Source: Clostridiales bacterium
Lineage (GTDB): Bacteria > Bacillota > Clostridia > Christensenellales > Aristaeellaceae
Assembly: GCA_012729115.1 (NCBI GenBank)
Contig: JAAYDR010000091.1
Coordinates: 1 to 57,765 of the forward strand
Length of the DNA stretch: 57,765 nt
Direction: 5' to 3'
Both the position numbers and the translations under genes were made by a program. This document shows, in pieces, positions 1 through 57,765 of this stretch. The notes under the pieces were generated by a model that ran no database searches, was not told the DNA's origin, and saw only the letters and a list, made by a program, of their open reading frames with translations. The stretch's first letter is position 1. Every line of letters begins with the position of its first letter.

Positions 1-900
1 CCCGGGCATTTTCTGGCAAGGTTTGAGCAATTTGCCGGGCTGAGTTTTACAAAGCGATTGGTGGGCATACGCTCAAACCTGGGCCTGTTTGCCCAGGAGG
101 AGGGATATCCCCAGCGGATGCCCACGCCGCTGATGCTGGCCCAGCAGGCAAAGGCCATGTTGGCCCGGACTGCCCACGGCATGCCCATGATAACCTCAGC
201 CTTTGTGGACCTGCCCGATTCTACCAAACCCACGCTTCTGTATATGCTCCGCTTTGCCTATCTGCGGGCTTTGGGGCGGCTTCCCCTGCTGCTTTACGCC
301 GGAGGATCCCAGGCCAGGTCGTTGAAGCTGCATTTTCCCAACACCGTCACCTATCCGGACAGCGCCTTGTTGCCCCGGTCCCTGATGGAGGAGGGCATGA
401 GGCCTATGGAGCATTTTGCCCGGAGCAAGTTTTCACTGCTGCAGCGCTCCATGCGCACCTATCCCGGCTTTTCCCACTATGCCTGGGTTGACATGGATGT
501 CCTGGACCATCCCATCTGCCCCACAGCCCTGCCCGATTTTTCGGCATTGATGGATGGAACTGTCCATGTGGCCATGGTGGAGGGGGTTCCGGATGGCTCC
601 TTCATGGTGGTCCCCCACCAGCATATCAGGCTTCTGGTACGGGAAGCGGAGGCCCTGTCCCAGGTGGATGCGGCCATCAAGAGAAGCTTTTCCGAGGCAG
701 CCATGCTTGGGCGCCTTATGGAGAAGTTCCCGGATTTGTTCACCCTGCATCCCATGCCCCGTAAGCATTTGTTGTTTGTAAGCTGTCTGGACCCTTTGCT
801 GCTCAGCGAGGAATACAAGGCGCTGCTGGATCATCTGTCACCTCCCATCGCTGGCGAGGCGGCGTTTCACGGCGATATACAAGGAGGGGAACCGTCATGA
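1..900 (+). CDS. Conserved hypothetical protein, 5' end outside window
   Basis: The frame is open from base 1, so the true start lies upstream and at least 299 residues are present. I do not recognise a named family with certainty. The middle contains an Asp-x-Asp triplet in the context HYAWVDMDVLDHP, followed by a hydrophobic stretch ending in SFMVVPHQHI. That pattern recalls glycosyltransferase-like proteins that bind a metal-nucleotide-sugar through DxD, but the rest offers no clear support. No signal peptide or membrane segment is visible in the part present. Its stop overlaps the start of the downstream thioesterase (ATGA), so the two are probably cotranscribed. The function is unknown. 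Confidence 0.75.
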   Translation, partial: PGHFLARFEQFAGLSFTKRLVGIRSNLGLFAQEEGYPQRMPTPLMLAQQAKAMLARTAHGMPMITSAFVDLPDSTKPTLLYMLRFAYLRALGRLPLLLYAGGSQARSLKLHFPNTVTYPDSALLPRSLMEEGMRPMEHFARSKFSLLQRSMRTYPGFSHYAWVDMDVLDHPICPTALPDFSALMDGTVHVAMVEGVPDGSFMVVPHQHIRLLVREAEALSQVDAAIKRSFSEAAMLGRLMEKFPDLFTLHPMPRKHLLFVSCLDPLLLSEEYKALLDHLSPPIAGEAAFHGDIQGGEPS

Positions 901-1412
901 AGGAACCGATGGAAGCACAGGAAACGGAGCGGCAGGTTCGCACGGTGGACCACAGCTGCGTGGAGCAGGTGCACATCATCCTTCCCATGGATGTGAACGC
1001 CAGCTTTCAGCTCTTCGGCGGCCTGCTGATGCAGTGGATCGATGTGGTGGCCGCCGTGGTGGCCCGCAGGCACAGCGGCTGCAGGGTGATTACCGCTGCC
1101 GTGGATCATCTGGCGTTTCTGGCGCCGGCCCATCTGAATGATGTAGTGGTACTCCTGGGCCGCATGACCTACGCGGGCCGTACAAGCATGGAGGTTTGCG
1201 TGGAGACCTTTGTTGAACAGATGGATCAGGGGGGAACCCGCAAGCTGGTGAACCGTGCCTTTGTCACCATGGTGGCCCTGGATAAGGATGGCAAGCCCAC
1301 CCTTGTGCCAAAACTCCTGCCCCAAACCGATGAGGAAAAGGCGGAGTACGAGGCGGCCAAAAGGCGGCGGGAGGAGAGAAAGAAAGCCGAGAAGATGCAC
1401 ACCGGGGAGTAG
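897..1412 (+). CDS. Acyl-CoA thioesterase, hotdog fold (YciA/BFIT-like)
   Basis: The 171-residue protein has the hallmarks of the hotdog-fold acyl-CoA hydrolases: a central segment reading FGGLLMQWIDVVAAVVARRH, in which the Asp after the Gly-Gly-x-Leu helix corresponds to the usual catalytic acid, and a second strand region AVDHLAFLAPAHLNDVV. Family members hydrolyse acyl-CoA thioesters in the cytoplasm to free acid and CoA; substrate length cannot be read from sequence. The C-terminal 25 residues are a charged Lys/Glu/Arg tail. The start overlaps the previous stop by four bases, indicating translational coupling. A strong hairpin with a T-rich tail follows immediately. Confidence 0.85.
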   Translation: MKEPMEAQETERQVRTVDHSCVEQVHIILPMDVNASFQLFGGLLMQWIDVVAAVVARRHSGCRVITAAVDHLAFLAPAHLNDVVVLLGRMTYAGRTSMEVCVETFVEQMDQGGTRKLVNRAFVTMVALDKDGKPTLVPKLLPQTDEEKAEYEAAKRRREERKKAEKMHTGE

Positions 1413-1435
1413 CGGCCGGATCACAGCATAGGCAA

Positions 1436-1480
1436 GGGGCTGCCGCAATCATGCGGCGGTAGCCCCCGAGTGCTTCTTTT
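1436..1480 (+). terminator. Rho-independent terminator after thioesterase gene
   Basis: GGGGCTGCCGC pairs with GCGG(C)GGTAGCCCC across a short loop, forming a roughly 11-bp GC-rich stem, and is followed by TGCTTCTTTT on the plus strand. It sits 24 bases after the thioesterase stop and just before the convergent oxidoreductase gene. Confidence 0.75.
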
Positions 1481-1486
1481 GATGAT

Positions 1487-2584
1487 TTAGAGCGCAACCG
1501 GCTTCCCGTTCCTTCCCGATTCGTAGATCGCCTCCAGAATTCTTGTCACCACATAGGCCTGCTCAGGCTTGGTAACCAGTTCCCCTTCGCCCCGCACATG
1601 GGCGATCCAGGATTCTGCTTCCAGATCGCCGGGGTCATTGCTGCTCCCCGCGTAATAGGCTACCTGGCCGACCCCAAGGTCCGGATAGGATTCGTAGGTT
1701 TTGGAGTACTTCTCTCCATTGAAGCGCAGGGGCGCATCCTTGGTACCCAGCATGTCCGCTCCGCCTTCGGTGCCGCAGAGGATGGTTTTTCCCTCCTCCA
1801 CCAGCAGGGTGTTGAGGGCCCAGCTGCTCTCCAGGTAGATGGTGGCCCCGTTCTTCATGCGTACGAAACCAAAGGCGCTGTCCTCCACAGTATACTTTTT
1901 GGGGTCCCAGGAACCCCAGATGTTGGCGGCGTTTTCCCGGTCGCCCAGCTTGCGGAACACAGAGCCCACCACCAGTTCCGGCTCGTAATTGTTCATGAGC
2001 CAGAGAGTCATATCCAGGGCATGGGTGCCGATGTCGATCAACGGGCCGCCCCCTTGCTTTTCGGCATCCAAAAACACGCCCCAGGTAGGCACACCGCGGC
2101 GACGGATGGCCTGGGCCCTGGCGTAATAGATCTCTCCCAGATCGCCGTTGTCACAGCATTGCTTCAGGTACCGGGAGTCCGCACGGAAGCGGTTTTGGTA
2201 GCCGATGGTGAGCTTGCGGCCGGTTTCGTCCCGGCAATCCAGCATGGCCTTTGCCTGGGCTGAGTTGATGGCCATGGGCTTTTCACACATGACATCCATA
2301 CCCGCCCGCATGGCGGCGCAGGAGATCTCGCTGTGGGAACTGTTGGGGGTAAGCACATGGACCACCTGAAGACCAGGATGCTTCAGCATCTCTTTATAGT
2401 CGGTATAAACACCTGCATCAGGTGTTCCATAGGTTTTGGCAGCCTCCTGGGCGCGCTCCGGCAGCAGGTCGCAGAAGGCCACCAGTTTGACCCCTTCGAC
2501 CTTGATCAGGGAGGGCATATGCTTTCCATTGGCAATACCGCCACAGCCGATGATTCCCACGGCGATTTCCGGATGATGGTTCAT
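1487..2584 (-). CDS. Gfo/Idh/MocA family NAD(P)-dependent oxidoreductase
   Basis: The 365-residue protein opens with a Rossmann dinucleotide motif (VGIIGCGGIANGKH), then the family's CEKPMA motif with the conserved Lys, and a C-terminal sheet domain containing GGGPLIDIGTHALDM, where the His is typical of the active site. Family members oxidise or reduce sugar, inositol or amino-sugar hydroxyls using NAD(P). The frame extends further upstream, but the ATG at 2584 is preceded by AAGGAGG at good spacing and starts exactly at the Rossmann strand, so I chose it. A sigma-A-like promoter lies upstream. It appears monocistronic. The substrate cannot be inferred. Confidence 0.9.
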   Translation of the reverse strand: MNHHPEIAVGIIGCGGIANGKHMPSLIKVEGVKLVAFCDLLPERAQEAAKTYGTPDAGVYTDYKEMLKHPGLQVVHVLTPNSSHSEISCAAMRAGMDVMCEKPMAINSAQAKAMLDCRDETGRKLTIGYQNRFRADSRYLKQCCDNGDLGEIYYARAQAIRRRGVPTWGVFLDAEKQGGGPLIDIGTHALDMTLWLMNNYEPELVVGSVFRKLGDRENAANIWGSWDPKKYTVEDSAFGFVRMKNGATIYLESSWALNTLLVEEGKTILCGTEGGADMLGTKDAPLRFNGEKYSKTYESYPDLGVGQVAYYAGSSNDPGDLEAESWIAHVRGEGELVTKPEQAYVVTRILEAIYESGRNGKPVAL

Positions 2585-2645
2585 AAAGAGCCTCCTTGTA
2601 TATTGGTTCTGAGATGGATGATTCCCGGAAATTTGGTTTACCGCC

Positions 2646-2674
2646 ATTATACGCCACAGAGGGGAAAAACACAA
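2646..2674 (-). promoter_or_regulatory. Predicted sigma-A promoter of the Gfo/Idh/MocA gene
   Basis: On the minus strand TTGTGT and a perfect TATAAT are separated by 17 bases, about 60 bases upstream of the chosen start. Confidence 0.6.
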
Positions 2675-2728
2675 TTCGAAATAGCTGCCCCCCAGGGAGA
2701 CAGCCGTCATTGGATGAATGAGACAGGC

Positions 2729-4558
2729 CTAGTTTCCGCGGCGCTGTACCTGGGTTACCAGGTAGAGGAACTCCTCCTTGTATACATCCCCCATGAGAGA
2801 ACCGGTCCCCCTGAGCAGTTCCAAAACCTGGTCATATCCTGAGGAACCTTTCCATTTGCTATCCCTCAGCAGCATGCCAAACTCCGCAATCGCTGCGGCA
2901 AACCGCAGATTGTCGCTCATTTTCTCCTGATAAGCCTCTTGATCCACGGGATAGCTATACAGCTTGCTGTCCTCGCCCTCAGGGTCCTTGGCACGGATGG
3001 ACAGGGTGAGCCATTCTTCGCTGCCGGTTACAACGGTGTTTTGATACTTGGTGGGAACATCGTCAATGTTCATGGGGCTTTCCACAGGCACGATTTCATA
3101 CAGTACGGTGACCCGGTGGCCGCTGCCCACCTCGCCGCCATCCCTGGCATCGTCTGCGAAGTCCTCGGCGGCCATGACCCGGTTTTCATAGCCGATGAGT
3201 CGATACCCCTTGATCTTCGCCGCATTGAATTCCACCTGGAGCTTCACGTCCTTGGCTACGGTGTGGAAGGTACCCCCCATCTCCTCTACCAGTGCCTTGC
3301 GGGCCTCATGGATGGTGTCGATATAAGCGTAGTTGCCATTGCCATGGTCTGCCAGGGCCTCCAGCTTTTGATCCTTGTAGTTGCCGTAGCCAAAGCCCAG
3401 TACGCTGAGAAACGTTCCTTCCTTTCGTTTGCTGTCCACCAGACGGGTCAGGGAACCCTCATCGCTGACACCAATGTTCAGATCCCCATCCGTGGCCAGG
3501 AGAATGCGGTTGTTGCCGCCCGCCACAAAATGCTTCTTTGCAATCTCGTATGCGGTTTGGATACCTGCCGCCCCAGCCGTGCCACCCCCCGCTTCCATTT
3601 GGTCGAGGGCCGCCATGATGGTTGTTTTGTCATCGGCGGGTACCCCGTCCAGGACGACCCTGTCGGAGGAGGCATAGGTTACCACAGAGATCAGGTCCGT
3701 GGGCTTCAGTTCCTCCAGCAGCAGCAGGAAGGCACGCTTGACCAGGGGCAGTTTGTTGGGCTCATCCATGCTTCCGGAAACATCCACCAAAAACACAAGG
3801 TTTTGGGCGGGGACGCTGGAAGTATCAACTTTCTTTGCCTGCAGCCCGATGAGCAGCAGCCGGGTGTCCTTGTTCCAGGGGCAGGGGGCTGCCTGCACGG
3901 TGATGCCGAAAGGTTCGTCTTCTCTGGGCTGGGCATAGTCATAGTGAAAGTAGTTGAGCATTTCCTCGATGCGTACGCTGTCCGGGGGGATGGGGAGCCC
4001 GGAGAGAATCGCTGAGCGCAGCTTGGCATAGGAGGCAGTGTCCACATCTGCCGCGAAGGTGCTCAGCGGCGAGGTGGATACAGACTGGAACCTGTTCTCT
4101 TCCACATGGGCATATTCCTCGGTGTTCCAGTCCGGAGGCTGTGCGGGCGGTACGGCGCCGGTGATGTAATTCGCGCCGGATGGAGCGATGTATCCCATGG
4201 CGCTGGAAACCATCCATTGGGCGGCGTCGGCCATGGTTTCGGACTGACTGTCTTCCATCGGCGGAAGGCTGTTGGAATCCGTCCCCGCCTGATCGATTTG
4301 TCTCTGATTCACCAGAGGCAGCACAGGATTCTGCGTCAGCATGGGAACCACCAGTACCAGTGAAGCGGCCACAGCCAGTACGCTGCCGCCCAGTGCCAGG
4401 GTTTTTTTCAGACTCCAGCGGGGTTGCCGGGATGGTTTCATCGCTTCTTCCTCCTTCACGATTTGGGAGGAGGCTTCCAGCATGGCAAGGACTCTGGCTT
4501 CCAGATCCTGGCTGAAAGGAAGCCCATCCATGGCCCTGCGATAGGGTTCATTCTTCAT
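2729..4558 (-). CDS. Membrane-anchored von Willebrand factor A protein (YfbK-like), probable sigma-factor partner
   Basis: The 609-residue protein has about 50 cytoplasmic-type residues, one membrane segment (about residues 52-75), a low-complexity stretch, then a VWA domain with an intact MIDAS motif (DVSGSM) and a C-terminal region like the DUF3520 part of E. coli YfbK. VWA domains bind metal and mediate protein contacts. The gene starts 11 bases inside the end of an ECF sigma factor gene, and the short N-terminal cytoplasmic part followed by a membrane helix is the usual architecture of an anti-sigma factor, so it probably holds or releases that sigma factor; this role is inferred. The ATG at 4558 has AGGAGGGG upstream; a TTG one codon earlier is less likely. 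Confidence 0.85.
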   Translation of the reverse strand: MKNEPYRRAMDGLPFSQDLEARVLAMLEASSQIVKEEEAMKPSRQPRWSLKKTLALGGSVLAVAASLVLVVPMLTQNPVLPLVNQRQIDQAGTDSNSLPPMEDSQSETMADAAQWMVSSAMGYIAPSGANYITGAVPPAQPPDWNTEEYAHVEENRFQSVSTSPLSTFAADVDTASYAKLRSAILSGLPIPPDSVRIEEMLNYFHYDYAQPREDEPFGITVQAAPCPWNKDTRLLLIGLQAKKVDTSSVPAQNLVFLVDVSGSMDEPNKLPLVKRAFLLLLEELKPTDLISVVTYASSDRVVLDGVPADDKTTIMAALDQMEAGGGTAGAAGIQTAYEIAKKHFVAGGNNRILLATDGDLNIGVSDEGSLTRLVDSKRKEGTFLSVLGFGYGNYKDQKLEALADHGNGNYAYIDTIHEARKALVEEMGGTFHTVAKDVKLQVEFNAAKIKGYRLIGYENRVMAAEDFADDARDGGEVGSGHRVTVLYEIVPVESPMNIDDVPTKYQNTVVTGSEEWLTLSIRAKDPEGEDSKLYSYPVDQEAYQEKMSDNLRFAAAIAEFGMLLRDSKWKGSSGYDQVLELLRGTGSLMGDVYKEEFLYLVTQVQRRGN

Positions 4559-5057
4559 CAAAAGCCCCTCCTAATTGTTGTTTGAGTTGTATTTTGGCCC
4601 GGTTTAGGCGGGTACCCACTGTGCCCACGGGAAGGGAGAGTGTGCTGGCAATGTCCTTGATGGAGTACCCTTCATAATAGAACAGGTGGATGGGGAGCCG
4701 GTACTTCTCCTCCAGTGCAAGCACACAGGCAAGCACTGGACTTTCCTCCCGGGATGGAGATGCCAGATCCTCCGGCAGTGGATTGCGGCTCCTTTGCCAG
4801 CCGCTTTTCAGCAGATTTCTGCTCTTGTTGATGCACACTCTAAGCAGCCACGCCTTTTCGTGCTCGGCCGTGGTAAAGCGCTTGCCGCTGCGAAGATAGG
4901 CCAGGAAGGTGTCCTGGGCGATGTCCTCGGCATCTTGGATGTTGCGTACATAGGTGTAGGCCACCCGAGCGACGCTGCGCATATGCGCATGTACCGCCTG
5001 ATGAATGCGTCCATGGAACTCGGATGGAACACTCATGCGGCAATCAACTCCCTTCAT
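4548..5057 (-). CDS. ECF-family RNA polymerase sigma factor
   Basis: This 169-residue protein shows sigma region 2 (RNIQDAEDIAQDTFLAYL) and region 4 with a helix-turn-helix (YYEGYSIKDIASTLSLPVGTVGTRLNRAK), the full set for a group IV (ECF) sigma factor, which directs RNA polymerase to a specific promoter set in response to an envelope or other signal. It overlaps the downstream VWA membrane protein by 11 bases, the usual arrangement for a sigma factor and its regulator. The start at 5057 gives full region 2; an ATG seven codons later (5036) with GGGAG upstream is an alternative. Confidence 0.92.
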   Translation of the reverse strand: MKGVDCRMSVPSEFHGRIHQAVHAHMRSVARVAYTYVRNIQDAEDIAQDTFLAYLRSGKRFTTAEHEKAWLLRVCINKSRNLLKSGWQRSRNPLPEDLASPSREESPVLACVLALEEKYRLPIHLFYYEGYSIKDIASTLSLPVGTVGTRLNRAKIQLKQQLGGAFDEE

Positions 5058-5114
5058 CGTGAATACAATTGAGAAGCGGTATTTTTTTCATGTACCCAAT
5101 TTCTTTGTGTTTCC

Positions 5115-5143
5115 ATCATATCACCGGGGGGAACCCGTGGCAA
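5115..5143 (-). promoter_or_regulatory. Predicted promoter of the ECF sigma/VWA operon
   Basis: On the minus strand TTGCCA and TATGAT are 17 bases apart, about 58 bases before the sigma factor start. It resembles a sigma-A site, so basal expression need not depend on the ECF factor itself. Confidence 0.55.
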
Positions 5144-5213
5144 TACGCGCCTTGAAGCGGCTTTGGCCGGGCAATTTATGAGATAACATCATGGAAATAC
5201 AGCCCACAATTTT

Positions 5214-5242
5214 TTGACAGGGTTCCCATGGAATGCTATAAT
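5214..5242 (+). promoter_or_regulatory. Consensus sigma-A promoter of the decarboxylase beta operon
   Basis: A perfect TTGACA (5214-5219) and a perfect TATAAT (5237-5242) are separated by 17 bases, 52 bases upstream of the GTG start. It is one of the strongest promoter matches in the window. Confidence 0.85.
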
Positions 5243-5294
5243 ACGCGAGGACTAAATAACCCTGATTATACTTTCATTACAAGGGGGAACCGAC

Positions 5295-6509
5295 GTGGAC
5301 ATACTGGCCTTGCTCAAGGAGCTTTTTTCCGGCGTCCTGTACCTATTCACGCTGGCTGGACTCAAGACTCTCGTGATGCTTGCCATCGGCGGAGTGCTGA
5401 TCTATCTGGCTGTTAAAAAGGATTATGAGCCAGCACTTCTATTGCCCATTGGCTTTGGCGCGATTTTGGCCAACCTGCCGCCGGTGATGGACGCTTTGGG
5501 AAACCAAGCCGCCAGTGTGCTGGGAAGCGAAGGTTTTTTAACGGTATTGTTCAATGCGGGCATCAAGAACGAGCTCTTCCCGATTCTGATCTTTATCGCG
5601 GTGGGCGCGATGATTGACTTCTCCCCTCTCATGAAGGACCCATCGATGATCTTTTTTGGCGCGGCGGCCCAGTTTGGCATCTTCGCCACCTTCCTGGTAT
5701 CCTTGCTGCTCATTCCTGTGGTGCTGCCGCAAACAGCGGGGGATAGCAACCTGATCATGCGCCTGGCGGCGGCCATCGGCATCATCGGCGCAGCGGACGG
5801 CCCCACTACACTGTATGTAGCCAACCACTTCAAGCTGGTGGAGTATATGGCCCCCATCTCCGTTGCGGCATACAGCTACATGTCCCTGGTGCCGGTGATT
5901 CAGCCCCCGGTCATCCGCGCGCTGACCACCAGGAAAGAGCGGTTGATCCGCATGAACTATACGGAGCAGCGGGCCCCCAAGGCGGCGCTGATTCTGTTCC
6001 CCATCATTGTCACCGCCATTTCCGGCATCATCGTCCCCATGAGTGCGCCTCTGGTGGGCAGCCTGATGTTTGGCAACCTGATCCGGGAGTGCGGGGTTCT
6101 GGAGCGGCTCAGCAAAACGGCCCAGAACGAGCTGGCCAATCTGGTAACCATTCTGCTGGGCCTAGCCATCGGCTCCACCATGGTGGCGGAGAACTTCCTG
6201 CGCTGGGACACCCTGCTGATCATGGGCCTTGGTCTCTTTGCCTTTATCTTTGACACGGCGGGCGGCGTGCTTTTTGCCAAGTTCCTCAACCTCTTCCGCA
6301 AAAACAAGATCAACCCCATGGTGGGTGCTGCGGGTATTTCCGCCTTCCCCATGAGTGCCCGGGTCATCCAGAAGATGGCCAAGGAGGAGGACCCCTACAA
6401 CTTTATCCTGATGCAATCCATCAGCGCCAACGTGTCCGGCCAGCTGGGCTCTATCGTGGCCGGCGGCATGGTGATCGCCCTGGTGGGACTGTTGATTGGC
6501 TGGAGATAA
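5295..6509 (+). CDS. Na+-translocating decarboxylase, beta subunit (OadB/GcdB/MmdB family)
   Basis: The 404-residue, highly hydrophobic protein matches the integral-membrane beta subunit of biotin-dependent Na+-pumping decarboxylases. Recognisable segments include GAMIDFSPLM, IGIIGAADGPTTLY (the conserved re-entrant region carrying the Na+-site Asp) and NPMVGAAGISAFPMSARV. In these complexes the beta subunit decarboxylates carboxybiotin and exports Na+. The start is a GTG preceded by AAGGGGG. A gamma-like subunit follows 37 bases later, but no alpha (carboxyltransferase) subunit or biotin carrier is encoded nearby, so the substrate (oxaloacetate, glutaconyl-CoA or methylmalonyl-CoA) is undetermined and the partner must lie elsewhere. 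Confidence 0.93.
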   Translation: MDILALLKELFSGVLYLFTLAGLKTLVMLAIGGVLIYLAVKKDYEPALLLPIGFGAILANLPPVMDALGNQAASVLGSEGFLTVLFNAGIKNELFPILIFIAVGAMIDFSPLMKDPSMIFFGAAAQFGIFATFLVSLLLIPVVLPQTAGDSNLIMRLAAAIGIIGAADGPTTLYVANHFKLVEYMAPISVAAYSYMSLVPVIQPPVIRALTTRKERLIRMNYTEQRAPKAALILFPIIVTAISGIIVPMSAPLVGSLMFGNLIRECGVLERLSKTAQNELANLVTILLGLAIGSTMVAENFLRWDTLLIMGLGLFAFIFDTAGGVLFAKFLNLFRKNKINPMVGAAGISAFPMSARVIQKMAKEEDPYNFILMQSISANVSGQLGSIVAGGMVIALVGLLIGWR

Positions 6510-6546
6510 GCCGGTCTTTGAGATTATAGATTAAAGAGGGATCGCA

Positions 6547-6756
6547 ATGATGAATTGGGTATTCGCGCTTAGTGAAGCTGCAGCTACAACAGTAGTGGAG
6601 ACGGCTCAGGCAAACGATTTTGCCGGTATGGCGATCATGACCAAGGGCCTGCTCACCACGGGTATGGGCCTGCTGGGTGTGTTTTTGGTGCTGGGTCTGT
6701 TCTTTGTGACCATTAGGCTCATGCAGCGCATCAAGGACAAGAGCGGCCAGGACTAA
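6547..6756 (+). CDS. Decarboxylase gamma-like small membrane subunit (OadG family)
   Basis: The 69-residue protein has one membrane helix (about residues 33-58) preceded by GLLTTGMG, a common OadG signature, and a short basic tail (LMQRIKDKSGQD). In Na+-pumping decarboxylases the gamma subunit anchors the complex and helps assemble alpha with beta. It is shorter than classical OadG and lacks the long Pro/Ala linker. AAAGAGGG lies upstream and the gene directly follows the beta subunit. Confidence 0.75.
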   Translation: MMNWVFALSEAAATTVVETAQANDFAGMAIMTKGLLTTGMGLLGVFLVLGLFFVTIRLMQRIKDKSGQD

Positions 6757-6770
6757 AGGGGGAGACGCTG

Positions 6771-7265
6771 TTGTATCAGCAGGAGGATCGCGTGGCTGTC
6801 CGGGCAGAGGCCAGGAAACGGCGGCTTGTCACATTGCTTCCGGGAGCCTTGCTCTGGGCGATCGGGGTGGCTGTATTCATCCTGTGCCAAATCAGACGCC
6901 AGGATTGGGGCTGGATTTTTGCCTGCGGATGTACCATTACGGGCGGGGCGTATGTGGTGTTCCTGCATGGGGTTTATCTGCGGCCTGTCCTGACGTATCA
7001 AAGACATGTGGACTATATGCTGGATGGCCGCAAACGGGAGACGGTGGGCATCTTGCAGGAAATAGCCCGTGAGGTCACGGACAGGGACGGGCTGGACTGG
7101 TATGCCATGACGGTCAATGTAGGGGATAGGAACGATCCGGAGGATGAACGCCTCTTTTATCTGGACGCCCTGAAACCTTGGCCGGAGATTCCGCCAGGAA
7201 CCCGGGTTCGGGTACTGAGCAATGACAAAAGCGTTGCGGAGCTTCGCGCGGTAGAGATCAAGTGA
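6771..7265 (+). CDS. Hypothetical membrane protein with two TM segments
   Basis: The protein is 164 residues from a TTG start preceded by AAGGGGGAG; a GTG seven codons later is a weaker alternative. Residues about 22-42 and 46-68 form a hairpin of two membrane helices; the remaining 95 residues are soluble and contain a small beta-rich region ending PPGTRVRVLSNDKSVAELRAVEIK. I recognise no family. It follows the gamma subunit by 14 bases and precedes a UspA-like gene by 19, so it belongs to the decarboxylase operon and may be an accessory or regulatory part, which is inference from position only. Confidence 0.7.
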   Translation: MYQQEDRVAVRAEARKRRLVTLLPGALLWAIGVAVFILCQIRRQDWGWIFACGCTITGGAYVVFLHGVYLRPVLTYQRHVDYMLDGRKRETVGILQEIAREVTDRDGLDWYAMTVNVGDRNDPEDERLFYLDALKPWPEIPPGTRVRVLSNDKSVAELRAVEIK

Positions 7266-7284
7266 GGAAGGCGGGGTCTGGACT

Positions 7285-7671
7285 GTGCCTGAGCAACCCC
7301 CCGTCATGGTGCTGGTCACCATGCAGCGCATGTGCGCCCGGCTGATCCGCCTGGGAGCGGATGTGGCATTGAAGCAGGGATGTCCCCTGAAAGTGGTCCA
7401 TGTGGCAAGCGATCCGAACGTATCCCCAAGCCAGGGGAAAATCGACGCCCAGACACTAAACTACCTCTATGCTCTGGCCAACGAGGCCGGGGCGGAGATG
7501 AACGTTCTGACCTCGGATGTGCTGGTCACCGCCGTCGCGGAGTTTGCGGCCAGCCATCAAGTTAAGCTCATCATCATGGGCGGGGGCGAACAAGCTTCCG
7601 GTATTGCGGAAACCCTCAGCGGGATGCTGCCGGGGGTTAAGATAACCGTCCTGGATGAGGAGACGGTGTAA
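7285..7671 (+). CDS. Universal stress protein-like alpha/beta protein
   Basis: The 128-residue protein has the alternating strand/helix pattern of the UspA fold: VMVLVTMQRMCARLIRLGADVALKQGCPLKVVHV near the start and VKLIIMGGGEQASG later, like the Usp domain of KdpD-type sensors. The usual ATP-binding GxxGxxxxG(S/T) loop is not clearly present, so nucleotide binding is doubtful. The start is a GTG with a purine-rich stretch upstream. It is the last gene of the decarboxylase operon; a bidirectional hairpin follows. Its role is unknown and could be a signal-binding subunit. Confidence 0.65.
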   Translation: MPEQPPVMVLVTMQRMCARLIRLGADVALKQGCPLKVVHVASDPNVSPSQGKIDAQTLNYLYALANEAGAEMNVLTSDVLVTAVAEFAASHQVKLIIMGGGEQASGIAETLSGMLPGVKITVLDEETV

Positions 7672-7708
7672 CGTTCAAAGAATGCAAACGGTTTGATGTG
7701 GACAAATG

Positions 7709-7742
7709 AAAGGTCAATGCAAATGCGCATTGACCTTTTGGC
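7709..7742. terminator. Bidirectional terminator between decarboxylase and metNIQ operons
   Basis: A perfect 12-bp stem, AAAGGTCAATGC with GCATTGACCTTT, has a six-base loop and is followed by a short T run on the plus strand. It lies between two convergent operons and can serve both. Confidence 0.8.
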
Positions 7743-7786
7743 TTAAGTGGCGTAGCCGGTAACGGCTCCGGGGATGAAATCCCCGG

Positions 7787-8602
7787 TTAGAAAACGGGGA
7801 TGACGCCGTTGGCGTAGGTGGGATTGTTGTTGATGAAGTCACGAACCTTGTCGCTCTGGAGCGCTGTGCGAAGGGCTTCGACCCAGGCAGCGTCCTTGTC
7901 TGCGGGGCGAATGACCACGTAGTTGGTATAGAGCTTGCCGCTGTCGCCCTGGGGATCCTCCAGACGCAGGGCATCCTTGCCGGGCTTGAGGCCGGCGCCA
8001 ATGGCGAAGTTGCCGTTGATGATGGCAAAGCTTACGTCGCCCAGGGCGGCGGGGATCAGCTCCGCGTTCATTTCCACGATGTCCAGCTTCAAGGGGTTTT
8101 CCACGACATCCAGCTTGGTGAGGCTGTCATCGGCAGTAGCGCCTTCGGGAAGCTTGATGTAACCGGCTTCCTGGAGCAGCAGGAGGGCGCGGGTTTCATT
8201 GGAAGGATCGTTGGTGACGGCGATGGTATCTCCTTCGGCGATTTCGTCCAGGGACTTCTTGGTGCCCGCGTAGATGCCGTAGGGCTCATAGTGCACGGGA
8301 ATGGCGGCGATCAGCTGCTCCGCCTCGGGCACGTTGGCATTGTAGGCGTTCAGATAGGGCATATGCTGGAAGTAATTGGCCTGGAGATCCCCTGCGGCGG
8401 TGGCGGGATTGGGTATGGGATACTCGGTAAAAACCTGGATGTCCAGATCATAGCCCAGGGCTGCCAGGTCTTCCTTGATGAACTCCAGGATTTCAGCATG
8501 GGGGCTGGGGGTCGCGCCGATCACGATGGTTTCGTTGGCCAGGGCAGACGTTGCGCCCACAGTGAGGATGGCAACCAGGAGTACCGCCAGAAGCTTTTTC
8601 AT
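7787..8602 (-). CDS. metQ: MetQ/NlpA-family substrate-binding protein, cysteine-free
   Basis: This 271-residue protein matches the NlpA/MetQ family: after the signal peptide come IVIGATPSPHAEIL, VFTEYPIPNPATAAGDLQANYFQH and VTNDPSNETRALLLLQEAGYI, the family's ligand-site segments. It delivers methionine or a related sulfur compound to the MetNI transporter. The signal sequence ends SALA-NET, a signal peptidase I type site. No lipobox cysteine exists and the whole protein contains no cysteine, which is unusual because MetQ proteins of Gram-positive bacteria are normally lipoproteins. It is the last gene of the metNIQ operon, 29 bases after metI, with AAAGGGG upstream. Confidence 0.92.
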   Translation of the reverse strand: MKKLLAVLLVAILTVGATSALANETIVIGATPSPHAEILEFIKEDLAALGYDLDIQVFTEYPIPNPATAAGDLQANYFQHMPYLNAYNANVPEAEQLIAAIPVHYEPYGIYAGTKKSLDEIAEGDTIAVTNDPSNETRALLLLQEAGYIKLPEGATADDSLTKLDVVENPLKLDIVEMNAELIPAALGDVSFAIINGNFAIGAGLKPGKDALRLEDPQGDSGKLYTNYVVIRPADKDAAWVEALRTALQSDKVRDFINNNPTYANGVIPVF

Positions 8603-8631
8603 GTAGTGAATCCCCTTTCGTCCTTTATTCT

Positions 8632-9294
8632 TTATTTTTTCCGATGGTCGAGCCTGCGGGTCAACCTCGTACCGGAAACGGAGATGAGCTGCACCAGCAG
8701 CACCAGCACGATGCTGGCGGAGTACAGAACCTCAAACTTTCGGCTTTGGTATCCCTTGGTGATGGCAAGAGCGCCCAAACCGCCGCCCCCTGCAGCGCTG
8801 GCCATGGCGGTGTAGGCCAGGATGGTGGTCATCACGATAGCCGCGCCATTGACCAGGGAGGGGACGGCCTCGGGAAGCAGTACCTTGAAGATGATCTGGT
8901 TATTGGTGGAACCCATGGACTGGGCTGCCTCCAGAATGCCCCGGTCCACCTCCTCCAGGGAACCTTCCACCATACGGGCGACGTAGGGGAAGGCGCTCAT
9001 CACCAGGGGGAAGATGATGCTGCGGGTGCCGATGGCTGAACCCATCACGGCCCGGGTAACGGGAAACAGCATGGCCAGCAGGATGATGAAGGGAATGGAG
9101 CGCAGGAAATTGATGATGGCGCCCAGGACGGCATTGAAAGTGGGGGCGGCAAGAATGTTGTCCCGCTTGGTGATGGTCAGCAGCACCCCCAGGGGAAGGC
9201 CGAGAAGGTAGGAAAACAGGCCGCTCCAGAGGGTCATGTACAGGGTCTCTTTGGTGCCTTCCCAAATCACAGGCCAAAGCTGGCTGAAGGTCAT
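8632..9294 (-). CDS. metI: MetI-type ABC transporter permease
   Basis: The 220-residue protein has about five membrane helices and the permease EAA-loop segment (ILEAAQSMGSTNNQIIFKVLLPEAVPSLVNG), characteristic of MetI. It forms the channel of the methionine-type ABC importer with MetN and MetQ. Its start overlaps the metN stop by four bases (ATGA). The protein contains no cysteine. Confidence 0.93.
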   Translation of the reverse strand: MTFSQLWPVIWEGTKETLYMTLWSGLFSYLLGLPLGVLLTITKRDNILAAPTFNAVLGAIINFLRSIPFIILLAMLFPVTRAVMGSAIGTRSIIFPLVMSAFPYVARMVEGSLEEVDRGILEAAQSMGSTNNQIIFKVLLPEAVPSLVNGAAIVMTTILAYTAMASAAGGGGLGALAITKGYQSRKFEVLYSASIVLVLLVQLISVSGTRLTRRLDHRKK

Positions 9295-10376
9295 GGCAGG
9301 TGCACCTCCTCAACGGTCAGGCCTTCCTTGGCCAGGTAATCGACAATCCGTTTCTGCTCCTGAATATCCTCCGGCCTTTGAATCAGCATTTGCCCATAAA
9401 CCTTCTGGCTCAACTGACGCATGTCGGCGGAGAGGATGTTCACATCCGCGCCGCATTCCTTGACCAGGCGGCTGATGATGGGCTGGGCTGCTGCCTCGCC
9501 GTCAAAGACGATGCGCAGGGCAGGTTGGGGAGGAGTGATATCCTCCTGGGGCAGGATGCCAAACAGCCGCCTGCCCGCCGCAGACTTTGTGTGAAGGAAC
9601 ACACTGTCCACGGTCCCCTCCTCCACCAGCTTGCCAAAGTCCAAAATGGCCACCTTGTTGCAGATTTGGCGGATCACCGCCATCTCATGAGTGATGAGCA
9701 CCACGGTGATGCCCATGGTACGGTTGATCTCCTGAAGCAGTTCCAAAATGGACTGGGTGGTCATGGGGTCCAGGGCGCTGGTGGCTTCGTCGCACAACAG
9801 CATATCCGGGTTGCTGGCCAGGGCCCTTGCAATGGCCACCCGCTGCTTCTGCCCACCGGAGAGTTGGCTGGGGTAGGCGGAGGCCTTCTCTTCCAGTCCG
9901 ACGATCTCAAGCAGTTCCTTCACCCGCCGGTTGGCCTCCCTGGCGGGAATCCCGGCGATTTCCAAAGGGTAGCGTACATTGCGGGCCACGGTCTTTTGCA
10001 TGAGCAGATTAAACTGCTGAAAGATCATGCCCATGCGGCGGCGGGTCTGACGCAGTTCCTGGGGGGACATGGCCAGTATATTCTTGCCATCAATGAACAC
10101 CTGGCCTTCTGTGGGGGTGTCCAGACGGTTCAGACAACGGATCAGGGTGCTTTTTCCAGCGCCGCTCATGCCAATGATACCGTATATATCGCCCTTTTGG
10201 ATGCTCAGATTGATTTTATCCAAGGCCTGCACCTCTCCCCCGGGGATGGTATAGACCTTGCTGAGATTGCGAATCTCAATCTGCGCTCGCTGGGGGACAA
10301 TGGGAGCGTTGGGGTTAATCACCGGATGATCAAAATTGTCGAAGATGTCCACGGGGGTCGGGGTATGCTCTGTCAT
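9291..10376 (-). CDS. metN: MetN-type ABC transporter ATP-binding protein with NIL domain
   Basis: The 361-residue protein contains Walker A (GMSGAGKST), the signature LSGGQKQR, Walker B (MLLCDEATSALD) and the H-loop (LITHEMAVI). Residues about 270-361 match the NIL domain that in MetN binds methionine and inhibits transport when the internal pool is full. It has an extra N-terminal stretch of about 30 residues before the usual start of the ABC domain. It is the first structural gene of the operon; a Cys/Met-rich leader ORF and an intrinsic terminator lie between it and the promoter, so its transcription is probably attenuated. Confidence 0.95.
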   Translation of the reverse strand: MTEHTPTPVDIFDNFDHPVINPNAPIVPQRAQIEIRNLSKVYTIPGGEVQALDKINLSIQKGDIYGIIGMSGAGKSTLIRCLNRLDTPTEGQVFIDGKNILAMSPQELRQTRRRMGMIFQQFNLLMQKTVARNVRYPLEIAGIPAREANRRVKELLEIVGLEEKASAYPSQLSGGQKQRVAIARALASNPDMLLCDEATSALDPMTTQSILELLQEINRTMGITVVLITHEMAVIRQICNKVAILDFGKLVEEGTVDSVFLHTKSAAGRRLFGILPQEDITPPQPALRIVFDGEAAAQPIISRLVKECGADVNILSADMRQLSQKVYGQMLIQRPEDIQEQKRIVDYLAKEGLTVEEVHLP

Positions 10377-10403
10377 GAAATCCGCCTTTCCTGCCGCCTG
10401 ATC

Positions 10404-10443
10404 ATAGAAAAAGCCCGCCTCGCGCAGATGCGAAGCGGGCTTT
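10404..10443 (-). terminator. Intrinsic terminator in the metN leader (attenuator)
   Basis: On the minus strand AAAGCCCGC pairs with GCGGGCTTT, extended by about five inner pairs, followed by a run of five T. It lies after the leader ORF stop and about 30 bases before the metN start, so it would stop transcription before metN unless it is disrupted. A segment inside the leader ORF (10488-10499) is complementary in two blocks to the 5' arm and loop of this hairpin (about 10421-10433), a possible antiterminator. Confidence 0.85.
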
Positions 10444-10457
10444 GAATCACATACCGA

Positions 10458-10535
10458 TCAAGCGACGCAACACAAACAGCACGAGCAATCGCACGCGCAC
10501 ATCATGCACATCGACATGGCACATAGGTTCGTCAT
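10458..10535 (-). CDS. Cys/Met-rich leader peptide, 25 residues, upstream of metNIQ
   Basis: A short ORF on the minus strand starts at an ATG preceded by a near-perfect AAAGGAGG eight bases away and ends in TGA. Of 25 residues, nine are Cys (5, 10, 13, 15, 17, 19, 20, 22, 23) and five are Met (1, 7, 9, 11, 12); the C-terminal half reads CACDCSCCLCC. The stop is 14 bases before the stem of an intrinsic terminator that precedes metN. Promoter, strong RBS, sulfur-amino-acid codon run and terminator together are the layout of a ribosome-mediated transcription attenuator. The likely signal is supply of charged tRNA-Cys or tRNA-Met. A metal-binding microprotein is the alternative reading. Confidence 0.85.
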   Translation of the reverse strand: MTNLCAMSMCMMCACDCSCCLCCVA

Positions 10536-10579
10536 GTGCGATTCCTCCTTTCACTGCCGGTACTCCTTGATTGGAATAT

Positions 10580-10608
10580 ACGATACCATAGACATGGGAA
10601 GCTGTCAA
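10580..10608 (-). promoter_or_regulatory. Predicted promoter of the metNIQ leader transcript
   Basis: On the minus strand a perfect TTGACA and TATCGT are separated by 17 bases, 45 bases upstream of the leader peptide ATG. The predicted transcript begins near 10573 and carries the leader ORF and terminator. Confidence 0.65.
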
Positions 10609-10647
10609 CGGTTATTTGACTTGCCTTCGTTTTTTTCTTGTTTTGAA

Positions 10648-11889
10648 TCAGGCATGGGACAGATAGTATTCCTGCTCCTCCGTCAGGGTGTCAATGGAAA
10701 CTCCCAGTACGGAAAGCTTGCGTAGGGCTACGTCCCGGTCGATGTCCAGGGGAACGGGGTGCAGGGTTTTGGCAAGGGAAGGATCCCTGGTGGCTACGCG
10801 CAGGGCGCACAGCGCCTGTAGAGCGAAGCTCATGTCCATGATCTCCGCCGGATGGCCGTCGGCAGCAGCCAGGTTCACCAGACGCCCCTGGGCCAAAAGG
10901 TATACCGTTTTCCCGTTGGGAAGCAGAAAACCCTCGATGTTTGTGCGGGCCTCAAAGCTGCTTTTGGCAATGCTCCGCAGACCTGCCACATCCACCTCCA
11001 CGTCAAAGTGCCCGGCATTGGATAGCAGGGCCCCTTCCTTCATCAGCAGCATGTGCTCAGGCAGAATCACGCCTTTGCAGCCGGTGACGGTGATAAAGCA
11101 GTCCCCCAGGGGCGCAGCCTTTTCCATGGGCAGCACGGTAAAACCATCCATCACGGCTTCAATGGCACGGATGGGGTTTACCTCCGTGACAATCACCTTC
11201 GCCCCCAGGCCTTTGGCCCGCATGGCAACTCCCTTGCCGCACCAGCCATAGCCGCAGACCACAGCGGTGCTGCCGGCCACAGTCAGGTTGGTGGTACGCA
11301 TGATGCCGTCCCAAACGCTTTGGCCGGTTCCATAGCGGTTATCAAAGAGATGTTTGCAATCCGCATCGTTGATATTGAACATGGGGAAGTTCAACTTCCC
11401 GCTCTGGGCACGGCTTCTCAGCCGCAGGATGCCGGTAGTGGTTTCCTCGCAGCCGCCCCTCAGGTTGACGGCCCATTCCGGATGCTCCTCATGGAGGATA
11501 TGAACCAGTTCGCCGCCGTCATCAATGATGACATCCGGCTTTTGCGACAGAGCACGGCAGAGGTAGCCTTTGTATTCCTCCTGGGTGCAGCCGTGGGTAG
11601 CATACACATGGACGCCGCTTTGGGCAAGAGCCGCACACACATCGTCTTGGGTGGATAGGGGATTGGAGCCGGTGGCAAAGACACGGGCACCGCCTTGGTA
11701 CAGGACCTGCGCCAGATAGGCCGTCTTGGCTTCCAGATGGATGGACAAAACGACGGTGAGGCCGTCAAAGGGGCGGGATTGCTTAAAATCTGCTGCAATC
11801 CCCTCCAGCACCTTCATGTGCTGTTTGGCCCACCGGATTTTTTGCCGGCCAACCGTGGCCAGGGACGGGTCTTTGATGATGGAATCCAT
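10648..11889 (-). CDS. ahcY: S-adenosylhomocysteinase
   Basis: The 413-residue protein matches S-adenosylhomocysteine hydrolase, the NAD-dependent cytoplasmic enzyme that splits SAH into adenosine and homocysteine. Visible landmarks are LSIHLEAKTA, IIDDGGELVH, EETTTGILRL, the substrate-site run NINDADCKHLFDNRYGTGQS and the NAD-binding VCGYGWCGKGVA. The length fits the shorter bacterial/archaeal form. The frame runs further upstream, but the ATG at 11889 has AAGGAGG at good spacing. It closes the methyl cycle and lies divergent to nothing but directly upstream of the metNIQ leader region, giving a sulfur-metabolism context. Confidence 0.95.
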   Translation of the reverse strand: MDSIIKDPSLATVGRQKIRWAKQHMKVLEGIAADFKQSRPFDGLTVVLSIHLEAKTAYLAQVLYQGGARVFATGSNPLSTQDDVCAALAQSGVHVYATHGCTQEEYKGYLCRALSQKPDVIIDDGGELVHILHEEHPEWAVNLRGGCEETTTGILRLRSRAQSGKLNFPMFNINDADCKHLFDNRYGTGQSVWDGIMRTTNLTVAGSTAVVCGYGWCGKGVAMRAKGLGAKVIVTEVNPIRAIEAVMDGFTVLPMEKAAPLGDCFITVTGCKGVILPEHMLLMKEGALLSNAGHFDVEVDVAGLRSIAKSSFEARTNIEGFLLPNGKTVYLLAQGRLVNLAAADGHPAEIMDMSFALQALCALRVATRDPSLAKTLHPVPLDIDRDVALRKLSVLGVSIDTLTEEQEYYLSHA

Positions 11890-11940
11890 GCCGCGCCTCC
11901 TTCGTTGACGGATCAAGAAACAGAAAGAAGAATCCATTCT

Positions 11941-11969
11941 ATTATAGAGAATGGGGGGCGCAAAGACAA
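11941..11969 (-). promoter_or_regulatory. Predicted promoter of ahcY
   Basis: On the minus strand TTGTCT and a perfect TATAAT are 17 bases apart, about 52 bases before the ahcY start. Confidence 0.55.
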
Positions 11970-11971
11970 GC

Positions 11972-12009
11972 AAAAAAAGACGGACGGTGATTTGTAAACA
12001 CCGTCCGTC
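11972..12009 (-). terminator. Rho-independent terminator of trxA
   Basis: GACGGACGGTG and CACCGTCCGTC form a perfect 11-bp stem with a nine-base loop; on the minus strand seven T residues follow. It ends the thioredoxin transcript just upstream of the ahcY promoter. Confidence 0.9.
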
Positions 12010-12029
12010 CGGCTGATTGGTTATGTAGT

Positions 12030-12338
12030 CTATTGGAGCATCGCCTTGATGGCTTCCTTGCTCCGGGCACCCACAGCCTGTTGGGCAACTTTCCCCGCCT
12101 TGAACACAATCAGGGTGGGAATGCTGAGCACATTGTACTTGGCCGACAATTCGGGGGAGTGGTCTACGTTAACCTTGAAGACCTTATAAGCATCGCTTTC
12201 CTCGGAGATCTCATGAACAATGGGGGCGACCATCTTACAGGGGCCGCACCAATCCGCATAAAAGTCTACCAGAACAGGCTTATCGCTTTTCAGTACCTCG
12301 GTCTCAAATCTTTCAGTGGTAATCTCGACGACTGCCAT
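12030..12338 (-). CDS. trxA: Thioredoxin
   Basis: The 102-residue protein has the thioredoxin fold with the redox motif WCGPCKM, the cis-Pro region (LSIPTLIVFKAGK) and standard length. It reduces protein disulfides in the cytoplasm and is itself reduced by thioredoxin reductase, which is not in this window. GGGAGG lies upstream of the ATG and a strong terminator follows, so the gene is probably expressed alone. Confidence 0.96.
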   Translation of the reverse strand: MAVVEITTERFETEVLKSDKPVLVDFYADWCGPCKMVAPIVHEISEESDAYKVFKVNVDHSPELSAKYNVLSIPTLIVFKAGKVAQQAVGARSKEAIKAMLQ

Positions 12339-12437
12339 AACAATCCTCCCTTCGTTCTTACGATTCTATGATACCCGAATTTTAACCATGTGAACCTTCT
12401 TTGGGAAAAGAATGCCTGGGGCCAGGAATGGAGTGCA

Positions 12438-13655
12438 TCAGTCCGCTGCGGTCCTGCTATCCGTGTCATTGGGGCTGACAGGCGCGATGCGGTAGGAGAA
12501 CAGCACGTTGCTGCCCGGAAAGCGCTGAAAGAAACTGCGCTTGATCCCTTCCATGATCATGCGTCCGCTTTCGGCGTTAACTGCGGGCAGGCACAATACG
12601 TACTGGGAGGGGCTGTAATGGGTGAGGGTATCCCCCCTGCGAAGGTGCTGTCTGAGTACGTCGTAGAGCCCTTTCATGATGACGTCCAGCATCAGAGGCT
12701 GGATTGGCTCCCCATCCATACCGGTGATCATGATCATCCCCACATACATTTGGGAACCAAGCCGCTCCAGAGGACGCGCCTGGAAACCGAAAATTTCGCG
12801 GAACACGGCGTACTCGCATTCATATGCGCCATGATCATGGTCAGACTCCTGCAACTCGCGGCGAATGGTGTCGAAGGCCAAGTCCAGGGTGTCGCCCGTT
12901 TGGATGATCTGCTTGTAAAACGCCTGGATGCCCTCGGGGGGCTTTGCACCCAAAAAGCGGAAATTGATGTGGGCCACATGTTTGTATAGGATCAGGGCTT
13001 CGTTGCTGCGGTGAGTGCTGACCAGAGCTTGCATCAACGCCAGGTGGAGGCGCTCATCAAAGGGATCTTTCTCCAGCGCGATACGGCAGGTTTGGATCAC
13101 CTCCCCATAGCGTGCGGCATTTTTAAGCAAATCCAGGTAGGCATACACGATGCGCAGATACTGGCCGTGAAGGGAAACGCCACGGTTGATATCCCAGTCG
13201 CTATGGTCGCAGCCCTCAAGCAGGTGACCGGCGTACAGCGCCAGGGCCTCTTGGTACAGCGCGTCGGTTTCTGTTGTAAGGACGCTACATCCCGTAAGCC
13301 TCTTGGCTATGTCCTCAAAATCGAGAAGATCCAGCGTGAGGCCCTCCAGGATTTTGAACCGGTAACCTCCCCGGGTGGCTGCAATACAGTCGCCAAGGCC
13401 TTCGCTGCATTGGTTCAGAATGGTTCGAAAACGGCTGACAAGGGTTTTCAAGGCGTTTTCGGGGTTGCTGCTCTCCTCATGAGGCCAGAGTATCTGGATG
13501 AGTTTGTGGTTTGGAACGGGTGCGTCATATTGCAGGATCAGATACTGCAATAACGACATGCCCTTTTTGGATTTCGCAACGCTCAGGTCGCAGCATTGGT
13601 GATTGACGAGAATGCTGAATCGACCCAACATACGGAATCGCACCCGCTCTGTCAT
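12438..13655 (-). CDS. BTAD/SARP-type transcriptional regulator with degenerate GGDEF-like C-terminus
   Basis: The 405-residue protein begins with an OmpR/SARP-type winged helix (LLQYLILQYDAPVPNHKLIQILWP ... LVSRFRTILNQ ... RGGYRFKI), followed by a bacterial transcriptional activator domain with TPR-like helices (about residues 105-250, including ALEKDPFDERLHLALMQALVS). The last 120 residues include LYDVLRQHLRRGDTLTHYSPSQYVLCLP, which resembles the second half of a GGDEF domain (R-x-GD...R...S-x-Y) but has no GGDEF catalytic motif, so it is probably a sensor or dimer domain. Targets are unknown; trxA lies 99 bases downstream and adenine deaminase 83 bases upstream. Confidence 0.85.
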   Translation of the reverse strand: MTERVRFRMLGRFSILVNHQCCDLSVAKSKKGMSLLQYLILQYDAPVPNHKLIQILWPHEESSNPENALKTLVSRFRTILNQCSEGLGDCIAATRGGYRFKILEGLTLDLLDFEDIAKRLTGCSVLTTETDALYQEALALYAGHLLEGCDHSDWDINRGVSLHGQYLRIVYAYLDLLKNAARYGEVIQTCRIALEKDPFDERLHLALMQALVSTHRSNEALILYKHVAHINFRFLGAKPPEGIQAFYKQIIQTGDTLDLAFDTIRRELQESDHDHGAYECEYAVFREIFGFQARPLERLGSQMYVGMIMITGMDGEPIQPLMLDVIMKGLYDVLRQHLRRGDTLTHYSPSQYVLCLPAVNAESGRMIMEGIKRSFFQRFPGSNVLFSYRIAPVSPNDTDSRTAAD

Positions 13656-13738
13656 GAAGTCCTCCCTTACCGATGGTAGAATTTGCGATAACGGTCATCC
13701 CATCGAAACGGTCACATTCACATCGTTGGGTGGTGTGA

Positions 13739-15454
13739 TCAATGGGAAACATAGTCCCATTTGTCTACGGAAAACACCCCTTTTGTAAGGATGCGAAGGG
13801 CAGGGATTACAGGCAGGCTCATAAAGCTAAGGGTCATGAAGGGATCCACCTTGTCACTGACTCCCAGGGAAGCAGCCCGGGCTTTCAACCGCTCCAGGGC
13901 CTGATTCACGGTTTCCAGGGGTTCCAGACTCATGAGCCCTGCCAGTGGCAGGCATAACTCATCGGTGATTCGGCCTCCCTCCGCGATGGCAATGCCGCCG
14001 CCCATCGCTACTACCCGGTTGGCAGCACAGGCCATGTCCTCGTCATTTGCGCCCACCACGATCAGGTTGTGGCTGTCATGGGCGATGCTGGTGGCGATGG
14101 CACCCCGACGAAGGCCGTAGCCCTTCAGATAGCCCACGCCAATATGCCCGGTACCCCGGTGCCGTTCCAGCACGGCGATCTTCAGCAAATCTTGGGACAG
14201 GTCCACACCGCTGGCCATGCCTCCGTCCAGGGTGATGATCTGCCCGGGCACCATTTGAAGGACGCCGGCAGGCTCACTGCGCGTAAAACTTCTTGCGATG
14301 ATGGGCGGTATATGGAAGGTGTGCATCACTTTCTCCGCCAGGGCAGGGTCTACGGGGGGCGCGCTTAGGTGCACGGATTGTCCGTCAAAGACGGTGGCTC
14401 CACCTTTCCAGACCTTTACCACAGGGAACTCCGTTAGATCGCCCAGGAGTACCAGATCTGCAGCATAACCGGGAGCCACTGCCCCATGGCCTGTAAGTCC
14501 AAAGAAATTGGCCGCGGTGTAGCTGGCACAGGTCAGGGCCAGGACAGGGTCCACGCCCTGACGTACGGCTTCCCGGACGATGAAGTCCAGGTGGCCGTGC
14601 TTCAGCAGGTCCTCGGGATGCTTGTCATCGGTAACGAAAAGGCAGCGGCGGGCAAAGGGTTCCCGAAGCAGGGGCAGCAAAGCCTCCAGATTTTGGGCGG
14701 CAGTGCCTTCCCGGATCATGATCCATTGCCCCAGGCGGATCTTTTCCATGGCCTCCTCCGCTGTGGAACATTCATGATCGCTGGTGACGCCGCTGGCCAC
14801 ATAGGCGGAGAGGGCGTATCCGCTGAGGCCCGGCCCATGTCCGTCCACCCGCTTGCCGCTGGCTTGGGCGGCCTGGATCTTTGCCAGCACATCCGCATCG
14901 CCCCCCAGGACACCTGGGAAGTTCATCATTTCCGCCAGCCCCAGCACCCGGGGGTTGTCCAGGTAGGGGGTAATGTCCCGGGCGGTAAGGATCGCGCCGC
15001 TTTCATCGTAACCGGTGGCGGGTACACAACTGGGTGCCATGAACCAGACATCCACAGGGAGCCCCTGGGAGGCCTGAAGCATGTACTGGATCCCATCCAG
15101 ACCCAGCACGTTTGCCATTTCATGAGGGTCGGTCACCACGGCTCCTGTGCCGTGGGTCACCACAGCACGGGCAAATTCAGCCGGAGAAACCAGAGAGCTT
15201 TCCAGATGGATATGCCCGTCGATGAAACTGGGAACCAGCCATTTCCCCTTCACGGATATCTCTGTTTTTCCATGATAGGTTCCCATTCCGGCGATGAAGC
15301 CTCCGGAAATGGCCACATCCCCCTGTTCCCAGGCTTGGGTGAATACGTTTAGGTAGGTGGCGTCCTTGAGCACCAGATCGGCCTTTTCCATCCCCTGAGC
15401 CACGCGGATCAAACGCTGTTTTTCTTCTATATTTTGGGAAACATGAACCGGCAT
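13739..15454 (-). CDS. ade: Adenine deaminase
   Basis: This 571-residue protein matches bacterial adenine deaminase (AdeC family of amidohydrolases), which converts adenine to hypoxanthine and ammonia in purine salvage. The metal-binding FIDGHIHLESS (H-x-H) lies near residue 80, followed by TDPHEMANVLG, HGPGLSG, TSDHE and FVTDDKHPEDL. The C-terminal region with VGANDEDMACAANRVVAMGGG is typical. Length is standard. GAAGGAG precedes the ATG. Adenine deaminase beside S-adenosylhomocysteinase fits adenine and adenosine recycling from the methyl cycle. Confidence 0.94.
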   Translation of the reverse strand: MPVHVSQNIEEKQRLIRVAQGMEKADLVLKDATYLNVFTQAWEQGDVAISGGFIAGMGTYHGKTEISVKGKWLVPSFIDGHIHLESSLVSPAEFARAVVTHGTGAVVTDPHEMANVLGLDGIQYMLQASQGLPVDVWFMAPSCVPATGYDESGAILTARDITPYLDNPRVLGLAEMMNFPGVLGGDADVLAKIQAAQASGKRVDGHGPGLSGYALSAYVASGVTSDHECSTAEEAMEKIRLGQWIMIREGTAAQNLEALLPLLREPFARRCLFVTDDKHPEDLLKHGHLDFIVREAVRQGVDPVLALTCASYTAANFFGLTGHGAVAPGYAADLVLLGDLTEFPVVKVWKGGATVFDGQSVHLSAPPVDPALAEKVMHTFHIPPIIARSFTRSEPAGVLQMVPGQIITLDGGMASGVDLSQDLLKIAVLERHRGTGHIGVGYLKGYGLRRGAIATSIAHDSHNLIVVGANDEDMACAANRVVAMGGGIAIAEGGRITDELCLPLAGLMSLEPLETVNQALERLKARAASLGVSDKVDPFMTLSFMSLPVIPALRILTKGVFSVDKWDYVSH

Positions 15455-15529
15455 TGGAGCACACTCCTTCGAAATTTTTGTGGGAATGTCAGTTACAGCC
15501 CGTCCAAAATTTTCATTCCACGTGCCTAT

Positions 15530-15558
15530 AGCCTACGCCAGGTTATGGCGCTTGTCAA
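15530..15558 (-). promoter_or_regulatory. Possible promoter of adenine deaminase gene
   Basis: On the minus strand a perfect TTGACA is followed after 17 bases by TAGGCT, a weak -10. I saw no purine riboswitch consensus between it and the start. Confidence 0.4.
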
Positions 15559-15630
15559 GCCATCCCCTGCGTATAGCGTTTACGGCCCTTTGACAAACTA
15601 TGGAAGTGAATCTGGGGAAGGAGGGGTCTG

Positions 15631-16257
15631 ATGAACTACTATCTGTTGTTTCTGTGCGTATACATTCTGTGCATTTTTCCCACGGCCCTGTGGGTGGACC
15701 TTCGCCTGGGAGAGAAGGTTACCTATTCCGTTCACTTTGGATTGCCCAGGATTGCTGGAGGCTCCGGTAAAAAAGCCTGGCAGAAAGGCCGCGCGGAGCC
15801 AAAGGAGAAGCCTGCGGACCGTAAAACGGCAGCCAGGGAGGATTCGCTCCTGAGTGTCAGCCCGGCGATGTTTCGGGCCATCTTCTCCCGCCCGGTGTGG
15901 AGAGCTGCCCGGCGGCTGGTAGACCGCGGCCGCGTTTATCTGTTGATCCGCTGTTCTTTTTCCGATGCGGCAGTAACCGCCCTTTCCTATGCCGCTGTCA
16001 ATACCCTGCTGGAGGTGATCCGCCGGGTCGGTACGGGATGGCTGGAGTTGGAAGCCCAGACTGAGCTGAGCTTTGAGGCCGAGGGCAGCAAGCTGGAGCT
16101 TCGTGGAATATTCATCCTGCGTTTGGGAAGCATAGCCTTGATGGCCGCCCATGTGCTGACCCGTTATCGGCAAATCAAAGCGCAGGACGTGGTGCGGGAA
16201 AAGCCGGAGGACCGGTTTCATTTGAAGGAGGGGCAGTATGCAGCATCCCATCGATAA
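15631..16257 (+). CDS. DUF2953 domain protein (YtfI-like)
   Basis: The 208-residue protein has an N-terminal membrane segment (residues 3-20), a variable basic stretch, and a region CSFSDAAVTALSYAAVNTLL plus LRGIFILRLGSIALMAA, which matches DUF2953 proteins. In Bacillus and clostridia this gene sits directly before the gerW/ytfJ sporulation gene, as here, with a 20-base overlap. Its molecular role is unknown. Start: ATG preceded by AAGGAGGGG. Confidence 0.8.
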   Translation: MNYYLLFLCVYILCIFPTALWVDLRLGEKVTYSVHFGLPRIAGGSGKKAWQKGRAEPKEKPADRKTAAREDSLLSVSPAMFRAIFSRPVWRAARRLVDRGRVYLLIRCSFSDAAVTALSYAAVNTLLEVIRRVGTGWLELEAQTELSFEAEGSKLELRGIFILRLGSIALMAAHVLTRYRQIKAQDVVREKPEDRFHLKEGQYAASHR

Positions 16258-16705
16258 CATGATGCAGACCACCATGGAGAGCATCCGTAGCATGGTGGAC
16301 GTTAACACGGTGGTCGGATCCCCTGTGCTGGGCAGCAAGGGAACAACCATCATCCCCGTGTCCAAAGTGAGCTTTGGCTTTGTGGCAGGCGGCGGAGAAT
16401 ATACCACCGAGGACCGACAGCGGGGCCGCTCTGAAACGCCGGAGGGATTTCCCTTCGCGGGGGGAACGGGAGCAGGGGTATCCGTGCAGCCGGTGGGATT
16501 CCTGGTGGTGGGGGAAGGCACGGTGAAGATGCTGCCTGCCCAGTCATCCGGCGCCATGGAGCGTATGGTGGACCTGCTGCCCCAAGTGCTGGAAGAGTTC
16601 AAGGCCCAGGACCCGTCCAAAAGCAATCATAAGGGCAAGCGCAAGCCCTTTGAACGTTATCCCTCCCAGGAGGATGAGACAGAGGAGGACGAGCTTCGCT
16701 CATGA
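16238..16705 (+). CDS. gerW: GerW family sporulation protein (YtfJ)
   Basis: The 155-residue protein has the family core: SIRSMVDVNTVVGSPVLG, then TTIIPVSKVSFGFVAGGGEY and GGTGAGVSVQPVGFLVVG. GerW is made in the forespore and is needed for proper germination in B. subtilis. Its C-terminal 40 residues are a charged Lys/Glu-rich tail. It overlaps DUF2953 upstream and dac downstream (ATGA), a conserved sporulation cluster, and is good evidence that the organism forms spores or descends from spore formers. Confidence 0.93.
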   Translation: MQHPIDNMMQTTMESIRSMVDVNTVVGSPVLGSKGTTIIPVSKVSFGFVAGGGEYTTEDRQRGRSETPEGFPFAGGTGAGVSVQPVGFLVVGEGTVKMLPAQSSGAMERMVDLLPQVLEEFKAQDPSKSNHKGKRKPFERYPSQEDETEEDELRS

Positions 16706-17865
16706 GCAAGAAGCCGCTTCACAAGGTGAAGTCCTTTCTGGTGCTGATGTTCTGTACGGTGGTGGCGCTGGTGAGCGGGCAGGCCAAAGCCGAGGATGGG
16801 GCGGAATCCATTGAAACAGGAGCCAAGGCCTCGGTGCTCATCGAGAGCAACACAGGCACGGTGTTGCTCAAAGAAAATGAAAATCAGGCCATGCCCATGG
16901 CCTCCACCACCAAGGTGATGACAGCATTATTGGCGATGGAGTACGACAAGCTTGACGAAATGGTGACGGTGTCCCGCAATGCCTTTGGTGTGCCGGGCAC
17001 CAGCATTTATCTTTCCCAGGGCGAGAAGATCTCCCTGCGCCATTTGGTTTATGGCCTGATGCTGGCCAGCGGTAACGACGCTGCCGTGGCCATCGCGGAG
17101 CATATTGACGGCAGCGTGAGTGCCTTCTGCAAGCATATGACCCAGCGGGCCAGGGAGTTGGGCTGTGAGAAGACGGTATTTGTGAATCCCAACGGGCTGC
17201 CTGCCCAGGGGCATCAAACCACGGCGTATGAGTTGGCCTTGATAGCCAGGGAAGCCATGAAACATCCGGAATTCCGCGCCATTGTGAGTACCCAGCGGGC
17301 TTCCATCCCATGGGAAGGCCGCAGCTATGATCGGATTCTGAACAATAAAAACCGCCTGCTGCGGGAGTACGAGGGAGCCATCGGTATCAAGACCGGCTAT
17401 ACCAAGGCAGCAGGGCGTTGCCTGGTGTTTGGAGCCCGCAGGGATGGGTTGGAGGTCATTGGCGTGGTACTCAATTGCGGCGATTGGTTTGAGGAAGCCA
17501 AGCGCATTATGGACAAGGGCTTTGCCACCTATGAGGCCTTTACCGCCTTTGATGAGGGGGAGATGGTAAGGGCACTCCCCGTGAGCGGTGGACAGCAGGA
17601 CACCGTGGCGATCTATGCCCAGGGCGGGCTCCTGGCCCCGGTACACAAGGGCCGCAAAGCGGATTTGGAGGTGGATCTGCCGGACAGCCTGCCCGCCGGA
17701 ATGGCCTGTGGAACCATCGTGGGAGAAGCGCGGCTGCTGTTGGGGAATCAAATCATCGCCAAGGCTCCACTGGTGGTGGGTGAGATGGTTGCCCGGCAGG
17801 ATTATGGGTTTGTACTGGACAGGATGCTGCGGCAGTGGGTGGGTCATCAGAGCGTGGCACAGTAG
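16702..17865 (+). CDS. dacF: D-alanyl-D-alanine carboxypeptidase (DacF-like penicillin-binding protein)
   Basis: The 387-residue protein has a signal peptide (about residues 1-30) and all three serine-peptidase motifs of family S11: STTK (SxxK), SGN and KTG (IKTGYTKAAG). It removes the terminal D-Ala of peptidoglycan stem peptides outside the membrane. The C-terminal 110 residues form the usual beta-rich second domain. The four-base overlap with gerW suggests the DacF branch used in spore cortex modification, although paralogues cannot be separated with confidence from sequence alone. Confidence 0.93.
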   Translation: MSKKPLHKVKSFLVLMFCTVVALVSGQAKAEDGAESIETGAKASVLIESNTGTVLLKENENQAMPMASTTKVMTALLAMEYDKLDEMVTVSRNAFGVPGTSIYLSQGEKISLRHLVYGLMLASGNDAAVAIAEHIDGSVSAFCKHMTQRARELGCEKTVFVNPNGLPAQGHQTTAYELALIAREAMKHPEFRAIVSTQRASIPWEGRSYDRILNNKNRLLREYEGAIGIKTGYTKAAGRCLVFGARRDGLEVIGVVLNCGDWFEEAKRIMDKGFATYEAFTAFDEGEMVRALPVSGGQQDTVAIYAQGGLLAPVHKGRKADLEVDLPDSLPAGMACGTIVGEARLLLGNQIIAKAPLVVGEMVARQDYGFVLDRMLRQWVGHQSVAQ

Positions 17866-17889
17866 CGGTTTTCCCAAGCGGTGATTTGC

Positions 17890-17918
17890 TTGTATTTTTC
17901 GGTGTTTTTTGGTATGCT
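17890..17918 (+). promoter_or_regulatory. Predicted promoter upstream of rluB, with long leader
   Basis: TTGTAT and TATGCT are separated by 17 bases. The predicted leader is about 130 bases, longer than usual here, and contains two small inverted repeats (around 17926-17959 and 18029-18043). I recognise no known riboswitch in it. Confidence 0.4.
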
Positions 17919-18057
17919 TCACTCATGCGGGACCGGGATCTTTACAGGAGGAGTCCGCTTACCCAAGAAGAGACAGGCATGCTTATTTGTCTTTTTCCGG
18001 CCCAGGCAGGGAAACTGCGGCGAGTAACAAATCCGGCTTTCGGATGAGGGAGATCGA

Positions 18058-18762
18058 ATGAGATTACAAAAGTATCTGGCCTCCTGCGGCGTAGCCTCCC
18101 GCCGGGCGGCGGAGCAGATGATCGCTCAGGGGCGAGTCAGCGTGGACGGCGAAACGGTTACCTCCATGGGCACGCAGGTGGAGGAAGGTCAGAGGGTATG
18201 TGTAGACGGTAAGGAGATCGTTCCTGAGTCGCAAAAGTATTATGTGATGTATCATAAGCCTGCCGGAGAGGTCACCACCGCAAAGGACCCCGAAGGCCGG
18301 GCCACGGTACTCGACGCCTTCGCTGATTTTCCGGCACGATTGTATCCGGTGGGCAGGCTGGACTATGACAGCGAGGGCTTGCTGTTGCTTACCAATGACG
18401 GTGATTTGACCCAGCGCATGCTCCACCCGTCCTTGGAGGTGGAGAAGGTATATCTGGCCCGCGTCAGCAACCAGGTGACGGAGGAAGAGGCCCGCCGGCT
18501 GGAAAGCGGCGTGATGGTGGATGGCAGGCGGACCGCCAGAGCAAAGGTGAAGCTGCTTGGGGTCAAGGCCATGTACACGGACATGCTGATTACCATCCAT
18601 GAGGGGCGAAACCGACAGGTACGCAAGATGGTGGAGCAGGTGGGGCATCAGGTGGTGATGCTGCGCCGAATCCGCTTTGGACCCCTCAAGTTGGGGGACC
18701 TGCCCCGGGGGCAGTGGCGGGAGTTGACAGCGGAGGAGTTGCTTGCGCTGAGCAGGCTTTGA
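18058..18762 (+). CDS. rluB: 23S rRNA pseudouridine synthase, RsuA/RluB family
   Basis: The 234-residue protein starts with an S4 RNA-binding domain (MRLQKYLASCGVASRRAAEQMI) and has the catalytic motif GRLDYDSEGLLLLTNDGDL with the essential Asp, followed by EGRNRQVRKM. These enzymes isomerise a specific uridine in 23S rRNA to pseudouridine. The start is an ATG preceded by GAGGGAG. It begins a run of four plus-strand genes ending in the Hsp70-like gene. Confidence 0.94.
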   Translation: MRLQKYLASCGVASRRAAEQMIAQGRVSVDGETVTSMGTQVEEGQRVCVDGKEIVPESQKYYVMYHKPAGEVTTAKDPEGRATVLDAFADFPARLYPVGRLDYDSEGLLLLTNDGDLTQRMLHPSLEVEKVYLARVSNQVTEEEARRLESGVMVDGRRTARAKVKLLGVKAMYTDMLITIHEGRNRQVRKMVEQVGHQVVMLRRIRFGPLKLGDLPRGQWRELTAEELLALSRL

Positions 18763-18783
18763 GATACGAAGGAGGCGGTTGCA

Positions 18784-19041
18784 ATGACAGAGAAAAAGGG
18801 GATTTTGGGATTTGTTCAAAACCTGCTTGGCAGCGATGATTCTATTGAAACCGTCACAGATGTGAAGGAGAAGGCACAAGGTGCCAAGGCCGCAGCCAAA
18901 GCCAAGAGCTGTGCAGGCAAGGAAGGATCTTCTGCCATGTCCGCCGGCAGCCGGGCCAGGGAGGCAGCGTCCGGCGCAAAGGCCAAGTCCACCGCGCCCA
19001 GGACAAAGACGCCGTTCTCCAAGACTCCCGGTCAGCAATAG
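18784..19041 (+). CDS. Small Ala/Lys-rich protein of unknown function
   Basis: This 85-residue protein has a short ordered-looking N-terminus (EKKGILGFVQNLLGSDDSIETVTDVKEKAQ) and then low-complexity Ala/Lys/Ser/Pro sequence to the end. It has no membrane segment. GAAGGAGG precedes the ATG, 21 bases after rluB and 22 before the GrpE-like gene, so it is probably cotranscribed with the Hsp70-like system. I recognise no family; its tail could bind nucleic acid or protein non-specifically, which is speculation. Confidence 0.65.
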   Translation: MTEKKGILGFVQNLLGSDDSIETVTDVKEKAQGAKAAAKAKSCAGKEGSSAMSAGSRAREAASGAKAKSTAPRTKTPFSKTPGQQ

Positions 19042-19063
19042 CCATCGGAAGGGGAATGGCGAG

Positions 19064-19927
19064 ATGGGAGCCTACGACGCCTGGTGCGCTCACAAGCATA
19101 AGCTCCGGCAAAGCATCCCGGACTTGACGGATGGGGCGGGCATTGCCTATGCGGTGCGCCATGCTCTCGCCCAGGTAGAGCAAAACACAATGGCACAGCA
19201 GACTGACGATCTTTTGCGCCAGCAAATAGGGATTTTGTTTAGTTGCCTCAAGACCTCCGCCGGTCTGTTGGATGTATCGGTGACCACCACCGCCTGGGTT
19301 CCGGTGATCACCCATGAAAAACAAAAAAGCCCTATGATCCGGGCTCTTTGGGTCATCGGCTTCCTGGCGATGCTGGCCGGGGGGCTGTATTGTTATGCCA
19401 AGGGCCTGTGGATTGTATGGGTACTCCAGGCAGTGGCTGTGGGAGCCGCCGCCTGGGCGCTTCTTTTGGGCAGGAAACAGCGAAAAAAGGAAAGGCCCAT
19501 GGACCAGGTGAAAGTGACGCTGCGCCCGGATGAGGAAAAACTGTTTCGGGTTCTGGATGCCCAGACCCAGGCGATTGACCGTTATATCAATGACTTTGAA
19601 TACCTCAACCAGCAGCATGCCGGCCGTGAGGGCACCGCTGATCCGAGGATGATTGCCCGGGTAGCGGACATTCTGGAGGCCCTTTGCGAATGGGACGACG
19701 AAACCAACGTGGCAGCAGGAGCCGCTGTGGAGCGCATGCTGGATTCCATGGGCATTAGCGCGGTGTACTACAGCGCGGAAAACGCGCATTTGTTCACCGT
19801 CCTGCCCAGCAAGGATCAAACCAAAACCATGGTCCCCGCCATCGTGGACAGGGACGACCACAGGCTTCTGCACCGTGGAGTGGCCGCGGTGAAGATGGAG
19901 GAAGCGGATGCGATTTATCGGATTTGA
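19064..19927 (+). CDS. Two-TM membrane protein with GrpE-like C-terminal region
   Basis: The 287-residue protein has a soluble N-terminus, two adjacent membrane helices (about 94-112 and 115-135), a basic break (GRKQRKKERP) and a soluble domain of about 145 residues. That domain begins with a long helix and ends MGISAVYYSAENAHLFTVL ... DDHRLLHRGVAAVKMEEA, which resembles the small C-terminal beta domain of GrpE nucleotide exchange factors. The gene overlaps the Hsp70-like gene by 20 bases, which supports an exchange-factor role. The GrpE relationship is my inference. ATG 19064 has GGAAGGGG upstream; the open frame further upstream overlaps the previous gene and was not used. Confidence 0.75.
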   Translation: MGAYDAWCAHKHKLRQSIPDLTDGAGIAYAVRHALAQVEQNTMAQQTDDLLRQQIGILFSCLKTSAGLLDVSVTTTAWVPVITHEKQKSPMIRALWVIGFLAMLAGGLYCYAKGLWIVWVLQAVAVGAAAWALLLGRKQRKKERPMDQVKVTLRPDEEKLFRVLDAQTQAIDRYINDFEYLNQQHAGREGTADPRMIARVADILEALCEWDDETNVAAGAAVERMLDSMGISAVYYSAENAHLFTVLPSKDQTKTMVPAIVDRDDHRLLHRGVAAVKMEEADAIYRI

Positions 19928-21797
19928 TATGGGGGACGGCGAAAGCGCCGTTTCGGTTTTTGAGCAGGGCTCAGGTATTGAGCCCATCATCCTGCCCGTG
20001 GCCGGAAGCAGAAGCCTGCTCACTGCGGTGGGCAGGCTACGCGGGGAGATCGTGGTGGGGGAGCGGGCCTATACGGACGTCCTGGCCGAGGATCTTTCTG
20101 TGCGCTTTAAAAGCCGTTTTACCTATGACCCAGCCTCCTATGATACGGTGGTGCTGTTCGCTCGGGGCGTGCTGACGGCCCTCAGGGACGCTGCCTCCAT
20201 TCAGGAAGGGGATGTGTTTGTGGTGGGCTGCCCGGCAGGCTGGAACGCAGCCTGCCGCAGGCGCTATCATGATTTATTGGTTCGTGCGGGCTTTCCCACT
20301 CCCCAGGTAATTTCCGAGTCCCGGGCTGCTTTTTTGTATGCCAAGTATGCCAAGACGGTGGCATTGGACATTGATGTGCTCCGGGAGAGCGCATTGGTGA
20401 TTGACATTGGCAGTTCCACCCTGGATTTTGCCTACATTGTAGACGGGCGGGAGACCGGCGTGGGGACCTTCGGGGAAATTCAGTTGGGCGGGGGCCTGCT
20501 GGATGCGGAGCTGCTGAAAAGAGCGGTGGAAAGGAGCCGCCAAAAGGAGGAGCTGCAGCGGGTTTTGAGGGAAAGCAAAAGCTGGCACAGCTACCTGGAA
20601 ATCCAGGCCCGCAAGGTGAAAGAGCAGTTTTTTACCCTGGAGGCAACGGATCCGCATGCTGTGGTGAAGAAGCAGGTCCGCGTGTTTTATGACGGGGTGC
20701 AAAAATTGCTCCTGGAGTTGGATGCCCAGGAGGCTGCGACGTTGGTGGATGCTCCGCTGGATGCGCTGGGGGGCACAAGTTTTGCCCAGGCCCTGCGGGA
20801 TGCCCTCACCCATGCCAGACATATCACCAGGGAAAATCCCCCCAAGGTGGTGCTGCTCACCGGGGGTGCCTCCCGCATGGGGATGTTCCAGGAGCAGTGC
20901 CGGGAAATCTTTGCGGATGCAGTGGTGGTTTCCTGTCCGGAGCCGGAGTTTTCCATTGCCAAGGGCCTTGCCTATGCAGGCTGGATTGACGAGAACATGC
21001 GGGAATTCCGCCAGGCCATTGCCCGGGAGATTACCGACGAAAGGGTGTCCGGCATCGCCCGGGATGCCCTGCCCCAGCTGACTCCAGGCGTAGTAGATGC
21101 CCTGGTGGAGCTGGCTCTCCAGGAGGCGGCCCTCCCTGCTGTTTTCCAATGGAAGAGGGGAGAAATTGATACCCTGGAGGATCTGACCCGGCAGATGCAG
21201 CGGAGGATGGAGGAGGTGCTCGCCTCATCCCTGGCCCAGGAGGTGCTGGAACCGGTGGTTGCCCGATGGGTGGAAGGCCTGACCGGTCAGTTGCAAGCGA
21301 TGGTGGACCCCATCTGCGACAGGTATCAGGTGCCCAGACGGGAGATGAGGCTGTCCTTTGCCCAAAGAGGCGAGGCTGGGAAGGTATCCATTGAGGCCAG
21401 AGAGCTGATGGGCCTGAATCTGATCGGGGCTTTGGTGGCCATTGTGATGAGCGTGCTGAGCGCTCTGCTGTGCGGCGGCTCAGGGGTGGCCTTGATTGCC
21501 ACCGGACCGGTCGGGTTCCTTGCAGGACTGGCGGTTGGGGCTGTGATGGCCGTTTTGGGCTGGACCGCCGTGTCCGGTGCGCTGATGAAGGCCAGGTTGC
21601 CAAAGGTTTTGCGGTGGGTTAACGTGGAGAAGCGCATGGGCAGTGAGAGCGTGAAAAAGAGCCTGCGGGAGGCTCTTGCCAAGGAGATTGCAGCCAAGAA
21701 TGGTGCGTTTGCACAGCAAGTGGTGAGCGGTTTCACCCGGTCTTTTCAACAATATCTGCACCAGTTGACCCAGGCGGCGGAAATCCCGATTCAGTAA
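19908..21797 (+). CDS. Hsp70-like actin-fold ATPase with C-terminal hydrophobic hairpin
   Basis: The 629-residue protein has the actin/Hsp70 nucleotide-binding fold: phosphate-1 loop IGFDMGDGESAVSVF (residues 4-18), phosphate-2 VIDIGSSTLDFAYI (164-177) and adenosine loop VVLLTGGASRMGM (314-326). There is no recognisable DnaK substrate-binding domain. Instead residues 365-500 are helical and charged, residues 504-556 form a long Gly/Ala-rich hydrophobic hairpin, and an amphipathic tail follows. This suggests an ATPase tethered to or inserting in the membrane. It probably works with the overlapping GrpE-like membrane protein upstream. It is not DnaK, MreB, FtsA or StbA/ParM by architecture; the cellular role is unknown. 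Confidence 0.85.
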   Translation: MRFIGFDMGDGESAVSVFEQGSGIEPIILPVAGSRSLLTAVGRLRGEIVVGERAYTDVLAEDLSVRFKSRFTYDPASYDTVVLFARGVLTALRDAASIQEGDVFVVGCPAGWNAACRRRYHDLLVRAGFPTPQVISESRAAFLYAKYAKTVALDIDVLRESALVIDIGSSTLDFAYIVDGRETGVGTFGEIQLGGGLLDAELLKRAVERSRQKEELQRVLRESKSWHSYLEIQARKVKEQFFTLEATDPHAVVKKQVRVFYDGVQKLLLELDAQEAATLVDAPLDALGGTSFAQALRDALTHARHITRENPPKVVLLTGGASRMGMFQEQCREIFADAVVVSCPEPEFSIAKGLAYAGWIDENMREFRQAIAREITDERVSGIARDALPQLTPGVVDALVELALQEAALPAVFQWKRGEIDTLEDLTRQMQRRMEEVLASSLAQEVLEPVVARWVEGLTGQLQAMVDPICDRYQVPRREMRLSFAQRGEAGKVSIEARELMGLNLIGALVAIVMSVLSALLCGGSGVALIATGPVGFLAGLAVGAVMAVLGWTAVSGALMKARLPKVLRWVNVEKRMGSESVKKSLREALAKEIAAKNGAFAQQVVSGFTRSFQQYLHQLTQAAEIPIQ

Positions 21798-21856
21798 GAA
21801 GGAACGGATGCGCCTGATCCTTTGCGAAACCGGTGGAGACGGTATTTGGACAAGGG

Positions 21857-22918
21857 TCATTGAATCTTCTGTGCTGGTTTAGCCCAACGGTAGGGCCCTT
21901 GGTAGAGCGCCACAAACAATGGCCAGCCCAGGGAAATGGCGATGCAAAAGAGCTTTTGCACCGGGGGAAGGCCTGGGGGAACAGACTGGGAGCGGATGAA
22001 GAGGCAGGCCGTTCGCCGGGCGTTTTGGGCCCAGGAGGCCTGACGAAGGGCAGAGGGTGAGGCCAAGAGCTGCTCCACCAGCCAGATGGCGTTTTGCACG
22101 CAGAAGAGGCGCATGGAGGACAATGACGAAGGGAAGGACCGGGCCACCAAGCGCATCATGGCGTCGCAGGCATCCAGGGAGGAGACCTTTCGCGGGCTGA
22201 GTTCTGCGGCCATAGTTCCAGCCTGGGTTATCACATAATGATGCACCACCACGGGAAGATAGGCAAGGCCCTTGGCTCCTTCCAGATATTCCAGCAAGAA
22301 GAGCATGTCCTCATAGATGCCGATATCCTCCCGATACCGGAGGTCTCCAAGTTTATTGCGCCTGAGCAGTTTGCCATGAAGATGCCCCGAGAAGGGCTGC
22401 CCGGCTAAAAGAGTTTGGACCGCCTCAGGCGGGGACATCCGCAGGGGGGCGGGCTTACTTGCACAATCCTTCTGCTCCGGCAAAGGAGGCGTATTGGGCA
22501 GGGGCTTTCCATCCTCCCCCTCGTGGAGCAGGTGCCCCACGGCCACATCCACCCCACTATCCTCCATCAGATGGTACAACAACTCCAGGGCCCTGGGCTC
22601 ATAATAATCATCGCAATCCAAAAATGCCAGATAGGTTCCCTTTGCCTGGTCCATACCCAGGTTTTTGGCCCGGCTTACGCCGCCATTGGGGATGGAAAGA
22701 GCCCGAAAACGATCATCCTTGGCGGCATAGCTTTCCAGCAGGTCGGCCGTGCCGTCGGTGGAACCGTCATTGACCACAATGCATTCCCACTGGCAGAAGG
22801 TCTGCCCAAGCAGACTGTTCAAACACCGTGCCAGGGTTTTTTCGCCATTGAACACGGGAACGACGACGCTGATTGTCGGCTCTATGAAGATCACCGGCCT
22901 ATCTCTCTTTATTGTCAT
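21857..22918 (-). CDS. Family 2 glycosyltransferase
   Basis: The 353-residue protein has a GT-A domain of family GT2: ISVVVPVFNGEKTLARCLNSLLGQTF, VVNDGSTDGT, NGGVSRAKNLGMDQAKGTYLAFLDCDDYY (with the metal-binding DxD-type triplet). The C-terminal 100 residues are helical with a hydrophobic end that may touch the membrane. It transfers a sugar from a nucleotide sugar to an unknown acceptor, probably in the envelope. The start overlaps the end of era by 20 bases; a GTG at 22894 is an alternative start that would avoid the overlap. Confidence 0.9.
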   Translation of the reverse strand: MTIKRDRPVIFIEPTISVVVPVFNGEKTLARCLNSLLGQTFCQWECIVVNDGSTDGTADLLESYAAKDDRFRALSIPNGGVSRAKNLGMDQAKGTYLAFLDCDDYYEPRALELLYHLMEDSGVDVAVGHLLHEGEDGKPLPNTPPLPEQKDCASKPAPLRMSPPEAVQTLLAGQPFSGHLHGKLLRRNKLGDLRYREDIGIYEDMLFLLEYLEGAKGLAYLPVVVHHYVITQAGTMAAELSPRKVSSLDACDAMMRLVARSFPSSLSSMRLFCVQNAIWLVEQLLASPSALRQASWAQNARRTACLFIRSQSVPPGLPPVQKLFCIAISLGWPLFVALYQGPYRWAKPAQKIQ

Positions 22919-23807
22919 ATCCCAGAGTCTGCAAATCCTGCCGCCGGTTGCGCCAGTCCTCCCGGACTTTGACCCAGAGCTGGAGGTTCACCCGCATGCC
23001 CAGCAGAGCTTCGATATCCTGGCGAGCCTCCTGGCCGATACGCCGGAGCATGCTTCCCTGCTTGCCGATGATGATGCCTTTGTGAGCGGAGCGTTCGCAA
23101 TATATCGTCGCGTGGATCTCCATCAGGTCCTGATGGATTTTCTCCATCTTCAGCATCTCCACGCCAACGCCATGGGGTACTTCTTCCTTCAAATGGAGCA
23201 GGGCTTTTTCCCGGATCAGTTCCGCGCAAAGCAAGCGTTCAGGCTGATCTGTGATCGCGTCCTGGGGGAAGTATTGGGGACCCTGGGGCAGAGACGCAAT
23301 CAGAAGCCTTTTGAGTTCTTGGACTCCGTCGCCGGTTTGTGCGCTGATGGGTACAATCTCGTCATAGCCCTCCTGAGCAAAGGAGGCCATCAGCTCCAGC
23401 AGGCTTTCCTTTTTCAGCAGATCTATTTTATTCAGCACAAGCAGCTTTTTCCCTTTGCGGGTCGCCATCTCCTGTACCAAAGCCCGGTCCTGCTTGCCCA
23501 CGGCTGTGGCATCCACCATTACAATCAGGGTGTCGATCCCTTGCAGAGCCTCCCGTGCAGCCTGCATCATGTATTCTCCCAGACGGGTACGGGGGGTATG
23601 CATGCCCGGCGTATCCAAAAAGACAATCTGGCTGCCGGGCTGGCTGCATACGCCCATAATGCGGTTGCGGGTGGTTTGCGGCCGATTGCTGACGATCGCC
23701 ACCTTTTCTCCCACCATGGTGTTCATCAGGGTACTTTTGCCCACGTTGGGGCGGCCAATAATGGCGACAAAGCCGGAATGATAAGCTGTGCCTTGTGATT
23801 CAGTCAA
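22899..23807 (-). CDS. era: GTPase Era, 16S rRNA/30S assembly
   Basis: The 302-residue protein matches Era: G1 (GRPNVGKST), G2/switch region (NRPQTTRNRI), G3 (DTPG), G4 (NKID), and a C-terminal KH domain (GIIIGKQGSMLRRIG). Era binds the 3' end of 16S rRNA and checks 30S maturation. I chose the TTG at 23807 because it gives the usual Era length and N-terminus and lies 26 bases after the YbeY-Cdd stop with AGGAAC upstream; longer frames are out of line with the family. Confidence 0.95.
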   Translation of the reverse strand: MTESQGTAYHSGFVAIIGRPNVGKSTLMNTMVGEKVAIVSNRPQTTRNRIMGVCSQPGSQIVFLDTPGMHTPRTRLGEYMMQAAREALQGIDTLIVMVDATAVGKQDRALVQEMATRKGKKLLVLNKIDLLKKESLLELMASFAQEGYDEIVPISAQTGDGVQELKRLLIASLPQGPQYFPQDAITDQPERLLCAELIREKALLHLKEEVPHGVGVEMLKMEKIHQDLMEIHATIYCERSAHKGIIIGKQGSMLRRIGQEARQDIEALLGMRVNLQLWVKVREDWRNRRQDLQTLGYDNKER

Positions 23808-23833
23808 GGGGTTGTTCCTCGTTTCATTTCTGA

Positions 23834-24739
23834 TTAGGGCAGATCCTTGGGGCCAAAGCTGTGGGGAAGCAGCTGTGGAAGGGAGGTTTTTTCTACCTGG
23901 CCATCCCCCCAGGTGACCAGAACCCGGATGTCCGGCGCAAACTCGTTTAGCACCTGCCTGCATGCGCCGCAGGGGTAAGGGGCCGCATTTTTGGCGGCTA
24001 TGGCGATGGTGGTAAAATCCCGGACTCCTTCGCTGATGGCCTTGAACAGTGCGGTGCGTTCTGCGCAGTTTGTGAGGCCAAAGGAGGCGTTTTCAACGTT
24101 GCAGCCCTGAAATACCCGCCCGTCCGCGGCAAGCAGGCACGCGCCGACCGGATAACTGCTGTAGGGGCTGTAGGAACGCTGCATGGCAAGCCGTGCCAGA
24201 GCCAGCAACTCATCATCCGTGGGGGGGGCGGGGGCATCTTCCCTGGGGAGGCCTGCCATCTGCAGGGCTTTCTCTTCCATTTGCCGCATCTCCTTGCGCT
24301 GGATTGAATCCATATGATCGTAACCCATCAGGTGGAACAAACCATGGGTCAGCAGATAGCAAAGTTCCCGGCGCACGCTGTGGCCGTACTCTGCAGCCTG
24401 GGAGCGGACATGATCCCAGGAGATCAGGATGTCCCCCAGCATACAGCCCCCTGCATCCGGGTCAAACTCCCTTCGCAGCTGGGATGGGCAATCCCTGGCT
24501 GTCTTCCCCTTGGGATAGTTGACGCTGGGAAAGCTCAGCACATCGGTGGCGCTGTCGATGCTCCGGTATGCGGCGTTGGCCTGGCGAATCCGGGCGTCGT
24601 CCATCAGTTCCACATGGACGGCACAGGGGAAGGGGATGCCCTCCGCAACCTGACAGCAATCCGCCACCAGGGAAAGCCATGCACCGGCGCATTCCTCCAG
24701 GGATTCCAGGGGATAAGTCTGGACCCAATCAAGCGTCAT
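23834..24739 (-). CDS. ybeY-cdd: YbeY endoribonuclease fused to cytidine deaminase
   Basis: One 301-residue frame carries two enzymes. Residues 1-160 are YbeY, the metal-dependent RNase for 16S rRNA 3' maturation, with the zinc motif HGLFHLMGYDH (His132, His136, His142). A Pro/Asp-rich linker (about 163-176) leads to residues 177-301, a complete cytidine deaminase with NCAERTAL (Cys225, Glu227) and PCGACRQ (Cys257, Cys260), which converts cytidine to uridine. The two are separate adjacent genes in most relatives; here no stop or start lies between them. The gene overlaps pgpH by 11 bases and precedes era. Confidence 0.93.
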   Translation of the reverse strand: MTLDWVQTYPLESLEECAGAWLSLVADCCQVAEGIPFPCAVHVELMDDARIRQANAAYRSIDSATDVLSFPSVNYPKGKTARDCPSQLRREFDPDAGGCMLGDILISWDHVRSQAAEYGHSVRRELCYLLTHGLFHLMGYDHMDSIQRKEMRQMEEKALQMAGLPREDAPAPPTDDELLALARLAMQRSYSPYSSYPVGACLLAADGRVFQGCNVENASFGLTNCAERTALFKAISEGVRDFTTIAIAAKNAAPYPCGACRQVLNEFAPDIRVLVTWGDGQVEKTSLPQLLPHSFGPKDLP

Positions 24740-27128
24740 GGTCAGAGCCCTCCGTCGCTACCGGCTTCTGGGCAGGGGGTAGCACCGCATCCTCCCCTGT
24801 CTGCTCATTCAAGTCGGAGCTGGGGGGAAGAGGGGCATCCTGGGTGCTGTCCTCTGTGACGGGGAGAGGGTCAGCGGCCGCATTCCCGTCCGCAACCGGG
24901 TTTTGGTCAGATGCCTCGCTCTGAGCCTGAGGGTTGGGCTGGGGCAGATGGGCCTGGGGTGGCGTAGAGTGCTCAGGCGCGATCATGGGGTACTCGATCC
25001 GTTCATGGAACACGCCGTTGAGCACTGTGGAAAAAGCATCGCAGATTTTATCGATATCCGACAGGGTGATGGGCGCATCGCTCAGCTGTCCATCCTCCAG
25101 CTTGCCCCGTACCAGACGCTCGATGAACTCCTCAATGGCCTCCGGCGTGGGGTCGGGCATGCTGCGCACGGCAGCCTCGATAGTGTCCGCCAGCATAATG
25201 ATGGCGCTTTCCTTGGTATGCGGACGTTTGCCGTCATAACGGAAGTCCGAGATGTCCACGGGCTGCCCGCCCGCCTGCTGCAAGGCTTTGTGGTAAAAGA
25301 ACATTACAGGGGTCACCCCATGGTGCTCGATGATCACGTCCAGCACCTCCTGGGGCAGGCGGTTCTGCTGGCCCATCATCAGACCGTCCCGGGTGTGCGC
25401 GGTGACGATGGCTGCAGACACATAGGGATTGGCATGCTCGTGGGGGTTTTCGCCCATTTGGTTCTCTTTGAAATAAAGGGGGCGCTTCAGTTTTCCGATG
25501 TCGTGAAAGTAGGCGCTGGCCCGGGCCAGTAGCGGGTTGGCTCCGATGGCCTCCGCTGCCGCTTCGGCCAGGTTGGCCACGATTATGCTGTGATGGTAGG
25601 TGCCCGGTGCTTCCAGCAGAAGGCGGCGAAGCAAGGGATGGTTGGGGTTGCTTAATTCCAGCAGTTTGCTGGGGGTGGCCAGATTAAAGAAGGATTCCAT
25701 GATGGGGTCCAGACCAACGCAGAGGATGGAAGCGATCAGGGCGCTGCCCGCACTCCACAGGGCGTTGGGGAACACGTTCTGAACGGAGTTGTTGGTCATG
25801 AAACCCACCATGTGGATGATTGCCAGATTGGAAAAGGCCGTGATGATGCCGCACAGCAGCACTTGCTGGCGGTAGGGCTTATGCACGATCACCTTCACGG
25901 CAATCAGGCCGCTGATGAGGGTGGTGAGCAGCAGGTTTACCATTTCGGCCCCATAGGTATTGTCTCCGCCGGCGATCAATGCACCGGCAAGCACTGCCAT
26001 GGAGCAAGCCACTGCCGCGCCCGCCGGGGCGCCCAATAGACCGGTAAGCATCATGGCCGCCAAAAGCGCCGGGGCCATATAGAGACTAATGAGTTGGCCC
26101 AGCATACACAGGGCCAGGGAGATACACAGGGTCAGCATGATGATGCACAGCTTTTTGGGGCTAAGCAAAAGGAGCGGCTCAAAAAGGGACAGTACCAGCA
26201 CCATCAGCAATACGGAGGCCAGCACCATCAGAATGCCGCCTGCGTACATGACCACATCGATGTTTTCATCATCCAGAAGGCCCAGGCTGCGCAGCATTTC
26301 CAGTTGGTTGGCGGTCACCCGCTCCCTGGCCAGCACGATGTTTTGCCCCTGCTTGTAAATGACGGGCTCCACTGAGGAGCGGGCCTCCTCCTGCAGTTTG
26401 GCGGTGGCTTCCTGGTCGATGAGCATGTTGGGCTGCATCACCTTGCGCAGGATAGGGGTGACCACATTTTGCAGCAGGTCCATTTCGGTTTTGATGCCGA
26501 TGGTCTGCTGGAGGTATTGGATGGACTCGTTGACATAGCCCTCCCGGATGGTTGTGTTGAGCGTATTCGTGACAGCGGAGGTGATGTTGTCGCTCATTTC
26601 CTGGATCTGCTGGTTCGTAGCCCTCAGCAAGGTCACCAGTTGGTAATCCGCCAGGTTGATGTGGGTGAGCAGGGCACGGGCATACTGGAGTTCTGCCGGT
26701 GTAAACATATATGGCATTTTGTCTTGGGGGTTTTCCGCCCTGTGCTGGGCAATCCTCTTTTCCCCATACTGCTGAACGGCGGTGATCTGTGCCAGGACGT
26801 TCTTCAGGTTTTGCAGCACTTCCTGGGCAACGTTTTCTTTGAACACATAGCTGGGTTCCACATGCCTGGCGGCTTCCTCCCGCTGCCGGGAGGTGCTGAT
26901 CTCGTCCACCACGTCCTTGCTGGCGGTAATGGTGGTGTGGGAAATGTCTCCCACCTTCAGATCGTAGCGCTGAGGGGCGATGGCCAGCACAAACAAAACC
27001 AGCAGCACCAGCGTGCCCCCGATCAGCACATAAGCACATTTGGCCTTTGTGGATCCGAGGGCCGCCACCAGGTCACCCCAGGTGCGCCGGGCTTTTTTTC
27101 GTGCATTTGGATGTTTTTTAGGCATCAT
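24729..27128 (-). CDS. pgpH: PgpH/YqfF-type 7TM-HD membrane phosphodiesterase
   Basis: The 799-residue protein has an N-terminal membrane helix, an extracytoplasmic 7TMR-HDED domain, about seven membrane helices and a cytoplasmic HD domain (YFHDIGKLKRP near residue 540, and EHHG). PgpH proteins hydrolyse cyclic di-AMP. After the HD domain (from about residue 714) comes an unusual tail of some 85 residues rich in Pro, Gln, Asp and Ser, predicted disordered. The ATG at 27128 has GGGAGG upstream; the next codon is also ATG. It lies in the conserved phoH-pgpH-ybeY order and overlaps ybeY-cdd. Confidence 0.94.
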   Translation of the reverse strand: MMPKKHPNARKKARRTWGDLVAALGSTKAKCAYVLIGGTLVLLVLFVLAIAPQRYDLKVGDISHTTITASKDVVDEISTSRQREEAARHVEPSYVFKENVAQEVLQNLKNVLAQITAVQQYGEKRIAQHRAENPQDKMPYMFTPAELQYARALLTHINLADYQLVTLLRATNQQIQEMSDNITSAVTNTLNTTIREGYVNESIQYLQQTIGIKTEMDLLQNVVTPILRKVMQPNMLIDQEATAKLQEEARSSVEPVIYKQGQNIVLARERVTANQLEMLRSLGLLDDENIDVVMYAGGILMVLASVLLMVLVLSLFEPLLLLSPKKLCIIMLTLCISLALCMLGQLISLYMAPALLAAMMLTGLLGAPAGAAVACSMAVLAGALIAGGDNTYGAEMVNLLLTTLISGLIAVKVIVHKPYRQQVLLCGIITAFSNLAIIHMVGFMTNNSVQNVFPNALWSAGSALIASILCVGLDPIMESFFNLATPSKLLELSNPNHPLLRRLLLEAPGTYHHSIIVANLAEAAAEAIGANPLLARASAYFHDIGKLKRPLYFKENQMGENPHEHANPYVSAAIVTAHTRDGLMMGQQNRLPQEVLDVIIEHHGVTPVMFFYHKALQQAGGQPVDISDFRYDGKRPHTKESAIIMLADTIEAAVRSMPDPTPEAIEEFIERLVRGKLEDGQLSDAPITLSDIDKICDAFSTVLNGVFHERIEYPMIAPEHSTPPQAHLPQPNPQAQSEASDQNPVADGNAAADPLPVTEDSTQDAPLPPSSDLNEQTGEDAVLPPAQKPVATEGSDHDA

Positions 27129-27132
27129 GGCC

Positions 27133-28110
27133 TCAGTTCCTCCCTAAGCGGTTCCTTTCGTATGATTCGTAGGCTTTGACAACGGTCTGTACCAAATCAT
27201 GCCGGACCACGTCAGAGTGGGTCAGGCGAGTGATGGCTATTTCCGGAATGCCGCTGAGCACGTCCAGGGCTTGCAGCAGTCCGCTTTGTTTTCCCAGGGG
27301 CAAATCAGTCTGGGTGATGTCCCCGGTAACCACAACCTTGGAACCCGCCCCCAGGCGGGTAAGAAACATCTTCATCTGTTCGGTGGTGGTGTTCTGTGCT
27401 TCATCCAGAATGATGAAACTGTCTGACAGGGTGCGCCCCCGCATGTAGGCCAGAGGTGCGATTTCCAACAAACCGCGCTCCTGGAGTTTTTGGGCGGCCT
27501 CCCCGCCCATCATATCGTACAGAGCGTCAAAAAGGGGACGGAGATAGGGGTCCACCTTCTGGCTCAAATCCCCGGGCAGGAAACCCAGCTTTTCTCCGGC
27601 TTCCACAGCGGGGCGTGTGAGGACGATGCGTTCGATCTCCTTGTTGCGCAGGGCTACCACAGCCAGGGCCATGGCCAGATAGGTTTTCCCTGTGCCCGCA
27701 GGCCCCACGGAGAAGGTGAGTTCATGGGACTGTATGGCCTTGACATAGTGGTACTGGCCCAAGGTCTTGCAACGGATGGGACGGCCCCGATGGGTGGTGG
27801 CCACCACCTCAAAGGCGATCTCCTCCAGCCTGTCCAATTGACCTTCCTTCACCAGGGAGAGGGCATATCGCAGCGTGGTTCGGTCCACGTAGGCGGCTCG
27901 CTTTGACAGGGACAACAGCTTTTCCACCACAGCCTGGGCCATGGCAGTGTTTTCTTCCTCGCCTGTAATCACCAGTTCGCAGCCCCGCAGGGTAAGGGTC
28001 ACGTGGAGTTCGTCCTCCATGAGCGGCAGGTTCTTTTCATTCGCGCCAAGAAGGGTCAGATACGTATCAAGACTTTCCAGCGCAATACGCGCTTGGGGCA
28101 ATACTGTCAA
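27133..28110 (-). CDS. phoH: PhoH family P-loop ATPase
   Basis: The protein is 325 residues from a TTG start at 28110, which has GGAGG nine bases upstream and gives the family N-terminus (residues like LPQARIALESLDTYLTLLG). Walker A is GPAGTGKTYLA and Walker B is SFIILDEAQNT. PhoH proteins are ATPases linked to RNA metabolism. The frame is open further upstream into yqfD, but those residues do not resemble the family. It follows yqfD by 16 bases and precedes pgpH by 4. Confidence 0.94.
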   Translation of the reverse strand: MTVLPQARIALESLDTYLTLLGANEKNLPLMEDELHVTLTLRGCELVITGEEENTAMAQAVVEKLLSLSKRAAYVDRTTLRYALSLVKEGQLDRLEEIAFEVVATTHRGRPIRCKTLGQYHYVKAIQSHELTFSVGPAGTGKTYLAMALAVVALRNKEIERIVLTRPAVEAGEKLGFLPGDLSQKVDPYLRPLFDALYDMMGGEAAQKLQERGLLEIAPLAYMRGRTLSDSFIILDEAQNTTTEQMKMFLTRLGAGSKVVVTGDITQTDLPLGKQSGLLQALDVLSGIPEIAITRLTHSDVVRHDLVQTVVKAYESYERNRLGRN

Positions 28111-28126
28111 AAGGGTTTTCCTCCGA

Positions 28127-29281
28127 TCATGGCCGCGAGGACCTGCAGATATCCGTGATCCACTCCGCCGTAGCGGTTGCTTGTAAGAAGCCACCTTCTA
28201 TCATACAATAATCTACCCATTTGTCAATCATTTCATTGCCTGACATCGCCAGCGAAAGCCTTTGGAAGGCTGCATCCGCGGCCTCCCGGCGGATCTGTTC
28301 CTCCTCCCGCGTCACATACTCCATGGCGACCTCATAAAAGTAAACGTCCCTGATCCATACGGGTAAAAAGCTGCCCACCAGGGGCGTGATGTTCACCTGT
28401 GTGTCATAGGCAAGGAACGAAGGGGTTTGGAGAGAGATGGGATAGCATAGAAGGGGGGAACAAAGCTGCCGTTGCCAGGCGCTGCGTCCTGTAGGGGAGC
28501 TGTTGACCTGATACAGGGAGATTTTAACGGAGCGGGCGGTCCAACACCGGGCATTGACGATTCCCCGCGCTTGGACGGAACGGAAGCTCTCATCAGCGTC
28601 CCTTTCCAGACCGCGAATCAAAACCTGTCCCTTACGCACCACATCCCCCACCTTTACGGCTGCGATGCCCGCATGTACCTGAAGAGATATGACAATGCCG
28701 TCCTGGGAAGCCATGACGTCACCAGGCTCAGCCGTTTTTTCCTCCGGCAGGGGAATGCCCTGAACGCAGTCCACCACCAGCGTCATATCATGAACATAGG
28801 CATTGAACCATGCCACCTTGGGATAGCGGTAATTGAGCTTGCGGGTGAGGGCCCGCGCATCCATGTTTTTTTTCAGCATCCCCGGCCCATACCCTTCCTC
28901 CCGCAGATAAAGGGCGATATCCCCTTGATAGGGCCCGGCGCCATAGATCTGCACCTGCCAGATGAACTGGTACAGGGTCACCGTCAGGATGACCATCAGC
29001 AGCGCGCCCAGAGGAATGCCCCATCTCCGGCGCAAAAAGTCTGCCCAGGCGGCCAGCCGCAGAGGTTCCTCCCCGAGCAGCTTCCAGCCCTTTTCGTCCG
29101 CCAGCGCCCGGATAACGGGCATGTCCCCCTGGTAGGCTTCGCAGATCATCTGGCGCGGACCGCTGCGGCGAAAGGCCAGCAGCGGGATGTCTCTACTGGA
29201 CAACATGTTGACAAACCGCTCCAGGTTGAGCCCCTCCAGGGTGAAACGATGAGCAAAAGAGGAAAAGCGGATTGGCCTCAT
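28127..29281 (-). CDS. yqfD: Sporulation protein YqfD
   Basis: The 384-residue protein matches YqfD: N-terminal domain (NLERFVNMLSSRDIPLL), one membrane helix (about residues 92-113, WGIPLGALLMVILTVTLYQFIW), then an extracytoplasmic domain with VQGIPLPEEKTAEPGDVMASQDGIVISLQVHAG. YqfD (SpoIV-like) is made in the mother cell during sporulation. The ATG at 29281 has GGGAGAG upstream and follows yqfC with a single-base gap. Confidence 0.92.
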   Translation of the reverse strand: MRPIRFSSFAHRFTLEGLNLERFVNMLSSRDIPLLAFRRSGPRQMICEAYQGDMPVIRALADEKGWKLLGEEPLRLAAWADFLRRRWGIPLGALLMVILTVTLYQFIWQVQIYGAGPYQGDIALYLREEGYGPGMLKKNMDARALTRKLNYRYPKVAWFNAYVHDMTLVVDCVQGIPLPEEKTAEPGDVMASQDGIVISLQVHAGIAAVKVGDVVRKGQVLIRGLERDADESFRSVQARGIVNARCWTARSVKISLYQVNSSPTGRSAWQRQLCSPLLCYPISLQTPSFLAYDTQVNITPLVGSFLPVWIRDVYFYEVAMEYVTREEEQIRREAADAAFQRLSLAMSGNEMIDKWVDYCMIEGGFLQATATAEWITDICRSSRP

Positions 29282-29282
29282 A

Positions 29283-29555
29283 TCAAGCTCTCCCTTCAGC
29301 GGGGCGGTAGGAGAGCGAACGGATCTTGCCGAAAACCACCAGATCGTCCTGACTGTAGCGGGAGACAGACAGATTTTCGCCGCTTACGATTAACAGACCG
29401 CAGAGGGTTTTTACCACGACCTCCTGTTGGGTGCAGGCGAAGATCCCCTGATGCTGTTCTATCAGTAGCTTTTCATCGCCCAGCAGAACGGAGCGGGGCC
29501 AACCCAGCACCAGTTCCTGGGGGATATCCGCTCGCCGGAGACGCTGGGACAGCAT
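29283..29555 (-). CDS. yqfC: Sporulation protein YqfC (YabP/YqfC family)
   Basis: The 90-residue protein has the YabP/YqfC fold signature: VLLGDEKLLIEQHQGIFACTQQEVVVKTLCGLLIVSGENLSVSRYSQDDLVVFGKI. Members are mother-cell sporulation proteins. The start at 29555 is preceded by a strong AAAGGAGGT; the open frame runs 24 codons further but lacks an RBS there. It leads the block of seven genes down to era. Confidence 0.93.
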   Translation of the reverse strand: MLSQRLRRADIPQELVLGWPRSVLLGDEKLLIEQHQGIFACTQQEVVVKTLCGLLIVSGENLSVSRYSQDDLVVFGKIRSLSYRPAEGRA

Positions 29556-29657
29556 AGGTTGACCTCCTTTTGGCATATTGCTTTGGAAAAGATATTCCCT
29601 GGAGCTCAGATTCATGCGAGGAGGCACAAGTCATTTGTCCCGTGAGAGCCCCGTTCG

Positions 29658-29686
29658 TTGCATTTTGGGGGACAAAGGGCTATAAT
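29658..29686 (+). promoter_or_regulatory. Sigma-A promoter of ychF
   Basis: TTGCAT (29658-29663) and a perfect TATAAT (29681-29686) are separated by 17 bases, 42 bases before the ychF ATG. Confidence 0.8.
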
Positions 29687-29727
29687 AATGAGGTTCAACC
29701 GGTAACGAAAGCCAAGGATGTGGAGCC

Positions 29728-30825
29728 ATGAAGCTGGGAATCGTCGGGTTGCCCAATGTGGGAAAAAGTACGCTCTTTAACGCCATTACCAAGGCAGGGG
29801 CCCAGGCCGCCAACTATCCCTTTTGCACCATCGAACCCAACACGGGGATCGTGCCCGTGCCGGACCATCGCCTGGATGTGCTGGCGGAGATGTTCCACCC
29901 CAAGAAGGTAACCCCTGCCACCGTGGAGTTTGTGGATATTGCGGGGCTTGTAAAGGGCGCCAGCAAGGGCGAGGGCCTGGGCAACAAGTTTCTCTCCCAC
30001 ATCCGTGAGGTGGACGCCATCGTCCATGTGGTGCGCTGCTTTGAGGATGAAAATATCATTCATGTGGATGGCAGCATCTCTCCTAAACGGGATATTGAAG
30101 TCATCGATCTGGAGCTGATTTTTGCGGACCTGGAGACTGTCGCCCGCCGGGTGGACAAGGCACAGAAGATGGTTAAGTCTGGGGAAAAGCGATTTCAGAC
30201 GGAGACTGAGGTGGGCCTGCGGTTAACCGCTCATCTGGAATCGGGCAAACCTGCCCGAACCTTTCCCATGAGCCAGGAGGAAAGGGAAATTGTAAGCGGT
30301 TGGTTTTTACTGACGGACAAACCCGTCCTCTATGCAGCCAACATAGCCGAGGAAGATCTGGGAAAGGATAGCAGCGAGCAACCCTTTGTGGTGGCGGTGA
30401 TGGAGATCGCCAAGGCGGAGGGCTCCCAGGTGTTTACCATCTCCGCCCGGGTGGAGGAGGAGATTTCCAGCCTACCCCCGGAGGAAAAGAAGGAATTTCT
30501 TCAGGAGCTGGGCATTGGCGAGAGCGGTCTGGACCGTCTGATCCATGCCAGCTATTCCTTGCTGGGCCTCATCTCCTTCCTGACCGCCGGGGCGGACGAG
30601 TGCCGGGCATGGACCATCACAAACGGAACCAGGGCACCCCAGGCAGCCGGTAAGATCCACACCGATTTTGAACGGGGCTTTATCCGTGCCGAAGTGGTGG
30701 CCTACGACCAGCTGACGGCCTTGGGCAGCATGGCTGCCTGCAAGGAAAACGGCCTGGTGCGCAGCGAGGGCAAGGATTATGTGATGAAGGACGGGGACAT
30801 TGTGCTTTTCCGTTTCAACGTTTAG
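29728..30825 (+). CDS. ychF: Ribosome-binding ATPase YchF
   Basis: The 365-residue protein matches YchF (OLA1): G1 [15 protein letters not shown], switch region [19 protein letters not shown]3 [17 protein letters not shown], and a G4 equivalent AANIAEED that favours ATP over GTP, followed by a C-terminal TGS domain ([30 protein letters not shown]). YchF binds ribosomes and modulates stress-related translation. The length is standard. Confidence 0.97.
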
Positions 30826-30841
30826 GACGGGAGGATGGCCC

Positions 30842-31852
30842 ATGGGCAAGCTCGGATTTTTTTTCAAACGCCTGGTGCGCATGGACTGGAAAGCCATGTG
30901 GAGGACCACGGGTCTGCTTACCAAGCGCAGCGGCAAATGCCGACTGTGGCTGTTGATGGACATGCTGCGCTGCGCCCTCCGCTACAACGCGGGGTACATG
31001 GACTACAAGATTGCACAGATGTACCGGCTTACGGACGAGCAGAAGAAAACCCAGATCACTCGCGGGCTTTCCAATACCATTGTCCGCCGCATGAACGACA
31101 AGGCGTTCTGGCATCTCTTTGACGACAAGGCGACATTCAACGAGCTGTTCAAGGAGGAGGTGCGCCGGGGCTGGATGAAGATCGGGCCGGATACGGAGAT
31201 GGCCGCCTTCAAGGCATTCCTGGGCGCGCAACCCGATATCATTGCCAAGCCCCTGGAGGGCAGCAGCGGCGTGGGTGTGGAACGCTATGAACGGGCCGCC
31301 TGGGAGGGCCGGGAGGAGGACTTCCTCCGGGAACTGCTGGATCAGCAGACCGGCATCATCGAGGAGCGGGTGATCCAGCATCCCCTTATGATGGAACTAT
31401 GCCCCTCCTCTGTGAACACCATCCGCATCGCCACCCTGCTGGGAGAGAAGAAGCAGGGTATCGTCTATGCTTTTTTGCGCATCGGCAACGGCAAGGTTAT
31501 GGACAACGTGGACTGCGGCGGCATGGCCGCCCGGGTGGACCTGGATAGCGGCAAGCTGCTGACCGTGGGCGCGGATAAGCAGGGCAACACCTTTACCCAC
31601 CATCCCATGACCGGCACGCCCATCGTGGGCTTTGAGGTGCCCTTTTTTGAGGAAGCCAAGGCCATGTGTCTGAAAGCCGCCGGGAAAGTGCCCCAGATGC
31701 GCTTTGTGGCCTGGGATGTTGCGATCACCAAGGACGGCCCCTGTTTTATCGAAGGCAACAGTTTTCCCAGCCACGCGGTGCCCCAGTTCGCAGCCCACTA
31801 TCCCGACGGCATCGGCATCATGCGGGAGTTCCGTCAATTTATCGACATTTAG
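30842..31852 (+). CDS. Sugar-transfer associated ATP-grasp enzyme
   Basis: The 336-residue protein matches the ATPgrasp_ST group: IIAKPLEGSSGVGVERYE supplies the ATP-binding lysine and glycine loop, EERVIQHPLMMELCPSSVNTIRIATL and VAWDVAITKDGPCFIEGNS the metal-binding acid residues of an ATP-grasp domain. Relatives are found in polysaccharide and cell-envelope gene sets and ligate a carboxylate to an amine or similar. The N-terminal 110 residues are basic and helical. ATG 30842 has GGGAGG upstream. The gene follows ychF by 16 bases. The substrate is not known. Confidence 0.85.
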   Translation: MGKLGFFFKRLVRMDWKAMWRTTGLLTKRSGKCRLWLLMDMLRCALRYNAGYMDYKIAQMYRLTDEQKKTQITRGLSNTIVRRMNDKAFWHLFDDKATFNELFKEEVRRGWMKIGPDTEMAAFKAFLGAQPDIIAKPLEGSSGVGVERYERAAWEGREEDFLRELLDQQTGIIEERVIQHPLMMELCPSSVNTIRIATLLGEKKQGIVYAFLRIGNGKVMDNVDCGGMAARVDLDSGKLLTVGADKQGNTFTHHPMTGTPIVGFEVPFFEEAKAMCLKAAGKVPQMRFVAWDVAITKDGPCFIEGNSFPSHAVPQFAAHYPDGIGIMREFRQFIDI

Positions 31853-31913
31853 ACAGGCCGGCTATAGAAACCCTCCAGGTCAGGTCATGATCGCTTGATA
31901 CAAAGGAGGCACC

Positions 31914-34196
31914 ATGAAAAAACTGATATGCGCCCTGCTGGCGAGCATGCTGTTGTGCACTGCTCTTCCAAGCATTGCCATGGCGGCCCAGGATACCTTT
32001 ACCCTGTTGGTTTATATGTGCGGCACGGATCTGGAAAGCCAGGGCGGCCTGGCTTCCATGGATCTGAAGGAGATGGTCCGAAGCAATGTCCCCAAGGGGG
32101 GGAATGTCACCGTGTATGTGCAGACGGGAGGCACCAAACGCTGGCATGTGGACGGCATCACCAACCGGCAGGCGGAGAGATGGACAGTAAGCAATCGCGG
32201 CCTCCAGTTGGAGGAAAGCGTGGGCCGAGTAAACATGGGGGATGGTGCAGCCCTGACCGATTTCCTCAAATCCGGCATCAGCCGATATCCGGCGGATCGT
32301 TATGGCCTGATCTTCTGGGACCATGGAGCGGGCCCTGCCGCTGGCATCTGCTACGATGAAATCAGCGGCGACTCCCTGAACATGGCTGAGGTGTATGGCG
32401 CGTTCCAAAGCGCTTCCAAGTTGAAAAACTATCGCAAGTTTGCCTTTGTGGGCTTTGATGCCTGCCTGATGGCGTCCTTTGAGGTAGCCTGCCATCTGGA
32501 ACCCTTTGCCGATTACTTGATTGCCAGCGAGGAGTTGGAGCCCGGTACCGGATGGGATTACAGTGACTGGCTGCCCAGGCTGGCGGCGAACCCCGCCATA
32601 TCCATAGAGGAGTTGGGCCCGGTCATCGTGGATGGATTCATCCGCGCCTCCCGGGCTCAGGACCCTTCGGAGTACGCCACCCTGTCCGTGACCGACCTGA
32701 GCAAGCTGGGTCCGCTCCAAATGGCCCTGGAAGGCCTGGCGACTTCCCTGGAAGGGCAGATCACAGGGGGAAACCTGATGGGAATCTCCCGAATCCGTCA
32801 GAATGTCCGCTCCATGGGTGAGATCTCCGATTCCGCTTCGGACTTGTTGGACGTGACTTACTATGCCAGGATCTTTCAGCAGTTTGATTCCACCCATGCC
32901 AAGGCTGTCGCCAAGGCTCTGAAGGACGCTGTTGTGTATAATAGGCATACCAACAACCTGACCAATCTATCCGGCCTCACTGTGCTTGTTCCATACAGCA
33001 CCAGGGCCACCATCAGCCAAAGCCTGCCCCGCTATGACGCTTACGGCCTGTTTCCTGCCCACGCCTCCTTTGTGAAAGGCCTGGCCCAAAGCATGAGCGC
33101 AGGTTCCTTTACATTCTCCTCCACGGCGGTACAACAGCAAAGCCTCTCCCAGGCACAGTCGGACTGGTATTCCGGCGGTGGCGGCTATTCGGGCAGCTTG
33201 CTGGACCTGCTGCTGGGCGGCTGGGAAGAGGATTCTTATGGGAATGAGGGGTATGGACAGCCCGGGATCGACATTGAGGACAGCGTCGATGACTCCTGGT
33301 TTACCCAGGAGGAACCTGAGGCCCTGGATTCCGGCGATTGGGAACAAGGCCCTACTGGGCTTCCTTCCGATCAACAGGATTCCGCCTTCTCCCTGGACGA
33401 TTTTCTCAGCAGCATCTTCGGAGATGAGATCGACACCGGGGATTTGGATGACAGCGCCTTTGCGTTTGAGGATGACGCAGACGCTGGCACTGATGATGGA
33501 GCCCCATCGGCTTCCCAGGATGACCAGGACTTTGCCGGTGACGATGGTACCGAAACGGACCCGTTCTCTCAGGCTCAGGGGGACTACGCCTATGTTGTGG
33601 CCTTGAATGAGGAGGAGCTTCAGCACCTGGCAAAGGCCGAGGCCGCCTTGATGATGGATGTCAGCGATCCTGACTTTGAATGCTATGTGGATTTGGGGTA
33701 TGTAGAGGATGCGCTGGTGGACTGGAGCACCGGCAAGATTTATGGCCTGTTTGACGGCACCTGGCCCAGCCTGGCCGGACAGATGGTGTGCATGTATGAC
33801 CAGATCTCCAATGAAAATTACACCCGTTCCCTGATCCCTGTTACCGTCAACGGCGAACCCCAATATCTGCTGGTAGTATTTGACCAGGAGAATCCCTCAG
33901 GATCTGTGATCGGCTATACCCAAGGATACACGGAAGCAGGGATGCCTGTGCGGGGCTATACCCGGTTGAAGCGCGGGGACGTGGTCATCCCGCAGTATGA
34001 GCTGCTGTACTGGGATGAAAACGATGAACAGCAGTCCGAACCCTTTGAGGGTGACCCCATCACGGTGGGCAGCAGCGGGAGCATCGGCTTTGAGTATGCC
34101 CAGGTGGAAGGTGACGCGGACTACGCCTACGGCTTCTGCCTCACGGATATTTTTGGCGATTACCAGTTCACGGATTTTATCACGCTGTCTTATTAA
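31914..34196 (+). CDS. Clostripain-family (C11) cysteine protease with acidic linker
   Basis: The 760-residue protein has a signal peptide (cleavage near AMA-AQ, residue 25), then a C11 peptidase domain with the catalytic His137 in IFWDHGAG and Cys184 in FDACLMAS, matching clostripain-like cysteine peptidases. Residues about 425-550 are a low-complexity linker rich in Asp, Glu, Ser and Gly, followed by a C-terminal beta-rich domain of some 200 residues with no match I recognise. It is probably secreted and degrades protein or processes a surface substrate. AAAGGAGG precedes the ATG. A convergent gene starts 17 bases after its stop. Confidence 0.9.
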   Translation: MKKLICALLASMLLCTALPSIAMAAQDTFTLLVYMCGTDLESQGGLASMDLKEMVRSNVPKGGNVTVYVQTGGTKRWHVDGITNRQAERWTVSNRGLQLEESVGRVNMGDGAALTDFLKSGISRYPADRYGLIFWDHGAGPAAGICYDEISGDSLNMAEVYGAFQSASKLKNYRKFAFVGFDACLMASFEVACHLEPFADYLIASEELEPGTGWDYSDWLPRLAANPAISIEELGPVIVDGFIRASRAQDPSEYATLSVTDLSKLGPLQMALEGLATSLEGQITGGNLMGISRIRQNVRSMGEISDSASDLLDVTYYARIFQQFDSTHAKAVAKALKDAVVYNRHTNNLTNLSGLTVLVPYSTRATISQSLPRYDAYGLFPAHASFVKGLAQSMSAGSFTFSSTAVQQQSLSQAQSDWYSGGGGYSGSLLDLLLGGWEEDSYGNEGYGQPGIDIEDSVDDSWFTQEEPEALDSGDWEQGPTGLPSDQQDSAFSLDDFLSSIFGDEIDTGDLDDSAFAFEDDADAGTDDGAPSASQDDQDFAGDDGTETDPFSQAQGDYAYVVALNEEELQHLAKAEAALMMDVSDPDFECYVDLGYVEDALVDWSTGKIYGLFDGTWPSLAGQMVCMYDQISNENYTRSLIPVTVNGEPQYLLVVFDQENPSGSVIGYTQGYTEAGMPVRGYTRLKRGDVVIPQYELLYWDENDEQQSEPFEGDPITVGSSGSIGFEYAQVEGDADYAYGFCLTDIFGDYQFTDFITLSY

Positions 34197-34213
34197 TATA
34201 TTTGAAAATAAGG

Positions 34214-34711
34214 CTATTCATACAGTCCCCGGGAGAGATTGCCATCCAGGCCGACGACCCGTGGCCACCGACCGGTCTGAAGCATCGTTGTGGCGTTGAT
34301 GTTGCCCAAATGAGCATACAGATGGCGGTACTGACCCAGAATAAGGGCCATCCGGGTATACGGGCAGTGATCCGGTTTTTTGGGCAGATCTTCGTCCTGC
34401 AATGCGCCCAGATAGTTCTGTATCTTGCCGCGAATTTGCTCATAATAGGCAAGCAGCGTTTCTCGCGAGAGGGCCGCATTGCTTTGTACATCCAGAGAAT
34501 TCAGCCCCGGCTCATGAAAAGGCGGTTCCGCAGGGCAACTGTTGGGATTGATGAACCATTGATCGCAGGAATGCAGCGCATGATAGACATGTTTCCACAG
34601 GGGCATGTCACAAAGTACATACTCCAAATCGCAGGTAAGGATAGCGATTTTCACATTATGAAGCAGAATGACGGTTTGATCCCTGATGATTTCCACAAGT
34701 TCCTTGTTCAT
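34214..34711 (-). CDS. DinB-like four-helix protein
   Basis: The 165-residue protein has the length, helix pattern and histidine placement of DinB-like (YfiT/DUF664) proteins: WKHVYHALHSCDQWF, and YRHLYAHLGNINATT with two further histidines that could complete a metal site. Such proteins are often metal-dependent thiol or damage-response enzymes, but activity is rarely known. Its start overlaps the stop of the GT-C glycosyltransferase by 4 bases. Confidence 0.75.
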   Translation of the reverse strand: MNKELVEIIRDQTVILLHNVKIAILTCDLEYVLCDMPLWKHVYHALHSCDQWFINPNSCPAEPPFHEPGLNSLDVQSNAALSRETLLAYYEQIRGKIQNYLGALQDEDLPKKPDHCPYTRMALILGQYRHLYAHLGNINATTMLQTGRWPRVVGLDGNLSRGLYE

Positions 34712-36015
34712 GTTGATTTCTCCATGCGCTCCTGCAGCGAGCGGCTTTTATCTCTGTGAATCAACGGGAGTCCATTGGCGATTCCAATCGCTGCATAAAG
34801 CATGACAAAAGGCATATTTGCTGCGTTGTACCGGGCCAGGGGCACCATCAGCGACGGTACCCACACCGATAATGCAAGCAAGATCAGGGGCACATAGAAA
34901 CCGGGATATGACTTTTTTCCGGTAAGTTTTCCGCTTAATACGCCCCATAGGGCCAGGACCAACAGCACCCACCAGCAGAGATTCACGAGCCGCAGGGGGA
35001 CGTGAAGGGTCTTGTGAGGATAGAATGGAAGAATCAGCAAGGATACGGGCTTATAGAGCAGGTGAGTAAACAAAAAACCAAGGGGGTTTTGGGCGATCCA
35101 TTGCGCAAGGCGTTCTTGCCCATACTCGCCCCGGTCTTTGATTCTATGGATTGTATCGGTCTGATACCCTTGTTCCCAGGCCATGGCATCCAGTTTTTCC
35201 AATGCTTCCTCATAGGTGCCGTCAGGATAACCAACCCCCACATAGGTTCCCAAAAGCTTCTGGTCGCCCTGGCTGGTGGGGAATGGCGTAAAGACACCAA
35301 TGATCTGTTGGTTGCGTACACACCATGGCAGAAACACCAAGGCGCTGATGACCACCAGGAGTACCGCCTGGGGCAGCCATTTGGATAGCTTGACGCGTCG
35401 ATACAACAGGTAGGCCAGGATACAGGGAGGAAGCAGGAGCGCCAGCCCTTTGAACGCCATCGCTGCACAGAAGCAAGCTACCCCAGCCAGATAACGTCCC
35501 AAGCGCCAATCCAGAACGCTTTTCAGGAAGAAATAGAGCCCAAAAACCATCAGGCACATAAAGGGCGTTTCCGTATAGAACGCGCTGTTGGTTGATACCA
35601 ATCCGAAATCCAAAGCCCCAAAAGCGGAAGCCACAACACCTGCCAAACGGCTGTGAAGAAGCGCTCCCAGCAGGTACAACCCCAGAGCGGTGAGCAGACC
35701 GATGCCGGCAAACGCTACGTGGGAAGCCATCAAGCCCTCCGGTTGGTAGCCGAAAACAGCGAAGATCATTCCCAGAAGAATTGGCATGCCGGGCCCCAGC
35801 ACTCCACTGGGGACATTGGGCTTGGCATAGGTGACATACCCGGTTTTCAGAAACGTGGCCCCTGAGTTAAGGTAGCCATTATCGTCGCTGAAATGATTGA
35901 TTCCCATGGGCCATTCATAGGTAGCAAAAACTCGTAGCACAAAGCCGAGCGCAAAAATCACAACCAACCACCAAACGGCCTGCTTTTTTGTCAAATCAAA
36001 GGGCGGCCGGTTCAC
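34708..36015 (-). CDS. Family 39-like GT-C membrane glycosyltransferase
   Basis: The 435-residue protein has about ten membrane helices. Near the N-terminus come FVLRVFATYEWPMGINHFSDDNGYL (the GT-C acid pair DD after the first helix) and later TNSAFYTETPFMCLMVFGLYFFL, typical of ArnT/PMT-like enzymes that use polyprenyl-phosphate sugars outside the membrane. I set the start at a GTG (36015), which has GGAGGT upstream and overlaps the preceding stop as GTGA; the frame is open to 36042. It is cotranscribed with the anchored unknown upstream and the DinB-like gene downstream. Confidence 0.87.
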   Translation of the reverse strand: MNRPPFDLTKKQAVWWLVVIFALGFVLRVFATYEWPMGINHFSDDNGYLNSGATFLKTGYVTYAKPNVPSGVLGPGMPILLGMIFAVFGYQPEGLMASHVAFAGIGLLTALGLYLLGALLHSRLAGVVASAFGALDFGLVSTNSAFYTETPFMCLMVFGLYFFLKSVLDWRLGRYLAGVACFCAAMAFKGLALLLPPCILAYLLYRRVKLSKWLPQAVLLVVISALVFLPWCVRNQQIIGVFTPFPTSQGDQKLLGTYVGVGYPDGTYEEALEKLDAMAWEQGYQTDTIHRIKDRGEYGQERLAQWIAQNPLGFLFTHLLYKPVSLLILPFYPHKTLHVPLRLVNLCWWVLLVLALWGVLSGKLTGKKSYPGFYVPLILLALSVWVPSLMVPLARYNAANMPFVMLYAAIGIANGLPLIHRDKSRSLQERMEKST

Positions 36016-36608
36016 AGTTCCATCACCTCCAGGTACTCGCATACCAGGTCTCCCTGGTCAATACGCCCATCCACCGGGAGGATGATCCAACGCAGTTGGT
36101 AAGCATCGGGCTTTGCACCATCATAGGGGATCCGAATGGAATACAAGCGCGACCGCGTGATTTCACTCTCCAAGAGAATCTCGACACGCTTTGACTTGAC
36201 CGCGATCCCATTTTGAATCAGCCTTACCTCAACCCATACCTGATAACCTTCCCGAACATACCCGTTTGCATTTTTTCGTCCGCCAATCCCCATGTCGACC
36301 TGAAGGGTCTTATTTTCCGGATGCTCAAGCGGCAATATGGCCGATTGGGTTTCAACCTGCGTGTCCATTGCAGGCCATGCAAGCTTCATAAATCCTTGAT
36401 CGTATGTGACCGCAATATTGCCTTTGGATGGAAGCCCCAGGCTCTCCAGCTTTACCATTCGGTTCGTAAAACGTTCCATGCTTTGAGGATCGTCTTTTTT
36501 CAAAACATGGTCGACGCCCAGCAATGACAGAAGAAGCAGCCCGATCACCACCAGTGCGGAGATGATCTTCTCTTTTCGATTCACGTCATCCATCCCCTGA
36601 CGTATCAT
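36012..36608 (-). CDS. Single-TM extracytoplasmic protein of unknown function
   Basis: The protein is 198 residues if the ATG at 36608 is used (AGGA seven bases upstream); ATG 36629 and GTG 36584 are alternatives. An N-terminal membrane helix (IISALVVIGLLLLSLLGV) is followed by an extracytoplasmic beta-rich domain with no cysteine cluster or catalytic motif that I recognise. Its stop overlaps the GT-C gene start, so it may be part of a surface glycan assembly set, which is inference from position. Confidence 0.7.
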   Translation of the reverse strand: MIRQGMDDVNRKEKIISALVVIGLLLLSLLGVDHVLKKDDPQSMERFTNRMVKLESLGLPSKGNIAVTYDQGFMKLAWPAMDTQVETQSAILPLEHPENKTLQVDMGIGGRKNANGYVREGYQVWVEVRLIQNGIAVKSKRVEILLESEITRSRLYSIRIPYDGAKPDAYQLRWIILPVDGRIDQGDLVCEYLEVMEL

Positions 36609-36706
36609 TATGGATTCCTGTTCTAGCATATGGAAATTGTACCATATTCACACAAAGGCTGTCCACTCGCAACGAGGCTTCTCTGTTTCGCATTCCTCTC
36701 CAGCAT

Positions 36707-36714
36707 GCTATAAT
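36707..36714 (+). promoter_or_regulatory. Extended -10 promoter of the NlpC/P60-like gene
   Basis: TGCTATAAT contains a TGn extension and a perfect TATAAT (36709-36714), 45 bases before the ATG. The -35 position (TTTCGC) is weak, as is normal for extended -10 promoters. Confidence 0.6.
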
Positions 36715-36759
36715 CGATGCAGTATACAGACCCGGGAGATATAGTGGAGGGCATACATA

Positions 36760-37188
36760 ATGAAAAAAGACACTCTGGTGCAAAACGCCATTGACTGGGC
36801 AAAGGCGCGCCTGGGATCGGAGGAATACCGGCTCCAGTGCCTGGGTTTCATCGAGGACGCGCTGGAAAGAAGCAACGGCATTGAGATATTCGGCGGTGAT
36901 TCCGCAAGAGAATCAGCCGAGCTGTATGAAGTCCACAACAACATGGGCCTGCCGCCCGCGGGCGCGTTTGTCTTTTACAGCTGCTCAGGCCTGGTGGAAG
37001 GCGAAGTCATGGATTGGGGACATTGCGGGTTGTCGCTGGGAGACGGCAATGTCATCCACGCCTGGGATAAGGTTCGTATCGACGGTTATCTGGAGGTCGA
37101 AAAACTGTCGCCGGCTCCCGGATGGAGTCAGCCGGTTTTCATTGGTTGGGCACCACTGGAGCAGATCTTGATCGGCCATCATGGCTAG
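36760..37188 (+). CDS. NlpC/P60-like small cysteine hydrolase
   Basis: The 142-residue protein has the circularly simple NlpC/P60 pattern: a helix with a cysteine (AKARLGSEEYRLQCLGFIEDAL) and later WGHCGLSLGDGNVIHAW, where the first His could be the catalytic partner, in strand context. There is no signal peptide, so it is either cytoplasmic or exported by an unknown route. It may act on gamma-glutamyl or cell-wall peptides. The family call is moderate because the fold is only recognised through short motifs. Confidence 0.7.
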   Translation: MKKDTLVQNAIDWAKARLGSEEYRLQCLGFIEDALERSNGIEIFGGDSARESAELYEVHNNMGLPPAGAFVFYSCSGLVEGEVMDWGHCGLSLGDGNVIHAWDKVRIDGYLEVEKLSPAPGWSQPVFIGWAPLEQILIGHHG

Positions 37189-37284
37189 TAAGGGGTTTGG
37201 TAATGCTGGCCATGCCAATGATATTCGCAAGGGGAGCTCGCTACCTCAATACAGATATTAAAACGGAATTGCTATATGTGCTCC

Positions 37285-38805
37285 TTAGGCTGCGTCCCCA
37301 AATGCTTCCACGATCAGCTCAACGGAAGGCGCGCTCTTCCTGGTCATCCAACTGACCAATGGCACGATCACAAATCCGCTGATCATTGCCACAGCCCCGC
37401 TGATGGGAGCCAGGGACATCTGCCCTGTAACCAGGGGTGGCAGCAGAGAAATGAGTGCGCCGCAGATGACGCCGGCAAAGGCTCCGGCCTTGGTCACCCC
37501 CCTCCAAAGCAGGCCATAGAGGAAGGGAGCCAGAAATGCGCCGGAAATGGTACCCCAGGACAGGGACATCAAGATGATGATCGGGGTGTCCTGGAGGAGG
37601 AAATTGATTGCCAGTGACAGCGCCACAAAGACCAGGCAAAGGACCCGCATGATCAGGGTGGTGGTCCTGGGATTTATATTGGGTGCAAAGGAACCGACGA
37701 GATCCAGGGAAATCACCGAGGAGGAGGACAGCACCAGAGCGGTCAGGGTGGAGATGCTGGCCGAGAGCAAAAGCACTACAAAGAGTCCCAGAATGACGTC
37801 CGGAATGCCCACCACCGTGGTATCCGTCAATAGGGTGGGAATGACCTGGTCCTTGGCCATGTCTCCCGCATTCACCAGATCAGCCATGGTCCCTGTTCCA
37901 TCAGGAGACGCAATCTTGCTGAGCACCACCCGGCCAAAACTGCCTGCAAAGTACGCGCCGCCCGCAATGATCAACGCGAAGACTGTGGAGATGACAGTGG
38001 CGTGTTTGATGCTGTTTGCATCCTTGATGGCAAAGAACTTGTGGATCATGTGGGGCATGCCCAGCACACCCATGGAGGTAAGCAGCACATTGCTGCACAG
38101 CCACACAGCCTTTTCCTGGGAAGGGATCATTGTATTCATCCCAGGAGCGCCAATTCCCTCTTGCCCCAGAAGGGAAAGACCTTCGCCAACGCCGCCCGCA
38201 GCCTTGACCGTGTAACAAATGACGGCAGCAATCCCTGCCAGCATCACAATACCCTGGATGAAATCCGTGATCGACGTAGCCTTGTATCCGCCTGCGAACA
38301 GATATAACGCGGATAGCATGGCAATGCCAATCATGCACCAGGTATAGTCAAAGTCAAACGCTTTTTGGAACATGTTTCCAATTCCCTTGTATACGCTGGC
38401 GGAATAGGGGATCAGAAAAACGAAAATAATCAGGCTCGCGAGGATTTTCAGGGTTTTGCTCTGATAGCGTTTTTCAAAAAAACCGGGCATGGTGCTCACC
38501 TTGAGGCGCTCTCCCATGGCGCGCGTGGGTTTGGCCAGCAACTGCCAGGCCACCAGACTGCCTACCAGAGCGTTGCCGATGCCGCACCATACGGCGGACA
38601 GCCCAACATCCCAGCCGGTGGAGCCGGCGTACCCCACGATTATTACGGCAGAAAAATAGGCGGTCCCATAGCCCAGCGCGCTCATCCACGCGCCGACTCT
38701 GCGGCCACCCAACAGGAAATCGTTCAGCGATAAGTTTTTCCGGGCTGTTAGGGCAATCACCACTACCATCATCAAGACATAGGCAACCAGAATCAACAGC
38801 TTCAA
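37285..38805 (-). CDS. Sodium:solute symporter (SSS family)
   Basis: The 506-residue protein has about 13 membrane helices and family signatures: DFLLGGRRVGAWMSALGYGTAYFSAVIIVGYAG, GYKATSITDFIQGIVML, and ISTLTALVLSSSSVISLDL, where Ser/Thr residues line the Na+ site. It imports an organic solute with Na+; the substrate is not clear (proline, pantothenate and sugars are known for the family). It starts with TTG preceded by GGAAGG. It is a single gene; Na+ coupling matches the decarboxylase pump in this window. Confidence 0.92.
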   Translation of the reverse strand: MKLLILVAYVLMMVVVIALTARKNLSLNDFLLGGRRVGAWMSALGYGTAYFSAVIIVGYAGSTGWDVGLSAVWCGIGNALVGSLVAWQLLAKPTRAMGERLKVSTMPGFFEKRYQSKTLKILASLIIFVFLIPYSASVYKGIGNMFQKAFDFDYTWCMIGIAMLSALYLFAGGYKATSITDFIQGIVMLAGIAAVICYTVKAAGGVGEGLSLLGQEGIGAPGMNTMIPSQEKAVWLCSNVLLTSMGVLGMPHMIHKFFAIKDANSIKHATVISTVFALIIAGGAYFAGSFGRVVLSKIASPDGTGTMADLVNAGDMAKDQVIPTLLTDTTVVGIPDVILGLFVVLLLSASISTLTALVLSSSSVISLDLVGSFAPNINPRTTTLIMRVLCLVFVALSLAINFLLQDTPIIILMSLSWGTISGAFLAPFLYGLLWRGVTKAGAFAGVICGALISLLPPLVTGQMSLAPISGAVAMISGFVIVPLVSWMTRKSAPSVELIVEAFGDAA

Positions 38806-38860
38806 AAGAATCCCGCCTTCCGTCCTACTTTGTCTTTGTCTCCAAAGACGCTACAGGGAC

Positions 38861-38888
38861 ATTATACAGGAAACCCTACAAAAAACAA
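38861..38888 (-). promoter_or_regulatory. Predicted promoter of the symporter gene
   Basis: On the minus strand TTGTTT and a perfect TATAAT are 16 bases apart, about 56 bases before the TTG start. Confidence 0.5.
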
Positions 38889-38900
38889 GAAGGATCCGCC

Positions 38901-38947
38901 AAAAAGGGGCTGTAGCAAAACACAAAACTTGCTACAGCCTCTTTTTT
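38901..38947. terminator. Terminator downstream of the carbohydrate ABC operon
   Basis: GGGGCTGTAGCAA pairs with TTGCTACAGCCTC around a ten-base loop. T tracts lie on both sides (TTTTT on the minus strand, TTTTTT on the plus strand), so it can end transcription in either direction. A further copy of the right arm (TTGCTACAGCCCC) lies 40 bases on and can pair with the left arm instead. Confidence 0.8.
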
Positions 38948-38966
38948 CCTTTGAGTTGGGATGCTA

Positions 38967-38986
38967 TTTTGCTACAGCCCCTTTGG
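38967..38986 (+). repeat. Third copy of the GCTGTAGCAA terminator arm
   Basis: TTTTGCTACAGCCCCTTTGG repeats the right arm of the adjacent terminator with an even better match to its left arm, giving two alternative hairpins. Confidence 0.7.
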
Positions 38987-39030
38987 ATGGAGGGTAGGAG
39001 CTGATTACAAGTTTTGCTCTTGGATAAGAA

Positions 39031-40638
39031 TCACCCCTTGACCCCTCCGGCGGTCAACCCCGCTACCAGATGCTTTTCGATGAACATAAACATAATCACC
39101 ACGGGAATGGTGGCCAGAAGGGCAGAGGCGAACAGGTACTGCCACTCAATCATGTTAAAGGAACTGAATTGAGTAATGCCCACGGTGATGGGCTTTTTCA
39201 TGGGGGTGGAAATAAGTACGGTGGAGATGGTGTACTCGTTCCAGGCATTGATGAAGACGAAAATGAGGGTTGTGACAATGCCGGGTGCGGCCATGGGAAG
39301 CAATACGCGAATCAGGGCACTCACCGTATTGCAGCCATCGATGCAGGCTGCCTGTTCCATTTCAGGTGAGATGGAAACGAAGGTGCCCCTTAGCAGCCAG
39401 ATGGCGAAGGCCTGGTTGAAGGCCGCGTTGATCAGCATCAGGCCAATCACGGAATCGTTAAGCCCCAGGAAGTTCATCAGCTGGGAGATGCCCACCAACA
39501 GCACAATAGGGGCAAACATCTGGCTCATAATCACAAAGCCCAGAAAAGTCTTTTTCCCCTTAAAGGACATCCGTGCCATGGCGTAGGCGGCGGGGATGCC
39601 GCAGCACAGGGCTATCAGAGTAGCCCCGGTGGAGAGCAGAAGGGAGTTGAGCAGGAAGCGGGGAACACCCCTGGCCACGATATCCGTGATGTTGGACCAG
39701 ACCCACTTGGTGGGGAAGATGTGGTTGAAGTACATGTCCGTTGCCTCCGCATTGTTGCGGAAGGCAGTGATGAGCATCACATAGTAGGGATAGAGGATGA
39801 CAACGCACAATACGATAATGAACAGGTACAGCGCTCCCCGGGCCAGGGTCCGCTTCAGCGCGTTCTTGTACAGCCTGATCATCTGTATCAGTAGAAGGGC
39901 CATAACGGGAAGCAGCAGCCACAGCGTCCAAAGGGTATGGTAGTTCACCTGAGCCACCAGAGCAGCGGTGGTCTCGCCGGCATTTCCGCCATACAGGAAG
40001 GCATCCACGGCCCTCAGCAACTGTTCGTGTCCGGCACCAGGCGCAACCCCCATGGGAACTGCAATCTGCCGCTCAAAGGTATAAACCGTATCAAAGTGGA
40101 AAACAGGTACCAGCATGATGGCAAGCAAGGCCAGCCAGCAGGAGGCTTGCCGCAGTCTTTGCCGCCATTGTGAAAGATCCGCTGGTGCCGTTTCCACTTG
40201 GCCGGCAAGGCTGATGAAGGTCATAAGAATAGCAAGGCCCACAGCAATGACTGATGCCAGCAGGATGCGACCGGAGGGCAGTCCGGAAGCCATGAAACTC
40301 CAGCCGGTGCGCCGGGTAGAGGCGTTGACACGGAAGGTGATCATGGAGGTGGTTTCGCCCTTGGAGTTGACTCGCTGGATCACCTCCTCCGATACGGTTA
40401 CGGCTTCCTGGTGGTTCTTCGCCTGGTACTCGGCCGCAATGGCGTCCACCTCAGCCCGGGCTTCCACATAACGCTCGTCCCCGGGAAAGGTGTTGCCGGA
40501 TTTTTTGGAATACAGTGCGGTATCAAACTGGTACACAGGCTGGGAGTACAGCACGGCCATGAACGCCGCAGCAATCATATACAGACATAACGCGCGGATG
40601 TTTTTTCTTTTTACGGTTTCGGAAGGCTGTTTTCTCAT
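39031..40638 (-). CDS. MalG-type ABC permease with a long N-terminal membrane extension
   Basis: The 535-residue protein is almost twice as long as a usual MalG permease (about 280). Residues from about 265 onward form the complete permease with the conserved loop EMEQAACIDGCNTVSALIRVLLPMAAPGI. The first 260 residues are an extra membrane domain with about four helices and two related segments, YSQPVYQFDTALY (31-43) and VPVFHFDTVYT (177-187). The extension is separate from any known MalG feature I recognise and may sense or regulate. It overlaps the MalF-type gene by 4 bases (ATGA). Confidence 0.9.
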   Translation of the reverse strand: MRKQPSETVKRKNIRALCLYMIAAAFMAVLYSQPVYQFDTALYSKKSGNTFPGDERYVEARAEVDAIAAEYQAKNHQEAVTVSEEVIQRVNSKGETTSMITFRVNASTRRTGWSFMASGLPSGRILLASVIAVGLAILMTFISLAGQVETAPADLSQWRQRLRQASCWLALLAIMLVPVFHFDTVYTFERQIAVPMGVAPGAGHEQLLRAVDAFLYGGNAGETTAALVAQVNYHTLWTLWLLLPVMALLLIQMIRLYKNALKRTLARGALYLFIIVLCVVILYPYYVMLITAFRNNAEATDMYFNHIFPTKWVWSNITDIVARGVPRFLLNSLLLSTGATLIALCCGIPAAYAMARMSFKGKKTFLGFVIMSQMFAPIVLLVGISQLMNFLGLNDSVIGLMLINAAFNQAFAIWLLRGTFVSISPEMEQAACIDGCNTVSALIRVLLPMAAPGIVTTLIFVFINAWNEYTISTVLISTPMKKPITVGITQFSSFNMIEWQYLFASALLATIPVVIMFMFIEKHLVAGLTAGGVKG

Positions 40639-41522
40639 AGTGTTTCATCCTTCCGCATGGAGATGACCATATACGCACCTGCCACGATGCACAGAATCAC
40701 AAATCCAATCACAGAGAGAGCGGTTGCAGGGCCTTTTCGTTGATCGTAGAAGGCGAGCATGTACAGGTAGGTGACCATGGTATCCGTCTTGTTGGCGGGC
40801 GCGCCTTTGGTGATGGTGTAAATGATGGGGAAGGAGTTGAATACGTATATGATGTTCAGCACCGTGCTTACCGTAAGGGATGGACGTACCAAAGGGAGGG
40901 TAACCTTGGTGAGTTTATTCCAGAAGCCCGCGCCATCCACTGTCGCAGCCTCATAGTACGCGTCGTCAAAGGACTGCAAGCCTGCCAATACACAAAAGGA
41001 GACGAAGGGTATCGTCACAAAGATACCCACGCCGCATTCCCAAAGGAATTCGATCTGATAGGATGCGCGCCAGTTGACGGCATCCTTGAGGATGCCCAGG
41101 TTCATTAATATGTTGTTCAGATTGCCGTATTCAAAATTGATAATATAATTCCAGATGGAAGCCTGGATTACCAGGGAGGTGGCCCAGGGGAAGACCACGA
41201 TGGAGCGGGCGATTTTACGGCCATGGAAGCTGCTGTTCAAAGCCATCGCGACGATGAAGCCCAGCAAAGTGGAGAGGATGACCACCGAGGCCACCCAATA
41301 GAGCGTATTGAGCATCACGGTGCCAAACACCTTGTCGGTTATGGCAAGACGGAAGTTCTCAAGGCCGGTGAAGGCACCTACGATTCCGGCTTTTGAAATC
41401 TCGCTGAATGAAAGCTTGAATACAATCCCGATGGGAAAGATGACGAAGATCGTCATCAGCAGGATGCTGGGCAGCAGCCATAGATAGGGCTCCCATTTGT
41501 GGCGGATCAGGATCGAATTCAA
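40635..41522 (-). CDS. MalF-type carbohydrate ABC permease
   Basis: The 295-residue protein has six membrane helices and the permease loop YYEAATVDGAGFWNKLTKVTLPLVRPSL. With the MalG-type partner it forms the transport channel. The start is a TTG preceded by AAAGGGGG. No ATP-binding subunit is encoded in the cluster, as is common for such importers in clostridia, which share an MsmX-like ATPase. Confidence 0.93.
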   Translation of the reverse strand: MNSILIRHKWEPYLWLLPSILLMTIFVIFPIGIVFKLSFSEISKAGIVGAFTGLENFRLAITDKVFGTVMLNTLYWVASVVILSTLLGFIVAMALNSSFHGRKIARSIVVFPWATSLVIQASIWNYIINFEYGNLNNILMNLGILKDAVNWRASYQIEFLWECGVGIFVTIPFVSFCVLAGLQSFDDAYYEAATVDGAGFWNKLTKVTLPLVRPSLTVSTVLNIIYVFNSFPIIYTITKGAPANKTDTMVTYLYMLAFYDQRKGPATALSVIGFVILCIVAGAYMVISMRKDETL

Positions 41523-41548
41523 TACGGTGTCCCCCTTTGAATATACCG

Positions 41549-41575
41549 GGAGGGCCCGGCCTTGCCGGGCCCTCC
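41549..41575. promoter_or_regulatory. Intercistronic GC hairpin between binding protein and permeases
   Basis: GGAGGGCCCGGC and GCCGGGCCCTCC form a perfect 12-bp stem with a CTT loop. No T run follows, so it is not a classical terminator. Its place between the binding-protein gene and the permease genes is where such stems protect the upstream mRNA and give the binding protein a higher yield. Confidence 0.75.
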
Positions 41576-41591
41576 GCAGGATATCACGAAA

Positions 41592-42848
41592 TTACTTGGC
41601 AATCTTAGCCTGGAGTTCATCCAGCAGAGCCTGCACATCGCCGCCCAGCAGAGCGTTCTGCTCGACCTCGATGACACCCTGCTTCACATCAATCCACTCG
41701 GCCTTGGCAGTGGGATAGAACTGGCAGCTGTCCAAAACGCTTAGCCATGCTTCAAAGGAAGGATCCGCTTCCACCAGGAATGACACAGCAGAGGAAACGG
41801 CGGGCAGGAAACCCTCCATGCTCACCCAGCCGGTGTAGTTCTCGGGCTTGTAGAAGAACTCCAGGAATTTTCCGATGGCCGCGTTGCGGGCAGCCTGATC
41901 CGGATAGGATCCATCCTTGAAGGCCATCACGCGGTCCATGACGCCGGTGGCTCCGCTGGCAGCACCCTCGTTGTGGGGCAGAGCAGCGGTACCCAGGTTG
42001 ACGGTGTAGCCCTTTTCGGTCAAGTAGGTGGGGAGTTGGTTGGGGGCAATCACCATTGCCAGTTTGCCGGCTCCAAACATATCCTGGAGGTCATAACGGG
42101 TCTGGGTGGCGGGGCTGGGGTTGGTGTAGCCCTTTTCATACAGGCCCACGGCAAACTTCACGGCCTCCACATTGGCGGGGGAATTCAGCGCCCAGTTGCC
42201 TTCCGCGTCCACGAAGCCGCCGTTGTTGTTCCACACATAGTAGGAGAATGCGGCTTGGCCTTCATCGGTGGTCATATCAAGACCCCAGGGGTACACGGCG
42301 CCATCATAGAAATCAAGGATCGCCTGGCAGGCGTCCTCCAGCTCGGCCCAGGTGGTGGGTACTTCAATGCCGACTTCCTTGAAGATGTCCGCATTGTAGT
42401 ACATGGCACGGGCGGAGGCCAGATCCGGCACAGCCCATACGGTACCATCAATCACAGACTGCTCAATGAAGGAGGGGAAGAAGTCATTGTACAGTTCCTC
42501 AGGGCAATAATCCTTCACAGGCATCAACAGACCTTCGGTGGCGTAATCGGCGAAGGTGTCGATGTTAAGAATATCGGGGGCATTGTTGTTGCTGATGCGG
42601 GTGCTGACAACGGTGTAGACATCATTCCAGGACACCACTTCCAGGTTTAGTTTGATACCGGGATTGGCTTCTTCAAAGAGCTCGACGAAGCTCTTGCCAT
42701 TCATGCCGGTGCCGGTAAACCAGTTGTTCGTGTTGTTGCCGTACTGGCAGATGATTACATCCAACGTGATGTCGCCTTCTGCTACGGCAAAGCCGATACA
42801 GGAGACAGTTAACAGGAAAGCCAGAAACAGGGCAGCAAGTTTTCTCAT
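41592..42848 (-). CDS. Carbohydrate ABC transporter substrate-binding protein
   Basis: The 418-residue protein belongs to the family 1 extracellular solute-binding proteins. The signal sequence ends FAVA-EG (residue about 24); a cysteine at residue 17 lies in TVSC, a poor lipobox, so lipid anchoring is uncertain. Motifs such as FEEANPGIKLNLEVVSWNDVYTVVSTRI, NNNAPDILNIDTF, YYNADIFKEVGIEVPTTWAELEDAC are typical. It binds a sugar or oligosaccharide for the MalF/MalG permeases. The ATG at 42848 has TAGGAGGG upstream; the longer frame lacks this. An AT-rich stretch of about 230 bases lies upstream. Confidence 0.94.
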   Translation of the reverse strand: MRKLAALFLAFLLTVSCIGFAVAEGDITLDVIICQYGNNTNNWFTGTGMNGKSFVELFEEANPGIKLNLEVVSWNDVYTVVSTRISNNNAPDILNIDTFADYATEGLLMPVKDYCPEELYNDFFPSFIEQSVIDGTVWAVPDLASARAMYYNADIFKEVGIEVPTTWAELEDACQAILDFYDGAVYPWGLDMTTDEGQAAFSYYVWNNNGGFVDAEGNWALNSPANVEAVKFAVGLYEKGYTNPSPATQTRYDLQDMFGAGKLAMVIAPNQLPTYLTEKGYTVNLGTAALPHNEGAASGATGVMDRVMAFKDGSYPDQAARNAAIGKFLEFFYKPENYTGWVSMEGFLPAVSSAVSFLVEADPSFEAWLSVLDSCQFYPTAKAEWIDVKQGVIEVEQNALLGGDVQALLDELQAKIAK

Positions 42849-42899
42849 GGTTGTTTCCCTCCTATTTTGTTGAGATGATGCGAAAACAGGGTCTGAAGT

Positions 42900-43022
42900 C
42901 ATTATACATCAAATTGATAATGATGGGTAGTTCCATTCTTCAAGTTCGCACATTTTTGAAAGATAATAATAAGAAATTACTACTTTATATGAAATAATCA
43001 AATGTTTTCAATAAGTTTCCAT
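42900..43022. promoter_or_regulatory. AT-rich region upstream of the binding-protein gene
   Basis: This stretch is much richer in A and T than its surroundings. A TATAAT on the minus strand (42901-42906) may be the -10 of the ABC operon, although no good -35 is present, which suggests activator control. No ORF with an RBS is seen in it. Confidence 0.4.
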
Positions 43023-43079
43023 GCATACATCTCATCAATATGGCGGAGGTTCTGCCCTGTGGCCTTCGGGGACATCCGC

Positions 43080-44375
43080 TTAAAAGGCCAGCATTTCACC
43101 ATTCTGTCGCCGGGAATCCTCTGCCAGAAAGACCAGCCGATGTCCGGTTATGGAGTCCTCAAGCGTGGTGGAGCACAGGGATGGTTTTTCGCCTCGCAGG
43201 AGTGCTACGAAATCCATCACCAGGGCCTGATCCCCTCCCCCATGGGCGGCCCCCCGCTTGGCCGGGGTCAGATTCTCCACCCGTACCTGCCTGCCGCCTG
43301 GGGCCTGGGGGGAGATCAGGGACACAGTAAGCCGGTCATCCTCAAAGCATCCGGCCGCTTCGCCTTTGGTGCCCGTCAAATGGATGGTTCGGGAGGAGGC
43401 GGTGGCTCCTCCGTTCATGCAGAAGGTGCCGGTGGCACCATCCGAGAAGCCGATCATCACCGACTGATGGTCCACGATGCGCAGGTCGCAACGGTACACA
43501 CAGCGGCTGTAGGGGTTCGCGGGATCAGACAGCAGATGCAGTTTTTCCTCCTCTGAAGCACCTTCATGGCCACAGTCGTGCCAGATATTGTTTGCCCAGC
43601 GCTGGGGATACTCCAGGTAGAGGTGACGGGCGGAATAGTGACATTCACGCTGGATGGGACAATCGAGCAGGCAATGGCTTCCCGCACCGGAAGGGGCCAT
43701 CTCAGGCCGGAACTGAAAGACCGAGCCCAGGCTAGTCACACAGGCGGGATGGTTGGGGGCCATCAACCAGGCCATGATGTCCAGGTCATGGCAGCATTTG
43801 GATAGCAGCATCCCCGAGCCGCAGATTTCCGGGGATGCATATTTACCCCGTATATAGGATACAGATTCATGAAAATAGCTCACTTGTTCCGTCATCTGTA
43901 TATTGATGATATGCCCCAGTTCGCCGGATACGATCAGTTCCTTGAGTCTTCTGTAGAACGACGCATAGCGCAGGACATGGCAAATCATGACCCGGCGGCC
44001 TGTCTCCCGGGCACAGGAAAGCAGGAGATCCGCCTGGTATTGGTCCAGGGCAAAAGGCTTCTCCAGCAGCACGTCATAACCCCGGCGCAGCAGCGGCAGC
44101 GTGGTTGACACATGCTGAGGGTCCATGGTGCCGTTGATGGCGCCCTGTGCAAAGCGGGGTACGCTGGCCAAGGCCTCACTGGAGGAAAAGCAGCGTTCCT
44201 CCGGAATGCCAAAGGTGTCCCTGGCCAGGCGTACCGCTTGGGGGTTCACGTCCGCTACACCAACGATGTGCAGCATCTCAGGATGCCTGAGAGTTTCCTG
44301 GGCGTAAATCATCGCCCGGGCTCCCATTCCCACTACGACCACATCCACCGGCTTACTGCGAGCGTTTTGATTCAT
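43080..44375 (-). CDS. Gfo/Idh/MocA family oxidoreductase
   Basis: The 431-residue protein has a Rossmann motif VVVVGMGARAMIYAQE, the Lys-containing VLLEKPFALDQ, and SGMLLSKCCHDLDIMAWL with the His of the second domain. A cysteine-rich insert (LLDCPIQRECHYSARHLYLEY and RCVYRCDLRI) matches the subgroup seen with sugar importers. It probably acts on a sugar or sugar derivative delivered by the adjacent ABC system. ATG 44375 has AAGGAGAG upstream and a promoter further on. A second member of the family is at the left of the window but is clearly different. Confidence 0.91.
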   Translation of the reverse strand: MNQNARSKPVDVVVVGMGARAMIYAQETLRHPEMLHIVGVADVNPQAVRLARDTFGIPEERCFSSSEALASVPRFAQGAINGTMDPQHVSTTLPLLRRGYDVLLEKPFALDQYQADLLLSCARETGRRVMICHVLRYASFYRRLKELIVSGELGHIINIQMTEQVSYFHESVSYIRGKYASPEICGSGMLLSKCCHDLDIMAWLMAPNHPACVTSLGSVFQFRPEMAPSGAGSHCLLDCPIQRECHYSARHLYLEYPQRWANNIWHDCGHEGASEEEKLHLLSDPANPYSRCVYRCDLRIVDHQSVMIGFSDGATGTFCMNGGATASSRTIHLTGTKGEAAGCFEDDRLTVSLISPQAPGGRQVRVENLTPAKRGAAHGGGDQALVMDFVALLRGEKPSLCSTTLEDSITGHRLVFLAEDSRRQNGEMLAF

Positions 44376-44435
44376 GACAGACTCTCCTTTTGTGCTTTCC
44401 ATCACAACCAGCCCAAGGGTTCATTCGGAGAGTCC

Positions 44436-44465
44436 ATTATACCGCGAGCTCAAAGAAGCAGGCAA
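44436..44465 (-). promoter_or_regulatory. Predicted promoter of the second oxidoreductase gene
   Basis: On the minus strand TTGCCT and a perfect TATAAT are 18 bases apart, 60 bases before the start. Confidence 0.55.
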
Positions 44466-44529
44466 GCAACTGCAATAGACGTCCTGTATCAGGCCGTGTG
44501 AGACGCAAACACATTCTCCGAAAAAGAAA

Positions 44530-45159
44530 CTAGATATTGGGGATGATCGGGTTGAGGGTAATCAGGGGGGACGGGCGGAAAAATAGAGTCGGTGTGGGCG
44601 TCGGTGGCAGGGTAATGAGGGGGGTGACGATAGGCTTAAACTTGTTGGGATCAATGGTGATGTAAGGAAGCAGCCAGCCCGGACCGGAGGAATCATCCCC
44701 GTCGTCCGGTGCGGGCGTTTCTTTGGGTTTGTCCTTTGGAGCCTCGATGGGCGCACCTGTATTGGCAAGGGCATATGGGCTGAATAAACGTTTTTGGTCC
44801 TCTACAGATGCGACCCCGTTGACAGGCAGACCATTGAGTGATTCGAATTTTCGCATCGCCGTATGTGTCCCGCTGCCAAAATTGTCAGCGATGGCTTTGC
44901 TGTAATAACCCAGCTCGGCCAAGCGAACCTGCAGGGCTCTCACCTCATATCCCCGGTCTCCTTTTTGCAACTGTACAAAAGGATAGAGTCCGCTTTCCCT
45001 GAGGTAGGATCCAATCTGATACCACAGGGAGAGCATCTCCTCGGGGGTATAGCCCTCAGCAGGCGCGCTCTCGGGGATGATAACCTTAGCCTGTTCCTGG
45101 GCAACCGCCGGCAAGAAGAGTAACAGCAACAACAGCAGCAAGACAGCCACCCTTTTCAT
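44530..45159 (-). CDS. Secreted protein with a peptidoglycan-binding domain
   Basis: The 209-residue protein has a leucine-rich signal peptide (cleavage near AVA-QE, residue 20), then a PG_binding_1 domain: LQKGDRGYEVRALQVRLAELGYYSKAIADNFGSGTHTAMRKFESLNGLPVNGVAS. The remaining third is Pro/Thr-rich and disordered (TLPPTPTPTLFF). It probably binds the cell wall. It has its own consensus promoter and seems monocistronic. Confidence 0.9.
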   Translation of the reverse strand: MKRVAVLLLLLLLLFLPAVAQEQAKVIIPESAPAEGYTPEEMLSLWYQIGSYLRESGLYPFVQLQKGDRGYEVRALQVRLAELGYYSKAIADNFGSGTHTAMRKFESLNGLPVNGVASVEDQKRLFSPYALANTGAPIEAPKDKPKETPAPDDGDDSSGPGWLLPYITIDPNKFKPIVTPLITLPPTPTPTLFFRPSPLITLNPIIPNI

Positions 45160-45266
45160 GTTCCAACCCCCATTTCATGGACGCAAGTTGTTCTTCTCAG
45201 TGATCATGCGCTTTACCATGTGTCGATGAGCTCAGTCCGATGGAAGCATATGTTATACTTGTCTAT

Positions 45267-45295
45267 ATTATATTTTACTTCGTATGGAATGTAAA
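45267..45295 (-). promoter_or_regulatory. Strong promoter of the peptidoglycan-binding protein gene
   Basis: On the minus strand TTTACA and a perfect TATAAT are 17 bases apart, about 108 bases before the start. Confidence 0.7.
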
Positions 45296-45350
45296 GAACC
45301 AGATTGGGCAACGATCGATCATGCGCCTGCGCAGCGTGCACGAAGGGGAG

Positions 45351-47249
45351 TTACCCTTCCAGCCACATCTCGAAGCTCATGTCACTGGGCATGCGAAGGT
45401 CGCCCCTGGGAGAAAGGCCGATGCTGCCTACCTTGGGACCGTCGGGAACACAGTTGCGTTTGAATTGCTGGGTGAAGAACTTTCGCAGGAAGGTGGAGAG
45501 CTGGCTATCGATCTTATCGGCGTCGTAAATTCCGTCAAAGGCCTGGCAGGCCAGAAGGCGGAGCTTGGAAGGGTTGCAGCCCCCTCTTAGCATATGATAG
45601 AGAAAGAAGTCGTGGAGGGCGTAGTCTCCCAGGATGGCCTCAGTGCGCTGGTTTAACTCGCCTGCTTGGACGGGCAGCAACTCCGGGCTGATGGGAGTAT
45701 CCAGGATGTCGGCGCAGACCTGCCGAACCGGACCGCCAAAGACGGATTCCGCCAGGTAGCGCACCAACTCCTTCACCAGGGTTTTCGGTACGGAGCTGTT
45801 GACATTGTACATGCTCATGTGATCGCCATTGTAAGTGCAAAAGCCCAAGGCCAGCTCGCTCATATCCCCGGTACCCAGGACAATGCCGTTTTGCATGTTG
45901 GCTATGTCCATGAGAATTTGGGTACGTTCCCGGGCTTGGCTGTTCTCATAGGTGACGTCGTGAGTGTCCGGATCCTGGCCGATATCCGCAAAGTGTTGCA
46001 TGACTGCCTTCTCAATGGGAATCTCCCGCCGGGATACTCCCAAGGCATCCATGAGCGCATCTGCGTTTGTCTTGGTGCGCTTGCCTGTACCCATGCCGGG
46101 CATGGTAACGGCATGGATCCCTTTTCGGTTCAGGCCCAGCAGATCAAAGGTCCTAACGGCTATCAGCAGAGCAAGGGTGCTATCCAGGCCGCCGGATACC
46201 CCAATAACAAGGTTTTGGCAGGATATGGCGGTGAGACGGGTAGCCAGCCCCATGGCTTGAATCTGGGTGATTTCCCAGAACCGCCGGGAGGCATCGGGCC
46301 CGCCTGGGACAAAGGGCAGCGGCTCCAGTTTGCGGCGCAGCGGCAGCGCCGGCACCCCGGATGGTTCCATGGTAATACGGAGCAGGGGTGCAGGGCGCTC
46401 GTCCTTGGATTGGAAAAAGCTGATGTTGCGCTGGCGCAGGTACCTCAGGCGTTCCACATCGACGTCCGCGATAGCTTGGCCGCCATCAAGGGAGAAGCGC
46501 TCGCCTTCCGCCAAAGGCTGTCCGTTCTCATAGATCCCTGTGTAGCCGCAAAAAACCAGATCGGAGGTGCTTTCACCAAAGCCGGAGGAAGCATAGGCAT
46601 AACCCGCGTATAACCGCCCGCTCTGCTGGGCCAGGAGTTGCTGCCTGTAGTCCTGCTTGCCTACCAGCGCGTTGGAGGCACTGAGGTTGAGGATGATCTC
46701 TGCCCCGGCCACTGCGTAAGCGCCGCTGGGTGGGGCGGGGGCCCAAAGATCCTGGCAGATTTCCACAGCGAAGGCAAAATTGCCCATGTCAAAAAGCAAG
46801 CCGGGGGCAAAGGGAGCTTCCCCTTCGCTTACAGGGACGCTGCCTGAGACCCCGGCTCCGCTGACGAACCACCGGGATTCGTAATACTCCAGACCTTCGG
46901 CCAGGTACGTCTTGGGTACAATGCCTTGAACCTTGCCGCCCTGCAACACAGCTGCGCAGTTGTACAGCCGCCCATTCACGGACAGGGGCAGACCAATTAC
47001 CACGGCCATGGCTTTTGTTGCCTTGGCGATGCGCTCCATGGCCTGGAAAGCCCGGCTTTGCACCAGGGGATGCTGAAGCAGGTCCCCCAGGGTATAGCCG
47101 GTCAGGCATAGCTCGGGAAAGACCGCAGCCTGTACATCCTGGTTCTCCAGGCGTTTCATGGCGGCCAGAATCTCAGCCTCGTTTTCCGCCACATTGCCCA
47201 AGCGTACCCTAAGGCTCACAGCGGCAATACGCGCAAAGCCATGGTTCAT
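45351..47249 (-). CDS. nadE: Glutamine-dependent NAD+ synthetase
   Basis: The 632-residue protein fuses an N-terminal nitrilase-type glutaminase with catalytic Glu (VFPELCLTGYTLGDLL), Lys (PKTYLAEG) and Cys (VEICQDLWAP) to a C-terminal synthetase with the ATP PP-loop GVSGGLDSTLALL. It amidates deamido-NAD+ to NAD+ using glutamine. Length is typical. TAGGAGG precedes the ATG. It is the last gene of a minus-strand set with the NYN protein, the GntR regulator and the secreted unknown. Confidence 0.96.
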   Translation of the reverse strand: MNHGFARIAAVSLRVRLGNVAENEAEILAAMKRLENQDVQAAVFPELCLTGYTLGDLLQHPLVQSRAFQAMERIAKATKAMAVVIGLPLSVNGRLYNCAAVLQGGKVQGIVPKTYLAEGLEYYESRWFVSGAGVSGSVPVSEGEAPFAPGLLFDMGNFAFAVEICQDLWAPAPPSGAYAVAGAEIILNLSASNALVGKQDYRQQLLAQQSGRLYAGYAYASSGFGESTSDLVFCGYTGIYENGQPLAEGERFSLDGGQAIADVDVERLRYLRQRNISFFQSKDERPAPLLRITMEPSGVPALPLRRKLEPLPFVPGGPDASRRFWEITQIQAMGLATRLTAISCQNLVIGVSGGLDSTLALLIAVRTFDLLGLNRKGIHAVTMPGMGTGKRTKTNADALMDALGVSRREIPIEKAVMQHFADIGQDPDTHDVTYENSQARERTQILMDIANMQNGIVLGTGDMSELALGFCTYNGDHMSMYNVNSSVPKTLVKELVRYLAESVFGGPVRQVCADILDTPISPELLPVQAGELNQRTEAILGDYALHDFFLYHMLRGGCNPSKLRLLACQAFDGIYDADKIDSQLSTFLRKFFTQQFKRNCVPDGPKVGSIGLSPRGDLRMPSDMSFEMWLEG

Positions 47250-47264
47250 TGGTATTCCTCCTAT

Positions 47265-48254
47265 TTACGGCACCTTGATGAGCATGGTTTTTTGCTCGTC
47301 CAGTTCCACTTCCAACAGCTTATCCTTCTCCAGGGACTTCAAAATATCGCTAAAGCGTTTGAAACCCAAGGACCGCTCGGCAAAATCGGGATAGGCTTGT
47401 TGAATGTCCGCTTTTAAAATGCTGGGGTTGATCCGGTCAAAGCCGTCTTCCTTGTAGCGCTGTAGCTGCTCTCTAAAGGCGTCCTTCCAATTCTCCCGGG
47501 TGAGCTGAGGGGCGGTCTCCTTGCCGTTTGTCTGGCCAAGAGACACCATGACGTTAAAGTTTGCGTTGCGGATGCGAAGGTTGCCGAACTGTTGGCTCAG
47601 TTTATCCAGCACCTTTAAGAAGGTGTTGCAGCCAAAGGCTTTCTCATTGAAGTCAGGCCTGAGGCGCAACAGCACGCCCTTGAGTTCGCTGGCATAAAAC
47701 TCGTCCTTGTCCTGCTCCTCCAGAATGCTCACAAGCAGCTTGTTCAGTTCCTGCTCGTCCAGGGGCTCCTTATCCACCACATTTTTCTTTTTTTCAGTAG
47801 GCTTGCGGGTGCGCACTCCTACATTTTCCAGAAACTGAAATTCGTTGCAGGCGTTGATGAAGATGGTGCTGGCGGCCTCGCTGCGGCTGATGCCAAGCAC
47901 AAACTTTCCCATGCTTTTCAGCCGCCCCACCAGGGGGGTGTAGTCGCTGTCGCCGGATACGATGCAAACGCTGTCTATCAGTGGGTTGGTATAGGCCACC
48001 TCCAGCGCGTCGATGACCAGCAAAATATCTGCGTTGTTTTTTTGGCTGATGCCATAGCGCAGGCTTGGCACAACGGTAAAGGTGTTGGACAGCAATACTT
48101 CCTTCAAATCGCTGTATTGATCGGTATAGCCGTATACCTTGCCCAGCAGAATGTCACCGCGGATCTTCACTTTCTCCAGCACGCTTAACAGCGTCGCCAC
48201 CTTTGCGCCGCAGTTTTCCAAATCTACAAACAGGGCAAAACGGGATGTACTCAG
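47265..48254 (-). CDS. NYN-domain nuclease-like protein with two OST-HTH (LOTUS) domains
   Basis: The 329-residue protein starts with a NYN domain of the PIN/DUF88 fold: RFALFVDLENCGAKV, LVIDALEVAY and CIVSGDSDYTPLVGRL carry the conserved acid residues of a metal-dependent nuclease. Residues about 170-240 and 255-329 form two OST-HTH/LOTUS-type RNA-binding domains (NKLLVSILEEQ ..., WKDAFREQLQRYKEDGF ...). The start is uncertain: CTG at 48254 has GAGGAG at good spacing and no ATG, GTG or TTG there fits; TTG 48278 is the alternative. It probably cleaves or binds RNA. The gene is between the GntR regulator and nadE. Confidence 0.85.
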   Translation of the reverse strand: MSTSRFALFVDLENCGAKVATLLSVLEKVKIRGDILLGKVYGYTDQYSDLKEVLLSNTFTVVPSLRYGISQKNNADILLVIDALEVAYTNPLIDSVCIVSGDSDYTPLVGRLKSMGKFVLGISRSEAASTIFINACNEFQFLENVGVRTRKPTEKKKNVVDKEPLDEQELNKLLVSILEEQDKDEFYASELKGVLLRLRPDFNEKAFGCNTFLKVLDKLSQQFGNLRIRNANFNVMVSLGQTNGKETAPQLTRENWKDAFREQLQRYKEDGFDRINPSILKADIQQAYPDFAERSLGFKRFSDILKSLEKDKLLEVELDEQKTMLIKVP

Positions 48255-48285
48255 GGTAATCTCCTCTTTCTTTTTCAAAATCCGG

Positions 48286-49002
48286 CTAAATCCGGAAGGT
48301 AAATTTATCGCCGCGAATCCATTGACGGCTGTGATGCAAAGGCTCCTGCTGCTGGTCCAGGACGGTCTCATCCAGAATCAGCAGAGCCTCGTTTTGATGG
48401 GTTCCCAGATGCTTGCATACCAGAGGTGTGGCATAGCCAAGGGAAATATCGTGCACCGCATGGCTGGGGATGATTCCATGTTCCTTAAGCAAATCGTATA
48501 GGGACTGGTTCAAAGCGGCGCGCTCCAGAAAGGCGTAGCGCTCCGGAAACCGGTTGATTTCCAGCATTACAGGCTCACTGTCGCACATTCGCACCCGACA
48601 GATTTCCAGCACCCGGCTCCCCTCCGGCACTCCCAGCTGGTCCATGTCCTCTGGCCGCGCCGGCTCAAAGCCAATGCTGACCACCTTGGCGGAAGCTGTC
48701 CGGCCCATAGCCCGGCAGGCGTCCGAAAAGCTGGTGATGTGCTGCAAGTTTCGCTGAAGACGCTTGTCCGCCACAAAGGTCCCCTTGCCCTGCCGCCGAA
48801 CCAGCATCCCCTCCTGTACCAAATCGAGCAAAGCCTTGCGCACGGTTACCCGGCTGACACCATAGGCGTCGCAAAGCGCCTGTTCGCTGGGAATTCTGCC
48901 GCCGGCTGGATAGACTCCCGCCAGTATATCGTTTTTCAGGCGGACCATCAGTTGCTGATACAGGGGGCTTTGGCCCCTTTTTTCCAGTGGGATGTCATGC
49001 AT
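48286..49002 (-). CDS. GntR/HutC-family transcriptional regulator
   Basis: The 238-residue protein has an N-terminal GntR winged helix (SPLYQQLMVRLKNDILAGVYPAGGRIPSEQALCDAYGVSRVTVRKALLDLVQEGMLVRRQGKGTFVA) and a C-terminal UTRA ligand-binding domain (SKVLEICRVRM-type, LLKEHGIIPSHAVHDISLG). Such regulators usually respond to a sugar, amino acid or related metabolite. It lies in the typA-to-nadE run and could control nearby genes; the ligand is unknown. Confidence 0.93.
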   Translation of the reverse strand: MHDIPLEKRGQSPLYQQLMVRLKNDILAGVYPAGGRIPSEQALCDAYGVSRVTVRKALLDLVQEGMLVRRQGKGTFVADKRLQRNLQHITSFSDACRAMGRTASAKVVSIGFEPARPEDMDQLGVPEGSRVLEICRVRMCDSEPVMLEINRFPERYAFLERAALNQSLYDLLKEHGIIPSHAVHDISLGYATPLVCKHLGTHQNEALLILDETVLDQQQEPLHHSRQWIRGDKFTFRI

Positions 49003-49067
49003 ACGCCGTTCCTCCTTGCGGGGTGTGGCCCTCCCCGGGGTAGTGCATGGAGTTTCTGCCCCGCTGT

Positions 49068-50444
49068 TTAGAAGCCCATGGATTCCAGAATCCCTGTTTG
49101 GGTTGCGAGTTCCACAATATCGTCCAGTACCCCCGCCGGCATTTCCAGCAAGAAGGGCGTTAAGGCCAGCACCAGGCTGGATGCGTATTTTTCCTTGTAT
49201 TCCTCAAGGAAGCCTTCGTTGAGGGAAAAGAAGTCCAACTGCGGGTAAGCACCCTCCACAAAGACGGTTTCGTCTGCCTCTTTCATGTCCGATGTGTAAT
49301 GGAGGGAGATCGCCGGCCTTTCCGTGGTGGGGTGGAGCCAATCCAGATCCAGTGTCAGGGCTTTGATCTGCTCCGGCTTCTCTTCCATTTGCCAGCGAAA
49401 AGCCATTGTCTGCGGAGCGAGGGGTTTCTCAAATGAGGAGCCGCCCAAAGTCAGCGTGACCCTGCCCTCGCCCTGGGTATCTCCTTCACAGGGAAGGCCG
49501 CTGCCCGTAAGGGCAAGGGATAGCATTTCTTCCTCTTCCAGATGGACAGCAACCTTGCCTTCCACGAGCGCTCCGTGGGCGGCAGGGGTCCAGTCATACA
49601 GGAAACTTAGCAGATAGCCTTCCGGGCCGGGCATGTACAGGGACAGGGAGAACGCGTCCCCCGCATGATCTCTCTTAAAGAGGGTGGTGTCACCCAGGAC
49701 ATAGGTTTCTTTGCCGCCTTCCACGGTAATGGTCATGCCCTCTTGGCCGGGATCCAGGAAGTCCAGGGTATCCTCCAAGGCTCCCAAAGAGGCCAATGTG
49801 GATTCCACGGTGTAGGTCTGGGCCAGCAGACAGGTCACAAACATTTCCATGCGTTGGTAATGAGGGTCGTCGGTTACCAGCAGGTCCAAGGTTTCACAGA
49901 GCTCATACAGGTCCTCATAGGGGATGTGCCGGCTGCCTTCTCCCTCCAGCGCCTCGGCGATGGGAGCATAATAACGCTGCGCCAGAGAATTAGCGGCTTC
50001 CGGATAGAGGATCAGCGCCAGGTATTGGGTGGGCAGATCCATGTAGTAGTAGGGCTTGAGCATGAACTCAAAGAAGTTGTGCATCTGAAAAAAAAGGCTG
50101 TCGTTTTTAATCGCCGGGCTGATCACATAGCGGTAGCTGTGATAGCCGTCATAGATGAACGGGAGGCGTTCCCGGCCGTTCAGGGTGACAGATGCATTCA
50201 TGTACACCCGGCTGTCGGGCTCCAAGGGCTTCATGGTATAGGCATAGCCCTGGATGCCGATCTTGCCCAGGAAGGCCTCCCAGTCCCTAAGCCTGGAGGT
50301 GGTCTCCGGGAAGCCGTCCGCATGCAGCCCCAGTTGAAGGGTGAACCTGGATTCCGTCACCGGTTCCTCCGCAAGAACCGCAGAGGGAAGCAGGCAAAGG
50401 CAGAGCAGGACAATTGCAATCCGCTTCAGCAAACGATGTTCCAT
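49068..50444 (-). CDS. Secreted protein of unknown function
   Basis: The 458-residue protein has a signal peptide (LLCLCLLPSAVLA-EE, about residue 25) and no further membrane segment. The rest is a mixed alpha/beta extracytoplasmic protein, with repeated Tyr- and Leu-rich segments (PYYYMDLPTQYLALILYPEAANSL) and a C-terminal beta-rich half. I recognise no family and see no catalytic motif. Its gene lies 38 bases downstream of typA and precedes the GntR regulator by 65. Confidence 0.8.
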   Translation of the reverse strand: MEHRLLKRIAIVLLCLCLLPSAVLAEEPVTESRFTLQLGLHADGFPETTSRLRDWEAFLGKIGIQGYAYTMKPLEPDSRVYMNASVTLNGRERLPFIYDGYHSYRYVISPAIKNDSLFFQMHNFFEFMLKPYYYMDLPTQYLALILYPEAANSLAQRYYAPIAEALEGEGSRHIPYEDLYELCETLDLLVTDDPHYQRMEMFVTCLLAQTYTVESTLASLGALEDTLDFLDPGQEGMTITVEGGKETYVLGDTTLFKRDHAGDAFSLSLYMPGPEGYLLSFLYDWTPAAHGALVEGKVAVHLEEEEMLSLALTGSGLPCEGDTQGEGRVTLTLGGSSFEKPLAPQTMAFRWQMEEKPEQIKALTLDLDWLHPTTERPAISLHYTSDMKEADETVFVEGAYPQLDFFSLNEGFLEEYKEKYASSLVLALTPFLLEMPAGVLDDIVELATQTGILESMGF

Positions 50445-50482
50445 AGTGGTTCCTCCTCCTTCAGGGCCGCTGTGGGCGGAGC

Positions 50483-52306
50483 CTACTGCTTGTTCTTGTG
50501 AGCGGCACGGGCCCGCTGTTCATGGTTGAGTTCCCGCTTGCGCATGCGCAAACTCTTTGGAGTGATCTCCAGAAGCTCATCATCGTCGATGAACTCCAGA
50601 CATTCTTCCAGGGTCAGGGGGTGGACGCTCACAAGGCGCAGGCTGTCCTCGCTGGCGGAAGCGTTGCGCATGTTGGTCACATGCTTTTGCCTGCAAATAT
50701 TGACCACCAGATCGTCCGGCCGGGCGTTCTGGCCGCAGATCATCCCCTTGTACACCGGGGTCTGTGGGTTGACAAACAAGGTGCCGCGCTCCTGGGCATA
50801 AAACAGACCATAGCTGGTGGCCTCCCCATCCTCAAAGCAGACCAGCGCGCCCACGTTACGATGGGGGATATCGCCCTTCACCGGTTCGTAGCGCTCAAAG
50901 ACAGAGCTCATTACTCCCTCACCACGGGTGTCGGTCATAAACTCACTCCGGTAGCCAAACAGCCCCCTGGAGGGAACCAGAAACTCCAGACGGACTCTAT
51001 CCAGCCCGTGCATACTTTCCAGTACGCCTCTGCGGCGGCCGATCTTTTCGATCACCGCTCCCGCATAAGCCTGGGGTACGTCCGCGACCATCCGTTCCAC
51101 CGGCTCGCACTTTACCCCGTCAATCTCCCGGTACAGCACCTGGGGCTTGCTTACCTGAAACTCATACCCCTGGCGGCGCATGTTTTCAATCAGAATGCTC
51201 AGATGCAGCTCACCCCGGCCACGCACCTCAAAAGCGTCGGGGGTGTCCGTCTCGTTTACCCGCAGGCTTACATCCGTTTGCAGCTCCCGCATCAATCGCG
51301 CCCGCAGGTGGCGGCTGGTCACATAATCTCCTTCCCGGCCTGCAAAAGGGCTGTTGTTGACGCTGAAGGTCATGACAACGGTGGGTTCGGAGATGCTCAC
51401 AAAGGGCAGAGCCTCCGGGACTTCCGGCGCGCAGACCGTATCACCGATGGATAGATCCTCAATGCCCGACACAGCCACGATATCACCCATACCCACCTGG
51501 GTGGCGGGCAAGCGCTTGAGACCATCAAAGTAATACAGCGCGGAAAGACGCAGCGATGGGCTGATGACTCCGGTATCAAAGTTGGTCTTCACCACCTGCA
51601 TACCCTCGGTCAACTTGCCCCGGGTGATGCGTCCGATGCCGATGCGACCCACATAATCGCTGTAATCAATGGTGGAGATCAGCGCCTGGGCCGGACCTTC
51701 CATGTCTCCCTCCGGGGCGGGGATGTACTCCAGGATGCTGTCAAACAAGGGTTTGAGGCTGGTTCCCTGCACATTGGGGTCCAGACTCGCCACGCCTTTC
51801 CGGGCGGAAGCGTAGATCACGGGCCGGTCCAGCGCGGTTTCATCCGCGCCCAGTTCAATAAACAGGTCCAATACCTCGCTAATCACTTCCTCGCTTCGCG
51901 CATCGGGTCGGTCGATCTTGTTGACCACGACGAGCACCGGCAGTTTCAGGCTAAGGGCTTTTTTGAGCACAAAGCGCGTCTGGGGCATTGGCCCCTCAAA
52001 GCTGTCCACCAGCAGTAGGACTCCATCCACCATTTTGAGGACCCGCTCGACCTCGCCGCCAAAATCGGCATGGCCGGGGGTGTCCACAATGTTGATCTTC
52101 GTCTGGCCGTAGTGTACCGCCGTGTTCTTCGCCAGGATGGTGATACCGCGCTCCCGCTCAATGTCGTTGGAGTCCATCACCCGTTCCATCACCTGCTGGT
52201 TTTCCCGAAAAACACCGCTTTGCTTCAGCATTTCGTCAACCAGCGTGGTCTTGCCATGGTCTACGTGGGCAATAATCGCAATATTCCGGATATCGTTACG
52301 AATCAT
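50483..52306 (-). CDS. typA: Ribosome-associated GTPase TypA/BipA
   Basis: The 607-residue protein is a translational GTPase: G1 AHVDHGKTTLVD, switch I RERGITI, G3 DTPGHADFGGEVERVL and G4 NKIDR, with EF-G-like domains II and III and the TypA-specific C-terminus (VNICRQKHVTNMRNASASEDSLRLV). It assists 50S assembly, especially in the cold. ATG 52306 has AGGAAAGGA upstream. It lies 88 bases downstream of the related GTPase prfC. Confidence 0.96.
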   Translation of the reverse strand: MIRNDIRNIAIIAHVDHGKTTLVDEMLKQSGVFRENQQVMERVMDSNDIERERGITILAKNTAVHYGQTKINIVDTPGHADFGGEVERVLKMVDGVLLLVDSFEGPMPQTRFVLKKALSLKLPVLVVVNKIDRPDARSEEVISEVLDLFIELGADETALDRPVIYASARKGVASLDPNVQGTSLKPLFDSILEYIPAPEGDMEGPAQALISTIDYSDYVGRIGIGRITRGKLTEGMQVVKTNFDTGVISPSLRLSALYYFDGLKRLPATQVGMGDIVAVSGIEDLSIGDTVCAPEVPEALPFVSISEPTVVMTFSVNNSPFAGREGDYVTSRHLRARLMRELQTDVSLRVNETDTPDAFEVRGRGELHLSILIENMRRQGYEFQVSKPQVLYREIDGVKCEPVERMVADVPQAYAGAVIEKIGRRRGVLESMHGLDRVRLEFLVPSRGLFGYRSEFMTDTRGEGVMSSVFERYEPVKGDIPHRNVGALVCFEDGEATSYGLFYAQERGTLFVNPQTPVYKGMICGQNARPDDLVVNICRQKHVTNMRNASASEDSLRLVSVHPLTLEECLEFIDDDELLEITPKSLRMRKRELNHEQRARAAHKNKQ

Positions 52307-52394
52307 GGATTCAGTCCTTTCCTGTGTAGCGCGGGGCACTGTGCATCCCCTCCAAAGGGGTCCATCTGCGAAAAGAGGTCAAACGCCCTCCCTG

Positions 52395-54017
52395 TTATTC
52401 ATACATCTCTTTAAAAGCGGTCTCGGCCAGCTCCAAGCCAGGATTGTTTTCCAGGGCCAGGCGGATAGACCACTCGTTTTCAAAAAGCAGCACTTCCCGC
52501 TCGTCGCTGTCATAGGCCCTGCCACTGGTGGAGGTCAGCTTCAGTTTATCAATAGGGATCGGGCTTTTGGTGACCCAGCGCACATAGCGGAAGGGCAGGC
52601 GGTCCATAAGCATTGATACGCCATACTCGCTTCGGAGCCGGTGCTCCAGCACCTCAAATTGCAGCACGCCCACCACGCCAACCAGGAACTCTTCCCGGCC
52701 TGTCTCCGTTCGGCGGAAGGTTTGGATGGCTCCTTCCTCGGCCAGTTGCCAGATGCCCTTTTGAAACTGTTTGCGCTTCATGCTGTCTTCAGGGCGAACA
52801 CGGGCAAAGTGTTCCGGCGCAAAGGTGGGGATGGAGCTGAAATGGAGCTTCGGGCCTGTGGAGAGGCTGTCGCCAAGGTGGAAACAGCCGGGATCAAAGA
52901 GGCCGATAATGTCCCCCGCGTAAGCATATTCAACGGCTTCCCGCTCATCTGCCATGAACTGCTGGGGCTGTTTGAGTTGCATGGGCTTGTCTGTACCGCT
53001 GTGGTACACCGTCATGCCTTTTTGGAACTCGCCGCTGACGATGCGAACAAAGGCCAGGCGGTCCCGGTGGGCAGGGTTCATATTGGCCTGAATCTTGAAG
53101 ATGAACCCGCTGAAAAAGTCCTCGGTGGGCTGGATGGCCCCGATGTCACTCATGCGGGGCAGGGGAGGCGGCGTGATGGACAGGAATGCTTCCAAGAAGG
53201 GCTCCACGCCAAAGTTGGTAATGGCAGATCCAAAGAATACGGGAGAAAGTTCTCCGGCAAGCACCGCTTCCCTGTCAAAGCCGTCCCCAGCTACGTCGAG
53301 CAACTCGATTTCATCCAGCAAGCGCCTGCGGTAATGGGCGGCCAAAGCCTTTTCTCCCTCGGGACTGTGAAGGGGAATGCTTCTTTCCTCCGCTTGGTTC
53401 ATCCCGTGGTTACCACCGCTGTAGAGCAACACCTCGCCGCTCTCGCGCCTGTATACGCCCTGAAAATCGCCGTCAACGCCAATGGGCCAGTTCATCGGGC
53501 AGGTGCGGATGCCCAGCACGTTTTCAAGCTCCTCCATCAGGGAAAAGGGGTCCTTGGCGGCCCGGTCCATCTTGTTGACAAAGGTAAAAATAGGGATGTT
53601 GCGCAACCGGCAGACCTTGAACAGCTTGATGGTCTGCTCCTCAACGCCTTTTGCTGCGTCGATGAGCATTACTGCTGCGTCAGCCGCTACCAGCACCCGG
53701 TAGGTATCCTCGCTGAAATCCTGGTGCCCGGGTGTATCCAGAATGTTGATGCGAAATCCCTCATATTCAAACTGCATGGCGCTGGAGGTCACCGAGATAC
53801 CGCGCTGCTTTTCAATCTCCATCCAGTCGCTGGTGGCATGCCGCTCGGCCTTTCGTGCCTTCACGCTGCCGGCTTGGCGGATTGCGCCGCCGTAGAGGAG
53901 CAGCTTTTCCGTAAGGGTGGTTTTTCCGGCGTCCGGGTGGCTGATGATGGCAAATGTGCGGCGGCGTTCTATTTCCGCCCGGATCTCCTGGGATGCCGTG
54001 GCTTGGAGTTGGGTCAT
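52395..54017 (-). CDS. prfC: Peptide chain release factor 3
   Basis: The 540-residue protein is a translational GTPase with SHPDAGKTTLTEKLLLYGGAI (G1), RGISVTSSAMQFEY (switch I), DTPGHQDFSEDTYRVL (G3) and NKMDR (G4), the RF3 signature. It recycles RF1/RF2 after termination. The frame is open 74 codons further upstream, but the ATG at 54017 gives the family N-terminus and has GGAGG; a promoter lies between. The gene is followed by typA. Confidence 0.96.
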   Translation of the reverse strand: MTQLQATASQEIRAEIERRRTFAIISHPDAGKTTLTEKLLLYGGAIRQAGSVKARKAERHATSDWMEIEKQRGISVTSSAMQFEYEGFRINILDTPGHQDFSEDTYRVLVAADAAVMLIDAAKGVEEQTIKLFKVCRLRNIPIFTFVNKMDRAAKDPFSLMEELENVLGIRTCPMNWPIGVDGDFQGVYRRESGEVLLYSGGNHGMNQAEERSIPLHSPEGEKALAAHYRRRLLDEIELLDVAGDGFDREAVLAGELSPVFFGSAITNFGVEPFLEAFLSITPPPLPRMSDIGAIQPTEDFFSGFIFKIQANMNPAHRDRLAFVRIVSGEFQKGMTVYHSGTDKPMQLKQPQQFMADEREAVEYAYAGDIIGLFDPGCFHLGDSLSTGPKLHFSSIPTFAPEHFARVRPEDSMKRKQFQKGIWQLAEEGAIQTFRRTETGREEFLVGVVGVLQFEVLEHRLRSEYGVSMLMDRLPFRYVRWVTKSPIPIDKLKLTSTSGRAYDSDEREVLLFENEWSIRLALENNPGLELAETAFKEMYE

Positions 54018-54074
54018 GAGGGTGGGTTCCTCCGCTTCACATACAGACTGGGGAATAAGGGATTCAAACAAATT

Positions 54075-54104
54075 ATTGTACAATAGGAAATCTAAGAATG
54101 TCAA
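54075..54104 (-). promoter_or_regulatory. Promoter of prfC
   Basis: On the minus strand a perfect TTGACA and TACAAT are 18 bases apart, about 60 bases upstream of the chosen prfC start. Its position inside the longer open frame supports the shorter start. Confidence 0.75.
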
Positions 54105-54269
54105 GCATTCAGGTATGCTGGAAAGAGTGGCGGTGGAAGCGGTAGGGGTCATCACAATGGGATCATAGACACAGTTGGCAAATGATGCGCCGCTGTGGTA
54201 CAGTATGGGCGTCGGGGATCTTCTGGAAAGCGCCGCCATGGATCACCCGCACTTGGAAAGGAGCCTGCC

Positions 54270-55517
54270 ATGAGCAAGCATGTAATTGAGGATGCCAAGC
54301 GGTGTCTGCAATGTAAAACACCCCGCTGTCAGAAGGGTTGCCCGGCCAACACCCAGATTCGGGAGTTTATTCATTTGCTGCTGCATAGCAAAATTGAGGA
54401 AGCCGGGAAGATGCTTTATGAGAATAATCCCCTGTCCTTGGTATGCAGCTATGTGTGCCCCCAGGAGAACCAGTGCGAAGGCCATTGCGTGCTGGGCGCC
54501 AAGGGTTCCCCTGTGCAAATCAGTGCCATTGAGAAATATATCTCCGATTATTATTTGAATATCTACCATCCGAAGCCCTCCACCCGGGAGAACGGCAAGG
54601 TGGCCATCATTGGCTCAGGCCCCGCCGGCATCACCATCGCAACGATCTTGTCCCGGCATCATTATGATGTGACGATCTTCGAAGGCAATGATCAAATTGG
54701 CGGCGTCATGCGATATGGCATACCGGAATTTCGCCTGCCCAAGGTTGTGCTGGACCGAATGATGGATGTCCTGGTTAAAAGCGGCGTACGCATCCGCCCC
54801 AATACCGCTATTGGCACCAATCTCAACGTGGATGATCTGTTCCGGGACGGATACCGTTCCGTATTTATTGGTACCGGCGTCTGGCGTCCCTCCCGTCTGA
54901 ATATTCAGGGGGAGAGCCTGGGAAATGTGCATTATGCCATTGAATACCTGCGCAACCCCGGCGTATACCGCCTGGGAAAGCGACTGGCGGTGATCGGCGT
55001 GGGCAATGTGGCCATGGACGTGGCCCGCACAGCCTTCCGTCATGGCTGTGAAGAAGTGTGGATTATCGGCAACCTGGAGGAGGAGGACATTACCGCCCGC
55101 TCTGTGGAACTCGAATTTGCCAAAATCGACGGCGCAAAGCTCATGCTAAAAAAGAGTACAGTGGCCTTTGTGGATGGCGGAGTGATGCTGGCCGATTCCC
55201 TGATTAAAACAGACGAAAACGGAAGACGGAGGGCGGAGCCCATGAAGGGCACAGAGCAACTTCTGCCGGTGGACTCCAGTATCATCGCCGTGGGACAGGG
55301 CCCAAGGGCCGTCATAGTTTCCTCCACTTCCGGCATTGAGGTGGCAAAAAGCGGCCTGGTTGCCGTGGATGAACTGGGGCGCACCACACGCAAGGGGGTT
55401 TTTGCTGCCGGCGATGTGGTGACCGGAGCTAAAACCGTGGTGGGCGCCATGCAAATTTCCAAGCAGGTAGCTGAGGCAATGCACCGATACATGGAGTCGG
55501 GAGACTGGCCTGCGTAA
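54270..55517 (+). CDS. GltD/NfnB-like NAD(P)-dependent flavoprotein
   Basis: The 415-residue protein has an N-terminal cysteine-rich cluster domain (CLQCKTPRCQKGCP and CSYVCPQENQCEGHC) for iron-sulfur clusters, an FAD-binding Rossmann motif (VAIIGSGPAGITIA) and an NADPH site (VIGVGNVAMDVAR), ending AAGDVVTGAKTVVGAM. This matches the small subunit of glutamate synthase and related electron-transfer subunits. No large glutamate synthase subunit or NfnA partner is next to it, so the electron partner is unknown. ATG 54270 has GAAAGGAG upstream. Confidence 0.9.
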   Translation: MSKHVIEDAKRCLQCKTPRCQKGCPANTQIREFIHLLLHSKIEEAGKMLYENNPLSLVCSYVCPQENQCEGHCVLGAKGSPVQISAIEKYISDYYLNIYHPKPSTRENGKVAIIGSGPAGITIATILSRHHYDVTIFEGNDQIGGVMRYGIPEFRLPKVVLDRMMDVLVKSGVRIRPNTAIGTNLNVDDLFRDGYRSVFIGTGVWRPSRLNIQGESLGNVHYAIEYLRNPGVYRLGKRLAVIGVGNVAMDVARTAFRHGCEEVWIIGNLEEEDITARSVELEFAKIDGAKLMLKKSTVAFVDGGVMLADSLIKTDENGRRRAEPMKGTEQLLPVDSSIIAVGQGPRAVIVSSTSGIEVAKSGLVAVDELGRTTRKGVFAAGDVVTGAKTVVGAMQISKQVAEAMHRYMESGDWPA

Positions 55518-55589
55518 AGACGCCCGGCAGATGAGAATACGAAAGCATCCTGGATTTCTGCATATCACTTGGTTCGCTGGAAAAGAGTG

Positions 55590-55619
55590 TTGCACTGATG
55601 AATGGATGTGTGATATAAT
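55590..55619 (+). promoter_or_regulatory. Promoter of the LacI-family gene
   Basis: TTGCAC and a perfect TATAAT (55614-55619) are 18 bases apart. The palindromic operator begins 14 bases after the -10, about where transcription would start. Confidence 0.65.
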
Positions 55620-55632
55620 CGCGTCATCATAA

Positions 55633-55646
55633 GGAAAACGTTTTCC
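55633..55646. promoter_or_regulatory. LacI-type palindromic operator GGAAAACGTTTTCC
   Basis: The 14-base sequence is a perfect palindrome with a central CG, the form expected of LacI-family operators. It lies between the promoter and the TTG start of the regulator, so the regulator probably represses itself. Confidence 0.8.
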
Positions 55647-55661
55647 AAAGGATGAGTACGT

Positions 55662-56750
55662 TTGGTCACGATTAGAGAAATCGCCAAGTTGGCGGGAGTT
55701 TCACCCACTACCGTGTCCCGTGTGCTCAACAACAGCCGGGCAGTGCAGCCGGAGATCTGCGAAAGGGTATTGCAGGTGGCGGCGCAAATGGGATACACGC
55801 CCAATGCTGCTGCCAGGGCACTGGTAAAAAAGGGGACCAACGCCATTGGCGTGGTGGTGAACAACCTGCACGACCCCTTCTTTCACGATTTGCTGTTGGG
55901 CTTTGAGTACGGAGCGCTTAAAAGTGACTATCATGTCGTCTTTTGCAGCGCCCTAGGCAAAAGCATGGAGGAAAAGCGCAAATATGTGCGCTACCTGAGC
56001 AACGGAGTTGTGGATGGCGTAATCCTTTACAGTGTTTACCTTTTTGACGAGGAGTTTATTCGCGGCCTTTATTCCACCGGTTTTCCCATACTGCTTATTG
56101 AAAATACTGTACAGGCAGTACAAACGCACAGCATAGCCATCGACAACAGGCAAGGCGTGTTCAATGCCATGAAATATCTCTACCAACATGGACACCGACA
56201 GATCTCATACATTGCGGGAAAGCAGGACAAGGCTGTGTGTGTGGACCGGCTTTTGGGATACCGCAGGGCTGTTGAAGAATTGGGCTTAGCAGCCCGATCT
56301 GATTATGTGCGCTATATTGAGGAAGGAAGTGAGGACGGATGGCGGGTCATGGACGCATTTTTATCGATGCCCCCGGATATCCGGCCTACAGCGGTGCTGT
56401 GCTACGACGATGTCGTGGCCAGTTATGCGATCCGTTGCGCTATCAAGCGGGGGGTGCGGGTACCTGACGACATCTCGGTGATGGGCTTTGACAACCAGAC
56501 CATCGCCCCCAGCGAATACACTGGCCCCCCCATTACCAGTGTGGCTCAGCCTTTGTATGAGATTGGCTATGACAGCATCGTGCTCCTGTCGGATTACCTG
56601 CGGGGAGACAGGCGGGAGAGGATCAGCAGAACCTATCCCACGAGCATTGCCGTCAAGGAAACCGTAGCTTTTTGTGGAAAGGAAGGTTTTGACAAAGAAC
56701 GAGGCGGAGTCCCTTCGGCGGTTTGGGTTGGGAGTGACAGTAGGGAATAA
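55662..56750 (+). CDS. LacI-family transcriptional regulator
   Basis: The 362-residue protein starts with the LacI helix-turn-helix (TIREIAKLAGVSPTTVSRVLNNSRAVQPEICERV) and a periplasmic-binding-like effector domain (NAIGVVVNNLHDPFFHDLLLGFEYG ... VMGFDNQTIAPSEYTGPPITSV). Such proteins repress sugar-utilisation genes until their ligand binds. The start is a TTG with AAAGGATGAG upstream. A perfect palindromic operator precedes it. The regulated genes are not evident in the window; the ligand is unknown. Confidence 0.93.
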   Translation: MVTIREIAKLAGVSPTTVSRVLNNSRAVQPEICERVLQVAAQMGYTPNAAARALVKKGTNAIGVVVNNLHDPFFHDLLLGFEYGALKSDYHVVFCSALGKSMEEKRKYVRYLSNGVVDGVILYSVYLFDEEFIRGLYSTGFPILLIENTVQAVQTHSIAIDNRQGVFNAMKYLYQHGHRQISYIAGKQDKAVCVDRLLGYRRAVEELGLAARSDYVRYIEEGSEDGWRVMDAFLSMPPDIRPTAVLCYDDVVASYAIRCAIKRGVRVPDDISVMGFDNQTIAPSEYTGPPITSVAQPLYEIGYDSIVLLSDYLRGDRRERISRTYPTSIAVKETVAFCGKEGFDKERGGVPSAVWVGSDSRE

Positions 56751-56843
56751 AATCGATGCATATTGGTGGATCAGATCGCCTGGGTGTACGCCTACTACAT
56801 ATGGGCCGTATCCAGCCATCGGCCCGACGGGTGTTTATCTGTA

Positions 56844-56858
56844 TTGAAAACGCTTTTT
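56844..56858 (+). promoter_or_regulatory. Possible cre-like site
   Basis: TTGAAAACGCTTTTT matches the catabolite-control consensus at nearly every position, lying in the 281-base gap between the LacI-family and MarR-family genes. It is not near a clear promoter, so support is weak. Confidence 0.25.
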
Positions 56859-56960
56859 GCGCCATCCACCCGACCCCTTAAGTACATCCGGAATTGTGTA
56901 TGAATGAAGACCGGTCCAATCCAATGAGATTCCAGATTGCGGCACTTCCTGGTCATATAA

Positions 56961-56994
56961 TTAGTTTGACAAACTAAATAAAAGAGTTTATAAT
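56961..56994 (+). promoter_or_regulatory. Consensus promoter overlapped by an inverted repeat (marR-fabH)
   Basis: TTGACA (56966-56971) and TATAAT (56989-56994) are both perfect and 17 bases apart. The inverted repeat TTAGTTTG-A-CAAACTAA (56961-56977) covers the -35 box. It resembles FabT boxes of other Bacillota, so binding of the downstream MarR protein would block the polymerase. Confidence 0.85.
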
Positions 56995-57031
56995 TTTCTC
57001 GTTTCGGGAAAACCAGGGTAGGGGGGTTGAC

Positions 57032-57487
57032 ATGGACGCATTTTGTGAGAACCTGAACGAACTGTTGGTCAACGCCTTCCGGTCCGTTCTGAAGTTGGAG
57101 GAGCAGATGCTGCGGAGTATGGGAACCTTCAACTTGTCCATCGGTGAAATGCACTTGCTGGAAGTGGTGGGCAAAGACGGTGATACGGGCCGCACCGTCA
57201 GTGAGACCGCAAAGGAGCTTGCCCTCACAGTACCCACTGTGACCGTGGCAGCAAACAAACTGGAAAAAAAGGGGTTATTGTGTAAAACAAGGGCCATGGA
57301 TGATGGTCGCGCCGTGATTCTGACTCTTTCGGAGGTGGGGCGCAAGATCGACCGCATTCATCAGCGTTTTCATGAGAACATGGTGAAGAATATCGCCAAT
57401 GGCATAGACGAGGCGGAAAAAGCAGCGCTGCTTCATGCGATGGGCAAGCTCAACTTGTTTTTTGATCGAAAACTAAGCAAGCCATAA
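57032..57487 (+). CDS. MarR-family regulator, FabT-like
   Basis: The 151-residue protein has a MarR winged helix: LSIGEMHLLEVVG, VSETAKELALTVPTVTVAANKLEKKGLL, and the wing residues DDGRAVILTLSEVG. It is directly upstream of fabH, the order seen for FabT, the regulator of fatty-acid synthesis in streptococci and relatives. The operator-like repeat over its promoter fits autorepression. ATG 57032 is preceded by AGGGGGG. Confidence 0.9.
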   Translation: MDAFCENLNELLVNAFRSVLKLEEQMLRSMGTFNLSIGEMHLLEVVGKDGDTGRTVSETAKELALTVPTVTVAANKLEKKGLLCKTRAMDDGRAVILTLSEVGRKIDRIHQRFHENMVKNIANGIDEAEKAALLHAMGKLNLFFDRKLSKP

Positions 57488-57500
57488 AGGAGATGGGCTT

Positions 57501-57765
57501 ATCAGCTTTCAAATTGTCGGCACTGGCCATGCTGTGCCAGAGTATTTGCTGACCAATCGGCAGCTTTCTCAGATGGTGGACACCTCGGATGAATGGATCA
57601 CTACCCGTACGGGAATCCATGGACGTTTTGTATGCACAACGGAATCCCTCACAGACATAGCTGCAGGAGCAGGGGAACAGGCGCTTGCTCAAAGTGGAGT
57701 GAGTGCGAAGGAGCTGGACTTGATTCTCTGCGCTACCATGCAGGGAGATTTTGTTACACCGTCAC
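57501..57765 (+). CDS. fabH: 3-oxoacyl-ACP synthase III, N-terminal part (3' end outside window)
   Basis: The 88 codons present match FabH: FQIVGTGHAVPEYLLTN, LSQMVDTSDEWITTRTGI and LILCATMQGDFVTPS. FabH condenses acetyl-CoA with malonyl-ACP to begin fatty-acid synthesis. The catalytic cysteine lies beyond the window end. The start is unclear: the frame has no ATG, GTG or TTG at the expected N-terminus; an ATC at 57501 lies eight bases after AAAGGAG and is my best guess. An ATG at 57493 is in another frame. Confidence 0.85.
   Translation, partial: MSFQIVGTGHAVPEYLLTNRQLSQMVDTSDEWITTRTGIHGRFVCTTESLTDIAAGAGEQALAQSGVSAKELDLILCATMQGDFVTPS

Follow-up and report, generated by a model that had tools for sequence, protein, structure and literature searches.

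In Bacillota, control of methionine genes is usually attributed to SAM riboswitches or T-boxes, and the SAM riboswitch (RF00162) acts on them by termination. According to the accessible part of a 2010 survey, leader-peptide systems were known, ermC aside, only in Proteobacteria and Actinobacteria before that survey's own hisS leaders of bacilli (PMC2965389). The ilv attenuator Rli60 of Listeria monocytogenes was reported after it; in the available portion of that report, the attenuator is mutation-tested and has a terminator of -17.1 and an alternative structure of -10.3 kcal/mol (PMC5864092). As described there, Rli60 resembles the leader studied here in belonging to Bacillota, in the ribosome-mediated mode that we predict, and in two alternative structures of which the terminator is the stronger. 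It differs in having branched-chain codons and ilv-leu biosynthesis genes, the genes here being those of a sulfur amino acid importer. An actinobacterial comparative study found, in its accessible text, Cys structures and no Met structures (PMC1262725). Its mycobacterial leaders are also Cys-rich short ORFs before sulfur genes, but in that text their Cys runs lie near the stop codon and they have no conserved terminator hairpin, whereas the present leader has conserved Met codons upstream of its Cys tail, and a terminator. The closest precedent is metL of Streptomyces lividans TK24, which shares with our locus a short Met/Cys ORF (MSTTSDRTPATEATTTPGARCMCRRMCAF) before metNIQ and is listed, as a prediction, as a methionine attenuator (PMC8079986). 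Likened to ours by the description in the part of the source available, metL differs in that it comes from one actinobacterial genome, has a leaderless transcript, and reportedly misses a typical Rho-independent terminator. Our literature search, with most subscription journals outside its coverage, returned no Met leader in Bacillota, and one before metNIQ, the Streptomyces prediction. The comparison suggests that the metNIQ leader belongs to the leader-peptide attenuators as a variant that responds mainly to methionine and is new in the Bacillota literature searched.

The window, the whole 57,765-nucleotide stretch of DNA that was analysed, contains this leader between ahcY and metN. The promoter, Shine-Dalgarno sequence, 25-codon ORF, terminator and metN of the original prediction were all found at the places it gave, with the stop codon 14 nt upstream of the terminator stem (Table 1). 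In that stem, 10443-10430 pairs with 10423-10410 around a loop at 10429-10424. The ORF has nine Cys and five Met codons, start Met counted, so that Cys (9) exceeds body Met (4). When the whole window was scanned with Rfam, 0 families matched at the gathering threshold; it was confirmed that neither a SAM riboswitch nor a T-box is found here. The SAM riboswitch, with which the leader has methionine-gene control in Bacillota as common ground, is thus absent from the window. It may be noted that the N-terminus of MetQ, MKKLLAVLLVAILTVGATSALANE, is without a lipobox cysteine, which is unusual, such binding proteins normally being lipoproteins.

Table 1. Positions of the leader elements and neighbouring genes in the window, with the basis of each assignment
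Feature	Position	Strand	Basis or remark
Sigma-70-type promoter, TTGACA-17-TATCGT	10608-10580	minus	sequence
5' protector segment (AUCAAGG...)	10554-10572	minus	can pair with ORF end; alignment helices 1 and 2
Shine-Dalgarno AAAGGAGG	10551-10544	minus	8 nt 5' of ATG at 10535
Spacer AAUCGCAC	10536-10543	minus	part of putative protector hairpin; complements GUGCGAUU at 10494-10487 (helix 3)
Leader ORF MTNLCAMSMCMMCACDCSCCLCCVA*, 25 codons	10535-10458	minus	sequence and relatives
Met core, codons 7-12 (M-S-M-C-M-M), candidate stall sites	10500-10517	minus	genus/g14 conservation and blind-ORF Met enrichment
Predicted antiterminator 5' arm (UGUG..GCG..GCUU), codons 21-25 and first base of stop	10474-10460	minus	comparative
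Predicted antiterminator 3' arm (AAGC.CGC..CGCA), overlaps terminator 5' arm	10442-10429	minus	comparative
Intrinsic terminator, 14-bp stem and T run	10408-10443	minus	folding and family alignment
metN (ATPase)	10376-9291	minus	TIGR02314, 357.3 bits, best family, below 499.7 cut-off
metI (permease)	9294-8632	minus	NF008049, 205.5 bits, best family, cut-off 212
metQ (binding protein)	8602-7787	minus	NF008285, 141.8 bits, best family, cut-off 374
ahcY, other flank of leader region	11889-10648	minus	TIGR00936, 558.8 bits, cut-off 497.6

The leader was present in all 17 genomes examined of the genus that contains Candidatus Limiplasma. A search with the single peptide found it in 16 of the 17 (that of the window included), in 1/19 from the family's other genera and in 0/24 from the rest of the order; a profile search added the 17th genus genome (G003) and two further genomes of genus g14. 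metN immediately follows the leader in 15 of these 17 genomes; the contigs of G010 and G015 stop short of it. Four genus genomes have contigs (G007:C13/C18, G008:C20/C41, G010:C82 and G015:C295) that break off at or beside the leader, perhaps at k-mers common to co-assembled species.

Sixteen genus/g14 leaders, including that of the window, were aligned. Each has the promoter layout TTGACA-17/18-TAnnnT and a Shine-Dalgarno sequence with an ATG or GTG start (GTG in 13, ATG in 3), followed by an ORF of 25 or 26 codons; VTNLCAMRMNMMCACDFSPCYLCCVA is a typical genus peptide. Mean column identity over the whole leader was 76% at the nucleotide level. M7, M11 and M12 occur in 16/16 leaders and M9 in 14/16. 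Cys is found at codons 15 and 23 in all 16, at codon 22 in 15, at codons 5 and 13 in 14, and at codons 10 and 17 in only four each.

Regions upstream of metN were fetched for 80 family members, 19 members of other families of the order (of 33 matches outside the family) and 40 members of other orders of the class (of 58 matches outside the order). The 80 were a subset of a search matching 259/308 family genomes. In all three sets, regions were taken as a rule by best E-value first. L071 (28 nt; family) and L182 (127 nt; class) fell below the length limit and were dropped. The layout of promoter, ORF and terminator before metN recurs across the family, and less often in the rest of the order and class. 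Family peptides include MKKGTMRMFMRAGHSLH, MKQFAMRMSKRAGCLRV, MRQMMMRMPMMCVIPVPCF and MTRHTMRMSMMMRSSTPRLLRRAA, in which Met is kept and Cys is variable. The best Shine-Dalgarno ORF of 79 family regions had at least three body Met in 43 cases, compared with 3 on the reverse strand; the Cys counterpart was 22 compared with 6.

A further ORF set, called blind below, was selected by Shine-Dalgarno sequence and terminator only, ignoring residue content; the other ORF listings (family, order and class examples) were picked using Met or Cys content. Among 98 family and order regions, a terminator was found in 72 and an ORF in 60. Met stood at 221 in these 60 ORFs, 10.9-fold the 20.3 that shuffled bodies would give, and Cys at 128, 2.3-fold the expected 56.3; Lys came next at 1.99-fold. 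The sequences share kinship and their z-scores are therefore not probabilities. At least two body Met were present in 52 of the 60. Met-rich leaders also occur beyond the family, where their sequences are quite unlike those of family members; examples are MESVFATMMMPMSCMSMMMCGS... (L142), MNVRAMMCSMMMCRSMSLHGECMRPACA (L151), VRVTMRMSVYMLMMSMMMSMLMCMYMC... (L165, with 13 body Met) and MNHSEAMQMNMDRMNDMCMMMCCMSECVKNR (L184). A best ORF with at least six Met occurred in 4/19 order regions (0/950 dinucleotide shuffles) and in 4/39 class regions (0/1950). Met leaders before metN are not universal in the family, order or class: an ORF with at least four Met was absent from 33/39 class and 11/19 order regions, and only 6 of 24 re-examined family regions had one with at least two.

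A translatable Shine-Dalgarno ORF lies between promoter and terminator, the 60 blind ORFs are enriched for codons of the amino acid supplied, and an intrinsic terminator precedes the first gene. An alternative antiterminator that would exclude the terminator was found by comparison (core pairs and family alignment) and is not significant in single sequences. The comparison shows a conserved ORF, Met enrichment, the terminator and a predicted antiterminator pairing, and supports the earlier claim of a leader-peptide attenuator on metNIQ. As far as sequence can tell, we think it quite probable that the leader is a ribosome-mediated transcription attenuator with methionyl-tRNA as its main signal.

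With methionine ample, the ribosome would pass codons 7-12, reach the stop codon and cover the arm formed by codons 21-25; with the arm covered, the terminator would form and metNIQ would be off. When Met-tRNA is short, the ribosome would stall on the Met codons. In the window ORF, these codons occupy nt 19-36 and the arm nt 62-76. A ribosome footprint extends about 12 nt past the first A-site base. Met codons 7-12 could signal shortage because a ribosome waiting at codon 12 would have its front edge at about nt 46 of the ORF, leaving the arm free. The freed arm would then engage the terminator's 5' half, and transcription would continue into metNIQ. If no ribosome is translating, the leader's 5' part together with the start region would pair with the ORF and shield the arm, so that the default would be off. 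Stalling on the Met codons, the switching step, the direction of the response and the off state without translation are our inferences from layout and geometry. The finished terminator (-26.8 kcal/mol) is stronger than the antiterminator (-14.6 kcal/mol); therefore, such a switch would have to be kinetic.

On folding, the window terminator was equalled by 0 of 200 shuffles; the antiterminator (z -1.11, 29/200 shuffles as stable) and the protector (z -0.92, 33/200) were not above chance in the window alone. The original prediction had paired 10499-10488 with 10433-10421. Comparative support was found instead for 10474-10460 with 10442-10429, about 25 nt downstream. The earlier segment (codons 13-16) could form a duplex with the region around the terminator loop (-15.1 kcal/mol), yet in the 16-sequence alignment it sits in helix 3, formed with the start region.

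In predicted folds, the four core pairs of the antiterminator occurred in 16/16 genus/g14 leaders and the remaining pairs in 9-14. A family alignment was made from 47 leaders, omitting six with other terminators (L061, L093, L103, L111, L112, L115) and adding 7 of the 16 genus/g14 sequences. Over its 48 sequences (46 distinct), 84.3% of antiterminator cells pair, compared with 36.0-52.7% in slid controls; 0/500 shuffles pair as well, and the covariation score was reached by 3/500. Double changes were seen in 6/11 pairs, against 3-6 in slid controls, and 23/500 shuffles matched this. The third pair is U-G in 27 sequences and C-G in 13. Codon 22 of the window ORF begins with the 5' base of this pair; a U-to-C change there turns Cys into Arg and gives a better pair. 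The genus-set covariation test found the antiterminator without any double change. In a per-locus shuffled-duplex test, p<=0.05 was reached in only 5/54 loci, GC-rich leaders pairing easily. The terminator was 85.2% paired in the family alignment, with 34 double-change cells and a covariation score reached by 0/500 shuffles.

For the putative protector, helix 1 had 83.3% of cells paired, with double changes in 2/6 pairs, helix 2 had 67.5%, and helix 3 (start region with codons 13-16) had 90.1% in the 16-sequence alignment. The whole protector was 85.3% paired; 10/500 shuffles were as high and 73/500 reached its covariation score. Overall, the alignment gives this hairpin weak support.

At the end of the ORF, the nucleotides TTTGTGYTGCGYCGCTTGA of the final codons persist beyond the peptide. 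They stand directly after an earlier stop codon, partly shortened, in L054, L057, L058, L072, L073, L076, L077 and L133; L082 has a similar stretch after its stop, and in L116 the tail nucleotides are read in another frame as FVLR. Base pairing is possible between this stretch and the terminator's 5' half. By this comparison, the Cys-rich tail of the peptide is a putative RNA antiterminator arm read in frame: Cys would stand at the C-terminal end because those nucleotides encode the arm. An RNA arm read in frame would account for part of the striking Cys-rich peptide.

Some Cys codons may add a cysteine signal. Codons 5, 10, 13 and 15 sit in the zone where a stalled ribosome would leave the arm free, and codon 17 is borderline. 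The tail Cys codons could not signal because a ribosome at codons 19-23 or at the stop would cover the arm wholly or partly. As an extension of the methionine explanation, the leader may be a dual attenuator in which Met and Cys codons within the first 15 are both read and either shortage opens metNIQ; we regard this as possible, with the chances somewhat against it. With Met codons held fixed, 13 leaders outside the family had 33 Cys, compared with 10.8 when the other bases were shuffled and 20.1 when shuffled within codon positions. These 13 were chosen by Met content, which makes their Met and frame counts circular and leaves the Cys excess free of this. The 16 genus/g14 leaders had 102, compared with 17.5 and 48.2; 0/2000 shuffles of each kind reached the counts in either set. 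The conservation of C5, C13 and C15 in the genus/g14 leaders also speaks for a second signal, as does the mixture of Met and Cys in the S. lividans leader (RCMCRRMCAF, in the part of the source available; PMC8079986). Against it, the C-terminal Cys residues are accounted for by the RNA arm, the family leaders L054, L057, L082 and L096 (as read by ORF) have no Cys and L067 has one, and C5 is Y in G004, R in G116, and in other genera commonly replaced by F, M or R. If the second signal is true, the importer may be tuned to both methionine and cysteine.

The original prediction named shortage of Cys- or Met-tRNA and drew out the case of a cysteine-based signal. Cysteine as the main signal, which is favoured by the nine Cys codons of the window ORF and by the Cys-rich leaders predicted before mycobacterial cys genes (PMC1262725, in its accessible text), was not supported. 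The leader ORF was indeed found throughout the genus, but in other genera its Cys codons are often Arg or untranslated, so that Cys is not kept as Cys across relatives; Met is the residue kept in common. The tail nucleotides are untranslated in L082 and in the eight leaders named above as carrying them after an earlier stop. Stalling at codons 22-23, moreover, would leave the arm hidden under the ribosome. A cysteine-specific attenuator is hence very improbable.

Another reading is an arrest peptide, whose nascent chain, with its MRMSM core, would halt translation when it binds a small molecule such as methionine or SAM, and not for want of charged tRNA. MRM is common to 36 of the 53 blind family ORFs, in most of them with S or F and then M after it. 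The Arg codon of this Met-Arg-Met core is CGA in 36/36 family ORFs of the blind set (genus leaders also use CGG), which points to RNA, and the core is mostly missing from Met-rich leaders outside the family; we hold an arrest peptide to be very unlikely. Where C precedes, CAU-GCGA-AUG is formed, a possible GNRA-capped hairpin holding the Met codons of MRM. Given the fixed CGA and this possible hairpin, part of the Met conservation may be at the RNA level. A last reading takes the leader as an untranslated RNA switch, either an undescribed riboswitch or a site for a protein, whose ORF arose by chance. The strong nucleotide conservation over the whole leader and the blindness of an Rfam scan to undescribed classes would favour it. 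It is the least probable reading, as all 16 aligned leaders have an ATG or GTG start with a Shine-Dalgarno sequence, the length change within the genus is a whole codon, and the ATG counts of the ORF frame and the two others are 182:3:5 in 47 family leaders (taken blind, then kept if they had at least two Met, hence partly circular).

The attenuator read by methionyl-tRNA would stand beside a SAM riboswitch in the same genome. Under strict filters, a SAM riboswitch match was found in 43 of 60 genomes searched. The genome of the window has a single match (C120:138919-139020), directly before metK (TIGR01034, 601.7 bits), which points to a division of labour there: SAM riboswitch at metK, leader peptide at metNIQ. 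A translated Met-codon sensor would read charged tRNA, a different quantity from that expected under a SAM riboswitch or T-box assignment. Such a sensor would work under a peculiar limitation, as every peptide begins with methionine too. A bell-shaped response could follow because Met also starts the leader, and the untranslated leader would fold into a protected, terminating form. It is conceivable, and on balance unlikely, that Met-codon leaders across several Clostridia families read methionyl- and cysteinyl-tRNA beside the metK SAM riboswitch in this way, being on at moderate and off at severe Met starvation. The same genome carries a cysK/cysM-type gene.

Beyond the window, Rfam was applied to 20 family regions (80 having been fetched), 20 class regions (from 40), the 19 order regions and one further family region. 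The 20 class regions gave one SAM riboswitch (L193). Near an order-level metN, a ZMP/ZTP riboswitch match was found (L138:65-148).

A second metN in G006 (L067, G006:C3:130460-131060) has its own, different leader, MKQFAMRMSKRAGCLRV, and the identical peptide occurs in L073 of genus g6. Two regions, L113 and L114, come from genomes G114 and G113. At L113:323-409 the Met leader MRFNVHSMRMFLMCAEMSDALFGLHRNA, which has the usual terminator, faces away from metN, toward a short ORF and a reading frame that is presumably DUF218/YdcF-like. L114 has a Met-rich reverse-strand ORF with 6 Met, on the same relative strand as the L113 leader.
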